Below, in pieces: positions 1-64,000 of a stretch of 64,000 nt of DNA. Source of the stretch: Streptomyces sp. NBC_01231. GTDB taxonomy: Bacteria > Actinomycetota > Actinomycetes > Streptomycetales > Streptomycetaceae. Below the pieces are notes generated by a model. That model saw only the letters and a program-made list of their open reading frames with translations. It had not been told where the DNA came from and did no database searches. The position numbers were made by a program, and so were the translations under genes. The stretch is from assembly GCA_035999765.1 (NCBI GenBank), contig CP108521.1, positions 11,222,001-11,286,000 on the forward strand, read 5' to 3'. Within the stretch, counting starts at the first letter, position 1. Every line of letters starts with the position of its first letter.

Positions 1-463
1 CCGTGATCACGCCCAGGAGTCGGGTACGGCCTTGCTCTCGGTCGCCCGGTCCGGGGTTGACCTTCTCGGCGACTGCCATCAGCGGGCTGCGTACCTGTGC
101 CATGAGAGCGGCTACCTCCAGCGCCGTGTCGTCGGGGTCGGCGATCGGCGGCGGGGCTGCTTTGCTGGGCAGGCAGTCTCCGACGCTGCGGCCGACCAGC
201 GCCTGGCAGAGTCGGTCGGCGTGCTTCTCGTCGACGACGGCGGCGAGGGTGGGGTCTTCGATGACGTAGGCGGGCACCAGCATTTTGATCATCTGGGAGG
301 CGGGCAGGATCGCCGTCGGCTGGCCCTGCTCGTCCAGTACCAGCAGGCCTGGCAGCTTGTGCTCGGCCATAAGCCGGGCTGCGTCCATGGCGTCGCTGTC
401 GACGCTCACCGTTTCGTATTCGACCGCCAGGTCTCGAGCGCGCACGGCGGGCTCCTCTTCCAC
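1..463 (-). CDS. CBS-domain protein (C-terminus cut by window edge)
   Basis: The minus strand is open from a GTG at 463, with AGGAA eight bases upstream, to the window edge, giving 154 codons. The residues have the CBS pattern: an alternating stretch with LMAEHKLPGLLVLDEQG near residues 30-45, then a second half with ALEVAALMAQVRSPLMAV. CBS pairs usually bind adenosyl ligands and regulate a partner. This protein is a paralogue of the truncated CBS protein beginning at 4977, sharing the A-x-LMAEHKLP block and the DCLP/EWLP segment. The neighbours are a small zinc-binding protein and a flotillin operon on the same strand. The ligand and partner cannot be told from sequence. Confidence 0.8.
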   Translation of the reverse strand, partial: MEEEPAVRARDLAVEYETVSVDSDAMDAARLMAEHKLPGLLVLDEQGQPTAILPASQMIKMLVPAYVIEDPTLAAVVDEKHADRLCQALVGRSVGDCLPSKAAPPPIADPDDTALEVAALMAQVRSPLMAVAEKVNPGPGDREQGRTRLLGVIT

Positions 464-628
464 TGGAGATGTTCCTGTAGCCAGGGTCGTACGTCGTCGG
501 AGTGGGGGCCAGGACATCGGCGCGGACCATACCTGGCGGTCCCATGTGAACCAGCTGGGCGGCCGGGGTGCCGGCCGACGTTATCCGGAGCCCGTCACAG
601 TGACGCGTCCTGGTCAGAAACCGCAGGG

Positions 629-856
629 TTACCTGTCGGCGCGGTAGAGCTTGATGTTCTTGTTCACGAAGAGATGTACGTACCCGCAGTGCCAGCAGAT
701 GAGCCCCCTCGCTGTCTCGTCCGCCCACGCCATCTTGAAGAACTCGAGACCGACGCTGTTGAGCATCACGTCCCGCTCCCGGAACAGGTCACCGCGGCAG
801 ACCTGACAGGTGATCCAGACATCCCCGATCGCCGCCCGAACTGGCTTGCGCGCCAT
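629..856 (-). CDS. Small two-CxxC zinc-ribbon protein
   Basis: This 75-residue protein starts at ATG 856, which has GAGGAG seven bases upstream. An in-frame ATG at 883 lacks a good ribosome site. It carries two CxxC knuckles, TCQVCRGD near residue 16 and ICWHCGYVH near residue 56, the spacing of a zinc ribbon. The C-terminus is basic. I do not recognise a named family. Small zinc-ribbon proteins in Streptomyces are often nucleic-acid or protein binding, but that role is inference. It lies downstream of the flotillin gene on the same strand with a 149-base gap, so it may or may not share that transcript. Confidence 0.65.
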   Translation of the reverse strand: MARKPVRAAIGDVWITCQVCRGDLFRERDVMLNSVGLEFFKMAWADETARGLICWHCGYVHLFVNKNIKLYRADR

Positions 857-1005
857 GGCAATTCTCCTCACCCGTGCAGTCACCGGCCTGCGGAGGGATA
901 CCGGCGCCTGTGCTACCTGCGACCGTGACGCCGGGCGTCGTGGGCCAGCGTGCGCCCGGTAGGCTTGAGAACCGTCCGGGCGCGCTGTGCCCCGGGGCGC
1001 CGGCG

Positions 1006-2439
1006 TCAGCCGGTGACCTCGATCTTTCCGTTGGCTTCGGCGGGAGCCGCGGTTGTGGCCCGGGTCCCGCCGGCTCGCTGGGTCATGCCCTTGAGCAGGT
1101 CGGCGAGGTCGACTCCGGTGGTGGAGCTGAGGAGTTCCATGCCCTGGGCGACGTTGTCGGCGACGGTGCGCGACAGCTGGCTGGCGCCGTCGGTGGAGAT
1201 GACCGTCATCTTGTCGATGGCGCTGAGCGGCTCGGACGCCTTGGCCACGACCTGCGGCAGGACCTCGACGAGCATCTGCAGCACGGCCGCGTCGCCGTAC
1301 TGGGCGAACGCATCGGCCTTCTTCTGCATCGCCTCGGCCTCGGCGGCACCCTTCGCGCCGATCGCGGCGGCCTCGGCCTCGCCCTCGATACGGACCGCGT
1401 CGGCGAGCGCGGCACGGTGTGCCTTCTCGCCCTCACCCGTCAGCCGGGAGCGCTGGGCGTCGGCCTCGGCCTGCTTGACCAGCGCGATCCGGCGGGCCTC
1501 GGCCTCCTGCTCGGCCTGGTAGCGGGCGGCGTCGGCGGGCTTGCGGACCTTGCTGTCCAGTTCCCGGTCGGTCAGCGCGGCCTGCCGCTCGGCGACCTTC
1601 TCCTGCTCGCTCAGCACCTCCTGCGATCGCGCGGCCTCGGCCAGCGGGCCGGCAGCAGCGGCCCGGGCGGCGGCCTCGTCCGTCTCGGCCTTGATCTCGG
1701 CCTGCTTCAAAGCGAACGTCCGCTGCGCGATCGCGATCTCCTCCTCGGCCTTCAGCCGCGCCTGCTCGGCAGCCCGCCGGGCCACGGCCTCGGCGATGTC
1801 GGCCTCCTGCTTGGCTCGGGCGGCCTCCGGGCGGCCGAGGTCCTCCAGGTAGGAGCCCTCGGTGCTGATGTCCTGGATCTGGAAGGCGTCCAGCACCAGG
1901 CCCTGCCCGGACAGGCTCGCCTCCGCCTCCTCGGCCACCTGCCCGGCGAACGCGGCGCGGTCGCGGATGATGTCCTCCACCGACATCCGGCCGACAATGG
2001 CGCGCAGCGCGCCGGAGAGCACTTCCTGGGTGAAGCCGACGATGCCGTCCTGCTGCATCAGGAACCGCTGGGCCGCGGCGCGGATGGAGTCCTCGCTGCC
2101 GCCGACCTTGACGATGGCAACACCCTCCAGGTGGGCCTTGACCCCGCGCAGGGTGACGGCGCCGCGCACCGCGACAGGGATGTGCCGTGAGGAGAGGTCG
2201 AGAGTGAACTTCTGCTGCACGAACGGTACGACGAACACGCCGCCGCCGACCACGACCTTCTGCCCGCTGTTGTCGGTGAAGATCCGGCCGGTCTCCGGAT
2301 CGGTGGCTTTCTTGCCGCGCCGCCCGGTGACGATGAACGCCTCACTGGGACCGGCCACCTTGTAACGCGTGACCACGACCAGTGCCAGCAGGACCAGGAG
2401 TACGACGACTCCCACGACCGCGACAACGACTGAACTCAT
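1006..2439 (-). CDS. Flotillin / SPFH-domain membrane scaffold
   Basis: This 477-residue protein starts at ATG 2439 behind AGAGGGG. Residues 1-25 form one hydrophobic anchor (VVVAVVGVVVLLVLLALVVV). An SPFH/band-7 domain follows to about residue 190, then a long Ala/Glu/Lys/Arg coiled coil (about 195-400). The flotillin tail includes GEAEAAAIGAKGAAEAEAM and a helix DAAVLQMLVEVLPQVVA. Bacterial flotillins organise ordered membrane microdomains and oligomerise through the coiled coil. The gene directly upstream on the same strand, 78 bases away, encodes an NfeD-like protein, the usual flotillin partner, so the two probably form an operon. Length and domain order are normal for the family. Confidence 0.93.
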   Translation of the reverse strand: MSSVVVAVVGVVVLLVLLALVVVTRYKVAGPSEAFIVTGRRGKKATDPETGRIFTDNSGQKVVVGGGVFVVPFVQQKFTLDLSSRHIPVAVRGAVTLRGVKAHLEGVAIVKVGGSEDSIRAAAQRFLMQQDGIVGFTQEVLSGALRAIVGRMSVEDIIRDRAAFAGQVAEEAEASLSGQGLVLDAFQIQDISTEGSYLEDLGRPEAARAKQEADIAEAVARRAAEQARLKAEEEIAIAQRTFALKQAEIKAETDEAAARAAAAGPLAEAARSQEVLSEQEKVAERQAALTDRELDSKVRKPADAARYQAEQEAEARRIALVKQAEADAQRSRLTGEGEKAHRAALADAVRIEGEAEAAAIGAKGAAEAEAMQKKADAFAQYGDAAVLQMLVEVLPQVVAKASEPLSAIDKMTVISTDGASQLSRTVADNVAQGMELLSSTTGVDLADLLKGMTQRAGGTRATTAAPAEANGKIEVTG

Positions 2440-2517
2440 GACAATGCCCCTCTACGAAACGCAGCCCCCTGTGTGCGGGGCGGAATGAAAAAACAACAAC
2501 GACGAACGGCCGATGAC

Positions 2518-3033
2518 TCAGCGGTCGACCGGGCGTACCGCCACGGAGGTCGCCGAGAGGGCTTGTTCGACCCACACCTCGATACCGCGCTCGACGGGGC
2601 CGGCGCTTTTCGCCGCGTACTTCACCGGCTGGCCCGCCAGGTACACCAGCACCTCGCCGTAACCGTCGGCCGGGATCGGCGTGACCACGGAGCCGGACGT
2701 TCCCACCAGGTCCCTGCCGCGCGGGCTGGTGCCAGGCTCGTCCCGCATCAGGGCCCGGCTCAGGCGCCAGGTCAGCCAGCCCGTCCCGACTCCCGCGCCC
2801 GCCCCTGCCGCGGCCGCGGCACCGGCCCCGAGACTCGTGGTGCCGAGCACGATCGCCCCGCCGAAGCCGAGCATCGAGACGAACCCGGCGATCACCGGAA
2901 GCGACAGCAGCCCGTCGAACAGCCCCTCCAGCGCGCCGAGGCCGTCGAAGAGCCCTTCAAGGACACCGTCGAAGACAAGCGCGAGCACCAGCAGGACGAG
3001 ACCTGCGATGCCGAGACCCAGAAACAGAGTCAC
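2518..3033 (-). CDS. NfeD-like membrane protein, flotillin partner
   Basis: This 171-residue protein starts at GTG 3033 with GGGGAGG upstream. The N-terminus is a membrane helix (LFLGLGIAGLVLLVLALVF). Two further hydrophobic, Gly/Ala-rich stretches lie at about 45-70 and 72-85. A soluble C-terminal part (about 108-171) contains GTSGSVVTPIPADGYGEV, the small beta-barrel of NfeD-type proteins. These proteins typically pair with flotillin/SPFH proteins and help assemble microdomains. The flotillin gene follows 78 bases downstream in the same direction. The protein is shorter than full NfeD and lacks the serine-protease part, so it corresponds to the short YuaF-like class. Confidence 0.82.
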   Translation of the reverse strand: MTLFLGLGIAGLVLLVLALVFDGVLEGLFDGLGALEGLFDGLLSLPVIAGFVSMLGFGGAIVLGTTSLGAGAAAAAGAGAGVGTGWLTWRLSRALMRDEPGTSPRGRDLVGTSGSVVTPIPADGYGEVLVYLAGQPVKYAAKSAGPVERGIEVWVEQALSATSVAVRPVDR

Positions 3034-3296
3034 GGAACTTCACCTCCCCGCTGTCGTCCGCGCCACGCCACGGGGATAGTCCCACGCGTCGACTACCGCG
3101 GTCATTGCCGGATTCCGGCAGCCTTTACGGGTCCTTGCTGCCTGACGCACGCGTCTGAGGACCGCGCCCTGAATAGTGGCCGACGGCTGAGGAGCGCGGA
3201 CAGGACGCGGTGGGCCGCTGCGGCCTCACGGCGTCCTGGGGGTGCAACACGCAGATGGGTGGAGCGCCACACATGACCGTGCCGTGCGCCTCAATG

Positions 3297-4595
3297 TCAG
3301 GCGAGGGCGAAGTAGCGCAGCCACACGTACCCCGCCGAGAGTGCCACGGTGACGAAGGTGACGACCAGGCCGTACTTGGTGAACTGCCAGAAGGAGATGG
3401 GCTGCCGGTTGCGTTCGGCGATGCCCAGCACGACCACGTTGGCACTCGCGCCGATCGCGGTGGCGTTGCCGCCCAGGTCCGCTCCGATGGCCAAAGCCCA
3501 CCACATGACGTGATTGCCCGAACTGCCCATCGACTGCACCAGGTCGCTGGTGATGGGTGCCATCGTCGCGACATAGGGGATGTTGTCCACGATGCCCGAC
3601 AACACGGCCGACGCGCCCAATAGCAGCATGGAGCCGCCGAGTTCGTGGTCCCCGATGGCGTCGGCGAGGGCCTTGGAGATCTCTCCGATGACGCCGGTCT
3701 CGATCAGACCGCCGATCATGATGAACAGTCCGGCGAAGAACGCGAGGGTAGGCCACTCGACCTCCCCCAGCACCTCCCCGGTCTCCACCGCGGACACCGC
3801 GATGAGCAGGCCGGCGCCCAGCAGGGCGACGACACTGGGCTCGTAGTGCAGCACCGGGTGGAGCACGAAGCCGACGACGACCAGGGCGAGCACCACGAGC
3901 CCCTGGATGAGCAGCCGGGGGTCCTTGATCGCTTCACCCTCCTGAAGTGCCATGACCTCCTCGGCGCGGGCCTCGTCGTAGACGAACGACTTGCGGAACA
4001 GGAAGCGGCACAGGGCGACAAGGACGACGACCAGGACTACGGCCAGCGGGGCGAGGTGGACCAGGAAGTCGTTGAAGGTCAGGCCGGCCCGGCTGGCAAT
4101 GATGATGTTGGGCGGGTCGCCCACCAGCGTCGCGATACCGCCGACGTTGGAAGCGAACACCTCGGCGATCAGGAACGGGGCGGCGGGCAGGGCCAGGCGC
4201 TCACACACCAGCAGCGTGACCGGAGCGATGAGCAGGACCGTGGTGACGTTGTCGAGCAGCGCCGAGACCACCGCCGTGATCACGACGAGCATGACCATCA
4301 CACGGAAGGGCCGGGCCTGTGCCCGCTTCACCGCCCAGATGGCCAGGTACTCGAACAGGCCGGTCTTCTTCAGCACGCCGACGATCATCATCATGCCCAT
4401 GAGCAGGAAGATGACGTTCCAGTCGACGCCACTGTGCTCGGAGAAGAAGGCCGACTTGTCGTCGGTCGCGCCGATCGCGAGCATCAGCGCGGCACCGCCA
4501 AGGGCCGCGCCCACGCGGTGGATCTTCTCGCTGATGATCAGACCGTACGTCGCGACGAAGACGATGATCGCCGCCCAGCTCTGCCAGCCGTTCAC
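3297..4595 (-). CDS. ArsB/NhaD-type ion permease (SLC13-like)
   Basis: I place the start at GTG 4595 (VNGWQSWAAI), with GGAGG only three bases upstream, giving 432 residues. The frame is open much further upstream, but those residues belong to neighbouring genes read out of frame. The protein has 10-12 hydrophobic segments and family signatures: LLDNVTTVLLIAPVT, VFASNVGGIATLVGDPPN, and the second-half mirror GIVDNIPYVATMAPI with GADLGGNATAIGASAN. The duplicated D-N/G-N loops are typical of the ion-transporter superfamily (ArsB, NhaD, P protein), which move arsenite, Na+ or organic anions. The substrate is unknown. A CBS protein precedes it, which in related loci may be a regulatory partner. 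Confidence 0.88.
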   Translation of the reverse strand: MNGWQSWAAIIVFVATYGLIISEKIHRVGAALGGAALMLAIGATDDKSAFFSEHSGVDWNVIFLLMGMMMIVGVLKKTGLFEYLAIWAVKRAQARPFRVMVMLVVITAVVSALLDNVTTVLLIAPVTLLVCERLALPAAPFLIAEVFASNVGGIATLVGDPPNIIIASRAGLTFNDFLVHLAPLAVVLVVVLVALCRFLFRKSFVYDEARAEEVMALQEGEAIKDPRLLIQGLVVLALVVVGFVLHPVLHYEPSVVALLGAGLLIAVSAVETGEVLGEVEWPTLAFFAGLFIMIGGLIETGVIGEISKALADAIGDHELGGSMLLLGASAVLSGIVDNIPYVATMAPITSDLVQSMGSSGNHVMWWALAIGADLGGNATAIGASANVVVLGIAERNRQPISFWQFTKYGLVVTFVTVALSAGYVWLRYFALA

Positions 4596-4977
4596 GTTCC
4601 TCCGATGAGTCGTTCCACCTGTGCGTGCGCGCCATGAGAGACGCGATGTGCAGGACACTGGCGTCCGGGCCGACCGCCCGCGGCCGGAACCGGTGGCACG
4701 GCAGCCATTCCGCCTCTGTGAGCCCGACGAGCCTGTCCGGCACCTCGTCGAGGTCCCGGTCGTCGAACACGGCCGCGGGCAGCGGGTCCTGCGGTGCGTA
4801 CTCGGGCACGAGCGGTCCGACGAGCTGCGATCCGGGTCCGACGGTGTACGGCTGGTCGTCCTGGTCGACGGCCAGCAGTGCGGGCAGCTTGTGCTCGGCC
4901 AGCAGCTGAGCCGCGCCGGTGGCGTCGTCGTCGGTGGACACGTACGGGTAGGGCTCGGCGAGTTCATGCGCCAACAC
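4201..4977 (-). pseudogene. CBS-domain protein, 3' end lost, frame runs into permease
   Basis: The start is GTG 4977, six bases after AAGGAGG. About 120 residues match the paralogue at 1-463 (shared AQLLAEHKLPALLAVDQDDQ-type block). After SLMARTH, near 4621, the expected end of the second CBS motif is missing. The frame then continues out of phase over the first 400 bases of the permease gene until a stop at 4201. No other frame restores the CBS ending, so I infer a small deletion that fused the CBS gene to the permease leader. It may still be translated with a meaningless tail of about 140 residues. The permease may depend on coupling to it. Confidence 0.6.
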
Positions 4978-5549
4978 GGCCGGCCTCCTTGGCAGGACGG
5001 GATGCTTCGTCGCTGTCGGGCACACCGACGAGGTCCTCGACGTCGAACATCCGGGCGATCGGGACGTCGGTGGAGCTGTGCGCGATGATCGAGAAGGCGA
5101 TGCACACGGCGATGAGCGTGAATGCCTCCTCGCCCTGCGGGATCCCGGCCTGCAGTACCAGCAGTCCGTACACCACCGATGCGAAGCCCTTCGGCCCGAA
5201 CCACGCGGCGACCAGCTTCTCCCGCCGGTCGAACCGGGTACCGGCCAGGGAGAGGAGCAGAGAGGCCGGGCGGATCAGCACGATGGCCAGGATCACGGCG
5301 ACGTAGCCGCCGAAGGACAGGTCCCCGAACAGCTGAGGCGTCAGCAGAGCGCCGAACACCAGCAGTGCCGCGAACTTGGCCAGCTCCGCCAGCGCCTCGC
5401 CGAGCGGCTCGAACGACTCCTTGGCCTCCAGGGACCGCGCCGCCGCCGACCAGGAAGAGAAAGGAGGTGGACAGAACGGTCCGGGCAGCCAGACCTGACA
5501 GCAGCACCGCGATGAGCAGCGCCACCTCGAAGACCACAACGAGCACCAT
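4964..5549 (-). pseudogene. Cation:proton antiporter with internal deletion
   Basis: Two pieces of one antiporter family (CPA1/KefB-like) lie in different frames. The first 36 residues from ATG 5549 read VFEVALLIAVLLSGLAARTV, the usual N-terminal helix. At about 5440 the frame breaks, and a second frame continues with ESFEPLGEALAELAKFAALL through VLIRPASLLLSLAGTRF and TDVPIARMFDVEDLVG to the stop at 4964. The central helices, including the ion-binding region, are absent, so about half of a normal 400-residue protein is gone. The 3' end overlaps the CBS start by 14 bases, as in an ancestral operon of antiporter, CBS protein and permease. Confidence 0.72.
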
Positions 5550-6009
5550 GACCTGAACCCCCGATCAACGAAGAGAGTTGTCCTCACATCGCCGACCAGG
5601 CTTCCCGGCACACCGCTGGGAACCCTACACGTCCTTTACACGGCACTGACAGGTCACCAGCGCGCACTCTGACCTGCCGGTCACTGCCGGGTTCCGGAAA
5701 GAAACCGTCTCGGCCCGCCCATGTGCCGTGGCCGTCCCCGGCCGCCAGTTTGCGGCCCGGGTCCGCTGGATGGCGGCGGAAGGGCGAGCCAGGGCCCGGC
5801 GAGACGTACAGCGCACCCCCTGCCCGTGAAGGGCTACTGACGAAATGCGGCTCGTCAGGTGGCGGACTGCCAATCGCGCCGGTTAGCGGGCGGGCGGTCA
5901 CGTGGATGCTCACGCACCTGGGCGCTCAGCCGCACCGTCGCGTTGCGGGTCATTCCATCGGCTGCGGAGACTGAGGAGAAACGGCGGCACCCCAGAGAGG
6001 CTTGCGGCG
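5550..6009. other. Intergenic region without a supported gene
   Basis: These 460 bases separate divergent genes. The reading frames here are short, compositionally poor and match no family I recognise. The region should contain the promoters of both the antiporter remnant and the hydrolase, but I see no convincing palindrome. Confidence 0.5.
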
Positions 6010-6816
6010 ATGGGCGAATATGTGGAGCTACCCGGCGTGAAGACGTGGTACGAGGCAGAGGGCGCTGGCGACCCGCTGCTCCTCCTTCACGGCGGCTTGT
6101 GCACGAACGAGACCTGGGAGGCCCAGCGGGCCGATCTCGCGGCGAGGTACCGCCTGTTCCTCCCCGAGCGCCGCGGCCACGGGCATACACCCGATGTTGA
6201 GGGATCGCTGTCGTACCAGGACATGGCCGACGACACCATCGCCTTCATCGAGTCGGTCGTCCAAGGCCCGGCCCATCTCGTCGGATGGAGCGATGGCGGG
6301 ATTGTCGCCCTGCTCGTCGCCATTGCCCGCCCTGACCTGGTCCGGAAGGTGGTGGCCATGGGGGCCAACTTCCTCCCCGGTCCGGAAAGCTCTGCGGCGC
6401 CGGCGTTGCTGGACCACATGTCGGCGGATGCTCCCGATATGGCGGCGTTCCGTGAGATGTACGAAGCCGCGTCGCCAGACGGCGCCGAACACTGGCCGGT
6501 CATCGTGAACAAGCTGCTCGACATGATCCGCACACAGCCCACGATCTCCACCGACGACCTGGCCCGTATCAGCGCGCCCACACTCGTCCTCGTCGGTGAC
6601 GACGACCTCATGACACTCGAACACACGCTTGCCCTGTACCGCGCGATCCCCGACTCCGAACTGGCCGTCGTCCCGGGAACCTCTCACACGCTGCCGCTGG
6701 AGAAGCCCCAGCAGGTCAACCGCCTCATTCTCGACTTCCTCACGAACGACCCGGTCCCAACGATGCTCCCCATCCGGCGCGCCACGGGGACGCCATCAGA
6801 CGGCAGTCCGGCATAA
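6010..6816 (+). CDS. Alpha/beta hydrolase
   Basis: I choose ATG 6010 (MGEYVELPGVKTWYEAEG), preceded by GAGAGG; the open frame starts earlier but that part is not conserved-looking. The 268-residue protein has the alpha/beta-hydrolase layout: oxyanion-hole HGG after strand beta3, RGHGHTPD, and the nucleophile elbow GWSDGG with Ser near residue 95. An acidic residue follows in VGDDDLMT and the catalytic His lies in GTSHTLPLEKP. The family includes esterases, haloperoxidase-like and C-C hydrolases. Residues around the elbow resemble the generic haloperoxidase/BioH-like group, so the substrate is open. It is a single-gene unit, convergent with the next membrane protein. Confidence 0.88.
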   Translation: MGEYVELPGVKTWYEAEGAGDPLLLLHGGLCTNETWEAQRADLAARYRLFLPERRGHGHTPDVEGSLSYQDMADDTIAFIESVVQGPAHLVGWSDGGIVALLVAIARPDLVRKVVAMGANFLPGPESSAAPALLDHMSADAPDMAAFREMYEAASPDGAEHWPVIVNKLLDMIRTQPTISTDDLARISAPTLVLVGDDDLMTLEHTLALYRAIPDSELAVVPGTSHTLPLEKPQQVNRLILDFLTNDPVPTMLPIRRATGTPSDGSPA

Positions 6817-7005
6817 CGCCAGGGGAGCCAACGGACGACGCCGAGGTACGGAAGCGGGGGACCCTCACACATCAACACGACAGATCCGCACAGCGCGAGT
6901 CGCGTTTCCGCAGGTCTATGAATTCCGTCGGTAGCGCGTGAAGTGCTGGTGTCAGGTGGTGCGCCCCCGCAGAGATCCGGGCCGCCCGCATCTCTCGGTC
7001 AGGCG

Positions 7006-7410
7006 TCATCGTCCGTGCGAGCTTCTCTGAGCCCGGACAGCGCGGGGTACATCGGGGAAAAGGCAGTGCAACCGCCCTACGATCAGGCAGGTCACCATCC
7101 AGGCGCCGGGCAGCGCTCCCACCGGGACGATAAGGCTCAGCAGCCCGTTGGCAGGCATCGAAGGCGCGAACACAGCAAGCGCAACCGCCGCTCCCACACT
7201 CAAGGACCAGGCGAGCACCGCCAGCAGCGAAAAGGCGATGGTCACAGGCACCCCACTCATATGCCACGCCCGCAAGTCCACGTCCGTGTCGAAGCTGTCG
7301 ACCTCGGCAACGCCCACGGCGGCCAGGAGCCAGAAGCAGACGACCACGACGAGCGCCGCGGTCAGCAGGATCGTGAGCGGGCCCGTGGCCGCTGCTGTAA
7401 AGGTCCGCAT
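7006..7410 (-). CDS. Small membrane protein, YqiJ-like N-terminal type
   Basis: I start this at ATG 7410 (MRTFTAAATGPLT), with GGGAGG seven bases upstream, giving 134 residues. Three hydrophobic segments are visible: LTILLTAALVVVVCFWLLAA, IAFSLLAVLAWSLSVGAAVA and a Gly/Leu-rich segment near residues 95-118. The pattern of an N-terminal helix ending in YWLL/FWLL, a short polar VDSFDTDVD loop and paired helices resembles the membrane half of YqiJ-like flotillin-associated proteins. The C-terminal OB-fold half is absent. That assignment is tentative. The gene converges on the hydrolase. Confidence 0.6.
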   Translation of the reverse strand: MRTFTAAATGPLTILLTAALVVVVCFWLLAAVGVAEVDSFDTDVDLRAWHMSGVPVTIAFSLLAVLAWSLSVGAAVALAVFAPSMPANGLLSLIVPVGALPGAWMVTCLIVGRLHCLFPDVPRAVRAQRSSHGR

Positions 7411-7644
7411 CTCCTGACCTCCCTCACGGCACGGGCGCGTCTCCGACGGCGCACGGCCGCTTTGGTTTTTGGTGCCGGGCACCTGCCGGTGTCCGGCACC
7501 AAAACCATCCGCTGTGCTCCCCGCGAGCCATGCTGCACGATCCGGTTCCGGCGGCGCATTGCCGCTTCCCGGCAGTGTTCATTAGGGTCTGCATGCCGGT
7601 GGCCGCCAGGATCCGTCACCGGCGTCAAGAATCCGGGGGACGAT

Positions 7645-8703
7645 GTGGCAGACCGGGAACTCCCGGAGCAGTATCTGGACGGTTACGCCGAGATACTGGC
7701 CGAGGTATCGGCCACGGGGCGACGCCTCACCCGGGACGAGATCTCCTCCCGCCGCGCCCTCGGTGAGCAGGCAGCCGAGGCCGGACACGGGCTGCGCGCC
7801 CTCGTCAGCGCGCATCTGGCCGCCGCCCGCACGGCCTGGCCCCCTTCACCCGGCTCCGCCGACGACGCGCTTGCCGCCGTGCAGCAGATCATCGACGCCT
7901 TCGCCGAGGGATACGAACGCGCCCAGCTAGTCGCCGTGCGCCAGGAAGAGGCCGCCCGCCGCGAGTTCATCGACGACCTTCTCTACGGCCGCAGCGACCT
8001 CGGCCGCCTCGCCGAACGCGCCGAACGCTTCGGCCTGCGCCTGTCCCACGCCCACGCAGTCGCCGTCGCACACGGCCCCGCCGCCTACGACGAGGGCGAC
8101 CCGGTGCCGCAGCAGGTGGAACGGGCGCTCATCTCCCGCTTCGGCGACCGCAGCATCCTGCTCACCACCAAGGACGGCCGGCTGCTGTGCATCGCCCCCG
8201 GCCACCAGGACGAGGTCCTCGCCTACTTCGCCAAACAGGCCCACGCCGCCACCGACGGCGGCCGGGTCGCCATCGGACGACCCCAACCGGGCCCGGGAGG
8301 CGTCGTCCAGTCCTACGAGGAGGCCCTGGGCGTCCTCGAACTCGCCGAGCGCCTCCACCTCGACGCCCCTGTTCTGCGCTCCGCCGACCTGCTGGTCTAC
8401 CCCGTTCTCACCCGCGACCGCCAAGCCATGGCCGACCTCGTCGCCGGCACTCTGGGCCCGCTCACCACGGCCCGCGGCGGCGCGCAGCCGCTCCTCGACA
8501 CGCTCACCGCGTACTTCGACTCCGGCTGCGTGGCCGCCGAGGCCGCCCGCCGCCTCACTCTCAGCGTGCGGGCTCTGACCTACCGCCTGGAACGCATCCA
8601 CAAACTCACCGGCGCCAACCCGGCCGATCCCGCCCACCGTTACATGCTCCAGACAGCGGTGATCGGCGCGCGGCTGCTGGACTGGCCGGCCAAGGACCTC
8701 TGA
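7645..8703 (+). CDS. PucR-type regulator with C-terminal helix-turn-helix
   Basis: I start at GTG 7645, behind GGGGGA; the longer open frame upstream does not look like protein. The 352-residue product has an N-terminal helical part, then a GGDEF-like fold (about 110-240). At the C-terminus is the PucR/CdaR-type helix-turn-helix: LLDTLTAYFDSGCVAAEAAR, then LSVRALTYRLERIHKLTG. These proteins are transcription regulators of catabolic or cell-cycle genes, the HTH binding DNA as a dimer. No target operator is evident. The neighbouring small membrane genes on either side are candidates for regulation by position only. Confidence 0.85.
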   Translation: MADRELPEQYLDGYAEILAEVSATGRRLTRDEISSRRALGEQAAEAGHGLRALVSAHLAAARTAWPPSPGSADDALAAVQQIIDAFAEGYERAQLVAVRQEEAARREFIDDLLYGRSDLGRLAERAERFGLRLSHAHAVAVAHGPAAYDEGDPVPQQVERALISRFGDRSILLTTKDGRLLCIAPGHQDEVLAYFAKQAHAATDGGRVAIGRPQPGPGGVVQSYEEALGVLELAERLHLDAPVLRSADLLVYPVLTRDRQAMADLVAGTLGPLTTARGGAQPLLDTLTAYFDSGCVAAEAARRLTLSVRALTYRLERIHKLTGANPADPAHRYMLQTAVIGARLLDWPAKDL

Positions 8704-8957
8704 CACCAGATCTCCGGAGCGCACCGTGCCAAGTGGCCGCGCCCGGAAGGACCGGCTTGTCGAGCCGGGGAAAGGATCGCCGACCGTACAGCTGGAGGCG
8801 ATCTGTAGAAGGACGGACCGTGCGGTGCATCTGCGTCGTTGCCCCGGGAGGCTCCGGACGCCACCTGAATTCATCCTGGCGCTGATCTTGATCAGCGTGG
8901 ATGATCAGCGGGCGAGTTCGCCAGGTGCGGGCGAGCTCAGCCGATGGGGAGGGGCCC

Positions 8958-9251
8958 ATGGAATGGGTCGTTGGAAGTGGCATGGTCCTGGGCCTGCTGG
9001 CGATCCCCCTGGGGGTGGCGTCGATGCGCGCCGGCTGGACACTGCCCTGGGTGCGCCCTCGTGTCACCCGCCCTCGGGTCTACGGACTCGGAGCGCTGCT
9101 GGTGGGCGCGACCTGCGTGATCCAGGGGCTGTTCTACTTCCGCGTCGTGCCGAAACCGTCCTGGGAGTTCCAGTTTTTTGGCACGAATGCCTTCCTGTTC
9201 TCCCGGACTCATCCTCATGGGAGTCAGTCAGATGGGGCCGTGGCGCCGTAG
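8958..9251 (+). CDS. Small membrane protein of unknown function
   Basis: This starts at ATG 8958 behind GGGGAGGGG and encodes 97 residues. Two membrane helices are predicted: VVGSGMVLGLLAIPLGVASM at the N-terminus and VYGLGALLVGATCVIQGLFY in the middle. A basic loop WVRPRVTRPRV lies between them. The C-terminal 30 residues look soluble. I know no named family. It stands alone between the PucR regulator and the symporter gene, which is convergent with it. Confidence 0.6.
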   Translation: MEWVVGSGMVLGLLAIPLGVASMRAGWTLPWVRPRVTRPRVYGLGALLVGATCVIQGLFYFRVVPKPSWEFQFFGTNAFLFSRTHPHGSQSDGAVAP

Positions 9252-9395
9252 GGGCTGAGCTCCGGGCGTACGTCCAGACAGCCGCGCAGCCGGACCCTGT
9301 ACATCAAGCCGCGTCGGCGTACCCGAACGGCACGAGCCGTTCCGCCCTGCGTTCCGTGACCCGCCGGCAGATTGACACCCCGCTCGATGACGAGG

Positions 9396-9429
9396 GGCTG
9401 CCTTGTACCCGGGGTGATACAAGGCAGCC
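9396..9429. terminator. Intrinsic-type terminator hairpin after the symporter gene
   Basis: A perfect 12-bp inverted repeat, GGCTGCCTTGTA and TACAAGGCAGCC, is separated by 10 bases. It sits 26 bases past the stop of the minus-strand symporter and between convergent genes, so it may terminate both. There is no clear T-run, as is common in Streptomyces. Confidence 0.8.
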
Positions 9430-9455
9430 CGTATGTCGAAACGTCTGGTGCGGGG

Positions 9456-10997
9456 TCAGACGACCTTGGTGGACTCCCGCTCGTCCTTGGGGTCCCCGCC
9501 GCCCACGGCGGCCTGCGTGTCGCGGCTCCGGACGAAGTCCAGGAAGGAGATGAGCTCGCGCTTGACCACGGGGGCCAGCAGGTAGAGGCCGATGATGTTG
9601 AACACCGACAGCAGGAACAGGGCCGAGTCGGCCAGGCTGATCAGCGTGTCGAGGGAGAGAAGGGAGCCGGCGACGACGAACAGGCTCCAGATGGCCTTGA
9701 AGGTGATCTCGCTGGTCCGGGTCTTGCCGAAGAGGTACGACCACGCCTTGAGGCCGTAGTAGCCCCAGGTCAGGATCGTGGAGAAGGCGAACAGCAGCAC
9801 CGCGACGGTCAGCAGGTCAGGGAACCAGGGCAGCACGGTCTCGAAGGCGTCGGAGGTGATGGTGACGCCGCCGATGTCCTCACCCGCGCGTGCTTCGGCC
9901 CAGCTGGCCGGGTTGGCGATGGCGATGGTCAGCGCGGTCATGGTGCAGATGACGACGGTGTCGATGAACGGCTCCAGCAGGGCGACCAGACCCTCGCTCG
10001 CGGGGTGCTTGGTCTTGACCGCGGAGTGGGCGATCGGGGCGGAGCCCAGACCGGCCTCGTTGGAGAAGGCTGCGCGCTGGAAGCCGACGATCAGGGCGCC
10101 GATCGCACCGCCCGTGACGCCGTCGGCCTCGAATGCGCCCTGGATGATGCCCTGGAAGGCGTCCGGCACCGCGGTGACGTTCGCCAGGATGACGACCAGG
10201 CAGGCCACGATGTACAGGCCGGCCATCGCCGGGACCAGCTTGCTGGTGACCGAGGCGATGGAGCGGATACCGCCGAGCAGTACGAGGCCGACCAGTGCGG
10301 CGACCACCAGTCCGAAGAGGACGGCACCGGCGGAGGAGGCCATGAAGCCGTCCTCGCCGCCGAAGGTCGAAGCGACCTGCGCGTAGCTCTGGTTGGTCTG
10401 GAACAGGTTGCCGCCGAACAGGCCGAAGAAGAGGACCATGATGGAGGCCAGGACGGCGAGTATCTTGCCGAACTTGGCGCCGCCGTTGCCGAAGCGCTCG
10501 GCGAGCCCCTTGGGCAGGTAGTGCATCGGACCGCCGGAGACGGTGCCGTCCTCGTGCTCCTCGCGGTACTTCACGCCGAGGGTGACCTCGACGAACTTGG
10601 TCGCCATGCCGAGCAGGCCGCACAGGATCATCCAGAAGGTGGCGCCGGGGCCGCCGATGGAGACGGCGACGGCGACACCGGCGATGTTGCCGAGGCCGAC
10701 GGTGCCGGAGACGGCGGCGGTCAGCGCCTGGAAGTGGTTGACTTCACCGGGCGAGCCCTTCTCGTCGTACTTGCCGCGCACGACGTCGATGGCGAGCTTG
10801 AACTTGCGTACCTGGATCAGCCCGAACCAGCCGGTGAAGACCAGGCCCGCAATGACAAGCCAGGCGACGATGAGCGGAAGGTCGGTGTCGCCGACGGGCA
10901 CGGTATAGAAGACGATCTCGCCGACGTTGGTGGCGACGGGTTCGAAGAAATCGCTGACGGCGTCGTCGATGGATGTGGTGACGGACTCGAGTGACAT
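9456..10997 (-). CDS. Alanine/glycine:cation symporter
   Basis: This 513-residue protein starts at ATG 10997 with GAGG upstream. It has about 11 membrane helices and the AGCS signatures: VSGTVGLGNIAGVAVAVSIG, GGPGATFWMILCGLLGMATK, GGPMHYLPKGLAERFGNGG, and near the end FSNEAGLGSAPIAHSA. Members couple uptake of alanine or glycine to Na+ or H+. The length and segment order are normal. It is a single-gene unit with a 34-base terminator downstream. The 600-base upstream leader includes a GTGA-N6-TCAC palindrome, a possible CRP-family control site. Confidence 0.93.
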   Translation of the reverse strand: MSLESVTTSIDDAVSDFFEPVATNVGEIVFYTVPVGDTDLPLIVAWLVIAGLVFTGWFGLIQVRKFKLAIDVVRGKYDEKGSPGEVNHFQALTAAVSGTVGLGNIAGVAVAVSIGGPGATFWMILCGLLGMATKFVEVTLGVKYREEHEDGTVSGGPMHYLPKGLAERFGNGGAKFGKILAVLASIMVLFFGLFGGNLFQTNQSYAQVASTFGGEDGFMASSAGAVLFGLVVAALVGLVLLGGIRSIASVTSKLVPAMAGLYIVACLVVILANVTAVPDAFQGIIQGAFEADGVTGGAIGALIVGFQRAAFSNEAGLGSAPIAHSAVKTKHPASEGLVALLEPFIDTVVICTMTALTIAIANPASWAEARAGEDIGGVTITSDAFETVLPWFPDLLTVAVLLFAFSTILTWGYYGLKAWSYLFGKTRTSEITFKAIWSLFVVAGSLLSLDTLISLADSALFLLSVFNIIGLYLLAPVVKRELISFLDFVRSRDTQAAVGGGDPKDERESTKVV

Positions 10998-11607
10998 CAG
11001 GTGTACCTCGGTGGGGCGGGGACGTGATGGCGTGGCGCAACAGCGGGGGACAGGTAAAGGGGCGGTCCGCGAATGGCAAAGGCCGTCCCATGACGGAGTC
11101 GGGAAGTCGTATCACGTCCCCTACGTGGCATCGAGTGACTCAGGTCACAAAGAGGAGCCGTCGGGGCGCAACCCCAGGCGCAGTGACGCGATCGTTATCC
11201 GGATTTGAGCGTCCACTGAGAGAACGCCGCACGGTTGCGACCGGACCCGGACCGGGATGGCAGTCGCGCCCTTCCCCCCACCGGCGCTGCCGCATCGTGC
11301 TGTTGCGCGACCGGCTGCAATCTCGCCCAACGACCGCAGCAGCAGGTGACTCCGGAAAACGGGGAAGCATGATGCCGACCAGAGCTCACCTGCGGCGGTC
11401 GGGCGGCTGTTGTGCCCAGCAGTGCTCAACCGCGCCGGGCTGCCACATGTGTTGCACCAATGCTTGCGCCTGACCGTTGCAAGGGGCCGCGGCGCCCGGC
11501 CTCTGGCAGCGCGACGGCCCGCCGTCAGCCGGAGGCGTCGGCCGGCTGTTCGCTGTGGTGCTTGAGCGCATCACGTGCCGAGGAACGTCGGTCGGGGCGA
11601 GTCCGCT
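10998..11607. other. Long leader/intergenic region
   Basis: This stretch separates the symporter from a remnant gene. I see no coding frame with family signature. The symporter-proximal half holds the palindrome at 11135-11148. I looked for a riboswitch-like conserved fold and found none I could name. Confidence 0.5.
11135..11148. promoter_or_regulatory. CRP-like palindrome upstream of the symporter
   Basis: The site reads GTGACTCAGGTCAC, matching the GTGA-N6-TCAC core of cAMP-receptor-family sites, 138 bases upstream of the symporter start. Actinobacterial Crp binds similar sequences. The assignment rests only on the motif and its position. Confidence 0.4.
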
Positions 11608-11917
11608 CTATAACGCGTGAGCGGCGATCAGCCCGGCGAGTTCGAGTTTCCTCGCCCGCAGCCGGGCGATCTCCGCAGCGTCCTCGGGATCCCAGCCCGG
11701 GCAGGCGGGCCGGTACGACTTCCGCCAAGGGTTCTCGTGCGTCTCCCACGCGTCCAGCGATTCGGCCGACCACGGTTACGGTTTCTTGGGGCAGGTCGGA
11801 TAGCCAGAACCGCGCGGCCGGCGGGGTGCGCCGCATCATGTCGCCGCCGCTGGCGTCGGCGGCCTCGGTCAAGGTCGCCGGCACAACGGTGCCGTGGCGT
11901 CCGCCCGCACAAGGCAC
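11608..11917 (-). pseudogene. Frameshifted small protein, unknown family
   Basis: One frame reads FWLSDLPQETVTVVGRIA and the next frame continues without a start as ESLDAWETHENPWRKSYRPA, then AAEIARLRARKLELAGLIAA, ending at the stop 11608-11610. Together they make a plausible 75-90 residue soluble protein, so I infer a single frameshift near 11765. I do not recognise the family. A base error in the sequence could produce the same picture. Confidence 0.35.
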
Positions 11918-11996
11918 TGTGAGCCGGCCTGCGAAGTGAGTGCCACGCAGGCCGGCTCGGGTTGACTCGGCGGGTCTCAGGCCCCGGGAGGGAAGA

Positions 11997-13490
11997 TCAC
12001 TGGCACTTCCGGGCGGTGTTGATGCACTGGACCATCTGGTTCATCAGGTTTTGGTCGAAAACGTTGATGAAGTCGCCGTGGTCGGTGATCGGCTTGTGCA
12101 TCTGCTCCGGGAAGCCGTCCACTGCGTAGAACGGGCTGGACTTTCCGTTGTCGTTGAGGCTCGGCGCCTTCACGTCGTAGATCAGGCTCTGGACCAGCTG
12201 CGGGACGGCCTTGAAGCCGTTCGGGCAGGCACCGGTCTTCGGGTCGGCGAAGGCGACGTGCGAGCGGTGGTTGGCACTGTCGATGCTGCGGCCGTCCCAG
12301 CAGCTCTGGAACTTCGACGTGCGGACCAGCTTGCTGCCCTGGGGACAGATCGGGTACTTGTCCGTCAGCTGCCGGTTCTCGAAGCCGGTGCAGCTCCATG
12401 CCGCGTTGGCGTTGGCGGTGCCGTTGGTGAATGCCTTGGCGTCACCGGTGATGATCCGCAGGAACTTGGGCATCGCCACGACCTTGCCGCGCGGGTTGCC
12501 GACGAAGTTCAAGGTGACTTGGGATGCGGTCAGGATCCGGCCGGTGTTGCCCTCGGCGCCGCCGCCGAGTTGCTTGGCGTCGAATTCCTGGGTGCCGTCC
12601 TGCAGTCGGAGCACAGGCCAGTAGTACGTGGATTTGTCGCCCTGATTGCGGCAGCTGGTCGCGGCGGCGGCGAACTCCTCGTTGGAGGTGAACGCGTCGT
12701 TGTCCTGGTTACCGACGTAGTCGTGCGTGTGGTGGGCGCCGTTGTCGACACCGGGCGCGACGATGATGTTGTCGGAGTTGTACACCTTGTTCGCGTTGAC
12801 GCCGCACCGGGTCGTGAATGCGCCCTGCGAAGCGCCGCGCTGCCCAGGGGGGTTCTGTACATTCGGCCGGACCTTGGTGATGTCCACGAAGTCGGTTGTC
12901 ACCGGTCCGTTTGCGCCCTGGCCGCCGTTGCCGTTCTGGCCGGCGCCGTTGCCTTGTCCCTGTCCCTGTCCCTGGCCTTGGCCTTGGCCTTGTTCCTGGC
13001 CGCCGGCCGAGCGCAGCGAGCAGGAGGCCAGGGATTCAAGACCCTGGGGCCTGGGAGCGGACCTGCCGATGGCGATCCCGATCCGGTCGATGGTCGCGGC
13101 CCGCTTGTCCTTCAGCGGCCCCATGATCGCGTTGTTGGCGAAGTTGCTGTCCTGCTGGATGGCCCTGGCTGAAGTTTGCAGTCGCTGGTAGGCCTCGGCC
13201 ACCTGTTTGTCCAGGAGCGCGAGTTCCTTGTCGACCTGTGCTCTGGCCTGGTCGGGGACCGAGGTCAGCTTCGCCCCGACATCCGGGCAGCTGATCGTGA
13301 CGTTACCGGCCGCGAGGACCTGGGTCGCCCGGTCCTGGGAAGCGCGCTTCGTGGTGTTGCTGTTTCCGCTCTCGTGGGCGGAGGCGTACACATTCACGGC
13401 TATCAGCCCTCCCGCTCCCAGAGCGAGACCTGCCGCGGCGGCGATGGCCCGATGTGTTGTCTTGGACCGCTTGCGGGTGTTGCGTCGCAT
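11997..13490 (-). CDS. Secreted DUF1996 protein with Gly-Gln linker
   Basis: The start is ATG 13490 ([20 protein letters not shown]), with GAGGAG seven bases upstream; the frame opens further but lacks a ribosome site. The 497-residue protein has an Arg/Lys n-region and hydrophobic signal sequence (residues 14-35). A helical segment with two Cys follows, then a low-complexity GQ linker (about residues 165-185). The C-terminal 300 residues carry DUF1996 marks: [47 protein letters not shown] and [14 protein letters not shown]1996 proteins are extracellular with unknown function. It is a single-gene unit. A piece of a second DUF1996 gene lies at 18.5 kb. Confidence 0.9.
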
Positions 13491-14132
13491 GGGACTCCTC
13501 TGGCGTTCTCGAGTCAGGTAGGGCTTGGTGATGTCTCGGTCGATCGCGACTCGGTGACCAGGGTTACGGATGTGATCGGCGTGAAGGCGGGTCTCTGACC
13601 CCATGTCATGTCTCTGTAAGAACTCGGTGGCCTGAGCGAACGGAGAGACATCCGGGAGAATGACGTGGCACCGGAATCACTCATCTCTTCTCGCCCCACG
13701 GGGAACTTGGGGTCTGTCGCCACCTGTCGTCGGTTGTCGTAGGACTGGAGGAGTGCCGCACGAGCAGGCACACGAGGCGCAGGAACGTCCCGCTGGGAGG
13801 GCGGAAGGGAAGGGCGGACGCTGCCGGGGATCGGGGCGGGCTCGCCGGTGTTGCGCGCCGGGCGGGGCCATCGCGCCAGGGCCGCCGACGGTGCGGCGGC
13901 CAGGGGGCAGGAGTCGTCGGGGGCGAGGTCGACCACTGCCTCCATGCATGGGTATCGCCTCGGGGCGAGTGGCGTTCGGCGGGACAGCACAACCCCCGGG
14001 AAGGATCAGGTGTCTTCTCTGCGGGCACCAGGTGCCCCGGGAGCAGAGGCCAGTAAGCGCAGGTCACTCACACCACTCCGGGACGCGGTCGGCGGGTGGG
14101 ACCCGCGAGCCCGTTCTGCGAGGAGGCACGGG
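13491..14132. other. Intergenic region, no supported gene
   Basis: These 640 bases separate the divergent DUF1996 and small-protein genes. Overlapping Arg/Pro-rich frames in all phases are typical of non-coding high-GC DNA. A CATGTCATG palindrome near 13602-13610 is the only symmetry I noted. Confidence 0.45.
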
Positions 14133-14336
14133 ATGGCTGCACGTCATGACGACTCAGACAGCTTCCCGGCGCGCTCCCGCAGGCACGGCGAGGCCCCCAT
14201 CGGGAGCCCGCAGCCCGCTGGGGAACGCGTACTCATCGCGCAAGACGTGGTGGAAACGCTGCTATCCCGTGCCGACTTGCTGTCGCAGCTCCTGCGGATC
14301 GGGTACGCACGCGGCCCGCAGGGACAGGAGGCGTAG
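14133..14336 (+). CDS. Small hypothetical protein
   Basis: This 67-residue product starts at ATG 14133, seven bases after AGGAGG, a strong site that decides the start. The N-terminal third is polar and basic. The C-terminal half forms an amphipathic helix (VLIAQDVVETLLSRADLLSQ, then LLRIGYARG). I do not recognise it. It lies upstream of the flavodoxin-like gene on the same strand but 202 bases away. Confidence 0.5.
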   Translation: MAARHDDSDSFPARSRRHGEAPIGSPQPAGERVLIAQDVVETLLSRADLLSQLLRIGYARGPQGQEA

Positions 14337-14538
14337 CAGTCCCCGGACATTCCTGGTCGCTCGCGCAGGACCATCAGGCAAGAACTGATGACCCCGCACT
14401 CGCTGTCGGATGTCAGTGGAGAGCACCGTGCGCCGGTGCGTCGCAGCGGGACAGCGCGGGCATTCCGCGAGACGCTTCTGCCGGGACGGCGCACAGGCGC
14501 CGCCCCGTCCCCTGTCCGCTCTCCTCTGGGAGGCCGCC

Positions 14539-15273
14539 ATGGCAGCATCACCCGCGCCAACTGAGGACAATTACCGTTTCGACGACCTGCGTGCGCTTTT
14601 CATCAACTGCACACTCAAGCCGTCCCCTCAGCTCAGCCACACCCAGGGGCTCATCGACAAGAGCCGGGCGATCATGGACGCACGCGGGGTGACCACGGAC
14701 GAGATCCGTGCCGTCGACCACGACATCGCCCCTGGCGTCTATCCGGACATGACCGAACATGGCTTCGCCACGGACGCCTGGCCCGCGCTGTACGAGAAGG
14801 TGACGGCCGCTGACATCCTCGTGCTGGCCGGGCCAATCTGGCTGGGCGACAACAGCTCGGTCACCAAGCAGGTCATCGAGCGGCTCTACAGCTGCTCCAG
14901 CCTCCTCAACTCCGAAGGCCAGTACGCCTATTACGGACGCGTCGGCGGGTGTCTCATCACCGGCAACGAGGACGGCGTGAAGCACTGCGCCATGAACGTC
15001 CTCTACAGCCTGCAGCACCTCGGCTACACCGTCCCGCCGCAGGCCGATGCGGGATGGATCGGTGCGGCGGGGCCCGGTCCGTCGTACCTGGACCCCGGTT
15101 CGGGAGGCCCGGAGAACGACTTCACCAACCGCAACACCAGTTTCATGGCCTGGAACCTGATGCACCTGGCGGCCCTGCTCAAGCGCGCCGGAGGGATCCC
15201 CGCCCACGGTAACCAGCGCACGGAGTGGGACGCCGGGTGCCGGCCGGGGGCGGACAACCCCGAGCACCGCTGA
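14539..15273 (+). CDS. Flavodoxin-like NAD(P)H-dependent FMN reductase
   Basis: The start is ATG 14539, behind GGGAGG. The 244-residue protein has the flavodoxin-fold reductase pattern: strand LRALFINCTLKPSPQLSHT providing the first phosphate loop, ADILVLAGPIWLGDNSS for the second FMN loop, and VGGCLITGNEDGVKH for the third. Proteins of this group reduce flavins, quinones or azo compounds using NAD(P)H in the cytoplasm. The C-terminal FTNRNTSFMAWNLMHLAALL helix is typical. It is followed by a strong terminator at 15314, so it is probably monocistronic. Confidence 0.85.
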   Translation: MAASPAPTEDNYRFDDLRALFINCTLKPSPQLSHTQGLIDKSRAIMDARGVTTDEIRAVDHDIAPGVYPDMTEHGFATDAWPALYEKVTAADILVLAGPIWLGDNSSVTKQVIERLYSCSSLLNSEGQYAYYGRVGGCLITGNEDGVKHCAMNVLYSLQHLGYTVPPQADAGWIGAAGPGPSYLDPGSGGPENDFTNRNTSFMAWNLMHLAALLKRAGGIPAHGNQRTEWDAGCRPGADNPEHR

Positions 15274-15313
15274 GCCAGCCCGGAAGTTGGGCGGCTTCTG
15301 CCGGTTCGACTCC

Positions 15314-15337
15314 AGCCCGGCGCCCAAGCGCCGGGCT
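15314..15337 (+). terminator. Terminator after the flavodoxin-like gene
   Basis: A perfect 10-bp inverted repeat AGCCCGGCGC / GCGCCGGGCT with a CCAA loop lies 40 bases after the stop codon. Confidence 0.85.
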
Positions 15338-15550
15338 CAGGACGCTTGCCGTGGGGTGAGCACTGACTCCTCCTCGGCAAACCCGACCCACACGCCGACG
15401 GCCGCGTTGCGAACTCCGCGGGCACCTCGACTGCTCCTGCCAGCGCGTGCCAGTGCGCCGTAAGGATTCCGTCATCACCCGCGGGGTACGGGACGGCCGC
15501 CCGTCTCCGTTGAATGGGGAGACAAGCAAACCCTTAGAGACGGGGCAAGG

Positions 15551-16120
15551 ATGGGGCGCGTGCGCAAGGGACTGACCAGGCCGTTGGTCATCGCGGTGCA
15601 GGTGATTGCGGTCGGCGGGGCCGGCTTCGGGCTGTACTGGTTCCAGCCGTGGAAACTGTGGCAGGACGAGACCGTCGAGGAGGCCCTGCCCGGGGTGGTG
15701 GCGACTTCTGCTCCCCCTGCTGTGGCGCCCTCCTCTGAGCCCTCCGAGCAGCTCTCGGCCACCGGTCCGCAGACGTTGGCGAGTGGTGAGCTGATCAGCC
15801 ACGAGCATGCGACGTCGGGCACGGTGAAGCTCGTACGGCTGGCCGACGGCTCTCACGTCGTCCGGCTGGAGAACCTGGACACCAGCAACGGACCGGACCT
15901 GCGTGTCTTGCTGACCGATGCACCGGTGAAAGAGGGGGAGGCCGGTTGGCGCGTCTTCGACGACGGGAAGTACGTCAGCCTGGGCAAGCTCAAAGGCAAC
16001 AAGGGAAGCCAGAACTACGCCCTGCCCAGGGACGTGGATCCGTTGAGCTACAACAGCGTGAGCATTTGGTGCGACCGTTTCGACGTCTCGTTCGGCGCCG
16101 CGGAACTCGCCCGCGTCTGA
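15551..16120 (+). CDS. DM13-domain membrane-anchored protein
   Basis: This 189-residue protein starts at ATG 15551. An N-terminal membrane anchor (PLVIAVQVIAVGGAGFGLYW) is followed by a Pro/Ser/Thr-rich linker. The DM13 domain then runs from about residue 85 to 189: GELISHEHATSGTVKLVRLA, LENLDTSNGPDLRVLLTDAP and a final SIWCDRFDVSFGAAEL with the single conserved Cys. DM13 domains are proposed to be redox or electron-transfer modules on the cell surface. The convergent neighbour is a peroxiredoxin. No operon is evident. Confidence 0.85.
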   Translation: MGRVRKGLTRPLVIAVQVIAVGGAGFGLYWFQPWKLWQDETVEEALPGVVATSAPPAVAPSSEPSEQLSATGPQTLASGELISHEHATSGTVKLVRLADGSHVVRLENLDTSNGPDLRVLLTDAPVKEGEAGWRVFDDGKYVSLGKLKGNKGSQNYALPRDVDPLSYNSVSIWCDRFDVSFGAAELARV

Positions 16121-16150
16121 CAGTGGTGCGGCCACGCACCACGCCGGCAC

Positions 16151-16798
16151 TCAGCCCAGGGCGTCGAGGGCGGCGAGGAGGTCGCTGGGTTCGGCGCGCT
16201 TGGTGTAGTCGGCGTCGACGAAGGCCCAGCGGATGACGCCCTCGCGGTCGATGACGTAGGTGGCGGGCAAGGGCAGGGTGCGTGGGTGGCCGCCGTTGAC
16301 GCGCTGGAGGTCGAAGCCGAGCCGGTCGTAGACGGCTGCGAGGTCGTCGGGGAGGTCGAAGGCGAGGCCATACTGCTTGGCGGCGTCGGAGCCGACGTCA
16401 CTGAGGACGCTGAAGGCGAGCTGGTGCTTCTCGGTCAGGGAGAGGGACTGGTCTGGGATTTGCGGGGAGACGGCGACGAGGCGGGCGCCGCGTGCGGTGA
16501 TCTCGTCGTGGTGCTGCTGGAGGGCGCGCAGGGCGATGTTGCAGTACGGGCACCAGGCCCCACGGTAGAAGGTCAGGACGACGGGGCCGGCCGCCAGCAG
16601 ACCGGTCAGGCTCACGCACTCGCCGGTCGCTGACGGCAGGCGAAAGTCGGGGGCCTGCCCGCCGACGGCGAGTGCGCGATCGGCCTGACCGGAGTCGGCG
16701 AGTTCCTGGCCGGCCCGCCGCATGACCTGCCGTATATCGGCGGGGATCTGCTGCTGGCGAGCTGTGTAGAAAGCGTGCAGCTCGGCGTTGAGGGTCAT
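16151..16798 (-). CDS. Peroxiredoxin-like protein (AhpC/TSA)
   Basis: This 215-residue protein starts at ATG 16798 with AGGAGG upstream. It has a thioredoxin fold with the catalytic segment VVLTFYRGAWCPYCNIALRA, a CxxC in the position of the peroxidatic Cys. APDFRLPSATGE precedes it. The C-terminal half holds TYVIDREGVIRWAFVD. It should reduce peroxides with thiol donors in the cytoplasm. It is divergent from a TetR-type regulator 126 bases away, and the shared intergenic region has an AAGATA-N13-TATCTT symmetry, so repression by that regulator is likely. Confidence 0.88.
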   Translation of the reverse strand: MTLNAELHAFYTARQQQIPADIRQVMRRAGQELADSGQADRALAVGGQAPDFRLPSATGECVSLTGLLAAGPVVLTFYRGAWCPYCNIALRALQQHHDEITARGARLVAVSPQIPDQSLSLTEKHQLAFSVLSDVGSDAAKQYGLAFDLPDDLAAVYDRLGFDLQRVNGGHPRTLPLPATYVIDREGVIRWAFVDADYTKRAEPSDLLAALDALG

Positions 16799-16865
16799 GG
16801 GAAGGGTTCCTCCTGCGGCGCTGTCTGTCTCGTGTATCGCCCCACCATCTCGGAACGACCGTTTT

Positions 16866-16890
16866 AAGATAGTCGGTGATGCGATATCTT
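16866..16890. promoter_or_regulatory. Possible operator between peroxiredoxin and TetR genes
   Basis: AAGATA and TATCTT are separated by 13 bases in the shared promoter region of the divergent pair. A third AAGAT copy lies near 16905. The AT-rich symmetry in otherwise GC-rich DNA fits a TetR-type operator. It is inferred, not demonstrated. Confidence 0.45.
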
Positions 16891-16924
16891 GGAACCCTCA
16901 TTTCAAGATGCCGAGGACTGAGAC

Positions 16925-17515
16925 ATGCCGGACGTCAAACACTTCGATCCCGACACGGCCCTGGACACGGCGATGCAACTGTTCTGGCGCCAGGGCGTGG
17001 CCGCGACCGGGATACAGGACGTCGTGACGGCGACCGGCCTGAACCGGTCCAGCCTGTACGCCACCTTCGGCGGCAAGCAGGAGCTGTACCGCGCCGCACT
17101 GCGCCGGTACGTCGAGCAACGCTCCCGGCCGGGGTTCAGCCGCCTGGCCGGGGACGGCCGCGGCCTGCCCGCCGTCCACGACTTCTTCGCCTCGCTGATC
17201 GAGGCCCGTTGCTTCGGCGCGTACGCCCGTTGGGGCTGCATGGTCTCCAATGCCCACGCCGGCGGTGACAACAGCGACTCCGACGTCCGGGCCGCCCTCG
17301 ACGGACACCACGGGGAGCTACGGGAGGCGTTGCGCACGGCGCTTGTCGCCGCCGAGGCCAAGAATCAGCTCACACCGGGCACCGACATCGAGGCTGCGGC
17401 GGACCTGCTGGCTCTGCTCGCCTACGGCGTGAATCTACGCTCGCGCGCGGGCGCCGACGCTCGGGAGCTGATGAGGACCGTGACCGGCGCCCTTGAAGCG
17501 CTCGGGGCGGGCTGA
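16925..17515 (+). CDS. TetR/AcrR-family regulator
   Basis: This 196-residue protein starts at ATG 16925 after GAGG. The N-terminal HTH reads ALDTAMQLFWRQGVAATGIQ, then VVTATGLNRSSLYATFGGKQ, the classical TetR recognition helix ending in LYATFG-K. The rest is a helical ligand and dimerisation domain with ARWGCMVSNAHAGGDN, a segment seen in TetR_C_6-like members related to AcrR/YbiH. It is divergent from the peroxiredoxin gene, which it probably controls along with itself. The inducer is unknown. Confidence 0.9.
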   Translation: MPDVKHFDPDTALDTAMQLFWRQGVAATGIQDVVTATGLNRSSLYATFGGKQELYRAALRRYVEQRSRPGFSRLAGDGRGLPAVHDFFASLIEARCFGAYARWGCMVSNAHAGGDNSDSDVRAALDGHHGELREALRTALVAAEAKNQLTPGTDIEAAADLLALLAYGVNLRSRAGADARELMRTVTGALEALGAG

Positions 17516-17825
17516 CCTGGCCGTGCGGTGATCATGGGGTGTCAGCGAAAGCTGTCGGAACTCCTCGCCGTCGGCGTGTGGTTCCGCCAGCATGGCGGCG
17601 AACTGCGGGGCGTGCCCGCCGGTCAGACGGCCCTGGTGGCTGTGCGGGTGGGGCCGGCTGGTGCGCAACCAATGCGCCTTCGCCGGCTCCTGTATCGGCG
17701 GCACGCCTACCACCCGGCCAATGCTTTTCTGTCATTCGGAGGCGGAAGCGGTAGTACCCGAGCAGACCAGCCGGACAGCTCGACAGGTAGAGGGCGACGG
17801 AGTGGGCGAGGAAGTCCCGTCCCGC
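17516..17825. other. Intergenic region, nothing recognised
   Basis: This lies between convergent TetR and membrane-protein genes. It has no supported frame and no strong hairpin. Confidence 0.45.
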
Positions 17826-18434
17826 TCAGGCGCGGCGCGGAACAGATTCGCTTCTTCTGGACGCGGCGGCGAGCAGAGCGAATCCCACTGCGAAACCGAG
17901 CATCGTCCATACACCGCGGGGCCAGAAGATGTGGCTGTCTGTGAAGGACCAGCCGGCCACCAGGAGGACCACCGTGCCGGGAATGACTCGCGCGCCGTGT
18001 TTCGGGAAGAGGGCGATGGCCGTGGCCAGGACAGCGACGATGAGGGCGTAGGCGCCGACCTGCCCGAGCGATTCACCCACGTCGTAGAGCGGGTACTTGA
18101 TCGGCCCTATGCTCGCTGTCCCGGCAGCGTGCTTGACCGCGGTTCCCGCCGCGATACCGGCCACCGCGTCGAGACCGGTGTAGAAGGCCGCGTAGGTGAA
18201 CGCACTTGCCCAGGCCACCACCGTGGCGAAGCCCGCGAGGTCTGGTCGGGGGCGGTGCCACAGAGGGACGAGGAGGCCGAGCGTAAGCAGCGGAAAGATC
18301 GGCAGCAGTGCGATATGCAACTGTGTCCAGTCCGCGGCTGTCGCCCTGGACAGTCCATGCGGGTGCGCGGCGCCCGCCGCAGCCAGTGCAAGGGGTGCGA
18401 CAATAGCGAGGGTGATGTTCCGGATGGTCAACAC
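17826..18434 (-). CDS. Integral membrane protein, unknown family
   Basis: This 202-residue protein starts at GTG 18434, which lacks a clear ribosome site. Five or six membrane helices are visible: ITLAIVAPLALAAAGAAH, LHIALLPIFPLLTLGLLVPL, FATVVAWASAFTYAAFYTGL, VGAYALIVAVLATAIALF, VIPGTVVLLVAGWSF and MLGFAVGFALLAAA. The first loop contains HPHGLS. I do not recognise the family. It stands alone, followed upstream by a DUF1996 scrap and transposase debris. Confidence 0.65.
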   Translation of the reverse strand: MLTIRNITLAIVAPLALAAAGAAHPHGLSRATAADWTQLHIALLPIFPLLTLGLLVPLWHRPRPDLAGFATVVAWASAFTYAAFYTGLDAVAGIAAGTAVKHAAGTASIGPIKYPLYDVGESLGQVGAYALIVAVLATAIALFPKHGARVIPGTVVLLVAGWSFTDSHIFWPRGVWTMLGFAVGFALLAAASRRSESVPRRA

Positions 18435-18511
18435 GCTGCGATCGTAGGCGCGTTACGTCACCTGAGACGGCTGCGTAAGGGCTTCGTAAGATCTTCCGTG
18501 GTGCCACGCGA

Positions 18512-18610
18512 CCCGCAGCGGCGCCCTGAGTTGATGCAGGAGACGGCCTGGTCCATGAGCTGGTCGGTCATCACGTTGATGAAGTCGTCGTGGTCGGTGA
18601 TGGCGTTGCG
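18512..18610 (-). pseudogene. C-terminal scrap of a DUF1996 protein
   Basis: The minus strand reads ITDHDDFINVMTDQLMDQA, then VSCINSGRRC, which aligns with the last 30 residues of the DUF1996 protein at 12.0 kb ([19 protein letters not shown], then [10 protein letters not shown]). Nothing else of the gene is present. It is a degraded remnant of a diverged second copy, not a recent duplication. Confidence 0.7.
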
Positions 18611-18639
18611 ACGGCTTCGGCCGCGGCCTGTGATCTGTT

Positions 18640-19375
18640 CGCATGAGAACTCCAAGAACGCCGACTTCCGCGACGGCCTGAGCGAACGGGGCATCGACTA
18701 TGTCGTGGCCATCCGTTCACAGCGGGTCGGTGGACAGCTTGAACGTCTGCGACCGGTGCGGCGCCAGTGCGAACGCCCGCCAGATACGGGATGCCCGTAG
18801 CCGGCGTCGGCCACCACCACCGGCGGCACCATTGCCCACCCGGCCAGTTCGTCGAAGGTGGGCCGACTGCGACATGCCCGTGGCCGCCGCCATCGACCGC
18901 CAGTGGGCCGCGTTCTTCGGCTTCTCCTCCAGCGTCTTGACGATGACACGCTCGACGTCCGCGTCGGTGATCGTCCACCCGCACGACGTGCGGCCCACCG
19001 CCCCGGCGTGGTCGGGCAACGGCCGCAAGCCGCAGCCCCGCTACCGGCACAAGCCGTCCTCGGTCTGGATGGTGTCGAGGATCTGGTAGAGAGTGTGTCC
19101 GCTGTATCGGCTTTTGGGGCCAGGCGCTGTTCGGTGAGGAAGGCGTGGGCGGCGGTGACCAGGGTGACGTGGTGGTGCCAGCCGGTCCAGGAGCGTCCCT
19201 CGAAGTGGTCCAGGCCGAGGCCGTGTTTGAGTTCGCGGTAGTCGTGCTCGATGCGCCAGCGGATCTTGGCCAGGCGGACCACGACCTCCTGAACCGCTGG
19301 ACCGGTACCTGCACCACCTGCCACCGCCCCTGCCCAGAACACCCACCACCAGCCCAAACCCAAGAGCCAGAGCAA
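18640..19375. mobile_element. Scrambled IS701 and IS630 transposase fragments
   Basis: Pieces of two transposase types are mixed on both strands. An IS701-like piece is on the plus strand at about 18655-18720 (NADFRDGLSERGIDYVVAIR). The segment that should precede it is on the minus strand at about 18795-18870 (TFDELAGWAMVPPVVVADAG). The IS701 C-terminus is on the minus strand at about 19130-19290 (VRLAKIRWRIEHDYRELKHG). An IS630-like piece lies on the minus strand at about 18880-18990 (WTITDADVERVIVKTLEEKP, then MAAATGMSQSA), and its continuation APHRSQTFKLSTDP is near 18725-18770. None can be active. Confidence 0.72.
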
Positions 19376-19439
19376 CCTAACGGAGTCCTACTAGTGCTGT
19401 GGCCGCATAGGTTCGCCGGGTTGGTGATGGTCGAATGCT

Positions 19440-20335
19440 TGGTGCGGGGAGGCGATGATGAGGGTATGACCGCCAGTTCTCGCGCCCAGTCTTTCGACGT
19501 AGCCGCGGCTCAGTACGCGGCGAGTCGGCCTTCTTATCCAGCCGCGCTCTTTGACTGCATCGAGGAGGTCGCAGGCTGTCGCTTGGCGGGTGCCCGGGTC
19601 GCCGATGTCGGCGCGGGTACCGGAATCGCCAGCGTGCTGCTGCGGGAGCGAGGTGCTGATGTGATCGCTGTCGAGCCGGGTGAAGCAATGGCTGGTGAGT
19701 TCCACCAAGCGCTTCCGGGGGTGCCGGTCGTGAGGGGCGACGGTAATGCTCTGCCGCTGGCCGAGGCTTCCTGCGACCTCATCACGTATGCCCAGTCGTG
19801 GCAGTGGACCGACCCTGGCCGGTCCGTCCCGGAGGCATTGCGTGTCCTGCGAGCGGGCGGTGCGCTGGCGATCTGGTGGAACACCACGGCCTTCGACGTG
19901 CCGTGGATTCGCGAGCAGCACGGGCGCATTGCGCACTACTGCGGGGTGAAGCCAAGGTCTGCCGTGCGTCCTTCGGACAACGACGCCATCCGGCTGGCGG
20001 GGCTGACAGGGCTACGGGTTGAGCGCCGTCAAGTGCGCTGGAGCCGCACTGTCTCCTTGGACATGCATCTCGCTAACATTGGCAGCCGGTCGGCATTCCT
20101 CGTCCTTGAAGAGGCTAACCGTCAGGCGTTTTTCGTCGATGAGCGTGAGCGGCTGGTCGAGATTTTTCCTCGTGAGGTGGTGGAAGAGACTTACGTGGTT
20201 GATCTCCTGGTCGCGCTCCGCCCCTGACGTTGTGCGGCCGCAAGGCGGGGGACGTGCTCATGCAGCCGAGGCGAGTGGCCGGCCGCCCCATCGGATGCCT
20301 TTCTCACTGCGAATGCGGGCGCGTTCCTTGCGATG
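19440..20335 (+). repeat. 0.9-kb repeat, copy 1 (inverted copy at 46787-47684)
   Basis: About 896 bases are almost identical to the reverse complement of 46787-47684. Identity begins at TGGTGCGGGGAGGCGATGAT and ends at GCGTTCCTTGCG. It contains the whole methyltransferase gene plus about 100 bases of the 3' tail of an unrecognised minus-strand frame (ERARIRSEKGIRWGGRPL). Confidence 0.9.
19466..20227 (+). CDS. Class I SAM-dependent methyltransferase (intact copy)
   Basis: The start is ATG 19466 (MTASSRAQSFDVAAAQYAAS), with GATGAGGG just upstream, giving 253 residues. The Rossmann methyltransferase motifs are clear: motif I VADVGAGTGIASVLLRERGA, motif II VIAVEPGEAMAGEF, the acidic GDGNALPLAEAS and the motif-IV-like DLITYAQSWQWTDP. 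The usual substrate classes for this UbiE/Tam-like group are small molecules. A second, frameshifted copy lies inverted at 46.9-47.7 kb within the same repeat. The region upstream is transposase debris, so the gene probably arrived with a mobile segment. Confidence 0.9.
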   Translation: MTASSRAQSFDVAAAQYAASRPSYPAALFDCIEEVAGCRLAGARVADVGAGTGIASVLLRERGADVIAVEPGEAMAGEFHQALPGVPVVRGDGNALPLAEASCDLITYAQSWQWTDPGRSVPEALRVLRAGGALAIWWNTTAFDVPWIREQHGRIAHYCGVKPRSAVRPSDNDAIRLAGLTGLRVERRQVRWSRTVSLDMHLANIGSRSAFLVLEEANRQAFFVDERERLVEIFPREVVEETYVVDLLVALRP

Positions 20336-20400
20336 GTCAACCCGTCGCGCACCGGCAGCATGACCGAGTTCACCCGCCCACCGTCCGTGATGCAGGTCGT

Positions 20401-21092
20401 TCAGCCGCCGGAGCCCGGGCCATAGAGCGCAGCGATGTCTTTGGACGTCGCCCACCGGCTGTAGGTGGGCGACTGAGGCCAGCCCTCGGGCGAGTCCTGC
20501 CACTCCTCCTGTCGTCCGTACGGCAGGACGTCGATCAGCGGGAAGGTGTGACTGAGCTGTTCGGTGCCCCGGCCGGTGGTGTGCCAGGTGCGATAGACGG
20601 TGTCGCCGTCGCGTAGGAACACGTTGGCCGCGAATCCTGCGTCGGGCGGTGCACCGACGTCGGCCCCGAAGGAGCTGTTGGCAGTCGAGTACCACGTCAT
20701 CTGGTTGCCGACCGCTGCCGGTAGGCGAGTGCCTCTTTGATCGGGCCCTGGGTGACGATGACGAATCGCGCATCGTAGTTGTCCAGGAACTCCAGGCGGG
20801 TGTACTGCGAGGTGAACCCCGTGCAGCCCGGGCACTGCCATTCCTTGCCGGCGAACCACGTGTGGTTGTAGACGATCAGTTGCCTCTTGCCTTCGAAGAC
20901 GTCCGCCAGCCGAACGGGGCCGTCCTCGCCCTCCAGGGTGTAGTCGGGCATCTCGACCATCGGCAGGCGACGACGCTCGGCGGCGATGGCGTCAAGCTCC
21001 CGCGTCGCGGCCTTCTCCCGGGCACGCAGCGCCTCGAGTTGGCGCTCCCAAGATGCGGCGTCGACGACGGGTGGTAGTGCGTGGGTGGTCAT
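20401..21092 (-). pseudogene. DUF899 thioredoxin-like protein with one frameshift
   Basis: From ATG 21092 one frame gives about 127 family residues, including VYNHTWFAGKEWQCPGCTGF with its CxxC, and ends in EALAYRQ. The next frame continues exactly where the family would, with VGNQMTWYSTANSSFGADVG, then WATSKDIAALYGPGSGG and a stop at 20401. The join near 20715 reads CGGCAGCGG where CGGCAGGCGG would restore the frame, so one G is missing. DUF899 proteins are about 230 residues and probably redox active. This is either a recent pseudogene or a sequencing error. Confidence 0.78.
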
Positions 21093-21259
21093 GGTCCCTC
21101 ACAGAACTCGTGTGCAGCTTTCGCTCGTGCAGAGGTAGACCCCACCGGGCCCCGGAACTCATCGGCCCGAGCCGCCGCTTCGGCGCTCGCACGACTCCGC
21201 ATGGCGGGCAGTTCCACGCGTCGAGGATGGACAGCGGACAGGGCACCCCCTGTCCATAA

Positions 21260-21331
21260 CTTCGGCTCACCCGCCCACCCCGGCAGCAGCACAGAGACGG
21301 CGAGCATCGGTTCCGGCAGCGTCCACGTCAC
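21260..21331 (-). pseudogene. N-terminal scrap of an ATP-dependent DNA ligase
   Basis: From GTG 21331 the minus strand reads TWTLPEPMLAVSVLLPGWAG, then EPK, the start of the LigC-like ligases found at 27.8 and 44.7 kb. It breaks at the catalytic lysine motif (EPKLW instead of EPKWDG). Only about 24 codons remain. Confidence 0.75.
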
Positions 21332-21490
21332 ACCCCCATGCCTTCCGCCCAGCCCGCCCGTCCGCAATCCGAGTGGCGCACGCGCACCCGACCACAAGTC
21401 CGACCATCGCCTGGGCGCACCCCCGACCCAGGCCTGACCACGGCAGGTCAGCGCGTTGCGGTGCCTTCGCGGCCTTGCGCTTGTCCGGTC

Positions 21491-21700
21491 CTACGAGTGG
21501 AGCTCCTGGCGCACGCCCAGGTAGCAGCGCAGCCGGACGCCGGGTTGTCCCGGAGCCCGGGTCGTACGGTCCGCTGTCGCGGTCGCCCACCGTTGGGCGA
21601 GCAGCTCCTGGATGGCGAAGGCTGTCTCGTCATCCGTGGCCGCGACTTCCACCGCGGCCAGGCCCGGCGCGGCGACGTGGGCGTCGTTGATCTGCTTCAT
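21491..21700 (-). CDS. DUF6207 small protein
   Basis: This 69-residue protein starts at ATG 21700. It matches my memory of the Streptomyces DUF6207 family, with MKQINDAHVAAPGLAAVEVA at the N-terminus, FAIQELLAQRWATATADRTT in the middle and PGQPGVRLRCYLGVRQEL at the end. The function is unknown. The ribosome site is weak. It follows a zinc-knuckle gene on the same strand and may be cotranscribed with it. Confidence 0.75.
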   Translation of the reverse strand: MKQINDAHVAAPGLAAVEVAATDDETAFAIQELLAQRWATATADRTTRAPGQPGVRLRCYLGVRQELHS

Positions 21701-21771
21701 GTCTGGCAGCACGTGCCGGCGCCGCGGGAGGTTCTTCCGTCCGGGCGTCTTCACCCGGCCGGGGGACGCGG

Positions 21772-21972
21772 CTATGTGCGTGTGCTGACGTAGCGCACGG
21801 CCGTCCCCCACTGCTCCAGCACCGGTGCCATGCACCACTGACACAGGGGACTGCTGCCGCTGCCGTACTTGTGGGTCTTGCGCTGGCACCTGGCACACAG
21901 GCCGACCCGGTCACCGGGGCAGGTCAGCGCGGACGGGTCCGGCTCGGAGACCGGGGGCGCGGGCATCGACAT
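21772..21972 (-). CDS. Small zinc-knuckle protein
   Basis: This 66-residue protein starts at ATG 21972 after AGGA. It has two CxxC pairs, LCARCQRK and PLCQWCMAP, 16 residues apart, as in a zinc ribbon. The N-terminus is Pro/Ser-rich and the tail is EQWGTAVRYVSTRT. I know it only as a kind of small Streptomyces protein of unknown role. DUF6207 lies 71 bases downstream. Confidence 0.65.
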   Translation of the reverse strand: MSMPAPPVSEPDPSALTCPGDRVGLCARCQRKTHKYGSGSSPLCQWCMAPVLEQWGTAVRYVSTRT

Positions 21973-22306
21973 CTTGGGTCCTGTTCTGGTGACGACCACC
22001 GGTCACCGCACCCGCAGGATATCCGGCGAATGACACGAGTGTTCGAGCCGTGCCGGGTGTGATCCGGCATTACGGAACCGATGGCGTCGTGCTGCTCGTC
22101 AGCCGCCGACCAGAGGGACGTCGTGGTGGGCGCGGTATCAGCGGGCCCAACCATGGCCTGGGTACCCCGACCAGTGGCCCGACCATGGCAGGTCGGCACG
22201 CTGCAGCATCCTGCTGACGTTGATCTGTCGCAGTGAATGTTGAGCATTCTCATCGAAGCCTGAGTGACGTGAGCCATGCTGTCTCATCGCCTGCCTGGGG
22301 AACGGC

Positions 22307-22339
22307 GAGCCCCGGCGCAGGACAAAGGCGCCGGGGCTC
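22307..22339 (-). terminator. Terminator after the small secreted-protein gene
   Basis: A perfect 12-bp inverted repeat GAGCCCCGGCGC / GCGCCGGGGCTC has a 9-base loop and lies 11 bases past the stop of the minus-strand secreted protein gene. Confidence 0.85.
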
Positions 22340-22349
22340 AGCGACAGGC

Positions 22350-22712
22350 TCAGTGCCGCGTGGGGAACAGTTGGAGCCTGGCCTTGTGGCCGGAGACCGA
22401 CTTAACCCAGATCTTCAGGTTGTTGAACTGAACGGTGCCGCCGGGGCTGGTGCTGCCGGTGAGGCTCCCGCCGGCGGCCGACATCCTCACGGATCGGGAG
22501 CTGATGCTCGTGATCTTCAACGTCCCGAACCCGAACGTGCGGCTGTTGACCTTGATGGTCTTGGGCGCCGTTACGGTGATCTTGCACCGTCCGTCGTAGC
22601 AGGGTCCGTTGGCGGCAGACGCCACCGGCGTCATGAGTCCGAATCCGAGCGTGCCCGCCATGGTCACCGTCAGGGCAGTCGACGCGGTCCGCCGACGCAT
22701 ACCGATACTCAT
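22350..22712 (-). CDS. Small secreted protein, unknown function
   Basis: This 120-residue protein starts at ATG 22712, with CAGGAGA upstream. The first 34 residues are a signal peptide: basic MRRR, hydrophobic TALTVTMAGTLGFGLMTPVA and an ASA-type cleavage site. The mature part has one Cys pair (CYDGRC), likely a disulfide, then beta-rich sequence KITVTAPKTIKVNSRTFGFG. It resembles small beta-sandwich exported proteins but I cannot name a family. A terminator follows, so it is monocistronic. Confidence 0.75.
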   Translation of the reverse strand: MSIGMRRRTASTALTVTMAGTLGFGLMTPVASAANGPCYDGRCKITVTAPKTIKVNSRTFGFGTLKITSISSRSVRMSAAGGSLTGSTSPGGTVQFNNLKIWVKSVSGHKARLQLFPTRH

Positions 22713-22785
22713 CAGTAGGGTCTCCTGTTCTCAAGGGGTCCGGCTCGGCATTTCTAGACCGCCGGTCCCGGGACCCCTCCCGAAG

Positions 22786-23750
22786 AGGCACGGTCGTACA
22801 GCTGCCGACCGGCCAGACGCTCACCGTCCGGACGGCGGCCGACGTGTTCCTGGACTCGCTCGGCAACCCGAACACGGTCCGCAACTACGGGATCGGGGTG
22901 GGCAAGACCGCGATGCGGCTCGGTGAGGGCAGCCACTGTCCTCGGTCGCGGACGACGAGATCGGCGAGGCCCTCGAACTGCTCTGGGGCACGTCCGCGGT
23001 GAACACCTGGAACTCCCGGCGCCCCGGCGGTGCTGTCCTGGCTCGGCTGGTGCCGAGAGCGCGGCTACGACGGCCCCGCCGTCCCGGCCTGGGCGAAACG
23101 GCTGGCGGTGCCGGACTACGAGACCCCGGCCCGCTCGCGCATGGCCATCGACCGGCTGATCGCGCGGCGCGGGGTGCACCTGCGGGAGAAGACGCTGTGG
23201 CGGATGCTCTACGAGACCGCGGGACGCGCGGAGGAGATCCTGGGCGTGAATCGAGGACTTGGACTTCGCCGGCCGCCGGTGTCCGGTCAAGGCCAAAGGG
23301 GCGAAGCCGAGGTCCCGCCGCCGGGGCCAGGTGCGCGAGGACTTCGTGCTGGAGACCGTCTACTGGGACGCCGGCACCGCCCGCCTGCTGCCCCGGCTTC
23401 TCAAGGGCCTCACCCGCGGGCCGGTGTTCGTCACCCACCGCCGCCCCGGCCCTGGGAGGTCGTCAGCCCCCGCGACGTGTGCCCCGATACCGGCTTCGCG
23501 CGGCTGTCGTATGGGCAGGCCCGGGCGCTGCTGGACGAGCACACCGCGGTACGCGGGCCGGGCACGGGCTGGGACCTGCACGAGTAGCGGCACGCCAGCC
23601 TGACTCACCCCGGCGAGGCGGGGGCAAGCCTGCTGATGGCGAAGTCGAGGCACAAGAAGCCGGACAACCTCCGCCGGTACTTCAAGCCCTCCCCGGAGGC
23701 CATCGCGGAACTCACCAGCCTGCTCGCCCCGGGGAACGCCCGACGCTGAT
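22786..23750 (+). pseudogene. Tyrosine recombinase (integrase), multiply frameshifted
   Basis: All parts of a 320-residue phage-type integrase appear in order but in alternating frames. The N-terminal core-binding part has VRTAADVFLDSLGNPNTVRN and [18 protein letters not shown]. The catalytic part has [15 protein letters not shown], in which R is the first catalytic Arg. Later come a segment ending GWDLHE, an in-frame stop at 23586, RHASLTH (the H-x-x-R box region), MAKSRHKK and [19 protein letters not shown]. At least three frame changes and one stop make it dead. It marks an old insertion beside the scrambled transposases. Confidence 0.78.
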
Positions 23751-23767
23751 CTGCCGACCGCCGGGAG

Positions 23768-23838
23768 CCGCCGAACCCAGGGTCAGGAGGGCTGTCCGTA
23801 CTGCTCGTCCGTGACGGGCTCGAGGCAGATGGTGCCGA
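23768..23838. repeat. Diverged copy of the cupin gene 3' end
   Basis: About 70 bases starting GCCGAACCCAGGGTCAGGAG match 25068-25137, the end of the cupin gene and its flank, at roughly nine bases in ten. The copy lies just beyond the alcohol dehydrogenase gene, so the dehydrogenase is bracketed by two copies of this segment. Confidence 0.7.
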
Positions 23839-23848
23839 GATGCCTGCC

Positions 23849-23885
23849 GGGGGCCGCTCCTTCGCCGTGGTGCGGAGCGGCCCCC
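23849..23885 (-). terminator. Terminator after alcohol dehydrogenase gene
   Basis: GGGGGCCGCTCC and GGAGCGGCCCCC form a perfect 12-bp stem with a 13-base loop, 20 bases past the dehydrogenase stop. Confidence 0.85.
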
Positions 23886-23904
23886 GAGCTCATGGGCAGG
23901 CGTG

Positions 23905-24924
23905 TCAGAGGGTGAGCAGGACCTTGGTGGCGCGGCGTTCGTCCATGGCCTTGTAGCCCTCGGGGGCCTGGTCGAGAGGCAGGGTGAGGTCGAAGACCTT
24001 GCCGGGGTCGATCTTGCGGTCCCAGATGAGCTGGATCAGGTCGGGCAGGTAGCGGCGGACCGGGGCGGGGCCGCCGAGAGTGTGGATGCCGGCGAAGAAC
24101 AGCTGGATGCCGGGGATCTTCGCGTCGTAGTTCACGCCGACGTAGCCGAGGTGCCCGCCGCCCCGGGTGGCGCCGACGGCCTGCATGAACGACTCCTGCG
24201 TACCGACCGCCTCGACCACCGAGTGCGCGCCGAGCCCGCCGGTCAGCTCCTTGATCTTCACGACGCCTTCCTCACCGCGCTCCTCGACAATGTCGGTGGC
24301 GCCGTAGTAGCGGGCCAGCTTCTGCCGTTCCGGGTGGCGGGACATCGCGATGATCCGCTCCGCGCCCAGCTCCTTCGCGGCGAGGATCGCCATCAGGCCG
24401 ACCGCGCCGTCACCGACCACCGCGACCGTCTTACCGGGCCCTGCCTGCGCCGCGTCGGCGGCGAACCAGCCGGTGCCGAGCACGTCGGAGGCGGCGAGCA
24501 GGGCGGGGATCAGCTCGGGGTCGGGCTGCCCCGGGGTGGCGACCAGGGTGCCGTCGGCCAGCGGGATGCGGGCCTTCTCCGCCTGGGTACCGACCGTCGT
24601 GGCGAACACGGCGTGCACGCACTTGGACTGGAAGCCGTCCCGGCAGATCTCGCAGGTGTTGTCGGACATCACGAAGGACCCGACGACGAAGTCGCCGACC
24701 TTGACGTTCTGCACGTCGTCGCCGACCTCTTCGACGACGCCCACGTACTCGTGCCCCATGATCGTGTGGTCGACGGGCTCGATCCCGCGATACGGCCACA
24801 GGTCGGAGCCGCAGATGCAGGTCGCGGACAGCCGGATGATCGCGTCGGTCGGCTCGATGATCTTCGGGTCCTCGCGCTCCTCGACCCGGACGTCGCCGGC
24901 CTTGTGCATCACTACTCCACGCAT
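23905..24924 (-). CDS. Zinc-dependent alcohol dehydrogenase family protein
   Basis: This 339-residue protein starts at ATG 24924, with AAGGAG eight bases upstream. Medium-chain dehydrogenase signatures are present: catalytic-zinc CICGSDLWPYRG, GHEYVGVVEEVGDDV, and a Cys-rich structural loop NTCEICRDGFQSKC. The coenzyme loop is TVAVVGDGAVGLMAILAA. It should oxidise alcohols or reduce carbonyls with NAD(P)H. It is the last of three same-strand genes after the CMD-like and cupin genes, a set often found together in Streptomyces under an MmyB-type regulator, which is divergent here. Its own terminator follows. Confidence 0.9.
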   Translation of the reverse strand: MRGVVMHKAGDVRVEEREDPKIIEPTDAIIRLSATCICGSDLWPYRGIEPVDHTIMGHEYVGVVEEVGDDVQNVKVGDFVVGSFVMSDNTCEICRDGFQSKCVHAVFATTVGTQAEKARIPLADGTLVATPGQPDPELIPALLAASDVLGTGWFAADAAQAGPGKTVAVVGDGAVGLMAILAAKELGAERIIAMSRHPERQKLARYYGATDIVEERGEEGVVKIKELTGGLGAHSVVEAVGTQESFMQAVGATRGGGHLGYVGVNYDAKIPGIQLFFAGIHTLGGPAPVRRYLPDLIQLIWDRKIDPGKVFDLTLPLDQAPEGYKAMDERRATKVLLTL

Positions 24925-25081
24925 GGGTGGATCTCCTTGTCGTGCATCGGCGCTATCTGCGCCGGTTGGAATCCGGGAAGGCACGGGACCGCCCGCGATT
25001 GGCCTGCCGCCGCTTCTGCGGCCGCCGAGCCCACCGGTGTTGTTGAACGTGGCAGGGAGGGCGGGGTTGCCGAACCCAAGG

Positions 25082-25480
25082 TCAGGAGGGCTGTTCGTAC
25101 TGCTCGTCGGTGACGGGCTCGAGCCAGGTGGTGCCGTCGCCGTTGTCGTCGCCGACGACCATGGCGATGTGGGCCATGAAGGTGGTGCCGGTGGCGCCGT
25201 GCCAGTGCTCCTGGCCTGCCGGGCAGGTGATGGTCTGCCCGGCGGTGACGCGGACGATGTTGCCGTCGCGGGTGCCGACCAGGCCGACGCCGTCGGTGAC
25301 GTGGAGGGTCTGGCCCAGGGCGTGGGAGTGCCAGTTGGTGCGGGCACCGGGCGTGAAGCGCACCAGCCCGACGGCCAGGCGGCCCGGCTCGGCGGGTGCC
25401 TGGAGCATGTTGAGGTAGACGTCGCCGGTGAAGCGATCGGCCGGCCCCTTGACGGTGGGTGTTTCGGTGATGTGGTCCAT
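25082..25480 (-). CDS. Cupin-domain protein
   Basis: The start is ATG 25480 (MDHITETPTVKGPADRFTGD), with a weak ribosome site, giving 132 residues. The cupin metal motif is visible as TNWHSHALGQTLHVTDGVG, followed by QTITCPAGQEHWHGATG with the second-motif His. Small cupins of this type bind a metal and may act as oxidative or isomerase enzymes, or sense ligands. It lies between the CMD-like and dehydrogenase genes. A hairpin upstream separates it from the former. A 70-base copy of its 3' end recurs after the dehydrogenase. Confidence 0.85.
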   Translation of the reverse strand: MDHITETPTVKGPADRFTGDVYLNMLQAPAEPGRLAVGLVRFTPGARTNWHSHALGQTLHVTDGVGLVGTRDGNIVRVTAGQTITCPAGQEHWHGATGTTFMAHIAMVVGDDNGDGTTWLEPVTDEQYEQPS

Positions 25481-25543
25481 GGCTCTGTTTCGTGATCGGG
25501 TGGCTGTGGGGATCAGGAAGCGCCGGTGTGGGCGAGACCGGGG

Positions 25544-25602
25544 CCCCACTCCCGGCGGGTGTTGCGGGCGCGCTGCGGCGCGGCTTCGCCGCGGGAGTGG
25601 GG
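25544..25602 (-). terminator. Long-stem hairpin between CMD-like and cupin genes
   Basis: CCCCACTCCCG and CGGGAGTGGGG pair across a 37-base loop that itself contains GC-rich symmetry. It lies 17 bases past the CMD-like stop and could end or attenuate that transcript before the cupin. Confidence 0.65.
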
Positions 25603-25618
25603 GGAGGTTCGTGGTCGG

Positions 25619-25945
25619 TCAGTTGCCGGACTCGGCGAGGATCTCCTTCAGGACGGTGGCGGCGCTCATGGCGTTCGGCCAGCCGGCGTAGAAGGCCAGG
25701 TGCGTGATCATTTCCGACAACTCGTCCTTGGTGAGGCCGTTGTCCAGTGCGGTCCGCAGGTGGAAGCGGAGCTGGTCGGTGCGGTACAGCGCCGTCAGAG
25801 CGGTCACGGTGACCAGGCTGCGGTCGCGCTTGGACAGCCCCGGGCGCTCCCACACGTCACCGAACAGGACGTCGTCGGTCAGATCGGCCAGCTTCGGCGT
25901 GATGTCGCCGACGAGCTGCTGTGAGGGGGACTGCTGCGGTGCCAT
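25619..25945 (-). CDS. Carboxymuconolactone-decarboxylase-family protein
   Basis: I start at ATG 25945 (MAPQQSPSQQLVGDITPKLA), with GGAG upstream; an in-frame ATG at 25963 is possible. The 108-residue helical protein carries the CMD signature VWERPGLSKRDRSLVTVTAL, then ITHLAFYAGWPNAMSAATVL. It lacks the CxxC of AhpD-type peroxidases, so it belongs with the decarboxylase-like members of unknown substrate. It is first in line of the minus-strand group and divergent from the MmyB-type regulator by 224 bases. Confidence 0.88.
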   Translation of the reverse strand: MAPQQSPSQQLVGDITPKLADLTDDVLFGDVWERPGLSKRDRSLVTVTALTALYRTDQLRFHLRTALDNGLTKDELSEMITHLAFYAGWPNAMSAATVLKEILAESGN

Positions 25946-26169
25946 GTTCTTGCTCCTGCTCATGTGTTGTGCCGTGGGGTGGGGGCTGCCGGTCCGGTGC
26001 TGTGCCGTCCGGCGCCGGTCGTGGGCTTGTCCACCAGCCCGACTGCACGGCCGGGCGGAAAGCACCACGTCATCGAGGTAACCACCGTCCGGTGCGATGA
26101 GCGAGGCACCATCAATGGGTGTACCAGCAGTACATCCCTCCGGCCGTCTGTCGGACGTACCGTCGAGGT

Positions 26170-27063
26170 GTGGACAACCGTGAAGAAGTCCGCGAGTTCC
26201 TCACCTCGCGGCGCGCCAAGATCACCCCGGAACGGGCAGGACTGCCCTCCGGCCCCCGGCGGCGCGTGCCCGGCCTGCGCCGCAGCGAGGTGGCGGCCCT
26301 CGCCGACATGAGCGTCGAGTACTACGCCAAACTCGAACGCGGCAACCTTGCCGGCGTATCCCCGGCCGTCCTGGAAGCCGTCGCCCGCGTTCTCCAGCTC
26401 GACGACGCCGAACGTGCCCATCTGCTCAACCTGGCGCATGCCGCGGACGGCTCCGACGCCCTCACCCGCCGTCCCAGGCGCCGCACCAGTCAACGGTGGA
26501 CACCCCACCGCAGCCTGCAATGGACCTTGGGCGCCATCACGGCGGGCCCCGCCTTCGTCCGCAACGGCCGCTTGGACGTCCTCGCCGCCAACCCGCTCGC
26601 CCGTGCCTTCCACGCCGACGTCTACGCGTCCCCGGGCAACCAGGCGAACCTCGCCCGGTTCATCTTCCTCGACCCCGCCTCCCACAGCTTCTTCCCCGAC
26701 TGGGACACCTTCGCCGATGCCGCGGTGGCGATCCTGCGCACCGAAGCGGGCCGCAACCCCCACGACAAGGACCTGCACGACCTCGTCGGCGAGCTGTGCA
26801 CCCGCAGCGACGAGTTCCGCACCCGCTGGGGCGCCCACAACGTGCGCAACCACGGCACCGGAACCAAACGCTTCCACCACCAGGTCGTCGGCGACCTCAC
26901 CCTCGCCTACGAGGGCCTGGAGATGGCCGCCGAACCGGGCCTAACCCTCACCATCTACACCGCAGAACCCGGCTCCCCGTCCGCAGAAGCACTGGCCCTA
27001 CTCGCTTCCTGGGCAGCCACGCACGAGGCGGACCTATCCCGCGACACCTTGTCCACCCCGTGA
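26170..27063 (+). CDS. XRE-type regulator with MmyB ligand-binding domain
   Basis: I choose GTG 26170 (VDNREEVREFLTSRRAKITP), the usual family start, although the ribosome site is poor and the frame opens at 26119. The 297-residue protein has an N-terminal HTH (RRVPGLRRSEVAALADMSVE, then YYAKLERGN) and a C-terminal MmyB-like domain (LQWTLGAITAGPAFVRNGRL, NPLARAFHADVYA, FHHQVVGDLTLAYEGLEM). Such regulators often sit opposite a short-chain or alcohol dehydrogenase operon. Here the CMD-like, cupin and ADH genes are opposite, so they are the likely targets. A GTAC-flanked symmetry near 26120-26133 may be part of the operator. Confidence 0.88.
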   Translation: MDNREEVREFLTSRRAKITPERAGLPSGPRRRVPGLRRSEVAALADMSVEYYAKLERGNLAGVSPAVLEAVARVLQLDDAERAHLLNLAHAADGSDALTRRPRRRTSQRWTPHRSLQWTLGAITAGPAFVRNGRLDVLAANPLARAFHADVYASPGNQANLARFIFLDPASHSFFPDWDTFADAAVAILRTEAGRNPHDKDLHDLVGELCTRSDEFRTRWGAHNVRNHGTGTKRFHHQVVGDLTLAYEGLEMAAEPGLTLTIYTAEPGSPSAEALALLASWAATHEADLSRDTLSTP

Positions 27064-27073
27064 CATACCGCAG

Positions 27074-27784
27074 TCACCGACGCCGCACGCGCTGACGCGG
27101 CACTGCTCTCACAAACGTTTCATCTGTGAGCGCACGTGCTCGGTGAACTGAACACAAGAACTTGACAGGGAAGATCGCCTCGCTCGTCTCGCGGACCTTG
27201 TATTTCTGCCATCCCCTCACCGACGGGCGGTAGGCGTCGTCCAGCCTTTTGAAGACCACCCCCTCCATCCCGACCGACGCCCACGTCAGCCACTCGCGCA
27301 CGACGTCGGCCTCGGTGGTCGACGGACACAGCGCCCACGGCGCAGACAGCCCGCGTGCGGCGAACACGGACTCCAGCGTGGCCCTGCGCCGCCGGTACGG
27401 CCAGGAGGTCGTGTCCGTCCCGGACAGCCTGAACAGATCGAACGCGACGAAGTGGGCCGGCCACTCCTCCGCCGCCCGGGCCGCACCGGCACCGCGCCGG
27501 GCAAGCCGGTTCTGCAGCCGCTCGAACGCGAGGCGGCCCGCGGCGTCCCATACGAACAGCTCGCCGTCCAACGCGGTCGCGTCCGGCAGCTGCACGGCCC
27601 CGGCCACGACCTCCGGAAACGAGGCCGCCATCTCGGTGCCGCGCCTTGAGCGCAGCACCACCCGCCCGGCGTCGACGGAGACGAGAGCCCGAAACCCGTC
27701 CCATTTGGGCTCCGCAGCACAGCCAGGGCGCAGATCGGGCACGGACACGGGGGTGGTCAGCATCGGCTCCGGCAGCGTCCATGT
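27074..27784 (-). pseudogene. ATP-dependent DNA ligase lacking the OB domain
   Basis: From GTG 27784 (TWTLPEPMLTTPVSV) the adenylation domain is complete: AEPKWDGFRALVSVDAGRVV with the catalytic Lys, DGELFVWDA, VFKRLDDAYRPSVRGWQKYK. After VRETSEAI at about 27173 the family sequence stops. A foreign tail of some 30 residues runs to 27074, so the OB-fold domain needed for joining is missing. The break is at the same place where the isolated OB fragment at 39.8 kb ends. The protein could still fold and self-adenylate, but not ligate normally. Confidence 0.75.
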
Positions 27785-27926
27785 CACCTCCCATCCCTTC
27801 CACCCGCCATGCCCGCCACCCGAGTGACTGCGCATCGCCCGGCGAGAGAGGCACAACCCCACTCGCCAACGACACGAGTGCCCCAGTGCGGTTGGACTGC
27901 GGATAGCCGAGGGTGGCGAACGTCAG

Positions 27927-28634
27927 CTACGCCATGGCAGCAGCCACGGTCTCCAACACGGCGCGCTGCTGCGGGTCGATGGGCACGTCGGCCTGGCGCA
28001 GCTTGCGAAGCATGGTTCCCTCGGCACACAACCTGCACAGCCCGATCACCGGGATCGGACCGGCACCGATGAGGGTGTGCGAGGCGGAGCTCTCGTAGAC
28101 GGGGCGGTAGCAGCCGGGGCACAGCTGGCAGTCCTCGGGCTCATCCGCTGGCGGCGCGTCGGGACCGAGCAGCGGGACGATCCGGCGGAGGTTCTCCCCG
28201 GCCTCCGCCCACAGACCCATCGGCCGTTCCGCGGACCGCTCGAAGACGACGTCGCCGTCCGGGCCTTCGCTGGTGCGGACCCGGGCCAGCGTGCCGACGC
28301 CTTCCTCGGGGTGGTCGGGGAGGAACGCCAGGACAGTCCTGTGTCCAGGCCCTTCGGACATGACCTGGACGTGACCTCGCCCGGCAGCGAGGGCTGCGCC
28401 CAGCTCATTCAGCCCCTGGCCGTCGTCGTCGTTGCGCAGACGCAGCGCCCACGAGGCCGGGGCGCCGTCGATCTCGGCAGGGGAGGAGGTGATCAGGATG
28501 CCGTTGCCGGACTGGCGAACGTCCAGGTGGTGCATGCCCTCGGTGGAGTGGAACGCGGTGCCGAACCACTCCGTGGTCGGCTGGTCGTTCCCGCCTCGCG
28601 GGCGGCGCGGCTTGTGCCGCTTCTGACGTCCCAT
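27927..28634 (-). CDS. Hypothetical protein with C-terminal zinc ribbon
   Basis: The start is ATG 28634, with GAGGAGG upstream, giving 235 residues. The N-terminus is very basic (MGRQKRHKPRRPRGGNDQ). A soluble alpha/beta middle follows. The C-terminal part has CQLCPGCYRPVY and, 25 residues on, GLCRLCAEGTM, two Cys pairs suited to zinc. I do not recognise the family. The shape (basic tail, acidic body, zinc ribbon) would suit a nucleic-acid-associated protein but this is inference. It stands alone between a ligase pseudogene and a reductase. Confidence 0.6.
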   Translation of the reverse strand: MGRQKRHKPRRPRGGNDQPTTEWFGTAFHSTEGMHHLDVRQSGNGILITSSPAEIDGAPASWALRLRNDDDGQGLNELGAALAAGRGHVQVMSEGPGHRTVLAFLPDHPEEGVGTLARVRTSEGPDGDVVFERSAERPMGLWAEAGENLRRIVPLLGPDAPPADEPEDCQLCPGCYRPVYESSASHTLIGAGPIPVIGLCRLCAEGTMLRKLRQADVPIDPQQRAVLETVAAAMA

Positions 28635-29057
28635 GGTGTGCCTCCTCGCAGGCGGGGCCGTGTACGGGCCGAATGGTCCGCTGAACCAACAACTGGCGGC
28701 CCGACATCTCAGGTACGCCAGTGGGGCGGCGCTCACCCGTCCGGCCCTCATGGCGGCCGGGCTGCGATCCGCTCTACTGCTGGGCTGTCAGAGGCGTGCG
28801 GCATCATCGGCAGATGGTCGCCACACCAGCCCCGCCTCCGGGGATGACGCCGCAAGAGCTCCAGCAACAGGAACAGACCCTGGAGCTGATCAACAGCGAA
28901 CTCCAGGACCAGGTGTGGGGCGAGGGCGAGGCGATGGTGCCGGTCGGTCAGCACATCGCCAAAGGTGCGATCGGGGCGCCGATGAGAAATGGCGCCGGCA
29001 GTCGTCTGAGTACGTGTCCGGTGAACGCGGGGCGCGCATCAAAGGGAGAGCAACGAG
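28635..29057. other. Intergenic region with a possible gene fragment
   Basis: The plus strand from 28814 reads MTPQELQQQEQTLELINSEL, then QDQVWGEGEAMVPVGQHIAK, which looks helical and protein-like. The frame then runs into and overlaps the next gene. It may be the remnant of a small gene. The rest contains nothing I can name. Confidence 0.3.
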
Positions 29058-29627
29058 ATGAGACCACTTCGATACTCGATCAACGTCACGCTCGACGGCT
29101 GCTGCCATCACGAGGCAGGGCTCACCCCGGACGAGGAGTCGATGCGCTACTGGACCGCTGAGATGGAGCGAGCCGATGCCCTGCTATTTGGCCGGGTGAC
29201 CTACGAGATGATGGAGTCGGCGTGGCGGAAGCCGGCCACGGGCACGTGGCCTGACTGGATGGATGAGTGGCAGATCCCGTTCGCCGAGGCCATCGACCGG
29301 GCGAAGAAGTACGTCGTGTCGAGCACGCTGAGCGGGGTCGACTGGAATGCCGACCTGGTACGAGGCGACTTGGGGCAAGCGGTTCAGCGGCTCAAGCAGG
29401 AGTCAGGCGAGGGCCTGTGGGTGGGTGGCGTGACGCTCCCCCTGGCGTTGGCAGATCTGGGACTGATCGACGAGTACGAGTTCCTTGTTCAGCCGGTCCT
29501 TGCCGGACACGGGCCGACGTTGCTCGCCGGTCTGCGCGAGCGCATCCAGCTCGAGCTCGTGGACCGCCATGAGTTCCGGTCGGGGGCGGTAGCCCAGCGA
29601 TACCGGCCCACGCGAGTTACGGCTTGA
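29058..29627 (+). CDS. Dihydrofolate-reductase-like (RibD C-terminal) protein
   Basis: This 189-residue protein starts at ATG 29058 after AAAGGGAGAG. It has the RibD_C/DHFR-like pattern: MRPLRYSINVTLDGCCHHEA, ADALLFGRVTYEMMESAW, KYVVSSTLSGVDWNADLV and a final LIDEYEFLVQPVLAGHGPTL. Members are NADPH-dependent reductases related to riboflavin reductase, usually of unknown substrate and common in actinomycetes. It is a single gene followed by a terminator at 29728. Confidence 0.88.
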   Translation: MRPLRYSINVTLDGCCHHEAGLTPDEESMRYWTAEMERADALLFGRVTYEMMESAWRKPATGTWPDWMDEWQIPFAEAIDRAKKYVVSSTLSGVDWNADLVRGDLGQAVQRLKQESGEGLWVGGVTLPLALADLGLIDEYEFLVQPVLAGHGPTLLAGLRERIQLELVDRHEFRSGAVAQRYRPTRVTA

Positions 29628-29727
29628 CGTGATTTGTCCTGGCACGTTGGCCGCTCCCTCGCGACGGAACGACGGCTCGGGGTGCACTAGATCCACAGGT
29701 CCTCGCCCGTCATGGCGAGACAGCACG

Positions 29728-29758
29728 AGACCCCGGCAATCTGCGGCCCGGGGTCTCT
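29728..29758. terminator. Terminator hairpin
   Basis: GAGACCCCGG and CCGGGGTCTC form a perfect 10-bp stem with an 11-base loop, 100 bases past the reductase stop. Confidence 0.75.
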
Positions 29759-29972
29759 CTGTGCTCTGGGGTGTCCGACCGTTCAACGACCAGCCGGCGG
29801 GAGCGTCATGCCCACTCCACGCCCAGCTCCCGCAGCGCGTCCGGCTGGTCACGTGCCCGTCCGTGGACGACGGGCGCAGTACCGGAAATGCGTGGTGACG
29901 GCCCGGTGATCCCGTTTAGCGTGATCTGGCTGGCGATCGTCAGCGGCATGTGGTGAACACACTGGAGTACCG

Positions 29973-31295
29973 ATGGCTCTGCCCGCACGGCTGACCGCCG
30001 CCCTGGGACGACACCCCGACGACCTCACCGAGGTCGATCTGCAGCGCGCGATCGAAAGCCACGTACCCGAGAGCGTCGACCTGGACTGGAAGAAGGACTT
30101 CTACCAGGGCACCGACGCGGGCAAGAAGGAACTCGCCAAGGACGTGTCCGCCATGGCCAACACCGCCGGCGGCATGGTCGTCGTCGGCGTCGACGACGGC
30201 AAGCAGGACCACGCACACGCCCTGGCCCCCTTCGAGCCGGTCCCGGGCCGCGGCGAGGAGTGGATCCGTGCGGTGCTCGCGAACTGGATTCAGCCCGTCG
30301 TTCCCAACGTGGGCGTGCGACCGGTGAAGTCCACTGTTCACGAGGGAAAGATCTACTGGGTACTCACCGTGCCCCCGAGCACCCAGGCCCCTCACGCGGT
30401 CGCGGCTCCGGGCAACGACTACAACTTCCGCGTGCACGTCCGGCACGGCACCACGACCCGCACCCTCGCCGAATCCGAGATCGCCCAGCGCTACCGTGAC
30501 CGCTTCCAGGCCGCCTCCGACGACGTCGACCGCCTGCACCAAGTCGCCGACGCAGGCTTCGGCTACCTGTCGGCCTACCTGACCAACACCGCGCACGGCG
30601 GCAGCCCCAGGGTGACCTACTTCCCGGCCTGGGTCAGCCTGGCCGCAGTTCCGGCCGTCCGAGGTACCCACCCACTGACCACTCAGACTGACCGGGAAGC
30701 GGCGTTCGACCGCTTCTTCAAGATCGCCACCGAGGGAGTTACCACCCGCGTGCGGCCGGACCGTCCCGTGCTGGTCGGCCGCCGCCAGGTCCGCTTCGAG
30801 GGCGATCCCACTGGTCAGCTTCACCAGGACGGTGCCTTCTACGGAGCGCTGTCGCTCAACTTCCAGAGCGACCAGTTCGACGCCGACGGCCCCAAGCGGC
30901 TGTTCCAGCGCGGAATTGAACTCGACCTCGTGGCCATGGCGCAGGCTGCCGCAGCTTGGGCGGCAGAGACCGGAGCGGCGGGCGACGTGATGCTGTCCGC
31001 CGCGCTGCACCGCTTCGACGGCAGCGACGATCCTGTCCGCCTGGTCGTATCAGAGAGCGTCTTCCAGCACGGCCCCGCGATGCCGCTGCCCGCAACTCCT
31101 GCGCAGACAACGGGAGACCTCGCCGCCATCGTCACCGACAAGCGAGAGGCTGTCGTCGTGGCCTGCGCCCTCGTCTCCGACCTGCTGGCCGACATGGGAG
31201 CCCACCAGCCGTACGTCCTGACCCCCGAAGGGGACATCCTGACCGACCGACTCAATGACGGCTTCCGCCACCAACTCACGGGCTGGGGCGTATGA
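29973..31295 (+). CDS. AlbA_2 (Schlafen-type) domain protein
   Basis: This 440-residue protein starts at ATG 29973. The N-terminal AlbA_2 domain is clear at about residues 34-75 (SVDLDWKKDFYQ, KKELAKDVSAMANTAGGMVV, VGVDDG), and FRVHVRHGTTTRTLAESEI at about 150-170 closes it. The remaining 270 residues have no domain I recognise and no zinc site. AlbA_2 modules bind nucleic acid and occur in transcription factors and in Schlafen-like nucleases, some with antiphage roles. The gene sits alone between two terminators in an accessory region. A defence role is possible but unsupported by neighbours. Confidence 0.78.
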   Translation: MALPARLTAALGRHPDDLTEVDLQRAIESHVPESVDLDWKKDFYQGTDAGKKELAKDVSAMANTAGGMVVVGVDDGKQDHAHALAPFEPVPGRGEEWIRAVLANWIQPVVPNVGVRPVKSTVHEGKIYWVLTVPPSTQAPHAVAAPGNDYNFRVHVRHGTTTRTLAESEIAQRYRDRFQAASDDVDRLHQVADAGFGYLSAYLTNTAHGGSPRVTYFPAWVSLAAVPAVRGTHPLTTQTDREAAFDRFFKIATEGVTTRVRPDRPVLVGRRQVRFEGDPTGQLHQDGAFYGALSLNFQSDQFDADGPKRLFQRGIELDLVAMAQAAAAWAAETGAAGDVMLSAALHRFDGSDDPVRLVVSESVFQHGPAMPLPATPAQTTGDLAAIVTDKREAVVVACALVSDLLADMGAHQPYVLTPEGDILTDRLNDGFRHQLTGWGV

Positions 31296-31327
31296 GGCGG
31301 TGGGCACCTGCCAGCCGACATCACGAG

Positions 31328-31353
31328 ACCCCGGGCCTGAAGAGGCCCGGGGT
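31328..31353. terminator. Terminator after the AlbA_2 gene
   Basis: ACCCCGGGCCT and AGGCCCGGGGT pair perfectly over 11 bp with a GAAG loop, 33 bases past the stop, and also face the convergent helicase remnant. Confidence 0.85.
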
Positions 31354-31385
31354 CCGGCAGATCGGCGAGCGGTCAGAGGGCTGTC

Positions 31386-32111
31386 TCAGTAGTCCTCCCG
31401 CTCGGAGGGCGACCCGTACTGCTCGATGAGGTCACAGGTGCAGGTGCCGCCCTCGTGTAGCGTTTTCTCGCACTCGTCATGGTGGTGCCGCACCGGCGGC
31501 CGCTTCGGCGGCAAGGGCTGCGCTGGTACACGGTCCGTGGGCCGGGCCGGAGCGACCTGAGCGGCGGGCGCAGGCGCTGCGCCCGCCCAGTCGACGCCCA
31601 ACTCAGCTAGGGCGGCGAGCTGTTCGGCGGTGAGCCTGTCCCGTCTCGCGCGAGTGTTCGAAGTCCACACACCGAGCTTGATGACTACCGGCTCCGTCTC
31701 GCCGTCGACCACGATCTCTTCAGCGTGGCCGCGCGGGACAGGCCGGTGGGCGCCTTCCCGCTCCACCCACTGCGCGAGGGCTGCCAGGCCGCGTTGGAAC
31801 GCCTGCTGTGCCTTGCTCGGGCCCTTCGTCGTACGCGTAGCCGCAGGAACCGGAGACGGCGCCTGGACGGGCTTCACGCCCAGCGTGGACAGCCGCTCCT
31901 GCTGCTCGGTCGACAGCTGCGCCCAAGTACCCGGTTGGGACTGCCGCTTGAGCCACCGCCCGATGTCATCGCCGTCCATCAGCACGCCCTGCTGGATCTC
32001 GGGAAGGCTGCCGTCGGCGTCGACCAGGTCGGCGAGGACGCGGTAGTGGCGCTGCCAGTCCAGCGGCCACGGGCAGTTCCAGTCTGGGTCGACCGCCGCC
32101 AGCTGCTTTGG
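31386..32111 (-). pseudogene. Helicase-associated-domain C-terminus, 5' part lost
   Basis: The minus frame contains helicase-associated repeats: AAVDPDWNCPWPLDWQRHYR, LVDADGSLPEIQQGVLMDGD and a second repeat AFQRGLAALAQWVEREGAHR, with KLGVWTSNTRARRDRLTAEQ. These are the tails of very large Streptomyces DEAD-box helicases. The helicase motor domains are absent. Upstream of 32111 the frame leaves the family and overlaps a different gene remnant. The C-terminus has a Cys cluster (CEKTLHEGGTCTC). It is a remnant, though the frame itself is open. Confidence 0.7.
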
Positions 32112-32217
32112 CGATTCCGCCCGCGGCGATGACGGGCAGGGCGACGGCGTGGCGGACGGCGGCGACCAGGTCGGGCAGCTGGACGGACTCTCGATCTTCG
32201 GTACTGGTGACAGAAAG
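32104..32217 (-). pseudogene. Nitronate-monooxygenase-like scrap
   Basis: A minus frame reads VTSTEDRESVQLPDLVAAVR, then HAVALPVIAAGGIAKA, matching the FMN-binding 'PVIAAGGIA' end of nitronate monooxygenase/enoyl reductase II proteins. It is only some 38 codons and is joined out of frame to the helicase tail. Confidence 0.55.
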
Positions 32218-32506
32218 GCTGCCGAAGGAGCATCTGTGACAAGCCGAATGCCTGGTTGGTGCCACCGAGGCTGCCTCACCCCCGGTCCTGTCGGCCAGCT
32301 CATCCGGCTTCACCGGTGACAAGTACTCGGCTTCGGCTCAGTATTCGCGGGCCGCCGCACAGCGCTCTGGCGGCCCGCTCCCGAATCCGCATCACGAATG
32401 CGAGGACGACGATGACCACGTCCTGGCCGCCCCGGCGCGGTGTCCACCGACCGCGTGCTGCCGCGCCCCGCGAGCCGGTCGACCCTGCCCGCATCGGCCG
32501 GAGGTC

Positions 32507-32840
32507 GTGCGCCGCCGCGCGAAGGGCATGGACGCCGGCGCCGTCGCGCAGGCCCTCGAGGACGCCCGGTTCGACGCGCGGCAGGACTCGCGGCACGAGC
32601 ACCTGGCCGACGACGAACGCGGCCGGGCGGAACTGGCGGAGTGGGAACGCATCGACCAACTGCTCACCGCAGCAGGCCCCGGGCACCGTGTACGACCCGG
32701 AGACTGACGCCGTCGTCCAGGCCGAGCTCGCCGCCGAAGCCGCGGCCGCCCAAAGCCCCGGCCACTCGGCGCGGGCGGGAGCCAAGAGGCGCCGGTCAGA
32801 AGAGGCACCGGTCAGACGCCGTCGAAGGCCTTACCGGTTA
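32507..32840 (+). pseudogene. Frameshifted hypothetical protein
   Basis: One frame reads AKGMDAGAVAQALEDARFDA, then ELAEWERIDQLLTAAGPG. The next frame continues with TVYDPETDAVVQAELAAEAA and a basic tail. Together they make a plausible charged, helical protein with one frameshift near 32685. I do not recognise the family. Confidence 0.4.
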
Positions 32841-34167
32841 CTGCGTCCACCCACACGATGCTCGGCTGACAGTCCGGATCTCGATCGCAGACCTCGTCGG
32901 AGACAGTGACGACCCACCAGATGCGATACGGGTCACCGTGGCGCTTCAGCTGATCGGCCTTCAACTCCTGAGCTTTTACCCCACCCGTGGTGTCGATGTG
33001 CATGAAGCGGGCGGCCTGTTTCTCCGCCTCGCCCGGCTCGATGAACCTGCCGGACACGGGCAGGTGCTCGGGCCCGAAATCGACCTGGAGCCGGGAGACG
33101 CGGCCGGCCCGGTTGATCTGCACATCGAGGCTACGAGGCATCACCACCTTGTGGTCGGTGAACCGCCATGAGGTGAGCCACCCCGGAGCCGCTTTGTCAC
33201 CGATGGCGCCGGTGCGGTCGGAGATCGCGCCGGCGCGGTGGGAGGTCGCCTTGGCCGCCCAGGGGTAGTGGGCGCGCATGTAGGCCTCGGCGATCCGGTA
33301 CGCATCGTTCGCGTTGTTCGGCACGCGCGCGCCGGGCACAGGGAAACCGTCGGGTACGGGCCGACTGGCGTCGTCGAACTGGACGTTGAGCTTCCGAGCG
33401 CCGGGCCACGTCAGCTCCGCGAACGTCGTCGCGCCGAGTGAGATGAACATATGCCCGTTGTAGCCGTCCAGGCCTGGACTGACCTGGGTACGGCCGATCT
33501 GGTACCGGTCGCCGAACGCCTGCCGGATGACGCGCTCGGCCTCCGTGCGTTCGTTGCCGGAGGCATCGCGGATGGTGGAGCCGTCGACGTGGTTGAGCGT
33601 CACCAGTGTCCGGCCACACACGATCGTCGCCACGGCGACGACGACGCTGATGAGGGCGACCGGGCGTACCCAAGCCGACCAGGCGACACGGCCGCGCACC
33701 AGGACACCGCCGACCGCGAAACCGATCATGCCGCCTGCGATGTTCATCTCCACGTCAGCGCTGTCGCAGATCCCTGACACCACAGCGGCTAGAGCCTGGG
33801 CGATCTCGATCAGGCACGGCAGCAGAACAACCCCTGCGATAACCGGCAGCGCGCGGCGCAGGGCGAGGATTCCGAACAGGCCCAGCGGAAGGCACATGGC
33901 GAGATTCCATAGGCCCTGGGTGGTACGTAATGGCTCAGTGAGCTCATGGTTGACGACGCACTCGTGCACGCTGCTGCTCTCGCCTGCCCCTTGCGCCAGC
34001 GTCACCCCCAGAATGCCCGTGAGGCAGAAACCGAGGGGCGCGTACCACGCGGCGTACAAGCTCTGGTTCCGACGCGCGCCAAGCCACGCAAGACCGCCTA
34101 CCAGGCTCGCGACTGCCGTGAGAACAACCAGAAACCATGGGTCATCGCCAAAGATCGCATCGAACAC
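32812..34167 (-). CDS. VanZ-family membrane protein
   Basis: This 451-residue protein starts at ATG 34167. The N-terminal 170 residues hold five membrane helices, including LWNLAMCLPLGLFGILALRR, VIAGVVLLPCLIEIAQAL and DVEMNIAGGMIGFAVGGVLV, whose N-x-x-x-F-x-P-x-G and D-x-x-x-N motifs are VanZ hallmarks. A further helix (ALISVVVAVATIVCGRTL) precedes a 270-residue outer domain with PepSY-like strands (YRIWWVVTVSDEV, SIVWVDAVTGKAFDGV). VanZ confers low-level teicoplanin resistance in enterococci; most actinomycete members have unknown roles. It lies 3 bases from the next gene's stop and the two are probably cotranscribed. Confidence 0.88.
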   Translation of the reverse strand: MFDAIFGDDPWFLVVLTAVASLVGGLAWLGARRNQSLYAAWYAPLGFCLTGILGVTLAQGAGESSSVHECVVNHELTEPLRTTQGLWNLAMCLPLGLFGILALRRALPVIAGVVLLPCLIEIAQALAAVVSGICDSADVEMNIAGGMIGFAVGGVLVRGRVAWSAWVRPVALISVVVAVATIVCGRTLVTLNHVDGSTIRDASGNERTEAERVIRQAFGDRYQIGRTQVSPGLDGYNGHMFISLGATTFAELTWPGARKLNVQFDDASRPVPDGFPVPGARVPNNANDAYRIAEAYMRAHYPWAAKATSHRAGAISDRTGAIGDKAAPGWLTSWRFTDHKVVMPRSLDVQINRAGRVSRLQVDFGPEHLPVSGRFIEPGEAEKQAARFMHIDTTGGVKAQELKADQLKRHGDPYRIWWVVTVSDEVCDRDPDCQPSIVWVDAVTGKAFDGV

Positions 34168-34170
34168 GCC

Positions 34171-34827
34171 TCACTCGCTCCCTACACCGGCAGACACGCA
34201 ACGACTCGCGTGCCCCGGGCAGTGAAGCCAGCACGTCAGGAGCACACAGGAAGCAGGAGGCTCTATCGGCTCATGACGGTTCCACCGGCTTATGGAGGTG
34301 GCCCCGAGAAGTTGGAAATGCCGCAGTGTCCTGGCCGTGTGGTACCGCCCCAATAAGCGGCCCAGGAACCTCGTGGACAAGCCAGCCAAGTCTCCGATCA
34401 AGTAAGTCGAGCACCGGAACGAGCCTGGGGCGGGAGCGGCTCTCCCACCCCAGCCGGTGACATCAGCCTCAGGACGGAAGGACGGATAGCCCACGAACCG
34501 CGCATCCCACAGAGCCTCGTCCGCTCCCAGATAGCGGACCAGCTTGCGTCGGCCTCTAGGCACGTCGAACGGCACGAGCTCAGCCTGCCCCCGGGCGATC
34601 ACCTGCTGAACACGTCCCGTCACGAGATCGCATTCGTCCACCACGAGCGCAAGGTTCGGGTCGTTCTTCACACGGTCGAACAGACGGGCCCACGGGCCCG
34701 TCAGCACCCAGAATGCGCCGTCCTCCCACAGGAACCAGACGGGACGCACGGTGGGCCCACTGGTGGCAATGCGAGCGGTGAGCGGCTGCCGCAGGAACGC
34801 GTCCACATCGAAGCTACGAGATGTCAC
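34171..34827 (-). CDS. Pyridoxamine-oxidase-like flavin-binding protein, altered C-terminus
   Basis: This 218-residue frame starts at ATG 34827. Residues 1-130 are a split-barrel FMN-binding (PPOX/F420-type) protein: ARIATSGPTVRPVWFLWEDG, FWVLTGPWARLFDRVKNDPN, LALVVDECDLVTGRVQQVIA, RGQAELVPFD. After DVTGWGG the expected final strand is missing and an unrelated Cys/Leu/Arg-rich tail of some 80 residues follows. A frame change or small deletion near 34430 probably replaced the end. The gene would normally be about 145 codons. It precedes the VanZ gene by three bases. Confidence 0.68.
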   Translation of the reverse strand: MTSRSFDVDAFLRQPLTARIATSGPTVRPVWFLWEDGAFWVLTGPWARLFDRVKNDPNLALVVDECDLVTGRVQQVIARGQAELVPFDVPRGRRKLVRYLGADEALWDARFVGYPSFRPEADVTGWGGRAAPAPGSFRCSTYLIGDLAGLSTRFLGRLLGRYHTARTLRHFQLLGATSISRWNRHEPIEPPASCVLLTCWLHCPGHASRCVSAGVGSE

Positions 34828-35598
34828 ATCGCCAATCTTGTGGTGCCACGCGCCTCTTGCCTACCGACCTCCGACCTAGGGCCACAGCAGCATGGAAGGC
34901 CGAGCCGGGGCATGACACGGCCCGATGTCCCCGATGTCTCAGGGAGGTGGGGAATTACGTGACGTTACCCCTGGGGAAAATCGTGATCGTCGACAGCAGG
35001 TTCGCGGATCCCTGGATGCGGTCTCGTTCCAACCCGCGCGACGAGAGCCGCCTGACGGTGGGGCGGTGGTCGCGCGGGTCCGCCGCGCATGCAGTCGGCG
35101 AGTCTGTGGCTTCATCTTCAGGAGAAGGGCCTGGCCCTGGCCGATGCGCTCGCCGAGGCCGGCGAGCGCATCTCCGCTGGCGAGACGGTCGGCGGACCGG
35201 CCGCCGGCCGCTACCGCACTGCGGGCGCCGAGTTTTCCTACCGCTACACCGGGGCCTGCCTCGGCAAAACGAGGGCTGTGTCCACGACGCTTCCACCACG
35301 CTGTGCACCCCAGACCGCGATCCAGCACAGGCGGCCCCAGGGGCACGCGCCCTGGACGGCCGCACCAACAGGCAGGTCGCGGTACGCCGAGGGCGGGTTC
35401 TGCTCACGCCCAGTCCAGGGGGCGACGGTGGCTCGACGGGGCGGCGAAGGCGCAGGGAGCGGAGGCGAAGGCGGATGAGGTTGTCGATCGTGGTCACCGG
35501 AGAAAGCTGCCGATGCCGAAGGGAATAGGGCATATGAGCCAAGGGTGACGGCCCCCCGTTTGGCCGGTCGGGACCCTTCCGGGCCGTCAGACTCCTAG
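34828..35598. other. Non-coding or degraded stretch upstream of an IS
   Basis: Several plus-strand frames switch every 100-200 bases. One at about 35100-35270 reads LHLQEKGLALADALAEAGER, then AGRYRTAGAEFSYRYTGACL, which looks protein-like. No family or intact gene emerges, so I treat it as a degraded gene cut by the insertion of the IS at 35599. Confidence 0.35.
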
Positions 35599-35614
35599 AG
35601 ATCGTCTTCAAAGG

Positions 35615-36118
35615 TCAGATCCAGAGCAGGATCGAGGCGATGGTGACGGCAGCTTGGTAGGACTCGCGGGTCTTGTCGTAGCGAGTGGCCAGGCCGCGCC
35701 ACTGCTTGAGTCGGTTGAAGCAGCGCTCGACGACGTTGCGGCGGCGGTAGAGGCATCGGTCGAAGCCGGGCGGCCGTCCGCCGCGTGTGCCGCGGTTCAG
35801 TCGGCCCAGGATCTGGTCGACGCGTTCGGGGATCGTGTGCGGGATGCCGCGTCGTCGCAGGTATGCGCGGATCTTTCGAGAGCTGTAGCCCTTGTCGGCG
35901 ACCACACGGTCGGGTCGGGTCCGAGGACGTCCGGGCCCGACTCTGGGCACGGTGATCGAGCCCATCACCTGCTCGAAGCGGGTGCAGTCGTTGGCGTTGC
36001 CGCCCGATAAGACGAAGCCGAGAGGGCGGCCGAGTCCGTCGCAGGCCAGGTGGACTTTCGTGCTCAGTCCGCCGCGTGATCGGCCGAGGGCGTGATCACC
36101 CGCTTCGTCCCGGTCGAC
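35615..36118 (-). CDS. IS5-family transposase, second frame (orfB)
   Basis: This frame has no good start and must be read as a fusion with orfA. It contains ALGRSRGGLSTKVHLACDGL, GNANDCTRFEQVMGS, VADKGYSSRKIRAYLRRRG and the C-terminal box RRNVVERCFNRLKQWRGLAT with the catalytic Glu. It is the catalytic half of the DDE transposase. Relative to orfA it is in the +1 frame. The AAAAGGGGG run near 36120 is the likely slip site or, if the element is dead, the site of an indel. Confidence 0.8.
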   Translation of the reverse strand, partial: VDRDEAGDHALGRSRGGLSTKVHLACDGLGRPLGFVLSGGNANDCTRFEQVMGSITVPRVGPGRPRTRPDRVVADKGYSSRKIRAYLRRRGIPHTIPERVDQILGRLNRGTRGGRPPGFDRCLYRRRNVVERCFNRLKQWRGLATRYDKTRESYQAAVTIASILLWI

Positions 36119-36474
36119 TGCCCCCTTTTGCCGCCGGCGGCATGCTGGTGAGCCCGCACGATCGTGGAGTCGACCGACACCAGCCAGTCGATGTCATCGC
36201 CCGCGTCCTTCTCCGCCTGGACGGCCCGCAGCATGCGCGAGAACGTGCCGTCCAGTGCCCACCTGCGGAAACGCGTGTACAAGGTCTGCCAGGAGCCATA
36301 GCGTTCCGGAACATCACGCCAGGCCGATCCGGTGCGGAGCTTCCACACGATCCCGTTCAGTACCACCCGGTCGTCCGAACGGGGCCGCCCCGCGGTCCCC
36401 GAACTCGGCAACAACCGCGACAGCACAGCCCACTCAGCATCCGAAAGCTCATGACGGCGCACCACGACAAGCAT
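36064..36474 (-). CDS. IS5-family transposase, first frame (orfA)
   Basis: From 36474 the product reads MLVVVRRHELSDAEWAVLSR, SGSAWRDVPERYGSWQTLYT, then RRWALDGTFSRMLRAVQAEK and WLVSVDSTIVRAHQHAAGGK with the first catalytic Asp. It ends 136 codons in with a tail read out of the main frame. The frame change after AGGK joins it to orfB. It is 36 bases inside the right terminal repeat. Confidence 0.85.
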   Translation of the reverse strand: MLVVVRRHELSDAEWAVLSRLLPSSGTAGRPRSDDRVVLNGIVWKLRTGSAWRDVPERYGSWQTLYTRFRRWALDGTFSRMLRAVQAEKDAGDDIDWLVSVDSTIVRAHQHAAGGKRGQSTGTKRVITPSADHAAD

Positions 36475-36528
36475 GATCCCTCATCACTTGATCACCTTTG
36501 AAGACGCCCCCTAGGAGGGAACGCTCCG

Positions 36529-37431
36529 ATGGGGCGTGCGTATGGGCGATACGGGGTGGGCGTGACCGAGCGCGGCAGGGCCGACCGTGCCGCTCCGGGC
36601 GAGACGGGGCTGGGTGTGACGGACCACGGCGTCCATCGCGCACGCGCGGCGATCGGGGACCGACCGGGTGGGCGACAAGGCAGCGACAAGCAGCGGCGAG
36701 ACGACGGGCCGGCGCGTGCGGTGCCGCGGCACGTAGCCTGCGTGATGGACGGCAACGGCCGCTGGGCTCAACGGCGTTCGCTTCCACGGACGGCGGGCCA
36801 TCGGGCTGCGGAGACCACCGTCATCGACATCATCGAGGCGGCCCGGGCGGCCGGAGTCGAGTGGCTCAGCCTGTACGCCTTCTCCACCGAGAACTGGAAC
36901 CGTCCCGGCACCGAGGTCGACTACCTGATGCGTTTGGTCCGCCGGGTTGTGCGCAAGCATGCGCCGCTGCTGCTCGCCCGCGGCATCCGCTGCCGCTTCC
37001 TCGGGGCCGCAGACCCGCGCATCCCCCGTGAACTGGCCCGGGACTTCGACGATCTGGCGACGCTGACCGCCGACAACGAGGGGATGACGCTCACCGTCGC
37101 CTTCGACCACGGCGGACGCCGAGACATCGTCGAGGCCGCCAGGTCGCTGATCCGCAGCGGGACACCCGCCGATGATGTGACCGAGCGGCTCTTCGCGAAC
37201 CACCTGCCGTTCCCCGACACCCCCGACGTCGACCTCGTCATCCGCACCTCCGGCGAGCAGCGCATCTCCAACTTCATGCTCTGGCAGGTCGCCTACGCCG
37301 AGTGGGTCTTCCCCGAGGTGCTCTGGCCGGACTTCCGGGCCCCTGACTTCCTCGCCTGCCTGCACACCTACCGGCGCCGTGACCGCCGCTTCGGCGGCGT
37401 GCAGCCCCAGACGAACGGAGACCCGTCATGA
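36529..37431 (+). CDS. cis-Prenyltransferase (UppS/short-chain Z-type)
   Basis: I start at ATG 36529, nine bases after GGAGGG; GTG 36562 is an alternative. The 300-residue protein has an extra N-terminal 65 residues, then the complete cis-prenyltransferase fold. HVACVMDGNGRWA has the catalytic Asp near residue 74; SLYAFSTENWNRP, the FLGAADPRIP region, and the isopentenyl-binding end RTSGEQRISNFMLWQVAYAE follow. The enzyme condenses isopentenyl diphosphate into Z-polyprenyl diphosphates at the membrane. The stop overlaps the next ATG by four bases, so it is coupled to an MpaB-like oxygenase. That context suggests a specialised prenyl product rather than the housekeeping cell-wall lipid. Confidence 0.88.
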   Translation: MGRAYGRYGVGVTERGRADRAAPGETGLGVTDHGVHRARAAIGDRPGGRQGSDKQRRDDGPARAVPRHVACVMDGNGRWAQRRSLPRTAGHRAAETTVIDIIEAARAAGVEWLSLYAFSTENWNRPGTEVDYLMRLVRRVVRKHAPLLLARGIRCRFLGAADPRIPRELARDFDDLATLTADNEGMTLTVAFDHGGRRDIVEAARSLIRSGTPADDVTERLFANHLPFPDTPDVDLVIRTSGEQRISNFMLWQVAYAEWVFPEVLWPDFRAPDFLACLHTYRRRDRRFGGVQPQTNGDPS

Positions 37432-38897
37432 CGACTGGAACCACGGGAACGGCCGACGAGGCCTTCCTGTTCGGCCCGGAATCGCGGTTTTGCGCCTTCT
37501 TCGATGACCCGCGCTGGGCGCTGGCCATCATCCGCGCCACCGTGCTGGAGGCCGCCCACCCACAGATCGGCGCCGCCCTCGCCGACAACTCCACCTTCGT
37601 CGCCCACCCCTGGCGTCGGCTGCGCAACACCTTCCTCAGCATGCGGCGCATGTTCGACGCCGACCCAGCCGTACGAGAACGGGAGGCCGCCCGGCTCAAC
37701 AGGCTGCACGCCCGCATGAGCGGCTCCGACTCTCGCGGCCGCGCCTACGACGCCATGGACCGCGCGACCCGCGCCTGGGTGGTCGCCACCCTCTACGAGA
37801 GCGCCGTCACCATGTGCCGGCTGAGCGGTCAGCCGCTCGACCAGGACACTATGGAGCGCATGTACGGCGAGTACCGCGCGTTCCTCGCCGCGCTCGACGG
37901 CGACGCCGGGGAACTCCCCGAGGACCTGAACGACTTCTGGCAGTACTTCGACAGGGTCGTCGAGGACGAGCTGGAGAACACCGAGGCAGCCCGCATCATC
38001 CTCTACCGGCTCTTCGACCACCTGCCCGCCCCGGCACTGCTCGACGGCGCGCCGACACTGTGGGCGGCCAGCCGGGCCGTCGTCGGTCCGCTCCTCGGCG
38101 CGATCACTGTCGCCTCGCTTCCCGAGCCCTACCGGCGCAGGGCCGGCTTGCCCGAGACGCCCGGCGCCCCGACCCTCATGCAGGGCGCCTACCTCGCCGC
38201 GGGGCTCACCCGTTTCCTGCCCGAGGGCTGGATCAATGCCGAAACAATCATCGAGGCCCTCTCCCTCTCGCCCGACAGCGACGACCCCCGCGCCCGGAAC
38301 GTGACCGCGCTGCGCGCCCGCATGAAGCGGGCATCGGCCCTGCTCCGCCTCCTCACACCACAGAGCGGTGACACCGGCCCCGACCCGGTCCCGGCTACCT
38401 CGCCGACCACGGGAGAGGGCCGGCGTTCGGCGGAGGAGTTCTTCCGTCAGGTGCTGGACCAGACCGGCGACGGCCACCTCGACTGGCCTGACCTCGCCGC
38501 CATGGCACGCGAACTGGCCACCCGCCTTGACCTGGACGAACCCGAGGAGACCCGGCTCTACGACGCCTTCGCCGCCTGGTGGCGCGAGCTCCAGGCCGCC
38601 CTCGACACGGACGGCGACGGCCGTGTCAGCGCCGACGAGTACGCCGCCGCCGTACCCTCCCTCGCCGGTCCTGCGCTCATCCGCGTCGCCGAGGTGCTCT
38701 TCGACGCCACCGATAAGGACGGCAGCGGGACCATCAACGCGGACGAACACCGGGCGCTCTTCCGCACCGCCTTCCACCGCGACCTCACCACTATCGACAG
38801 CACCTACGGCCGCAGCGCCTTCGTGGGCGACTTCCTTTCCTTCATGTCCGGCCGCCGCAGGAACACCGCGTATGACTCCCTTCTCGCCGACGCCTGA
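37428..38897 (+). CDS. MpaB/rubber-oxygenase-like (DUF2236) protein fused to EF-hands
   Basis: The ATG overlaps the prenyltransferase stop (ATGA), giving 489 residues. Residues 15-310 are a DUF2236 domain: FGPESRFCAFFDDPRWALAI, LEAAHPQIGAALADNSTF, RLRNTFLSMRRMF, NRLHARMSGS, DFWQYFDRVVEDEL. The family includes latex-clearing protein and fungal MpaB, heme enzymes that cut isoprenoid double bonds. The usual W-V-H-A-T His appears as Val at residue 119 (AWVVATL), which may affect heme ligation. The C-terminal 160 residues carry three EF-hand loops at residues 344 (DQTGDGHLDWPD), 393 (DTDGDGRVSADE) and 429 (DKDGSGTINADE), so calcium control is likely. No signal peptide is seen. Confidence 0.85.
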   Translation: MTTGTTGTADEAFLFGPESRFCAFFDDPRWALAIIRATVLEAAHPQIGAALADNSTFVAHPWRRLRNTFLSMRRMFDADPAVREREAARLNRLHARMSGSDSRGRAYDAMDRATRAWVVATLYESAVTMCRLSGQPLDQDTMERMYGEYRAFLAALDGDAGELPEDLNDFWQYFDRVVEDELENTEAARIILYRLFDHLPAPALLDGAPTLWAASRAVVGPLLGAITVASLPEPYRRRAGLPETPGAPTLMQGAYLAAGLTRFLPEGWINAETIIEALSLSPDSDDPRARNVTALRARMKRASALLRLLTPQSGDTGPDPVPATSPTTGEGRRSAEEFFRQVLDQTGDGHLDWPDLAAMARELATRLDLDEPEETRLYDAFAAWWRELQAALDTDGDGRVSADEYAAAVPSLAGPALIRVAEVLFDATDKDGSGTINADEHRALFRTAFHRDLTTIDSTYGRSAFVGDFLSFMSGRRRNTAYDSLLADA

Positions 38898-39450
38898 CGA
38901 ACTCGTGCATGTTGGCGGCCACGGCACGTTCGTACCCACGTCCGGAGTTGTGGCTCAGGGGGCCGCGAAATCTCCTCGAGCGGCAGGACTTCCTGGGCGC
39001 GCGCTTCTCGTCCACACACTCGTCGCTCTGGCAGCGTCGGCAGCTAGGCGGCAACACGTTAAAACTGTCCGCAGAAGCGGTGGTTGTCAGGATGCCGGGC
39101 CAGCCAAGCGGAGCCGGTGAGGGAGCCACCCGGCTGGAAGTCGGTCGGCGGGCCAGCCCACTGCACATGGGTTTGTTGCGCCAGACGTTGGGTCAGGGCG
39201 TTGCGGCGGATGGTGCGCTGAGTGTTGCGGTAGGTGTTGCGCGAGCCTGCACGGCGTCCTGGAGTTCGCCCAGGTCAGCACCAGTGCGCGGGCGTGGTCG
39301 GGGTGCTGACATCCCCGTTGTGGCCGCTTTTGCCCATGTCTTTGGCTGGAGTTGAGGAGAGGGAGGTCGGGATGGGCGGCGCGGACGCCCCGGGGATCGG
39401 GGTGCGCTCAGCCGGTTGCGCGTCGGCGGGGCCGCCGCGCCCGTGCCGTG
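38898..39450. other. Intergenic region, mostly repeat sequence
   Basis: No gene is supported. From about 39185 the sequence is a direct repeat of 48190 onward. The first 290 bases have no features I can name. Confidence 0.5.
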
Positions 39451-39640
39451 TCAGTGCGGCGGTGACGTCAGGTGGGGGACGTCGGCGGGGGAGAGGTCGG
39501 GGCGGGCGCGGTGCCAGCGTGCGGGGTGTCGCCACCTGCCGGAGGTGTCGTGGGCGACGTCGACGCCGACTTCCACCACCAGTTCGGGTTCCACCAGCGT
39601 GACGACCAGTTTTTCCTGGCCGCCCCACCCGGCACTGAAC
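39185..39640 (+). repeat. 0.45-kb direct repeat, copy 1 (copy 2 at 48190-48640)
   Basis: Long stretches such as GGCGTCCTGGAGTTCGCCCA and GACATCCCCGTTG/TGGCCGC recur in the same orientation at 48190-48640, at well over eight bases in ten. The repeat covers the end of a ligase OB-domain gene and about 260 bases of its 3' flank. Confidence 0.8.
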
Positions 39641-39842
39641 GACCAGCCTGTCCAGGGAAGCCCGCGCCGCCCTGGAGTGAGCAGGCCGGCGACCGCAGCA
39701 CCTGCTGCCTGGGCGAGGGTGGTGGTGCGGCCGACATACTGAAGGCGTCCTTCGGTGTCGTACCTGCCGAGCAGCAGCGTGCGGGGAGCAACCAGGGAAC
39801 CGGTGATCGCGCCGACGATCGCCTCGCTCGTCTCGCGGACCT
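39451..39842 (-). pseudogene. DNA ligase OB-domain fragment
   Basis: Read from 39842 to the stop at 39451, the minus strand encodes IVGAITGSLVAPRTLLLGRY, LQYVGRTTTLAQAAGAAVAG, SFSAGWGGQEKLVVTLVEPE, LVVEVGVDVAHD, and RWRHPARWHRARPDLSP, the complete OB domain of a LigC-like ATP ligase. There is no adenylation domain or start codon. About 150 bases (39690-39842) are nearly identical to 43995-44149 in the longer ligase gene. Confidence 0.75.
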
Positions 39843-40051
39843 ACTGGTGAAGCAGCAGTATTCGTGAGCTGCGCTATTCACTGCTGGGGCGCAGGGCCCG
39901 CCCTTGCGTGCTGGTGGCCGAACTCGCTGTCGCGGACGCCTGGTGCATGGTCTTTGAGGAGGTGAGGGGTGTCGGCCAACTCTGATCACTGACGTTCGGC
40001 GCGGTGTGTTTCTCCACTAGGGTGCTCGCTGCGCCGAGCCCTGGGGAGATC

Positions 40052-41329
40052 ATGAAAATCGCCGACGAGTCACCAAAGCCGATCAGCACGCTGTTAAAGA
40101 TCGCGAGTTTCCGGCGTTTCGTGTCGGCCAATCTCATCTCGGCCACAGGGTCCGCGATGGCCCCTCTTGCCCTGGCCTACGCTGTCATTGAGCAGGGCGG
40201 TGGAGCGGGGTCCCTCGGTCTGGTGCTTGCCACGAACACCGTCCCCACGATCGTGTTCCTGCTCGCGGGCGGCTTGTTCGCGGACCGCTTGTCCCGCAGC
40301 CGGCTCCTCTTCATGGGCAATCTCCTGGCGGCTGGCGCTCAAGGTGCGCTGGCCGTCACCGTGGCGACCGGACATGCGACGACAGTGTCGATCGCAGCAT
40401 GCGGTTTCGTCTCGGGAACGGCGGCGTCGTTCATCGTGCCGGCTGCGCAGGGCGCCGTTGCGCAGATTGTTCCGGAGCAGCACCTGCAGCAGGCCAACGC
40501 GTTGCTCAGGCTGCCGAGCAACGCGGTCAAGGTGTTGGGTCCGGTCGTCGGCGGTGTCATCGTCGCTGCCAGCGGCGCGGCATGGGCACTGGCTTGGGAT
40601 GCGTTCACGTTCGCCGCCGCGGCCGTGCTGCTTCTCGGACTGCGTCTGGATGCCCCGCTCGTTTCACCTGGCGGTGTGCTGAGCGATCTGCGGGCGGGCT
40701 GGGCGGGCTTTTGGTCGCGTACCTGGCTGTGGACCTATACGGCCGCCGGCACGGTCCTGGTCGCTGCGTGGCTGGCGGGTTTCCAGCTTATCGGCCCGCT
40801 CGTGGCCGCGGCGCAGTACGCCGGAGCCCGCGGCTGGGGACTGATCCAGGCGGCCTTCACATGTGGTCTGTTGGCGGGGACCCTCGTCTGCCTGCGCTGG
40901 AAGCCGTACCGACTGCTCACGGTCGCGGTCGTCGCGGCTGGTGCTCTCGCGCTCCCTTTGGCCGCCATGGCCTGCACGGCGCCGCTGTCTCTCGTCCTGC
41001 TGGCCACTGCGCTTGCAGGGGTCGGGCTCGATGTCGCGATCGTCGCCTGGACGACTGCGTTCCAACAGCGTGTTCCTCAAGCGGAACAGGGCCGCATGAG
41101 CGCCTTCAACGGCGTCGGGGAGCGCCTCGCCATCCCCTTGGGCTACCTCATCACTGCTTTTGCGGCCCACTCATGGAGCAGCCAGGCAGCGCTGTTGACC
41201 TGTGCAGGAATGATTGCTGCTGCGACCGTCCTGAACCTCTGCGTGCCGGATGTGTACCGCATCAACCGCCTGACACCAGACGATCAGCCGACAGCCGCAA
41301 ACGGTCATCGCACGGTAGAGCAGGCGTAG
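40052..41329 (+). CDS. MFS exporter
   Basis: The start is ATG 40052 (MKIADESPKPISTLLKIASF), with GGGGAG five bases upstream. The 425-residue protein has 10-12 membrane helices. GGLFADRLSRSRLLFMGNLL is the MFS loop-2 motif (G-x-x-x-D-R-x-x-R). LGPVVGGVIVAASG is the motif-C-like antiporter signature. It resembles drug and siderophore (EntS-like) exporters. The substrate is unknown. The flanks are ligase debris and an integrase remnant, so it probably sits in a mobile or rearranged segment. Confidence 0.9.
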   Translation: MKIADESPKPISTLLKIASFRRFVSANLISATGSAMAPLALAYAVIEQGGGAGSLGLVLATNTVPTIVFLLAGGLFADRLSRSRLLFMGNLLAAGAQGALAVTVATGHATTVSIAACGFVSGTAASFIVPAAQGAVAQIVPEQHLQQANALLRLPSNAVKVLGPVVGGVIVAASGAAWALAWDAFTFAAAAVLLLGLRLDAPLVSPGGVLSDLRAGWAGFWSRTWLWTYTAAGTVLVAAWLAGFQLIGPLVAAAQYAGARGWGLIQAAFTCGLLAGTLVCLRWKPYRLLTVAVVAAGALALPLAAMACTAPLSLVLLATALAGVGLDVAIVAWTTAFQQRVPQAEQGRMSAFNGVGERLAIPLGYLITAFAAHSWSSQAALLTCAGMIAAATVLNLCVPDVYRINRLTPDDQPTAANGHRTVEQA

Positions 41330-41434
41330 CGGCCACCACGACGGCGCCGGGCTTCTATCGTCCGAGATGCGAACTGTCCGACACACCAGCGTGAAGCCAC
41401 CCCTGCCGTGTGCGCCTGCGCCCTTCTGTGATCC

Positions 41435-41990
41435 TCAGGTGCGAGAAGGATGGCGACCGGCCAGGTAGTCGGACCAGTTCTCGCTGGCCAAGGCTGCGAA
41501 GCGTTCCGCAGTTCTCGGCTGGATGCCGATTAGGCCGGAGATCAGCACCGGTGGCATGTCGGCGAGTGCTTGCACCATGACGGTGTTCCGGGCTCGACGA
41601 CCACCTCAACAATGGATCCCGGCACAGCAGCGAAGCCGCTACATACCTCCTGCCGTGCCGAACCCCCGGCCGCCCCCGCAACCCCGCCGGACTGGCTGAC
41701 AAGGAGCTGGGTGGTCGGGTGTTCGATAGTCAGGCCGGCCCGGGTCAGGTGGCGGGCGCAGGCCCAGCGGATGAAGGGGATGGAGCGGGCCCGCAGGGTG
41801 GGCCTGGAGATCGCCCACATGTCAAGGTCTTCCTGCCTGACGCTCTGGAGGGTGTGTTGCTGGGTGTCCAGCCAGGTGAGGAAGTCGATGGCGGCGCGGA
41901 TGTTGCCGCAGTCGCCCTTGTGGGCGGTGTAGGTGTAGCGGCCGCGTGCCGAGCGCCCGGCCCAGGCGTCCTTGGTGGTGTGTGGGGTTG
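41435..41990 (-). pseudogene. Integrase-like recombinase with catalytic core deleted
   Basis: The N-terminal part reads GRYTYTAHKGDCGNIRAAID, FLTWLDTQQHTLQSVRQEDL, then SIPFIRWACARHLTRAGLTI, a typical core-binding region. The last 40 codons, in another frame, are ALADMPPVLISGLIGIQPRT, AERFAALASENWSDYLAGR, the usual C-terminus of actinomycete integrase-like proteins. The catalytic middle is missing, replaced by unrelated sequence of about 50 codons. It is a deletion remnant. Confidence 0.68.
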
Positions 41991-42149
41991 TGGCGGTGGG
42001 CGAGTGTGAGGGCGTCTGGAGCGGTCCACCGCGTACCGTCCGACGTGCCCGGCGGCGGCCTGCCCAGCCGGGCCGCCGCCCGCACGTCGATGCGCCTCGG
42101 GCCCGCGGTGGACAGGTGAGCCGCGGCAGGGTCGGCGTGCTCGTGATGG

Positions 42150-42917
42150 TCAGGTGGTGCGGCTCCAGCGCTCAGCCAGGTGCGCCGGGTGGATCTGCTC
42201 GACGCGGTCGCGCTTGGTGTACATGTCCCAGTACTGCTCGGCGAGTTCGTCCGGGTCGACGACCGGGACCTCGACACCGCCGGGCAGTTCGGCGGTATCG
42301 GACCCGGCCAGGGAGCCGGACCGGGCCTCGACGGCCTCGGCGGCCTCGCTGCGGGCGATCAGGGCGGCGATGGAGAGGGTGCCGGCGTAGACGCCGGTCT
42401 CGGCCAGTTCACCGCTGAGGGAGTACACGTAGTGGCGGGCGGCGGCCATCACCGCAGGGAGGCCGCTGGCGTGGGGCATCGGTTCGACCGCCGAGTAGCC
42501 CGTGGTCATCAGGAGGGTGCCGTCGCCGCGTTCGGTCATCTCCGGCAGCACCGAACGGAACACCTCCACCGGGGTGAGCAGGAGCAGCCGGGAGAGTGCC
42601 TCCAGGGTGGCCGCGTCCAGTTCGGTGGCCGGGGTGAAGACTTGGCCGCCGCCGAGCGGGGCGTACTCGACGACATCGATCCGCTCGAAGCGGTCGCGGA
42701 TGGCGTCGACCAGGACGGGGACACCGGTGGGGTCGGACAGGTCGGCGGGGAAGGCGGCGGCCTCGATGCCTTCGTCGGCGAGCCGGCCGACGAGGCTGTC
42801 CAGCCGGTCCTTGCGACGGGCGACCAGGGCGACGCGGAAGCCCTCGCGACCGAAGCGGCGAGCGACGGACAGGCCGAGCCCGGTACCGGCGCCGAAGACG
42901 GCGATCACTTTGGACAT
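42150..42917 (-). CDS. SDR-family oxidoreductase, atypical active site
   Basis: This 255-residue protein starts at ATG 42917, eight bases after AGGAG. It has the SDR coenzyme loop VIAVFGAGTGLGLSVARRFG, VALVARRKDRLDSLVGRLAD (Arg-rich, suggesting NADPH) and FPADLSDPTGVPVLVDAI. The usual catalytic Y-x-x-x-K is not seen: after GYSAVEPMPHASGLPAVMAA there is no Tyr-x3-Lys pair, so catalysis is doubtful or altered. It is divergent from a TetR-type regulator, and two matching palindromes lie between them. Confidence 0.85.
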   Translation of the reverse strand: MSKVIAVFGAGTGLGLSVARRFGREGFRVALVARRKDRLDSLVGRLADEGIEAAAFPADLSDPTGVPVLVDAIRDRFERIDVVEYAPLGGGQVFTPATELDAATLEALSRLLLLTPVEVFRSVLPEMTERGDGTLLMTTGYSAVEPMPHASGLPAVMAAARHYVYSLSGELAETGVYAGTLSIAALIARSEAAEAVEARSGSLAGSDTAELPGGVEVPVVDPDELAEQYWDMYTKRDRVEQIHPAHLAERWSRTT

Positions 42918-42943
42918 GGGACTACTCCTGACACAGAGACATG

Positions 42944-42959
42944 TTGACCCGTGGGTCAA
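42944..42959. promoter_or_regulatory. TetR operator palindrome 1
   Basis: TTGACCCGTGGGTCAA is a TTGACC-N4-GGTCAA palindrome 27 bases upstream of the SDR start. An identical half-site pair lies 42 bases away, about four helical turns. Confidence 0.8.
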
Positions 42960-42985
42960 GTTGTCCCTCGACCGTAACATGCAAC

Positions 42986-43001
42986 TTGACCGCATGGTCA
43001 A
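42986..43001. promoter_or_regulatory. TetR operator palindrome 2
   Basis: TTGACCGCATGGTCAA repeats the TTGACC-N4-GGTCAA symmetry, 60 bases upstream of the regulator start. The two copies are on the same helix face and probably serve both divergent promoters. Confidence 0.8.
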
Positions 43002-43060
43002 CTTGACGGGCAGGGGGATGCGACCATGGAGCCCGGACATACGACCAGGAGGAACGCCGG

Positions 43061-43690
43061 ATGCGGGCCGATGCGCAACGCAATGCCGAGAAGCTGCGGT
43101 CAGCCGCCGCCGAGCTGTTTCGCGAACGCGGCCTCCAGGCGCCCCTGAAGGAGATCGCCCGCCGGGCCGGTGTGAGCCACGGAACCCTCTACAACCTCTT
43201 CGGCACGCGCGAGGCACTCATCGACGAGGTGGTGGCCGACCTGGCGGCGGCCCGCCTGGGCGAGGTCGCCGAGCACGCCCTTGCCCACGACGACGCCTGG
43301 GACGGATTCGCGTACTACATCGAGACGCTCTGCGAACTGCAGGCCACGGACCCCGCGATCAGCGATGTGGTCGCCGGCCGCTACCCGGGCGCCGAACGCC
43401 TGATGGCCGTCTGCAAGCGTTCCTACGCCGGCGCCGCGCGCATCATCGAGCGCGCCCAGCAAGCCGGCGCCCTGCGCGCCGACTTCACCACTGAGGACCT
43501 GCTGTTCATCTTCGGCACCAACGCCCAGCTGGCCCGTGCCGCCAAGGACACCGCCCCCGACGCCTGGCGCCGCGGTGTCGCCTTCATGCTCGACGGCCTG
43601 CGTACTGAAGCCGCCCACCCACTCCCCACCGGCCCGCTGACCTCCCAACAGCTGTACCAGGTGATGGGCCACCTCAACGACACGCCGTAA
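43061..43690 (+). CDS. TetR-family regulator of the SDR gene
   Basis: This 209-residue protein starts at ATG 43061 with AGGAGG upstream. The HTH is clear: LRSAAAELFRERGLQAPLKE, then IARRAGVSHGTLYNLFGTRE. The rest is a helical sensor domain. It sits opposite the SDR gene with two TTGACC-N4-GGTCAA palindromes between, the classical arrangement of a repressor controlling itself and a divergent target. The inducer is unknown; pairs of this kind often respond to the SDR substrate. Confidence 0.92.
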   Translation: MRADAQRNAEKLRSAAAELFRERGLQAPLKEIARRAGVSHGTLYNLFGTREALIDEVVADLAAARLGEVAEHALAHDDAWDGFAYYIETLCELQATDPAISDVVAGRYPGAERLMAVCKRSYAGAARIIERAQQAGALRADFTTEDLLFIFGTNAQLARAAKDTAPDAWRRGVAFMLDGLRTEAAHPLPTGPLTSQQLYQVMGHLNDTP

Positions 43691-43760
43691 CCGGTCGGCC
43701 GCGACGGCCGACCGGGCCGGACGGTTGCGCGTCGGCGGGGCCGCCGCGCCGGGCCCGCCG

Positions 43761-44739
43761 TCAGCGCCGCGGTGAGGTCAGGTGGGGGATGCCGGTGGGG
43801 GAGAGGTCGGGGCGGGCGCGGTGCCAGCGTGTGGGATGTCGCCATCGGCCGGAGGCGTCGCGGGCGACGTCGACGCCGACTTCCACCACCAGCTCGGGTT
43901 CCACCAGCGTGACGTTCAGTTTTTCCTGGCTGCCCCACCCGGCGGAGAGCGACCAGCCTGTCCACGGATGCCCGCGCCGCCGCAGCGAGCAGGCCGGCGA
44001 ACGCCGCACCTGCCGCCTGGGCGAGGGTGGTGGTGCGGCCGACATACTGAAGGCGTCCTTCGGTGTCGTACCTGCCGAGCAGCAGCGTGCGGGGAGCAAC
44101 CAGGGAACCGGTGATCGCGCCGACGATCGCCTCGCTCGTCTCGCGGACCTTGTACTTCCGCCACGACCGAGCGCCCCCAACGTACGGCTCCTCCAGCCGC
44201 TTGAAGCACAGCCCCTCCACCCCGGCCGCCGTCCACGCCAGCCACCCCCTCGCCACCGCCGGGTCGGTGGTCGACGGGCACAACGTCAACGGCGCCGCCA
44301 GGCCCAGGTCCGCGAACATCGCCTCCAGCGCCGCGCGCCGCCGCTCGTATGGCCAGCCGGTCACATCCGCGCCCGCGTGGACCAGGTCGAAGACCACGTA
44401 GTGAGCCGGCCACTGGCGCGACGCCTCGGCCGCACCGGCTCCGCGCCGGGCGAGCCGCTGCTGAAGCCGCTCGAACGCCAGCCGGTCTCGCTCCCACACC
44501 ACCAGCTCGCCGTCCAGCCCGGTGTTTTCCGGGAGTTGCGCGAGGGCAGCCGCCCGGATCTCGGGGAATGAGCCGGTCATGTCCGTCCCCTGCCTGGAGC
44601 GCAGCAGTACCCGCCCGCCCGCGTGCGCGGCGAGCTGGGCGCGGTAGCCGTCCCATTTCGGTTCTCCCGCCCACCCTGTGGGCAGGGCAGGGCTTTCGAC
44701 GGCCACGGTCAGCATCGGATCGGGCAAGGACCACGTCAT
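43761..44739 (-). pseudogene. ATP-dependent DNA ligase, nearly complete, one frameshift
   Basis: From ATG 44739 (GGAAGG upstream) the adenylation domain is whole: MTWSLPDPMLTVAVE, AGEPKWDGYRAQLAAHAGGR with catalytic Lys, DGELVVWERD, GLCFKRLEEPYVGGARSWRK, YKVRETSEAIVGAITGSL. The OB domain begins (LQYVGRTTTLAQAAGAAFAG) and near 43975 jumps frame, continuing with GHPWTGWSLSAGWGSQEKLN, VTLVEPELVVEVGVDVARD to the stop at 43761. One base lost in a GC-rich run explains it. It is the best-preserved of five ligase copies here; if the shift is a sequence error it is a working enzyme of about 325 residues. Confidence 0.78.
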
Positions 44740-44840
44740 GCGCAGATGCCTTCCACACGGGCCGCGCATGTTCCCGCTGGGCTGCCCTGACCGCCACGGC
44801 CGACTCGCCCCACGAACCGGCCCGGGTCACGCTGGAAGGC

Positions 44841-45164
44841 GTGACCAGCGCGCCGATCGTCGTACACCGGCCCTCCATCACGGGCGGGCGGAGAGGCACC
44901 GTGCACAGCAGCGGCCGGGACGAGATCCTCGGCACCGCCTACAGCGACCACGACCTGGTCGTGTTCCTCGAAGGCGCCGGCGTCGCCGATCCCGAGGCCA
45001 TCCTGGACGACCCGCAGCGGGTGGAGTGGCGCGGCGGCCCCGCCCACGAGTACAGCGAGTGCCTGTTTTCGAACTCCGGTGAGCGTCTGCCCAGTTCAGA
45101 CTTCGAACAGAAGACGGCTACGAAGTCGGACCGCAGTCCCGGGGATCAGTCGGAGCGTGGCTAA
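44841..45164 (+). CDS. Small hypothetical protein
   Basis: From GTG 44841 the protein reads TSAPIVVHRPSITGGRRGTV, SSGRDEILGTAYSDHDLVVF, LEGAGVADPEAILDDPQRVE, WRGGPAHEY. This looks like a conserved 70-residue Streptomyces protein of unknown role. The frame continues for another 30 or so residues that look random, so the true end may have been lost. The ribosome site GGAAGG is very close to the GTG. It is divergent from the ligase. Confidence 0.5.
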   Translation: MTSAPIVVHRPSITGGRRGTVHSSGRDEILGTAYSDHDLVVFLEGAGVADPEAILDDPQRVEWRGGPAHEYSECLFSNSGERLPSSDFEQKTATKSDRSPGDQSERG

Positions 45165-45731
45165 CGCCTGTATCCGCTTCCTGGTAAGCACGTCCCGGCG
45201 TCGACGCGGTCGCCCGGCATGGTGCCTCACCGGTGCAGCCGCCCGCAGTGAGCACACCTATTGATGGCGTTCATCCTTGCTGGCGGTCTCGGGCTGTTCC
45301 GGTTCTTTCCCGGCTGCAGCCGGTCCGTCCTTGCAGATCGTTACCTCGGCACTCATCCTGTGCCGGGCAACTACCTCCTGGGCCGGCTGGAGACCCGGGC
45401 CTGATCGGTCGGCTGCCGTACGAAGAGGTAAGGCGGCACAAGGTTGACGACGGCGGCCCCCTTGAGACCCCCGCAAGCCCGGCCTCGGTTCGTGCCCCGC
45501 GACCGGTAGCAGGCATGAGCCGACGCCCTTGTCGATCGCCCCTGGGAAGGACGGGGCTTCCGGCCGATCTGCTCCCGGCCCGACGGCTCCCGCTCCGTGC
45601 CCAGCAAGGGTTGCAGGAAACGAAACACGACTTACCGGCGCATTTACTTCTAGAACAAGAGTTTCAGCACTCTTTCGGCTCCTTCCGCCGCTCATGCTGG
45701 CAGTGACCACCGGAGCAACGAAGGGCGTTTC
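45165..45731. other. Intergenic region, promoter of the tectonin gene
   Basis: No gene is supported. The last 130 bases are less GC-rich than the neighbourhood (GCGCATTTACTTCTAGAACA) and probably hold the tectonin promoter. The rest has only poor frames on both strands. Confidence 0.45.
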
Positions 45732-46445
45732 ATGGCTGATTGGGTGAAGGTCGCGGGCGGTCTGTCTGCCATCTCGGCGGGGTCCAGGACAACGGTGTGG
45801 GGTGTGAACGCGGCGAGTGCCGTCTACCGGTACACGAACTTCGACGGTAATCCCTGGCTCAACATCCCCGGGGGCCTGAGCGACATCGGCGCCGCGGCGG
45901 ACGGGACCACCTGGGGGGTCAACGGCGGCAACCAGATCTACCGGTACCAAGGGGACCAGGACGGCGCGAACCCGTGGAAGGGCATCGACGGCAGCCTGGT
46001 CCGCATCGACGCCGGCTCCCGCACGAGCGTGTGGGGCGTGGACTCCGCCAGCGCCATCTACCGGTACACCAACTACGACGCCAGCCCCTGGGTCAAGGTC
46101 CCGGGGGCGTTAAGCGACATCGGGGCAGGCGCCGACGGAACCGTGTGGGGCGTCAACGGCGGCAACCAGGTCTTCAGGTACACCGGCGACCAGAACGGCG
46201 CGAACCCGTGGGTGGGAGTCCCCGGCAGCCTCAAGCGCATCGCGGTGGGCTCCCGGACGAACGTGTGGGGCGTCGACCCCGCCGGCAGCATCTACCGGTA
46301 CACCAACAACGACGCCAGCGGCACCAACCCGTGGATCAAGATCCCCGGCACCGCCACCGACATCGCCGCCGCCGCCGACGGCAACGCCTGGCACATCAAC
46401 ACCGCCGGCGAAATCTACCGGTACACCGGCGACCAGCCCAGCTGA
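45732..46445 (+). CDS. Tectonin-repeat beta-propeller protein
   Basis: This 237-residue protein starts at ATG 45732, with weak AAGGG upstream. It is made almost only of six repeats of about 36 residues, alternating two types: ISAGSRTTVWGVNAASAVYR and IGAAADGTTWGVNGGNQIYR. WGV and IYRY/VYRY recur. Tectonin domains fold into a six-bladed propeller that binds sugars such as lipopolysaccharide or O-methylated glycans. No signal peptide is visible, so it is cytoplasmic or leaves by another route. It stands alone, with a terminator after it. Roles in recognition of other organisms are known for related lectins; here this is inference. Confidence 0.88.
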   Translation: MADWVKVAGGLSAISAGSRTTVWGVNAASAVYRYTNFDGNPWLNIPGGLSDIGAAADGTTWGVNGGNQIYRYQGDQDGANPWKGIDGSLVRIDAGSRTSVWGVDSASAIYRYTNYDASPWVKVPGALSDIGAGADGTVWGVNGGNQVFRYTGDQNGANPWVGVPGSLKRIAVGSRTNVWGVDPAGSIYRYTNNDASGTNPWIKIPGTATDIAAAADGNAWHINTAGEIYRYTGDQPS

Positions 46446-46463
46446 TCCCTGCCCCGCCGAAGC

Positions 46464-46497
46464 GGCGGGCTCCCGGCCGAGATGGCCGGGGCCCGCC
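46464..46497 (+). terminator. Terminator after the tectonin gene
   Basis: GGCGGGCTCCCGGCC and GGCCGGGGCCCGCC pair with one bulge around a GAGAT loop, 18 bases past the stop. Confidence 0.8.
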
Positions 46498-46786
46498 CCG
46501 ACGAATGGAGCCGTTTCGCGCTGCTGTGGGGCAGGTCCGGGCTCGCGGTGTTCGCTGGTGGAGATCTTCACCGACGGTTCCGGACCTCGGCGGGGTTCAG
46601 GCGTCTGCTCCTGCTGAGTGCCGGGCACTCATGGCCACGAGCGGGAGGCGGGACTCTGTGGTCAGGAGTTCAGGGCCTGCTCAGTGGTCGGGTAACAGGG
46701 GATGACGGTAGTGCCTGCTTTTGAAGTCCAGACCGTTGATCTGCTGGCCCAACGCCAACGCCCGCCACCCGGGCGTCCTGGCCGCC
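46498..46786. other. Short region with a gene tail
   Basis: From about 46751 the plus strand reads NARHPGVLAAERKERARIRS, EKGIRWGGRPLASAA to a stop at 46864, extending into the inverted repeat. It looks like the C-terminus of a DNA-binding or recombination protein but I cannot name it. The rest holds no gene. Confidence 0.35.
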
Positions 46787-47684
46787 GAACGCAAGGAACG
46801 CGCCCGCATCCGCAGTGAGAAAGGCATCCGATGGGGCGGCCGGCCACTCGCCTCGGCTGCATGAGCGCGCCGCCCCGCCCCGCGGCCGCACAACGTCAGG
46901 GGCGGAGCGCGACCAGGAGATCAACCACGTAGGTCCTTCCACCATTTCACGAGGAAAAATCTCGACCAGCCGCTCACGCTCATCGACGAAAAACGCCTGG
47001 CGGTCAGCCTCTTCAAGGACGAGGAATGCCGACCGGCTGCCAATGTTGGCGAGATGCATGTCCAAGGAGACAGTGCGGCTCCAGCGCACTTGACGGCGCG
47101 CAACCCGTAGCCCTGTCAGCCCCGCCAGCCGGATGGCGTCGTTGTCCGAAGGACGCACGGCAGACCTTGGCTTCACCCCGCAGTGGTGCGCAATGCGCCC
47201 GTGCTGCTCGCGAATCCACGGCACGTCGAAGGCCGTGGTGTTCCACCAGATCGCCAGCGCACCGCCCGCTCGCAGGACACGCAATGCCTCCGGGACGGAC
47301 CGGCCAGGGTCGGTCCACTGCCACGACTGGGCATACGTGATGAGGTCGCAGGAAGCCTCGGCCAGCGGCAGAGCATTACCGTCGCCCCTCACGACCGGCA
47401 CCCCGGAAGCGATTGGTGGAACTCACCAGCCATGGCCTCACCCGGCTCGACGGCGATCACATCAGCACCTCGCTCCCGCAGCAGCACGCTGGCGATTCCG
47501 GTACCCGCGCCGACATCGGCGACCCGGACGCCCGCCAAGCGACAGCCTGCCAACTCCTCGATGCAGTCAAAGAGCACGGCTGGATAAGAAGGCCGACTCG
47601 CCGCGTACTGAGCCGCGGCTACGTCGAAAGACTGGGCGCGAGAACTGGCGGTCATACCCTCATCATCGCCTCCCCGCACCAGGG
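46787..47684 (-). repeat. 0.9-kb repeat, copy 2 (inverted relative to 19440-20335)
   Basis: The reverse complement is almost identical to 19440-20335, including the complete methyltransferase and flanks. Differences I can see include one G lost from a five-G run and one base lost near the gene's end. Confidence 0.9.
46896..47655 (-). pseudogene. Class I methyltransferase, second copy, two frameshifts
   Basis: From ATG 47655 the protein matches the copy at 19.5 kb (FDVAAAQYAASRPSYPAVLF, VADVGAGTGIASVLLRERGA) up to EFHQSLPG. There GGGGG has become GGGG and the frame changes. The second frame continues with VVRGDGNALPLAEASCDLIT to IFPREMVEG. Another missing base (GAAGAGACTT to GAAGGACCT) then breaks the last 16 codons. 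Two single-base losses in an otherwise near-identical copy indicate recent duplication followed by decay. Confidence 0.88.
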
Positions 47685-47741
47685 CGTGGCCGTCATGTAC
47701 AGGCGGCGCAGGGACGGGATCCGGGTTGACCGGCTCCGCGT

Positions 47742-48683
47742 GTGACCGTCGCCCTTCCTGGGGGCCGTGTCGTCCACGGCCATCTCCATGCCCGTCGGCA
47801 GGACACCGACGGTCGCTGGTGGTACGAGGTCTCGCTGTCCATGCCCGCCACAGCCGTCCATCCCCAGGACGGCGAGGACTACAGTCACGTCCCCACCGAA
47901 CGCGCCGCCGGTCCGCAGTGGGTACTCCAAGCACTCCGCCATGACACCCCAGAGCAGCGCGCCCTGATCCTCCACCGGGCCGGCTGCTGGGCCGCCGAAG
48001 GACACCTCACCCCCGCCGACGACACGCAGGCCCGCATTTTCCTCCGCGAGGTGTGGGCCACAGCATGCGACGCCTGCCACCCGGCACCGCAGGCGCCGGG
48101 GCAGGGATCAGGGCACGGCAGATGCGGGTGCCTGCCTCCACCTGACCTGCTGTGGTCGGGGCCGGTTGCGCCAGGCGTTGCGCCAGGACGTTGCGCCAGG
48201 ACGTTGCGGCGGATGGTGCGCTGGGTGTTGCGCGAGCCTTCACGGCGTCCTGGAGTTCGCCCAGGTCAGCACCAGTGTGCGGGCGTGGTCGGGGTGCTGA
48301 CATCCCCGTTGCGGCCGCTTTTGCCCCTGTCTTTGGCTGGAGTTGAGGAGAGGGAGGGCGGACTGGGCGGCGCGGACGCCCCGGGGATCGGGGCGCGCTC
48401 AGCCGGGTTGCGCGTCGGCCGGGCCGCCGCCGCGCCCGTGCCGTGTCAGTGCGGCGGTGACGTCATGCGGGGGACATCGGCGGGGGAGAGGTCGGGGCGG
48501 GCACGATGCCAGCGAGCGGGATGTCGCCACCGGCCGGAGGCATCGCGGGCGACATCGACGCCGACTTCCACCACCAACTCGGGTTCCACCAGCGCGACGT
48601 TCAGCTTTTCCTGGCTGCCCCACCCGGCAGAGAACGACCACACGGTCCACGGATGCGTGCCCGCCGACGGGGCCAGCCGGTAG
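47742..48683 (+). CDS. Hypothetical Streptomyces protein, 5' and 3' ends uncertain
   Basis: From GTG 47742 about 115 residues look like a real small protein: TVALPGGRVVHGHLHARRQD, WWYEVSLSMPATAVHPQDGE, DYSHVPTER, ALILHRAGCWAAEGHLTPAD, DTQARIFLREVWATACDACH. It resembles the DUF6233-like group, though I am not sure. There is no ribosome site, and the 5' end abuts the 0.9-kb repeat, so the N-terminus was probably lost in a rearrangement. After about 48095 the frame runs by chance through repeated ligase-flank DNA. Confidence 0.5.
   Translation: MTVALPGGRVVHGHLHARRQDTDGRWWYEVSLSMPATAVHPQDGEDYSHVPTERAAGPQWVLQALRHDTPEQRALILHRAGCWAAEGHLTPADDTQARIFLREVWATACDACHPAPQAPGQGSGHGRCGCLPPPDLLWSGPVAPGVAPGRCARTLRRMVRWVLREPSRRPGVRPGQHQCAGVVGVLTSPLRPLLPLSLAGVEEREGGLGGADAPGIGARSAGLRVGRAAAAPVPCQCGGDVMRGTSAGERSGRARCQRAGCRHRPEASRATSTPTSTTNSGSTSATFSFSWLPHPAENDHTVHGCVPADGASR
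48190..48640 (+). repeat. 0.45-kb direct repeat, copy 2
   Basis: This matches 39185-39640 in the same orientation, including TTGCGGCGGATGGTGCGCTG and CTTTGGCTGGAGTTGAGGAG. It contains another ligase OB-domain end. Confidence 0.8.
48446..48658 (-). pseudogene. DNA ligase OB-domain fragment (fifth copy)
   Basis: The minus strand from 48658 reads THPWTVWSFSAGWGSQEKLN, VALVEPELVVEVGVDVARD, RWRHPARWHRARPDLSP to the stop at 48446, the last 70 residues of the LigC-like ligases. Upstream it changes into unrelated sequence. Confidence 0.72.
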
Positions 48684-48782
48684 CTGCTGCCGCAGGGGCT
48701 GGCAGGCCACGCCGTCATGAGGACAGCGCTTGGAAGCCCATGTCGGCGGATCGTCGCTCGACGTTGCAGCCAGCCTAACCGA

Positions 48783-48809
48783 CGGCCCGCCCCCCTGCGA
48801 GGCGGGCCG
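48783..48809. terminator. Terminator hairpin
   Basis: CGGCCCGCC and GGCGGGCCG form a 9-bp stem with a 9-base loop, between convergent ligase scrap and toxin-immunity genes, probably ending the latter transcript. Confidence 0.75.
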
Positions 48810-48843
48810 CCTCGGCGTTCCTGGTGCGTGAAGGTGCCGAGCG

Positions 48844-48993
48844 TCAGACCTGCCCGCGGTTCCTCATGTAGTACATGAGGAACTCCTCTCGGTCGATCTC
48901 CCTGTCACCACTGGTCTCAGCCTGGAGGAAGTTGCTGAGATCGAAGGGGTTGCGCCTCGCCTTGGACGGTGTCCTGGATCTGGTTGTGCGCAC
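48844..48993 (-). CDS. Possible small protein with EF-hand-like tail
   Basis: A frame from GTG 48993 gives 49 residues: a basic N-terminus (RTTRSRTPSKARRNPFDL), then SNFLQAETSGDREIDREEFL and MYYMRNRGQV. The SGDREIDREEF part resembles half an EF-hand or the tail of a longer protein. There is no ribosome site. It lies just downstream of the immunity gene in a place where orphan immunity or toxin tails often collect. Confidence 0.35.
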   Translation of the reverse strand: MRTTRSRTPSKARRNPFDLSNFLQAETSGDREIDREEFLMYYMRNRGQV

Positions 48994-49025
48994 GACGGCT
49001 GACCGGCATGGCGGTCGGGGGCTGG

Positions 49026-49571
49026 CTAGCCGTTGGCGAAGATTTCCTCGTTCGTCTCGAACAGGTGCTCGTCCAATGGCATGTCGGGGAAGTACTCAGA
49101 CTTGGTTTCTCCCGTCATCAGCGACAACAGGAACGAGGTGCAGGGGCCAGGGTGCCGTTCCCATTCGGGGCCGCGTCCTTCGTTGATCAGGATGGGCCAG
49201 GTCTCGGGCGCTTGGCCGGGCGTGGCCAGCAGGTAGAGGACTTCACCGCCTTCGTCCTCGTAGGCCCAGGGGATAAGCCGGGCGCCTTCTTGGTCCAGCT
49301 CCGCGGGGCGGGGTTCGCCGCGCTCCCACAGTTGGTGCAGCGACTCGCGGCACTCGGCGTCCATGGCGATCAGGTCGTAGCGCGGCCTTGGGCATCCGGG
49401 TTCCAGCAGCCACACGTTTTCGTCGAAGACGCCGCCTCCGTAGGTGTCGACGAGCTGCTTGTAGTCCTCGGGCAAGGGGGTGCCCAGCTGCTCCTCGACG
49501 GTGTCCCAGTCCTTCGGTGCGGCGGCCGGGGGCGGCAGCAGCTCGGTGAGGCGTGTGAGCGACGGGTTCAT
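49026..49571 (-). CDS. SMI1/KNR4-family immunity protein
   Basis: This 181-residue protein starts at ATG 49571, whose A is also the last base of the toxin's TGA stop. The SMI1/KNR4 (SUKH) pattern is clear: WDTVEEQLGTPLPEDYKQLV, DTYGGGVFDENVWLLEP, LIPWAYEDEGGEVLYLLATP, ETWPILINEGRGPEWERHPG. SUKH proteins are common immunity factors that bind and neutralise nuclease toxins. Position directly after an RHS nuclease and the one-base overlap make it the cognate immunity gene. Confidence 0.92.
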   Translation of the reverse strand: MNPSLTRLTELLPPPAAAPKDWDTVEEQLGTPLPEDYKQLVDTYGGGVFDENVWLLEPGCPRPRYDLIAMDAECRESLHQLWERGEPRPAELDQEGARLIPWAYEDEGGEVLYLLATPGQAPETWPILINEGRGPEWERHPGPCTSFLLSLMTGETKSEYFPDMPLDEHLFETNEEIFANG

Positions 49572-52500
49572 CAGCGTTCCTCCGGTCGGGGCTCGTTAAG
49601 GATAGTGACGGAGTTGGTCGCGCTGTCCGAGCCCAGGGGGGTGAACTGGAATCCGCGGTTTCCGTGTGCCTCGATGGTGACGCCGACGGGCACCACATCG
49701 GTCGGGTCGTTGGTCTTGTAGATCGGTGTGACGTTGTAGTTGATCGTCTCGCCCCGGTCCACGGCCGCGCGTACGTCGTTCTCGACCTGCCGCATGACCG
49801 GGCTGTTGGCGTACGCGTGCATGGCGACGAAGTTGCGGGGGTCCCTGTTGGATCCGCCGATCTGGGCTCCCAGCAGGTGGCCCTTGTTCCATGCGCCACC
49901 GCGTTGGTAGCCGGGCACATTGACCCGGGGGCGGGTCTTGCCGCCCATCATGTCGGGTTCCAGTTTTGCGCGGACACCGGTCGCGCGATTGCCCGGGCCG
50001 AGTGGCCCGTACTGGACGCGGCCGCCCCACGTGACCTCTGCCTCGTCGCACTTGGCGAGGCCGAGGGGGTCGAGCTCGGTGTGCGGGTTGGTCACGTAGG
50101 TGACCGGGTTCGGGGCGGGGGCCAGGCCGAGCGGGTCGGGGGTGGTATAGCGGGCGGTTTCGGGATCGTAGTGGCGGAAGTAGTTGTAGTGCAGGCCGGT
50201 TTCGGGATCGGCGTACTGGCCGGGGAAGCGCAATGGGGTGTAGGCGGTGGCGTCGGTGTTCCAGGCCGTGGTGCCCCACGCGGTGGTCCGGGTGCGCCAG
50301 GCGATGGCGTTCTCGTCGACCAATTCCGTGGGTGTGCCCACCAGGTCTGTGACGATGGCGAAGAAGCGGGCGTCGACCTCGTCCTGCGTCGAAGGCTTGC
50401 GCTCGTACTGGGCCAGCGGCCGGTATCCGTCGTACTCCCAGGTCAGCACAGTGCTGGTGGTGGCGTCCATCTGTTCTGCGAGGCGGGTGCCATCCCAGCT
50501 GAAGAGGGTTTCCTCGACGATGGTGGTGTTGTCCTCGGCGAGACGGTACTTCGCCGTGCGGCGCCCGAGGGGGTCGTAGCGGTAGTGCCAGACGGTGCCG
50601 TCAGGCGTGGTGCACGACGTCAGCCGGTTCTCCGGGTCCCAGGAGTACCGCCACGTGTCCGGCTTGCGGGAGAGCCGCTTGCGGCTGCGCTCGACGAGGC
50701 GGCCCGCGCTGTCGTACCGGTAGGTGACGCGCCCCGCAGACAGCAGCCGGGTCCCGGTAACGGAACGGTCGCCGGCCGCCTCGGGGTCGCCGATGCCGTC
50801 GGCCCAGGCGGCGTGTGTCTGGTTGCCGGCAGGATCGTAGCGGTAGGTCTCGGTGGTGCCACGCCTGGTGGTGACGGAGAGGGGACGGCCAAGGGGGTCG
50901 AGTTCGTAGCGCAGACTGCTGCTGCTGGTGCTGCGGTCGGTGACGGAGGTGAGATGGCCGTCCGGGCGGTAGGTGAACTCCCGCTCATGCGGACGGCGTT
51001 CACCAAAAGCGAGGGTCTGGCCAGTCAGCCGGCCCAACGCGTCCCAGGCCGAGGTGAGCGACGCCTGCGCGCCCCAGGTCCGCTGGACCTCCCGGCCCAG
51101 AAGGTCGTGTTCGAAGGCGAGCCGGTGGGCGTCCGCGACCGTCAGGCCGGTGCGGTTGCCGGCCGTGTCCCAGGACGTCTCGGTGACGGCACCCGTCGGG
51201 GTGGTGCGGCCGGTGCGCCGTCCGGTCGCGTCGTAGCGGTAGCGCATAGTGCGTCCGTCGACCGTCTCGGCCACCATCCGCCCCACGGCGTCGTACTCGA
51301 GGCCAAGCCGCGATGTTGCGGAGAAGGCAGCCGTCAGGCGCCCGGCGCTGTCGTAGGTGTACTCGGTTCGAGCCCCGTCGGCTTCCTTGGCGCGCAGATC
51401 ACCGACTGTGTCGTACTCAAAGGTGAACGTGGTTCCCGTCGGTGTGCGCCGGGCGACCAACTGACCGGCCGCATCGTAGGTACTGCGGGTGGTACGGCCG
51501 TCGAAGTCGGTCTCCGTGACCAGGGCGCCCCGCTCGTCGTACCGGTACGTCCAGGTCAGCCCGGCAGGGTCGGTGACGGTGGTCAGCCGCATCTCTGTGT
51601 CGTGGGTGAACGTGTAGACGGCGCCGTCCGCTGTGGTGCGTGTCCTGAGCAGGTCGAAAGGTCCGTAGGTGAACGCGCTAACGCCGCCGGCCTGATCCGT
51701 GTGGGAGAGGCAATTGCTCTCACCGTCCCAACTCCAGCTCTCGCGTGACCCGTCGGCGGCCACACGCTCCAGCAGGCGGCTCTCCGCGTCCCAGGTCAGC
51801 CGGGTCGTTCCGCCGAGAGCATCGGTGAGGACGACGGGACGGCCGAACGTGTCGCGCACGCACGTGGTACGGGCGCCGCGACTGTTCTCGACGGCGAGCA
51901 GCAGCCCGGCCCGGTCCGCTTCCATGCGCACGTTCGCGCCCAGCGCGTCGGTCAAGGTCGCAGGCGCCCCCGTCGGGTGGTGCGTGAACCGGGTGACCGC
52001 GCCGTCGGGGCCCGTGACCGCAATGCGATTGCCCCGGCCATCGAATTCCTGCTGGATTTGCGTACCGTCCGGGCCCGTCCAGCGCGTCGGCAGGTGCAGA
52101 TCGTTGTACACGGTGCGGCTGACGGTGCCGTCTGCGGCCGTGATGCTCACCAGGTCGCCCGCGTCGTCCCACTCCCAGCGGGTGGTGCGGCCCAGAGGAT
52201 CCGTGCGGGACAGCAGATGGTCGCGACGGTCCCACTCCTGGGTGATCGTCGCGCCAAGCGGCTCCGTGACAGCGATGACCTGGCCGTGCCGGTTGGCACG
52301 GTAGACCGTGGCGTGCCCGAGAGAGTCCGTGTAGGTGGCGGCGGTGGCACCGTTCTCGTCCGGACCGGTGTATTCGATACGGGAGTTGAGGACATCTCCG
52401 GTGCCTCGGGTGGCGGTCACCCGGCCCTGCGCGTCGTACTCGTACGCGAAGCTTGTGTCGTTGGAATCACGCCAGCCGGTGACGCGGTGCGCACTGTCGT

Positions 52501-54283
52501 GGGTCAGGTACAGCGGGGCATCGACCGCGTTGCGCACCTGGGTCAGGTCCCCGCCGGTTTCGTCATAGGCGAAGCCACGTATTCGGACGGGTCCGTCATC
52601 GGTCAGGGCGTGCAGGGAAGTGACGCGTATCTGGTCGCCGACAGTGTTGGTGGTGACCTGCAGGCTGTAGCCGCCGGTGTGGGTGACGGCGAGCGGAGCG
52701 TCGTCCTCCCCACGGTCGATGCCGATGATGTTGTGGTTACGGTCCTCGACCGCCGCCAGCCACCAGGTCCCATCACCCGCGGCGGACGCCTCGAAATGCC
52801 GGACCAGGCCGGAGTAGGGATCCTCCACCGTCAGGACATAAGAGGTGCCGCGAGTGACGTAAGTCAGGGGCAGCGGGGCGCCTGCGGCGGGCAGAACGCG
52901 GTCGCCGGGCAGGTCGGGCCGGCGGGGATAGACCAGGACCGAGCCATCCTCGCGGTACCACCAGAAGCCGCCCAGCTCCCGATTGTCTTCAAGGCGTTCG
53001 TCCAAGGTGGAAGCCCAGGAAGAGCCGAAGAAATGCCCTGCCTCGTAGCCGGTGAGATGTGTACGACGCAGCGTGAGCGCCAGCACGCCAGGCAAGTCCA
53101 CATCGGTCTGACTGAGGACCATCTGCCCGCTGGCCATGTCGATCGGGTCCCCGCACGTCTCCCTGCTGTTCAGGGCATGGGCTTGCCGAGACAGCTTCGC
53201 CGAGTCGATCTTCAGCCCGTCGTCCGTCTTGCGACCCGAGGCGGGAGTGCCGCCGCCCCCGTCGCCCTTGTTGAGGCGAACATTGCGGGCCCGGTCACGG
53301 ACATCGATGTCGACGCCTTTGTGCAGCCGGGACGTCGCCTTTACCCGGTCCGGCACCGTCTCGGTGATGTGCTTGGCTACCTTGCCCAGGGCCTTCTCAG
53401 AACCCTTGAGCGCGCCGTGCAGCACGCTGTCGAAGGCCTGCGTGAACGGATCACGGCCCTTGCTGCGGCCAAACGCGCCCCTGGCCCGCCCCAGCGGCGA
53501 GGAAGAGGCCAAGTGCAGCTCGCCGCCGTGCCGCGAGACCTTCCCGGCCCCGTCCTCGAACTCGAAGTGGTCGATCTTGGTGGCCTTCTGAGCGCCCCCG
53601 CCACCGCTGCCTTCGGAGCCGCCGGCCGAGGCAAGCTGCATACCCCCATGCCCGCCGTGTCCGCCGCCACTGCCACCAGTTCCCCCGCTCCCTTCGGCGG
53701 GCGGCATCGAGAACGCTCCGTCGGCCAGGTCGAGCACCATGTCCTCGACCATCGCCTCCAGCTTGGCGTTGATCGGCTCCGTGATCTTGGCCAGGACCTC
53801 CTCGACGATCCGGTCGACGGCCTCGTCAATGATCCGCTTGATCACCTGGCGCATCGCAGCGACCTCGGCCGCGCCGAGCACCGCAGACAGGCCGCCGGTG
53901 ACGACGGCAAGCCCGGCGGCAATACCCAACGACCCGGCCATGATCACCAGTTCGGCCTCGGCCTTGCGTTTCATCCCGAAGATGATGTCCGCCAGGACGT
54001 CACAGGCGTCCGCGAACAGCCGGGCAAGTTCGGGAAGTTTCTCAAGGTGGCTAGCCTTCACCTGGTTCCAGTGCTTCTCCATGGCGTCGACGGCCCAGCC
54101 CTCCGAGGAGGACAGGATCCTTGAGACTGCCTTGTGGGCGTCACCGCCGTGGCCCTCGAACTGTTCCGCGAACTCCCGCATGGCCTCGGCCATTTCGCGG
54201 TAGTCGTCCTCGTCCACGTTCGGGAAATTGATCCCGATGAAGTCCAGGATCTCGTCCAGCCAGCCCGGGATCGTGTAACCCAT
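49571..54283 (-). CDS. RHS polymorphic toxin with NucA-type nuclease end
   Basis: I start at ATG 54283 (MGYTIPGWLDEILDFIGINF), seven bases after GGAGG, giving 1570 residues. Residues 1-200 are helical and WXG/LXG-like, with a hydrophobic hairpin (AELVIMAGSLGIAAGLAVVT). A Gly-rich linker follows, and from about 380 a DUF6531-type segment (CGDPIDMASGQMVLSQTDVD). Many YD/RHS repeats occupy about 550-1330. The core closes with GLHYNYFRHYDPETARYTTP, DPLGL. The last 158 residues are a DNA/RNA non-specific endonuclease with GAWNKGHLLGAQIGGSNRDP (active His about 1469). No signal peptide, so type VII-like export is likely. It kills competitors; the next gene protects. Confidence 0.92.
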   Translation of the reverse strand: MGYTIPGWLDEILDFIGINFPNVDEDDYREMAEAMREFAEQFEGHGGDAHKAVSRILSSSEGWAVDAMEKHWNQVKASHLEKLPELARLFADACDVLADIIFGMKRKAEAELVIMAGSLGIAAGLAVVTGGLSAVLGAAEVAAMRQVIKRIIDEAVDRIVEEVLAKITEPINAKLEAMVEDMVLDLADGAFSMPPAEGSGGTGGSGGGHGGHGGMQLASAGGSEGSGGGGAQKATKIDHFEFEDGAGKVSRHGGELHLASSSPLGRARGAFGRSKGRDPFTQAFDSVLHGALKGSEKALGKVAKHITETVPDRVKATSRLHKGVDIDVRDRARNVRLNKGDGGGGTPASGRKTDDGLKIDSAKLSRQAHALNSRETCGDPIDMASGQMVLSQTDVDLPGVLALTLRRTHLTGYEAGHFFGSSWASTLDERLEDNRELGGFWWYREDGSVLVYPRRPDLPGDRVLPAAGAPLPLTYVTRGTSYVLTVEDPYSGLVRHFEASAAGDGTWWLAAVEDRNHNIIGIDRGEDDAPLAVTHTGGYSLQVTTNTVGDQIRVTSLHALTDDGPVRIRGFAYDETGGDLTQVRNAVDAPLYLTHDSAHRVTGWRDSNDTSFAYEYDAQGRVTATRGTGDVLNSRIEYTGPDENGATAATYTDSLGHATVYRANRHGQVIAVTEPLGATITQEWDRRDHLLSRTDPLGRTTRWEWDDAGDLVSITAADGTVSRTVYNDLHLPTRWTGPDGTQIQQEFDGRGNRIAVTGPDGAVTRFTHHPTGAPATLTDALGANVRMEADRAGLLLAVENSRGARTTCVRDTFGRPVVLTDALGGTTRLTWDAESRLLERVAADGSRESWSWDGESNCLSHTDQAGGVSAFTYGPFDLLRTRTTADGAVYTFTHDTEMRLTTVTDPAGLTWTYRYDERGALVTETDFDGRTTRSTYDAAGQLVARRTPTGTTFTFEYDTVGDLRAKEADGARTEYTYDSAGRLTAAFSATSRLGLEYDAVGRMVAETVDGRTMRYRYDATGRRTGRTTPTGAVTETSWDTAGNRTGLTVADAHRLAFEHDLLGREVQRTWGAQASLTSAWDALGRLTGQTLAFGERRPHEREFTYRPDGHLTSVTDRSTSSSSLRYELDPLGRPLSVTTRRGTTETYRYDPAGNQTHAAWADGIGDPEAAGDRSVTGTRLLSAGRVTYRYDSAGRLVERSRKRLSRKPDTWRYSWDPENRLTSCTTPDGTVWHYRYDPLGRRTAKYRLAEDNTTIVEETLFSWDGTRLAEQMDATTSTVLTWEYDGYRPLAQYERKPSTQDEVDARFFAIVTDLVGTPTELVDENAIAWRTRTTAWGTTAWNTDATAYTPLRFPGQYADPETGLHYNYFRHYDPETARYTTPDPLGLAPAPNPVTYVTNPHTELDPLGLAKCDEAEVTWGGRVQYGPLGPGNRATGVRAKLEPDMMGGKTRPRVNVPGYQRGGAWNKGHLLGAQIGGSNRDPRNFVAMHAYANSPVMRQVENDVRAAVDRGETINYNVTPIYKTNDPTDVVPVGVTIEAHGNRGFQFTPLGSDSATNSVTILNEPRPEER

Positions 54284-54579
54284 CCCCGTTCCTCCCCCGA
54301 TGCCCACGGTCCTGCTCACGTGGGCAAACTTGCCGCACGTGCGATCAAGAACTCTAGTAGGCGGCAGTGACACCTGCGCAAGCGAGAAAGAAGCCAGCCC
54401 CGTCGCTGTCGCAGCGCAGCGGGGTCCAGGGGCATTCGCCGGACAACACGCTCCGACGGTCTGCTGCCCTTGGGCGGATCCGGCAAGTGCACGACGGAAA
54501 GCGCAACGATCCGTCCCTGGTTCAAAGAGTCTTCGCCTCGGTCCCCGCCACTCCGAGAGTCTGATTACCCAGGCATCGG

Positions 54580-54948
54580 TCAGGCCGTTGGCCAGTCGTC
54601 TGTGGCCCACTTCTGGTTGGCAGTCACCTCACGTGCGACGCGTCGCCACTGGGCTTGTCCGCCTGGCAGCGGCCAGGCCCAGGAGGGCTGTGGCGCCGTG
54701 CGTAGCTCCTGGAGACGGCGGGCAAGAAACGGTCCTGCGATGGCGGCACCATCTGGGACAGCGGTGCCATGGATGGTGCGGAGCTCCGCGAAGCGGGCCA
54801 GTTCGGCCTCGTAATGGTGCACTGCCTGCGTGGCGCCTGCGAGCACCTCATCGCTTGATGAGGTGCGGCCTGGTTGGCGGCGTGACTGTACTTCCAGGGA
54901 CAAGCCCGTCCAAGTGCCGTCGTCCCGAGTGATGTCCGTGCGCCGCAT
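54580..54948 (-). CDS. Hypothetical protein upstream of the RHS toxin
   Basis: This 122-residue protein starts at ATG 54948 after AAGG. It is soluble, mixed alpha/beta, with ATQAVHHYEAELARFAELRT and WRRVAREVTANQKWATDDWP at the end. I know no family. It lies on the same strand as, and 296 bases upstream of, the toxin, in the place where chaperone or adaptor genes for secreted toxins often sit, but that role is speculation. The 296-base gap has no gene. Confidence 0.55.
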   Translation of the reverse strand: MRRTDITRDDGTWTGLSLEVQSRRQPGRTSSSDEVLAGATQAVHHYEAELARFAELRTIHGTAVPDGAAIAGPFLARRLQELRTAPQPSWAWPLPGGQAQWRRVAREVTANQKWATDDWPTA

Positions 54949-55441
54949 GCCGAGACCTTACGACTCGGCACGCGCTTGAGGTTGGCGCGGGCTGGCCTGG
55001 GCCAACCTCATGCCGAGGAGCAGCACGTGCGCATCGACCAGCACCAGAGGCGATGGTTGCGCACGGCGAGGGCAAGAATGCCCAGGATCAGGATCGCGAC
55101 GTACTCAGCGTGATCAGCCCGCAGGCTGCCGGACGGGTCATGATCGCGGCGGACCAGTCGCTGTGCGGGCCGATGAACAGGCTGATGGCGGCGAGCAGTG
55201 TGATCGCCCGGTGCAACGGCGCGGGGACAGTCCGCGATGGCGGATGCGCATCCGGGCGGACCGGCGCGGCACAGGTGGCAGAGGCACCTGCCGTGTTGTT
55301 GCTGCGAAGGTCCAGTTGCGCCCTCGGCTAAAGTCCATAAGTTCAACGCCGCCCAGGCGCCCTACTGCATCCCAGACAGCGCGGGACGGTCGGTTGCGTG
55401 GTATCTCAAAAAGCGCACGCGCTGGTCGCGTGCGCCCCTTC
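54949..55441. other. Degraded membrane-protein sequence or non-coding
   Basis: On the minus strand about 55090-55220 reads AITLLAAISLFIGPHSDWSA in one frame, and about 55030-55100 reads EYVAILILGILALAVRNHRL in another. Together they could be a frameshifted small membrane protein. Nothing complete remains. Confidence 0.3.
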
Positions 55442-56340
55442 TCACTGAGCCTTTTCCAACCTCAGTCTGAGTCGGCCAGATGGAGGGTGAGGACAGCTTG
55501 GACAAGGCTCGTGACTCGGGTCGTCGAGCAGCGGAGCTTGCGCAGGAGCCGCCAGGACTTGAGGGTGGCGATGGCTTGTTCGACCAGTGCCCGGACCTTC
55601 GCATGGGACCGGTTGACGGCCTGCTGACCGGCGGAAAGGCTGTCCCATCGGCCGCGGTAAGGGAGACGGACCGTGCCGCCCGCGCCCTGGTAGCCCTTGT
55701 CCGCCCAGCAGGTGATGCCGGCCTCGGCGAGAGCGTCGATGATGCCGTGCTCGCGTGCGGCCCGGACGTCATGGACGGCGCCTGCCAGGGCTGGTGAAAC
55801 CCACAGGAGACGCCCCTTCGGATCGGCTATGACCTGCACATTCATGCCGTGCTTCTTGTGTTTGCCCGAGTAGAAGGGACGGTCGGCGGCGATCCGGTCG
55901 ATCGGCAGCAGCGTCCCGTCCAGGATCACGTACGCCTTCATCGACGCGGCCCGTACAGCTTCGGCGAGCGTGGGTGCGAGGGCGGCCAGGAGCTCGACGG
56001 TCTCGGTGACATACCGGTAGACGGTGGTGGTGCCGATCCCGAAACCGGCCGCGAGCTGGGCATAGGGCTGACCGTTGCGGAGGTGAGCGAGAGCGAGCAG
56101 GGCCTGTCGGCCCGCGCTCAGGCGCCGCCATCGAGTGCCAAGGGCGCGCCGACGTTCCCTCAGACGGGCGGCGAGGAAGCGGAGGGCAGAGCTGGACACG
56201 TCGATGCCGGACGGGTAAACAAGCATGCGAAGCCTCTGGTGGAGACGGTTCTCTTGGTCGAAAACCCATCTACCAGGGGCTTCAGCTGTTTGTCAGGCCA
56301 ACCACCCATCTGACGCGGGAGGTTGGGAAGGGCTTACTGA
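55442..56340 (-). mobile_element. IS5-family element (899 bp), intact
   Basis: Terminal repeats TCACTGAGCCTTTTCCAACCT (55442-55462) and the complement of AGGTTGGGAAGGGCTTACTGA (56320-56340) match at 17 of 21 positions. TTC on both sides may be a 3-bp target duplication. A single complete transposase gene fills the element. It resembles the IS1031/ISL2-type group. The right end lies 20 bases upstream of the VOC gene's start. Confidence 0.82.
55462..56226 (-). CDS. IS5-family DDE transposase
   Basis: This 254-residue protein starts at ATG 56226 and is unbroken. It has an N-terminal HTH (LAAGFGIGTTTVYRYVTETV) and a DDE_Tnp_4-type core: AYVILDGTLLPIDRIAADRP (first Asp), WADKGYQGAGGTVRLPYRGR (second Asp), and HAKVRALVEQAIATLKSWRL (Glu). 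The enzyme cuts and joins the element's ends. Its stop codon overlaps the left terminal repeat. It seems capable of transposition. Confidence 0.9.
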   Translation of the reverse strand: MLVYPSGIDVSSSALRFLAARLRERRRALGTRWRRLSAGRQALLALAHLRNGQPYAQLAAGFGIGTTTVYRYVTETVELLAALAPTLAEAVRAASMKAYVILDGTLLPIDRIAADRPFYSGKHKKHGMNVQVIADPKGRLLWVSPALAGAVHDVRAAREHGIIDALAEAGITCWADKGYQGAGGTVRLPYRGRWDSLSAGQQAVNRSHAKVRALVEQAIATLKSWRLLRKLRCSTTRVTSLVQAVLTLHLADSD

Positions 56341-56359
56341 TTCCCGTAGCGTGAGCGTT

Positions 56360-56788
56360 ATGGACATGGTGCGTCAGGTGATCGTGTTCGACGCGGCCGA
56401 CCTGCATGCGGAGAGCACGTTCTGGGCCGGCATTCTGGGCGGGCACGTCTTCGAGGACGACGACTGGCACAGCGTCATCGACGCTGCTGGACAGTGGCGG
56501 ATCGGCGTGCAACTGGCACCGGACCATGTTCCGCCCGACTGGCCTCATGGAAACCCCCAGCAAGTACATCTCGATCTCCACGTCGACGACCCGCGAGCGG
56601 CGCACGAGGAGGCACTTGCCCTTGGCGCCCGGCTGCTCCAGCCGGCTCCTGATCTCGACGCTGCCGAGGGTCACCAGGTGTACGCGGATCCGGCCGGGCA
56701 TCCGTTTTGCATCGGCTGGGGACACCCGTCCCGGGAGGCGCTCGCGGAGTTCGTCGCCGACCGCCTGGGGCGGAGAGAGCCGGGCTGA
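56360..56788 (+). CDS. VOC-family (glyoxalase-like) protein
   Basis: I start at ATG 56360; a GTG nine bases earlier is possible. Neither has a ribosome site, because the IS right end sits only 20 bases upstream and has replaced the natural leader. The 142-residue protein has two VOC halves: VIVFDAADLHAESTFWAGIL, HVFEDDDWHSV and VHLDLHVDDPRAAHEEALAL, GHQVYADPAGHPFCIGW. VOC proteins bind metals and act as glyoxalases, dioxygenases or antibiotic-binding proteins. Expression probably depends on the IS or is reduced. Confidence 0.85.
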   Translation: MDMVRQVIVFDAADLHAESTFWAGILGGHVFEDDDWHSVIDAAGQWRIGVQLAPDHVPPDWPHGNPQQVHLDLHVDDPRAAHEEALALGARLLQPAPDLDAAEGHQVYADPAGHPFCIGWGHPSREALAEFVADRLGRREPG

Positions 56789-56905
56789 GGCGCGAAGACC
56801 AGGAGCACTGATCAACCCGGTCCGCCACCTCGCGAGCGCGACTCCGTCGCCGCGCCACGGTCGTGTTCACCGCTCCGACCCGCGCACTAATGCGGCCCAC
56901 CTCAG

Positions 56906-56986
56906 GAAAACCCATCTACCAGCAGTTTTGCTGCACTGTCAGGCCAACTGGCCAACAACCGGACCAGGTTGGAAAGAGCTCAGTGA
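56906..56986. mobile_element. Solo end of the 899-bp IS
   Basis: GAAAACCCATCTACC and AGGTTGGAAAGAGCTCAGTGA, with CTGTCAGGCCAAC between, copy the right end of the IS at 56259-56340. The terminal 21 bases match the left terminal repeat even better (19 of 21). No transposase is attached, so it is a remnant of an earlier insertion, about 570 bases from the intact element. Confidence 0.75.
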
Positions 56987-57017
56987 CCTGTCGAGGGCCG
57001 GTGACGTTGTCCTGATC

Positions 57018-57224
57018 ATGGACGGCTACGAGCACCTGGACCTTGATGAGATCGACTTCGCTCCCATGGAGCACCACACCGAACGGTTGCGCCTGCTGAC
57101 ACTGGACGAAACCCGTGACCTGATCAGCGTCCTGCGCACTGTCGCTGCGGAGGGCGGGACGGTCGCGGGGGAGGCAGACCGGCTGGCGCGGGAGATCGGT
57201 GGACGCATCCCGTCGGAAAGCTGA
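57018..57224 (+). CDS. DUF6417-type small protein
   Basis: This 68-residue protein starts at ATG 57018 (MDGYEHLDLDEIDFAPMEHH). It continues TERLRLLTLDETRDLISVLR, AEGGTVAGEADRLAREIGGR. It matches my memory of the Streptomyces DUF6417 family, function unknown. It sits between a solo IS end and the lamin-tail gene. A truncated copy of its middle (MEHNTERL) lies at about 63009, upstream of the second lamin-tail gene, so the two genes were duplicated together. Confidence 0.7.
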   Translation: MDGYEHLDLDEIDFAPMEHHTERLRLLTLDETRDLISVLRTVAAEGGTVAGEADRLAREIGGRIPSES

Positions 57225-57229
57225 CATTG

Positions 57230-57628
57230 TTGCCGACCGCAGTAGCAAAGGCGGTGCGGAGTCGTTTCCCCCTGCCGCCAGCTGGGGTGACGCGGTGGCT
57301 GTTACTCACTTTCGGATGACGGCCCGAGCGTTAGTGGGGTGGCGTGGTGTGGCGGCTGTGGGACGTCAGCCAGCTCCTACAGGGCCGCAGGATCTGTTGA
57401 TCCGTCAACGTTGCGCAGTAGCGACATACATGGGTAATGCAACCGTGAGTAACAGAAATATGTGCAATGAGTAACGTAGCTCACGTTTTCCCCCTGACTG
57501 TTGCAGAGATGGACAAAGTGCGGGTGTGCGGCCGGCCGGCCGCACACCCGCACACCGCACCGCACCCACTTCCAGGCGGCCGCGAAGGCCGCTTGCGGGG
57601 ATGGTGCTCGCACCAGTAGGAGGATTTC
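57230..57628. promoter_or_regulatory. Conserved upstream region of lamin-tail gene 1
   Basis: This gene-free stretch matches 63050-63449 upstream of the second lamin-tail gene. Shared blocks are CCGCAGTAGC, CTGTTACTCACTTTCGG, GGGGTGGCGTGGTGTGGCG, GAAATATG-GCAA and AGTAAC, and the TTTTC before the start. Conservation between diverged gene copies suggests promoter and regulator sites. The GAGTAAC-N15-GAGTAAC pair near 57448-57476 could be a response-regulator site. Confidence 0.5.
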
Positions 57629-58249
<621 letters not shown>

Positions 58250-58296
58250 TGCGCAAGCGCGCGTGCCGGTGATGGCCGAACCTGGCGCCAGCACGC

Positions 58297-58610
58297 TCAC
58301 GTAAGGCGGCGGCGCGCCCGTACACGAAGGTGGTGTTCTCGGGCAGCTTCCCGGCCAGCGAAAGGGTGAGCTCGTAGGTGATCCGTTCGTACTCCTCCGG
58401 CGCGACGCCCACCGACGAGACGCCCAGGCAGTAGAAGCAAACGTCGTACCCGGTGATGGGCTCGAAGGGCGGGCAAGTCCGCGCGCACGACCTCGGTGAG
58501 CTTCGGGTGGCTGGTGCCGACCGGGGACCGGCCGACCGCCAGCACCGCCTCGACCCGCTCGTCCAGCAGGCACTCCCGCAGCACGCCTGCCCGACAGTCG
58601 TTGCCGTGAT
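58297..58610 (-). pseudogene. NAD(P)-binding epimerase-like remnant
   Basis: One minus frame reads GVLRECLLDERVEAVLAVGR, SHPKLTEVVRADLPAL. Another continues EPITGYDVCFYCLGVSSVGV, EEYERITYELTLSLAGKLPE, NTTFVYGRAA. These are parts of a small atypical Rossmann-fold epimerase. The first glycine loop and the C-terminal third are missing and there is a frameshift at about 58470. Confidence 0.68.
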
Positions 58611-58645
58611 CGACGCTAGGGGCTGGAGCACACTCCAGGTCATCC

Positions 58646-59677
58646 GTGACGGCCACCACGGCCGCGGTGGCCGTCACGAGCGGTCAGATCGCGTGCCTCG
58701 CGGCGCCCGCGGCCGTCGGCATCATCAACTCCCTCCTCGAGTACGCCCGTGCCGCGGCTGCCGCGATCCGGGCTCGGGTCGCCGCCGTGGTCGACGTCGT
58801 CCTGGCGGCCGTCGACGTCGCCGCGACCGTGTTCGTGATGAACGAAGGCGGCCGCTTCCACCGCCGCACCTGCTCGCCGAAGCCCGCCGTCACCTCGCTC
58901 TCGTCCTGCGCGGCCGCCGCCGCGACCCCGGCCTGGACGACAGAATCGTGGCCGCCGCCATCTCCACCCACTGCCTGGACATCAGCGAGCCGAAGACCGT
59001 GCGCGGCCTGGAGACCGACTACCGCCTCTACACCGCCCGTTGGGCGCTGTCCGGCCTCCCCGCCCGGCGCCGCCCACCCACCCCCCGCACCCGGCCCGGA
59101 CTGGCAGCCCCCGGCCGATCCCGGCGAGCCGGCTGCGCCCCGGCCCTCGGGCCAGGACGCGGGGGAGTGGGTAGTACCCCGCCTCGCGCCGCAGTACGAG
59201 CGAGCTGTCCTCGCCGGCGCGGTGGTGCGCGAGCAGCTGCGCACCACCACCGCCACCACCACCGCCACCACCACCGCCACCACCACCGCCACCGCTACCG
59301 CTGTGCGGGGCCGGGCGTATGACGTCGTCGCGCACCAGCAGGCGGCGATGCCCGAGCAGCTGCTCGCGCCCGCGGCCGCCGACCCCGAGCGCGACGGCCA
59401 GGAGCCGGAGGCCGGACGCCGGGAGGCGATCGACCTGACGGCGCTGCGGGCCTTGAGGGAGTCGCGCACGGACGTGGAAGCCCTCGATCTCACGGACGAG
59501 CGGCTGCGCCACCTTCAGGACGCGTTCTCCAGGGCGGCCGACGCCTCCCGCACCCGCGCGGACCGCTATGCCGAACAGGATGATGCCGAGGGAGCGCAGC
59601 CGGTGCGCCAGGACGACCAGCGGGCGCACCGCCCGCAGGAGCCCGGACCGCACCGCGGCCGGGAGGCCGGCCACTGA
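58646..59677 (+). pseudogene. Frameshifted protein, possibly from a conjugative element
   Basis: Protein-like sequence switches frame twice. It begins FVMNEGGRFHRRT, passes to LLAEARRHLALVLRGRRRDP, STHCLDISEPKTVRGLETDY, RLYTARWALSGLPARRR, and returns to WVVPRLAPQYERAVLAGAVV, REQLRTTT. An acidic, helical C-terminus follows (LTALRALRESRTDVEALDLT). The first part reminds me of proteins in Streptomyces plasmids and integrative elements, but I cannot name it. It is surely inactive. Confidence 0.45.
59242..59296 (+). repeat. CCACCACCACCG-type microsatellite
   Basis: About 55 bases are a tandem run of ACC/GCC triplets (Thr/Ala or Pro/His-Arg depending on frame) inside the pseudogene. Such runs are prone to slippage. 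Confidence 0.85.
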
Positions 59678-59933
59678 GTGCACCCGATACCGCGCACCCG
59701 ATGCCGTGGTGCGCACCGACGACGCCCGGCATCCACTCCACCGAGTGGAGTCCACCGGCCGGGAGTGGGCGACACCGTGAGCATTCGCCAACTTGAAAGC
59801 GAAGGTCAAAGGGCTGGTGTGATCGGTTCTCGGGTCACTCACGCTGGCCGCGGCCGGCTGTCTGAGCAGTAGATCGTCCGTCGGGCTGTGTTGTGTTGCT
59901 GGCGCCAACGGCTCGGGGTGGCAATCTCCGTCC

Positions 59934-60434
59934 TCACTGCGGCAGGTTGGACTCGTCCGCCTTGCGGAAGATGTTTCCGCACGTGGGGGAGGGCACCGAC
60001 TCACGGGCTGCAAGGACGGTCAGCGTATAGCGCACCTCCGTGCTCAGCCGAACGAGCTGGAGACTGGTCTGGCCGCCCTTGTAGGCGTGCAGGCGGAAGA
60101 CTTTGACCGCGATTTCGTCGCGGTCGTCGGCGAAGGTGTCTGGGAGCCCGGCGAGTAGTTCGAAGTCTTGCTTGCTGGTCGCCGCGTCGGCCACGGCGCT
60201 GAGGGGCAGGGTCTCGCACTGTGATGCGGACAAGGAAGTGTCCACTGCGACAGCGTGGGCGGCTAAGGCCGCGAAGACCTCAATGAGTCGTTCCCCCACC
60301 GCCACGTCAATGCCCCAGGAGTGCAGCCGCTCTCGGCGGCGATCCTGGCGCCATGGCTCCTGGTCCAGCAGTGGCAGCAGGACTCGACCCAGGTATGCGC
60401 AGCGACGCCACAGTGTTGCGTGGTCCGAGGTCAT
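59934..60434 (-). CDS. Hypothetical soluble protein
   Basis: The start is ATG 60434, seven bases after GAGAGG, giving 166 residues. It is mostly helical: YLGRVLLPLLDQEPWRQDRR, GERLIEVFAALAAHAVAVDT, DDRDEIAVKVFRLHAYKGGQ, TSLQLVRLSTEVRYTLTVLA. I know no family. A strong 15-bp hairpin lies 17 bases upstream of the start, in what should be its leader RNA. It diverges from the DNase gene. Confidence 0.6.
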   Translation of the reverse strand: MTSDHATLWRRCAYLGRVLLPLLDQEPWRQDRRRERLHSWGIDVAVGERLIEVFAALAAHAVAVDTSLSASQCETLPLSAVADAATSKQDFELLAGLPDTFADDRDEIAVKVFRLHAYKGGQTSLQLVRLSTEVRYTLTVLAARESVPSPTCGNIFRKADESNLPQ

Positions 60435-60450
60435 GATCGATCCTCTCTGC

Positions 60451-60492
60451 AGTTGGAGGACCTGCCGACCGAGCAGCGCAGGTCCTCCAACT
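60451..60492 (-). promoter_or_regulatory. 15-bp perfect hairpin in a 5' leader
   Basis: AGTTGGAGGACCTGC and GCAGGTCCTCCAACT pair perfectly around a 12-base loop. It sits just upstream of a gene's ribosome site. It could be a terminator for something upstream, an operator, or a translation-control hairpin. Confidence 0.65.
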
Positions 60493-60750
60493 GCCCACTG
60501 CACGCAGGCTGGGTACAGGACGGGGCTGGATGTTGTGTCTCAGCGGTTGACTTCGAGATTTGTCAGGACGAGCAGGCAGGCAGGAGGCGCGTGGCGCGAG
60601 CGGGATCGGTACGGAGCTTGGTGAGTCCCCTTCGAGAGCAACTGGACTGCGTGGTAACCCTGTTGACTCCTTCACCGCAAAAATGATCGAGTCTGGAACG
60701 TACTTGCGAGTACGCAAAAAGGGCCACCGACCACGACCCTTGGGGGAACC

Positions 60751-62169
60751 ATGCCGCACAAACCTGTCCGTTCGCGGTTCAGAACCCAATCCAGGCTGAT
60801 GCTGGGAGCCGCGGCGATCGCGCTGCTGGTGTCTCAGACGGGCGGGGGAGCCGCACACGCGGACGAAGCCGCAGATGACCTGCTGATGATGTCCTCCGTG
60901 GCACCTGTAGGCGCCGAAATGCCCAGTCTGGAGCAGCTCCAATCCCAGGCCGCCGCAGGCCGCCTGACGGCCGAGGCCTCGCAACAGGAAGGCGAGACCC
61001 AGACGGCCCCGGAGACCGTGGGGCCGGCTGCTTCCTACGCGCCCCGTTCGGATACTCCTTCGGCAACGCCGTCTGATCCTGAACCTCCGGTTGCCACGGC
61101 AGCTGCGGCCGGCCTCTACCCGGAGCCCCCGCGGACCATGACGGCGGCGGAATGTGAGAAGGGGCTGGGAACCGACAAGAAGTTCTTCATCAAGTCCCGG
61201 TTCGCCGTCTGCTCCGGTGCCGAGTTCAGGCAGACCTGGATTCGTAACGGTACGCCGTCAGGAGAGAGCCGTTTCGTGCTTCTCGCCATCGGCACCGTGG
61301 CCAAGAACAGCCGCACCATGCACGTCCAGTACCGCTACACCCACCTGGACCAAACCGGTATCACAGGCGCGAGCGGGTTGATGATCACACCGTCCGTGAC
61401 GGTGCCGCAGAAGTGGCCGGCCAGCGCACAGTCCCACCAGGGCGGCCTCATTCCTGGAGCACAGAGCTGGGCTGCCCTCAAAGCGGAGTCGCAGCCGGGA
61501 TTCATTCACGATCTGACGTTCGACAAGGGGCAGGGATCCAACCCGGACGACACCGTCTTCGCCGTCTATGAGCCATCAGTGAAGCTGCAGCCCACGGGCG
61601 GGTGGAGGATGACGGGCGCGCTGTCAGGCAGCCTGTTCTTCCTGGCGCCCCGCTGGGACACGGCAACCTACATCTCCCGCAGCGGCGGCGCCGTCTTCAG
61701 CTACGTGGTGTCCATGCCGTTCAGCACCAAGGCGGGAGCCAAGGAGCGGCTGGCGGCTCAGCACATCAAGGACGCCTACACCAAGCCCGCCACCACCAAG
61801 CCGACCAACAGCAGCAAGAACCTGCCCGGTCAGACCGCCGCTCGGTCTCTCACCCGCCTCTACCATGACAAACAGCGACGCACGGACAACCGGAACGAAG
61901 CCATCAAGACCTGCAAGAAAAACTGGGGGAACGACTACGCCAGCGGCGGCAGGGAATGCGACGAATTTCCCTTCTCCTCCACCTATGAAGGAGCCGCGCA
62001 GGCGCTGAGGAAGTACGACCCCCAGCAAAAGGCGCCCAAGAACAACTTCTCGGCCAGGCCGATACCCAAGGCCGACAACGGAGCAGGCGGCCGACTGATC
62101 GCCGACTTCTACCGCCTCAACCGCATCATCGACGGCTCCAACGACGGCTTCACCATCAAGGTTTCCTAG
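60751..62169 (+). CDS. Secreted NucA/NucB-type deoxyribonuclease
   Basis: The start is ATG 60751, after GGGGGA. The 472-residue protein has a signal peptide (basic RSRFRTQSR, then LMLGAAAIALLVSQT), a Pro/Ala/Thr linker (about 75-125) and a 200-residue middle domain of unknown kind. The C-terminal NucA/NucB domain has NRNEAIKTCKKNWGNDYASG, GRECDEFPFSSTYEGAAQAL, IPKADNGAGGRLIADFYRLN. The ECDEFPF-Y-EGA segment is the family's catalytic mark. NucA/NucB enzymes degrade DNA outside the cell, for nutrition, biofilm or attack. A small gene lies convergent 49 bases after it. Confidence 0.9.
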   Translation: MPHKPVRSRFRTQSRLMLGAAAIALLVSQTGGGAAHADEAADDLLMMSSVAPVGAEMPSLEQLQSQAAAGRLTAEASQQEGETQTAPETVGPAASYAPRSDTPSATPSDPEPPVATAAAAGLYPEPPRTMTAAECEKGLGTDKKFFIKSRFAVCSGAEFRQTWIRNGTPSGESRFVLLAIGTVAKNSRTMHVQYRYTHLDQTGITGASGLMITPSVTVPQKWPASAQSHQGGLIPGAQSWAALKAESQPGFIHDLTFDKGQGSNPDDTVFAVYEPSVKLQPTGGWRMTGALSGSLFFLAPRWDTATYISRSGGAVFSYVVSMPFSTKAGAKERLAAQHIKDAYTKPATTKPTNSSKNLPGQTAARSLTRLYHDKQRRTDNRNEAIKTCKKNWGNDYASGGRECDEFPFSSTYEGAAQALRKYDPQQKAPKNNFSARPIPKADNGAGGRLIADFYRLNRIIDGSNDGFTIKVS

Positions 62170-62218
62170 AAGAACACGGTGGGCGGGCAGCCGACAGCCC
62201 TCCCTGCCCGCCCACCAC

Positions 62219-62659
62219 TCACGCCGGCCAGAACTGCACCAGGAACTGCTCCACCCCCGCCGGCACTCCCTGCTGCGCAAGCTCCCGAACCCGCTCCTGC
62301 CCCAGCACGTAGGCCCGCACCCGCCACAACGTATCCACCGCCCCCAGATCCACCACCGGATCGCTCGGCCCGCCATACGACCACAGCGCCACCTCCCCGG
62401 ACCGGCAAAACCACTCCACCTCCGCGCTCGACTCCCAGGCGCGCTCGTCCTTCGGCGGAGCCTGATCCCACACTTCGGCGGTGAAGACGGCATGGTGCGT
62501 GTGACCACCGCTCCGGAAACACAGACGTCCGTCACCAGACGTCAGGAGTTCCACCGCGGCCTCGGGACTCTCGCCCGGCTCCTCCTCGTACGCGTCTTCC
62601 GCCCACAGAGCGTAAAACTCGATATACACCTCAAGTTCTTGACGCCTCACCATGGGCAT
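62219..62659 (-). CDS. Acidic small protein facing the DNase gene
   Basis: I start at ATG 62659, eight bases after AAGGG, giving 146 residues. It is acidic, a common feature of nuclease inhibitors: LEVYIEFYALWAEDAYEEEP, GESPEAAVELLTSGDGRLCF, HAVFTAEVWDQAPPKDERAW, TLWRVRAYVLGQERVRELAQ. I know no family. Convergence with a secreted DNase and its acidity make an immunity or inhibitor role possible, but the DNase is exported, so self-protection is less needed. Confidence 0.6.
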   Translation of the reverse strand: MPMVRRQELEVYIEFYALWAEDAYEEEPGESPEAAVELLTSGDGRLCFRSGGHTHHAVFTAEVWDQAPPKDERAWESSAEVEWFCRSGEVALWSYGGPSDPVVDLGAVDTLWRVRAYVLGQERVRELAQQGVPAGVEQFLVQFWPA

Positions 62660-63449
62660 AGCGAATTCCCTTCCCCCGGCCAACCGTCAACAGCGCACCC
62701 GACACTATCGGGACCAGTACTTGTCCCATAACTGCTGGTCACCGATGAGATGACCTTGGCGTAAATGGTGTGATCACGGCGGTTGCATGCCTGCGCAGCA
62801 GACCCCGGGGGCCAGCATCGGCCATCATCAAGGCCCGCCTGAGCCCGTCGAACAGCGTCCAGTCGGCGCCATAGCGAGGCGCTCGCGCGGAGTGAAGGCA
62901 GCCAGAACAACGACCAGTCGGAACCCGGCAGGCTCAGGCGCAGGCGGGACGGATGCCGTGCACATACGCCCTCCTTGGTACCGGTCCGCAGCAGGGCCCT
63001 CCGTTCCATGGAGCACAACACCGAACGGCTGTGCTCGTCGCAGAGTTGCCCTTGCTGCTGGCCGCAGTAGCGAGGCGGGTGCGGCGCCGTTTCCCGCCTG
63101 CCTCCGGCGGTGGGGACGCGGTGACTGTTACTCACTTTCGGGTGACAGCTTGCACCGGAGCGGGGTGGCGTGGTGTGGCGACCGCGGGACTTCAGCCGAC
63201 TCCTGCAAGGGCCAGGACCTGGCGCGCCGTCAACATCGTGCGTCGAGAGTGTAAATGGGGCATGCAGCTGAGAGTCATGGAAATATGGGCAACAAGTAAC
63301 ACAGCCCCAGTTTTCATCCCAGCTCACGCACCAGGTGGACAGAGTGTGTGTGCGGCCAGTCCAGCCGCCACCCGCACACCGCACCTGCGCCTCACGGCGG
63401 CCGCGAAGGCCACCTGGGGGAGGGGCGCCTGCACCATCAGGGGGATTCC
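62660..63449. promoter_or_regulatory. DUF6417 remnant and conserved upstream region of lamin-tail gene 2
   Basis: No intact gene is here. At about 63009-63035 the plus strand keeps MEHNTERL of a DUF6417-like gene, followed directly by the CCGCAGTAGC block that in copy 1 lies after that gene, so most of the gene is deleted. From 63050 the stretch parallels 57230-57628 and includes CTGTTACTCACTTTCGGGTG and GAAATATGGGCAACAAGTAAC. The first 300 bases contain minus-strand frames I cannot name. Confidence 0.55.
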
Positions 63450-63941
63450 TTGTCCGCTTCCGCTTCTGCCACCGCCCGTCGTCTCGCCGCTGCCGCGCTC
63501 GCGGCCGGCGCTCTGGTCTCGGTGGCGGCGCTGCCGGCGTCCGCGGCCGACCACGCCCGCCCCCACCACCCGAAGGTGGAGATCTCTGCCGTCCAGTACG
63601 ACTCCCCGGGACGCGATGACCGCTCCAACCGCTCGCTGAACAAGGAATGGGTGGAACTGACCAACACCACCCGCCACGCGGTCAACCTCGACGGCTGGAC
63701 CCTGAAGGACGACTCCGGCTACACGTACACCTTCGACCACTACCGCCTGGCCGGCCGTGCGAGTGTCCGCGTCCACACCGGTGAAGGCCGTGACACCCGC
63801 ACCGACCTGTTCCAGGACCGCCGCGCCTACGTGTGGAACAACGACCACGACACCGCGACCCTGCGCAACGACCACGGCCGCTTCGTCGACGAGTCGTCCT
63901 GGGGCCGCGAGCGCCACCACCGCGGCACCATGCGCCGCTGA
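63450..63941 (+). CDS. Secreted lamin-tail-domain protein, second copy
   Basis: The start is TTG 63450 with GGGGGA upstream, as in the first copy. The 163-residue product has the same signal peptide (ARRLAAAALAAGALVSVAAL, PASAA) and a lamin-tail domain: VEISAVQYDSPGRDDRSNRS, EWVELTNTTRHAVNLDGWTL, YTFDHYRLAGRASVRVHTGE, AYVWNNDHDTATLRN. It ends with a short GRERHHRGTMRR and lacks the repeat tail. The two copies share about four residues in five over the domain. A paralogous, perhaps differently regulated, surface protein is likely. Confidence 0.88.
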   Translation: MSASASATARRLAAAALAAGALVSVAALPASAADHARPHHPKVEISAVQYDSPGRDDRSNRSLNKEWVELTNTTRHAVNLDGWTLKDDSGYTYTFDHYRLAGRASVRVHTGEGRDTRTDLFQDRRAYVWNNDHDTATLRNDHGRFVDESSWGRERHHRGTMRR

Positions 63942-64000
63942 CCCTGCACACCACGCGGGCGGTTGAGCACGTCGCCCGCCACACGCACATACGGCGGCGC

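Follow-up and report, generated by a model that had tools for sequence, protein, structure and literature searches.

An overlapping cis-prenyltransferase and EF-hand oxygenase gene pair in Streptomyces, a candidate module for making and cleaving polyprenyl chains

Does the second of two overlapping Streptomyces genes cut what the first one makes? The question is raised by a locus of Streptomyces sp. NBC_01231 in which a cis-prenyltransferase (CPT) gene runs into a gene for a protein that joins an MpaB/Lcp-type oxygenase domain to an EF-hand domain (Table 1). The known roles of rubber and MpaB-type oxygenases are to degrade polymers from outside the cell or to shorten the precursor of a fungal drug; at this locus such an enzyme is tied gene to gene to one that could make its substrate, and is fused to a calcium domain. 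We analysed a stretch of 64,000 nucleotides (the window) lying 52 kb from one end of the genome (11.34 Mb, single contig). In our judgement the chances are even that the pair is a stand-alone actinomycete two-gene module in which the CPT would make a Z-polyprenyl chain and a coupled, calcium-adjusted haem oxygenase would cleave a C=C bond of it.

Table 1. Features of the gene pair and its leader, numbered from the first base of the window.
Feature	Position	Strand	Basis
Upstream element TAGGGCATATGAGCCAAGGGTGAC, promoter- or operator-like	35526..35549	+	common to leaders of relatives
CTAG, left copy of probable target duplication	35595..35598	.	inverted-repeat arms; unbroken leader of relatives
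IS4/IS5-type insertion sequence	35599..36510	-	terminal inverted repeats; PF13340 + PF01609
Two transposase frames of the IS4/IS5-type element	36064-36474 and 35615-35968	-	PF13340, PF01609
CTAG, right copy of probable target duplication	36511..36514	.	inverted-repeat arms; unbroken leader of relatives
CPT	36721..37431	+	PF01255; probable start GTG 36721; longest frame from ATG 36529
ATGA stop/start overlap of CPT and oxygenase genes	37428..37431	+	sequence; NTGA in 78/80 relatives
MpaB/Lcp-type oxygenase domain + EF-hand domain fusion, 489 aa	37428..38897	+	Pfam, fold comparison
MPAB_Lcp_cat domain, residues 25-252	37500..38183	+	Pfam
Asp53, proposed counterpart of Lcp Glu148 / Nro1 Asp57	37584..37586	+	conservation, spacing
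Arg64-x-x-Asn67-Thr68, proposed counterpart of Lcp Arg164-x-x-Lys167-Thr168	37617..37631	+	81/81 rows
His94, proposed proximal haem ligand (Lcp His198, Nro1 His104)	37707..37709	+	conservation, spacing
Val119, position of WVH His in canonical members	37782..37784	+	81-row alignment
EF loop 1, residues 344-355	38457..38492	+	ligand positions
EF loop 2, residues 393-404	38604..38639	+	ligand positions
EF loop 3, residues 429-440	38712..38747	+	ligand positions

Gene order and leader of the pair

Both genes of the original prediction and their ATGA overlap were found as described. The CPT matched Pfam PF01255 (E 1.1e-73, 247.9 bits, cut-off 27) and the second protein PF09995 MPAB_Lcp_cat (E 2.4e-48, 165.6 bits, cut-off 23), with EF-hand models matching the oxygenase gene besides. 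Codons 1-62 of the longest CPT frame seem to be non-coding, with little sign of coding constraint: against 12 relatives the mismatch by codon position was 0.124/0.119/0.173, compared with 0.025/0.029/0.109 in the CPT core, and gaps that are not a multiple of three occurred in five of the 12. An in-frame stop was present inside the 67 codons before the core in three of four further relatives opened. RefSeq places the start at the equivalent of GTG 36721 in the record of one relative; judged by length, it lies three codons earlier in two records and seven codons later in one. A start at this GTG, with a product of about 236 aa, is likely and not proved, because every one of the 13 rows compared has an open frame of 270-465 codons, although a G+C-rich genome gives such frames easily.

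The insertion sequence upstream does end 18 bases before 36529, as had been noted; its distance to the likely start is about 210 bases. The leader without the insertion was continuous in all six relatives aligned, and other long matches to the insertion sequence in the same genome were 68-71% identical. About 50 bases to its left is an element shared with leaders of relatives, and the insertion puts 0.9 kb between it and the genes. Of 76 leaders compared, those of 75 relatives and of the window, 46 have the AGGGTGA core of this element within 420 bases upstream of the CPT core; in the window itself the insertion has moved it further away. A scan of the genome with at most one mismatch to the element pattern returned this copy as the sole site, and a regulon was rejected, as 43 sites at up to three mismatches compare with 29 for the reversed control. 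The element appears cassette-specific and may be a promoter or operator. In the leader of L057, a palindrome (TCGTACGTACGA) precedes the AGGGTGA element. Nothing in 35300-39400 matched a known RNA leader in Rfam at E values of 0.5 or below.

Elsewhere in the window, 49571-54610 (-) encodes a 1679-aa RHS-repeat protein resembling polymorphic toxins: close to its N-terminus is a WXG100-like stretch, and it ends in a C-terminal DNA/RNA non-specific endonuclease domain. The same chromosome arm carries Schlafen AlbA_2 (29973-31295), helicase-associated-domain (31386-32303) and ATP-dependent DNA ligase domain (43423-44769) genes.

Recurrence of the pair and the wider family

The genome-collection search yielded 111 relatives, the best 80 of which were kept and aligned with the window (81 rows). 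The CPT lies directly upstream of the oxygenase in all of these 80, and a stop/start overlap of the form NTGA is present in 78. Among 200 Streptomycetaceae genomes, 72 had an oxygenase match at E <= 1e-40. In 36 of them the copy is close and near full length (in one it is divided between two contigs), in 35 it is distant, and in one, G146, it is just a broken fragment, with no CPT found. The CPT of the clade (E <= 1e-80) was detected in 35 of the 200 genomes, all among the 36 and always adjacent; in the 36th it is present and frameshifted. Four of the 35 matches were listed with stop codons, which precede an open core in every case, one of these cores ending a few codons early. Recurrence across genomes, set as a test by the original prediction, is far beyond chance (80/80, 35/36). 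In L116 the oxygenase frame is open and the adjoining CPT is divided between two frames, through either decay of the copy or a sequencing error.

A less sensitive phylum-wide search with the window protein, in which only three candidates were scored per genome in the rows shown, matched six of 396 genomes, all of the same genus. Plasmid records gave 24 oxygenase matches, seven at 69% identity or more; a CPT is annotated upstream in all four opened of those seven (one with a 143-base annotated gap), whereas another plasmid carries a relative of 35% identity that lacks a CPT. No frame outside the pair is common to more than 10 of the 81 loci, neither a larger conserved cluster nor a conserved third gene was seen, and no neighbour gene at these loci names a product. 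The pair thus looks like a two-gene cassette that is passed on and exchanged whole and moves between genomes.

EF-hand/MpaB fusions formed three groups in a quick tree: the CPT-coupled clade, whose deepest row L096 is on a long branch and less surely placed, the pair L111/L113, and a large group that includes L101. A CPT is not a constant companion of the oxygenase, since 17 of 18 opened distant relatives have none within about 5 kb. The sole exception, L101, has the order CPT, squalene/phytoene synthase (PF00494, E 3e-23), oxygenase; the first two genes overlap by ATGA and the oxygenase ATG is inside the end of the synthase gene. That a CPT is linked here in another arrangement favours a role of the family in isoprenoid metabolism. 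A class-wide search with L101 matched 22 of 394 genomes, seven of them outside the family, and in all five opened of these seven a CPT lies beside the oxygenase. The L101 synthase matched one of the 80 loci. Six EF-hand/MpaB genes without a CPT (L102, L105, L106, L108, L110, L112) have a fixed shared neighbourhood, cydA/cydB-like by eye.

Catalytic and calcium-binding residues

The CPT motifs MDGNGRW, ENW and SGE-R-SN are invariant in the 81 rows where present (one row is short). These motifs are common to UppS and the actinobacterial CPTs 7cpn and 2vg2, the latter two being bacterial synthases and the best PDB matches (233.7 and 219.7 bits). The genome has two other CPTs, L086 (43% identical) and L087 (40% identical). 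Unlike these and the UppS type, the CPT has His194 in place of the Tyr of the NYGGR motif, in 81/81 rows, and is three residues shorter before the VDLVIRT strand. Its YAFS motif carries Ala at the position of Ala69 of E. coli UppS, where short-chain enzymes have a larger residue; this points to a product probably longer than C15.

The predicted fold of the second protein is that of C=C-cleaving haem oxygenases. Foldseek placed the t-anethole oxygenase 8s1j (E 8e-4) among the best 50 matches listed, where Lcp does not appear; a profile search of PDB sequences with the protein found neither of the two, and a search with a canonical paralogue gave no sequence link to either. Mapping onto Lcp and Nro1 was by spacing and overall fold, and haem-site roles are proposed from spacing alone. 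His94, Arg64 and Thr68 are kept in 81/81 rows, His94 also in 56/56 and in 29/29 rows, the last set including two canonical paralogues. Position 53 is Asp in 76 rows, Glu in four and Ala in one, and Asp53 stands 11 residues before Arg64, as does Asp57 before Arg68 in Nro1 (PMC12724181, excerpt). His94 follows Arg64 by 30 residues; the corresponding spacing is 34 for His198 after Arg164 in Lcp (PMC5522427, excerpt) and 36 for His104 after Arg68 in Nro1 (PMC12724181, excerpt). The residues at the active-site positions of C=C-cleaving haem oxygenases thus appear to be kept, as judged by spacing and overall fold.

The original prediction had also pointed to Val119 where the His of a W-V-H-A-T motif was expected. 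The residue is real and the His is replaced clade-wide (Val 77, Ile 3, Ala 1 in 81 rows), but a reading of Val119 as the site of a lost key His is not supported: the WVH His stands 55 residues after Arg64, unlike the proximal His of Lcp and Nro1. This His is found in L001, L002, L096, L111 and L113. The whole motif, absent in 81/81 clade rows and kept in L096, L111 and L113 of the wider EF-hand group, is a feature of canonical paralogues and not a criterion of PF09995.

The three predicted C-terminal EF-hand loops were borne out, with acceptable ligands at positions 1, 3, 5, 9 and 12 in 80, 80 and 78 of 81 rows for loops 1, 2 and 3. At L142, a separate, divergently oriented gene (7696-8265, +) for a 189-aa EF-hand protein lies about 0.7 kb upstream of the pair.

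LcpK30, the latex clearing protein of Streptomyces sp. K30, is 12% identical to the window protein over the structural alignment. It differs in having Lys167 where Asn67 stands in 81/81 rows here, whereas the window protein carries the EF-hand domain and is coupled to a CPT; the distal Lys167 is itself present in 59% of Lcps (PMC5522427, excerpt). Lcp is secreted, whereas no twin-arginine or hydrophobic secretion signal was seen by eye in the window protein, which we propose to be intracellular. 8s1j and Nro1 of Gordonia, of the bacterial MpaB family, have about 300-323 aa and so no room for an EF-hand domain; Nro1 has Arg72 where Thr68 stands here, and the excerpt of PMC12724181 mentions no CPT link for this type. 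Fungal MpaB of mycophenolic acid, named in the same Pfam family and set beside the window protein by description, is ER-bound according to the Pfam name and cleaves a prenyl-chain double bond (PMC12724181, excerpt). The MpaB of PMC11002830 is, from its excerpt, an unrelated daptide enzyme. The calcium-binding protein 3aka/3akb of Streptomyces coelicolor is a separate 166-residue protein, not a fusion.

None of the titles and abstract starts searched, a coverage that excludes most subscription journals, describes a CPT-oxygenase module. For DUF2236 with cis-prenyltransferase only the Lcp structure paper appeared (PMC5522427), where, in the excerpt, the CPT is that of plant rubber; for EF-hand with latex clearing protein only PMC7468451 appeared, unrelated from its excerpt, and nothing for DUF2236 with EF-hand and Streptomyces or for MpaB with EF-hand. 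The parts belong to known families and the CPT-oxygenase arrangement was not found in the literature searched, which is no proof of novelty. A defence system was rejected, as neither protein matched PADLOC, and so was viral carriage (none in viral contigs, no viral fold at E <= 0.001).

Proposed role and alternatives

We suggest that one enzyme cuts what the other makes on account of the known chemistry of the fold and the inseparable pairing. The CPT, distinct from the other two of the genome, would make a Z-configured polyprenyl diphosphate, and the overlap suggests that translation of the second enzyme is coupled to it on a shared message. The second enzyme would be an intracellular oxygenase of MpaB/Lcp fold with b-type haem. 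By oxidative cleavage of a C=C bond it would convert the CPT chain, or the corresponding alcohol, to an aldehyde or ketone apo-isoprenoid, its activity possibly adjusted to calcium by the EF-hand domain. Counting against this reading are Asn67 for Lcp Lys167, the clade-wide loss of the WVH His, G146 and the distant relatives without a CPT. We put forward only tentatively, and well short of even chances, that the locus is a bacterial apo-polyprenoid system, in which a dedicated CPT would build a Z-polyprenyl chain and a calcium-gated haem oxygenase from the same message would cut it at a set double bond to give cis-apo-isoprenoids. If true, it would be a compact route to these compounds, a new class of metabolites or signals that would be to polyprenyl chains what apocarotenoids are to carotenoids, and it would show calcium controlling a metabolic enzyme in bacteria. 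With just two genes, found in many named strains, the module is directly testable.

The oxygenase may instead act on a later isoprenoid or another alkene, the CPT product being a precursor or lipid carrier. The 17 distant relatives without a CPT, six of them in the cydAB-like neighbourhood, fit this, as does L101, where the substrate may be the product of the squalene/phytoene synthase because its gene lies between the other two; yet in the clade of the window the pair is inseparable and no third gene is conserved, and we regard this alternative as rather unlikely. Less probable again is that the second protein is no enzyme and serves as a calcium-sensing partner changing CPT chain length or activity, much as NgBR/Nus1 alters eukaryotic CPT as a partner subunit. 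Overlapping genes suit a fixed stoichiometry and the clade lacks the WVH His, but a scaffold would not need Asp53, Arg64, Thr68 and His94, and this CPT keeps its own catalytic motifs and best matches bacterial synthases. That the CPT is a spare undecaprenyl-type synthase for stress or inhibitor bypass, with the oxygenase recycling or detoxifying surplus polyprenols, agrees with the RefSeq name uppS in the plasmid records of relatives and with the identity to L086, but is highly improbable given the clade-specific His194, for which both paralogues have Tyr, and the two other CPTs of the genome.

Apart from the make-and-cleave reading of this pair, the same genome has, near 8455 kb, another PF09995 gene directly behind a polyprenyl synthetase gene (L005:16-2313), the latter matching three of the 80 loci when used as a query. 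This is a possible second make-then-cleave pair, built on a trans-type enzyme.
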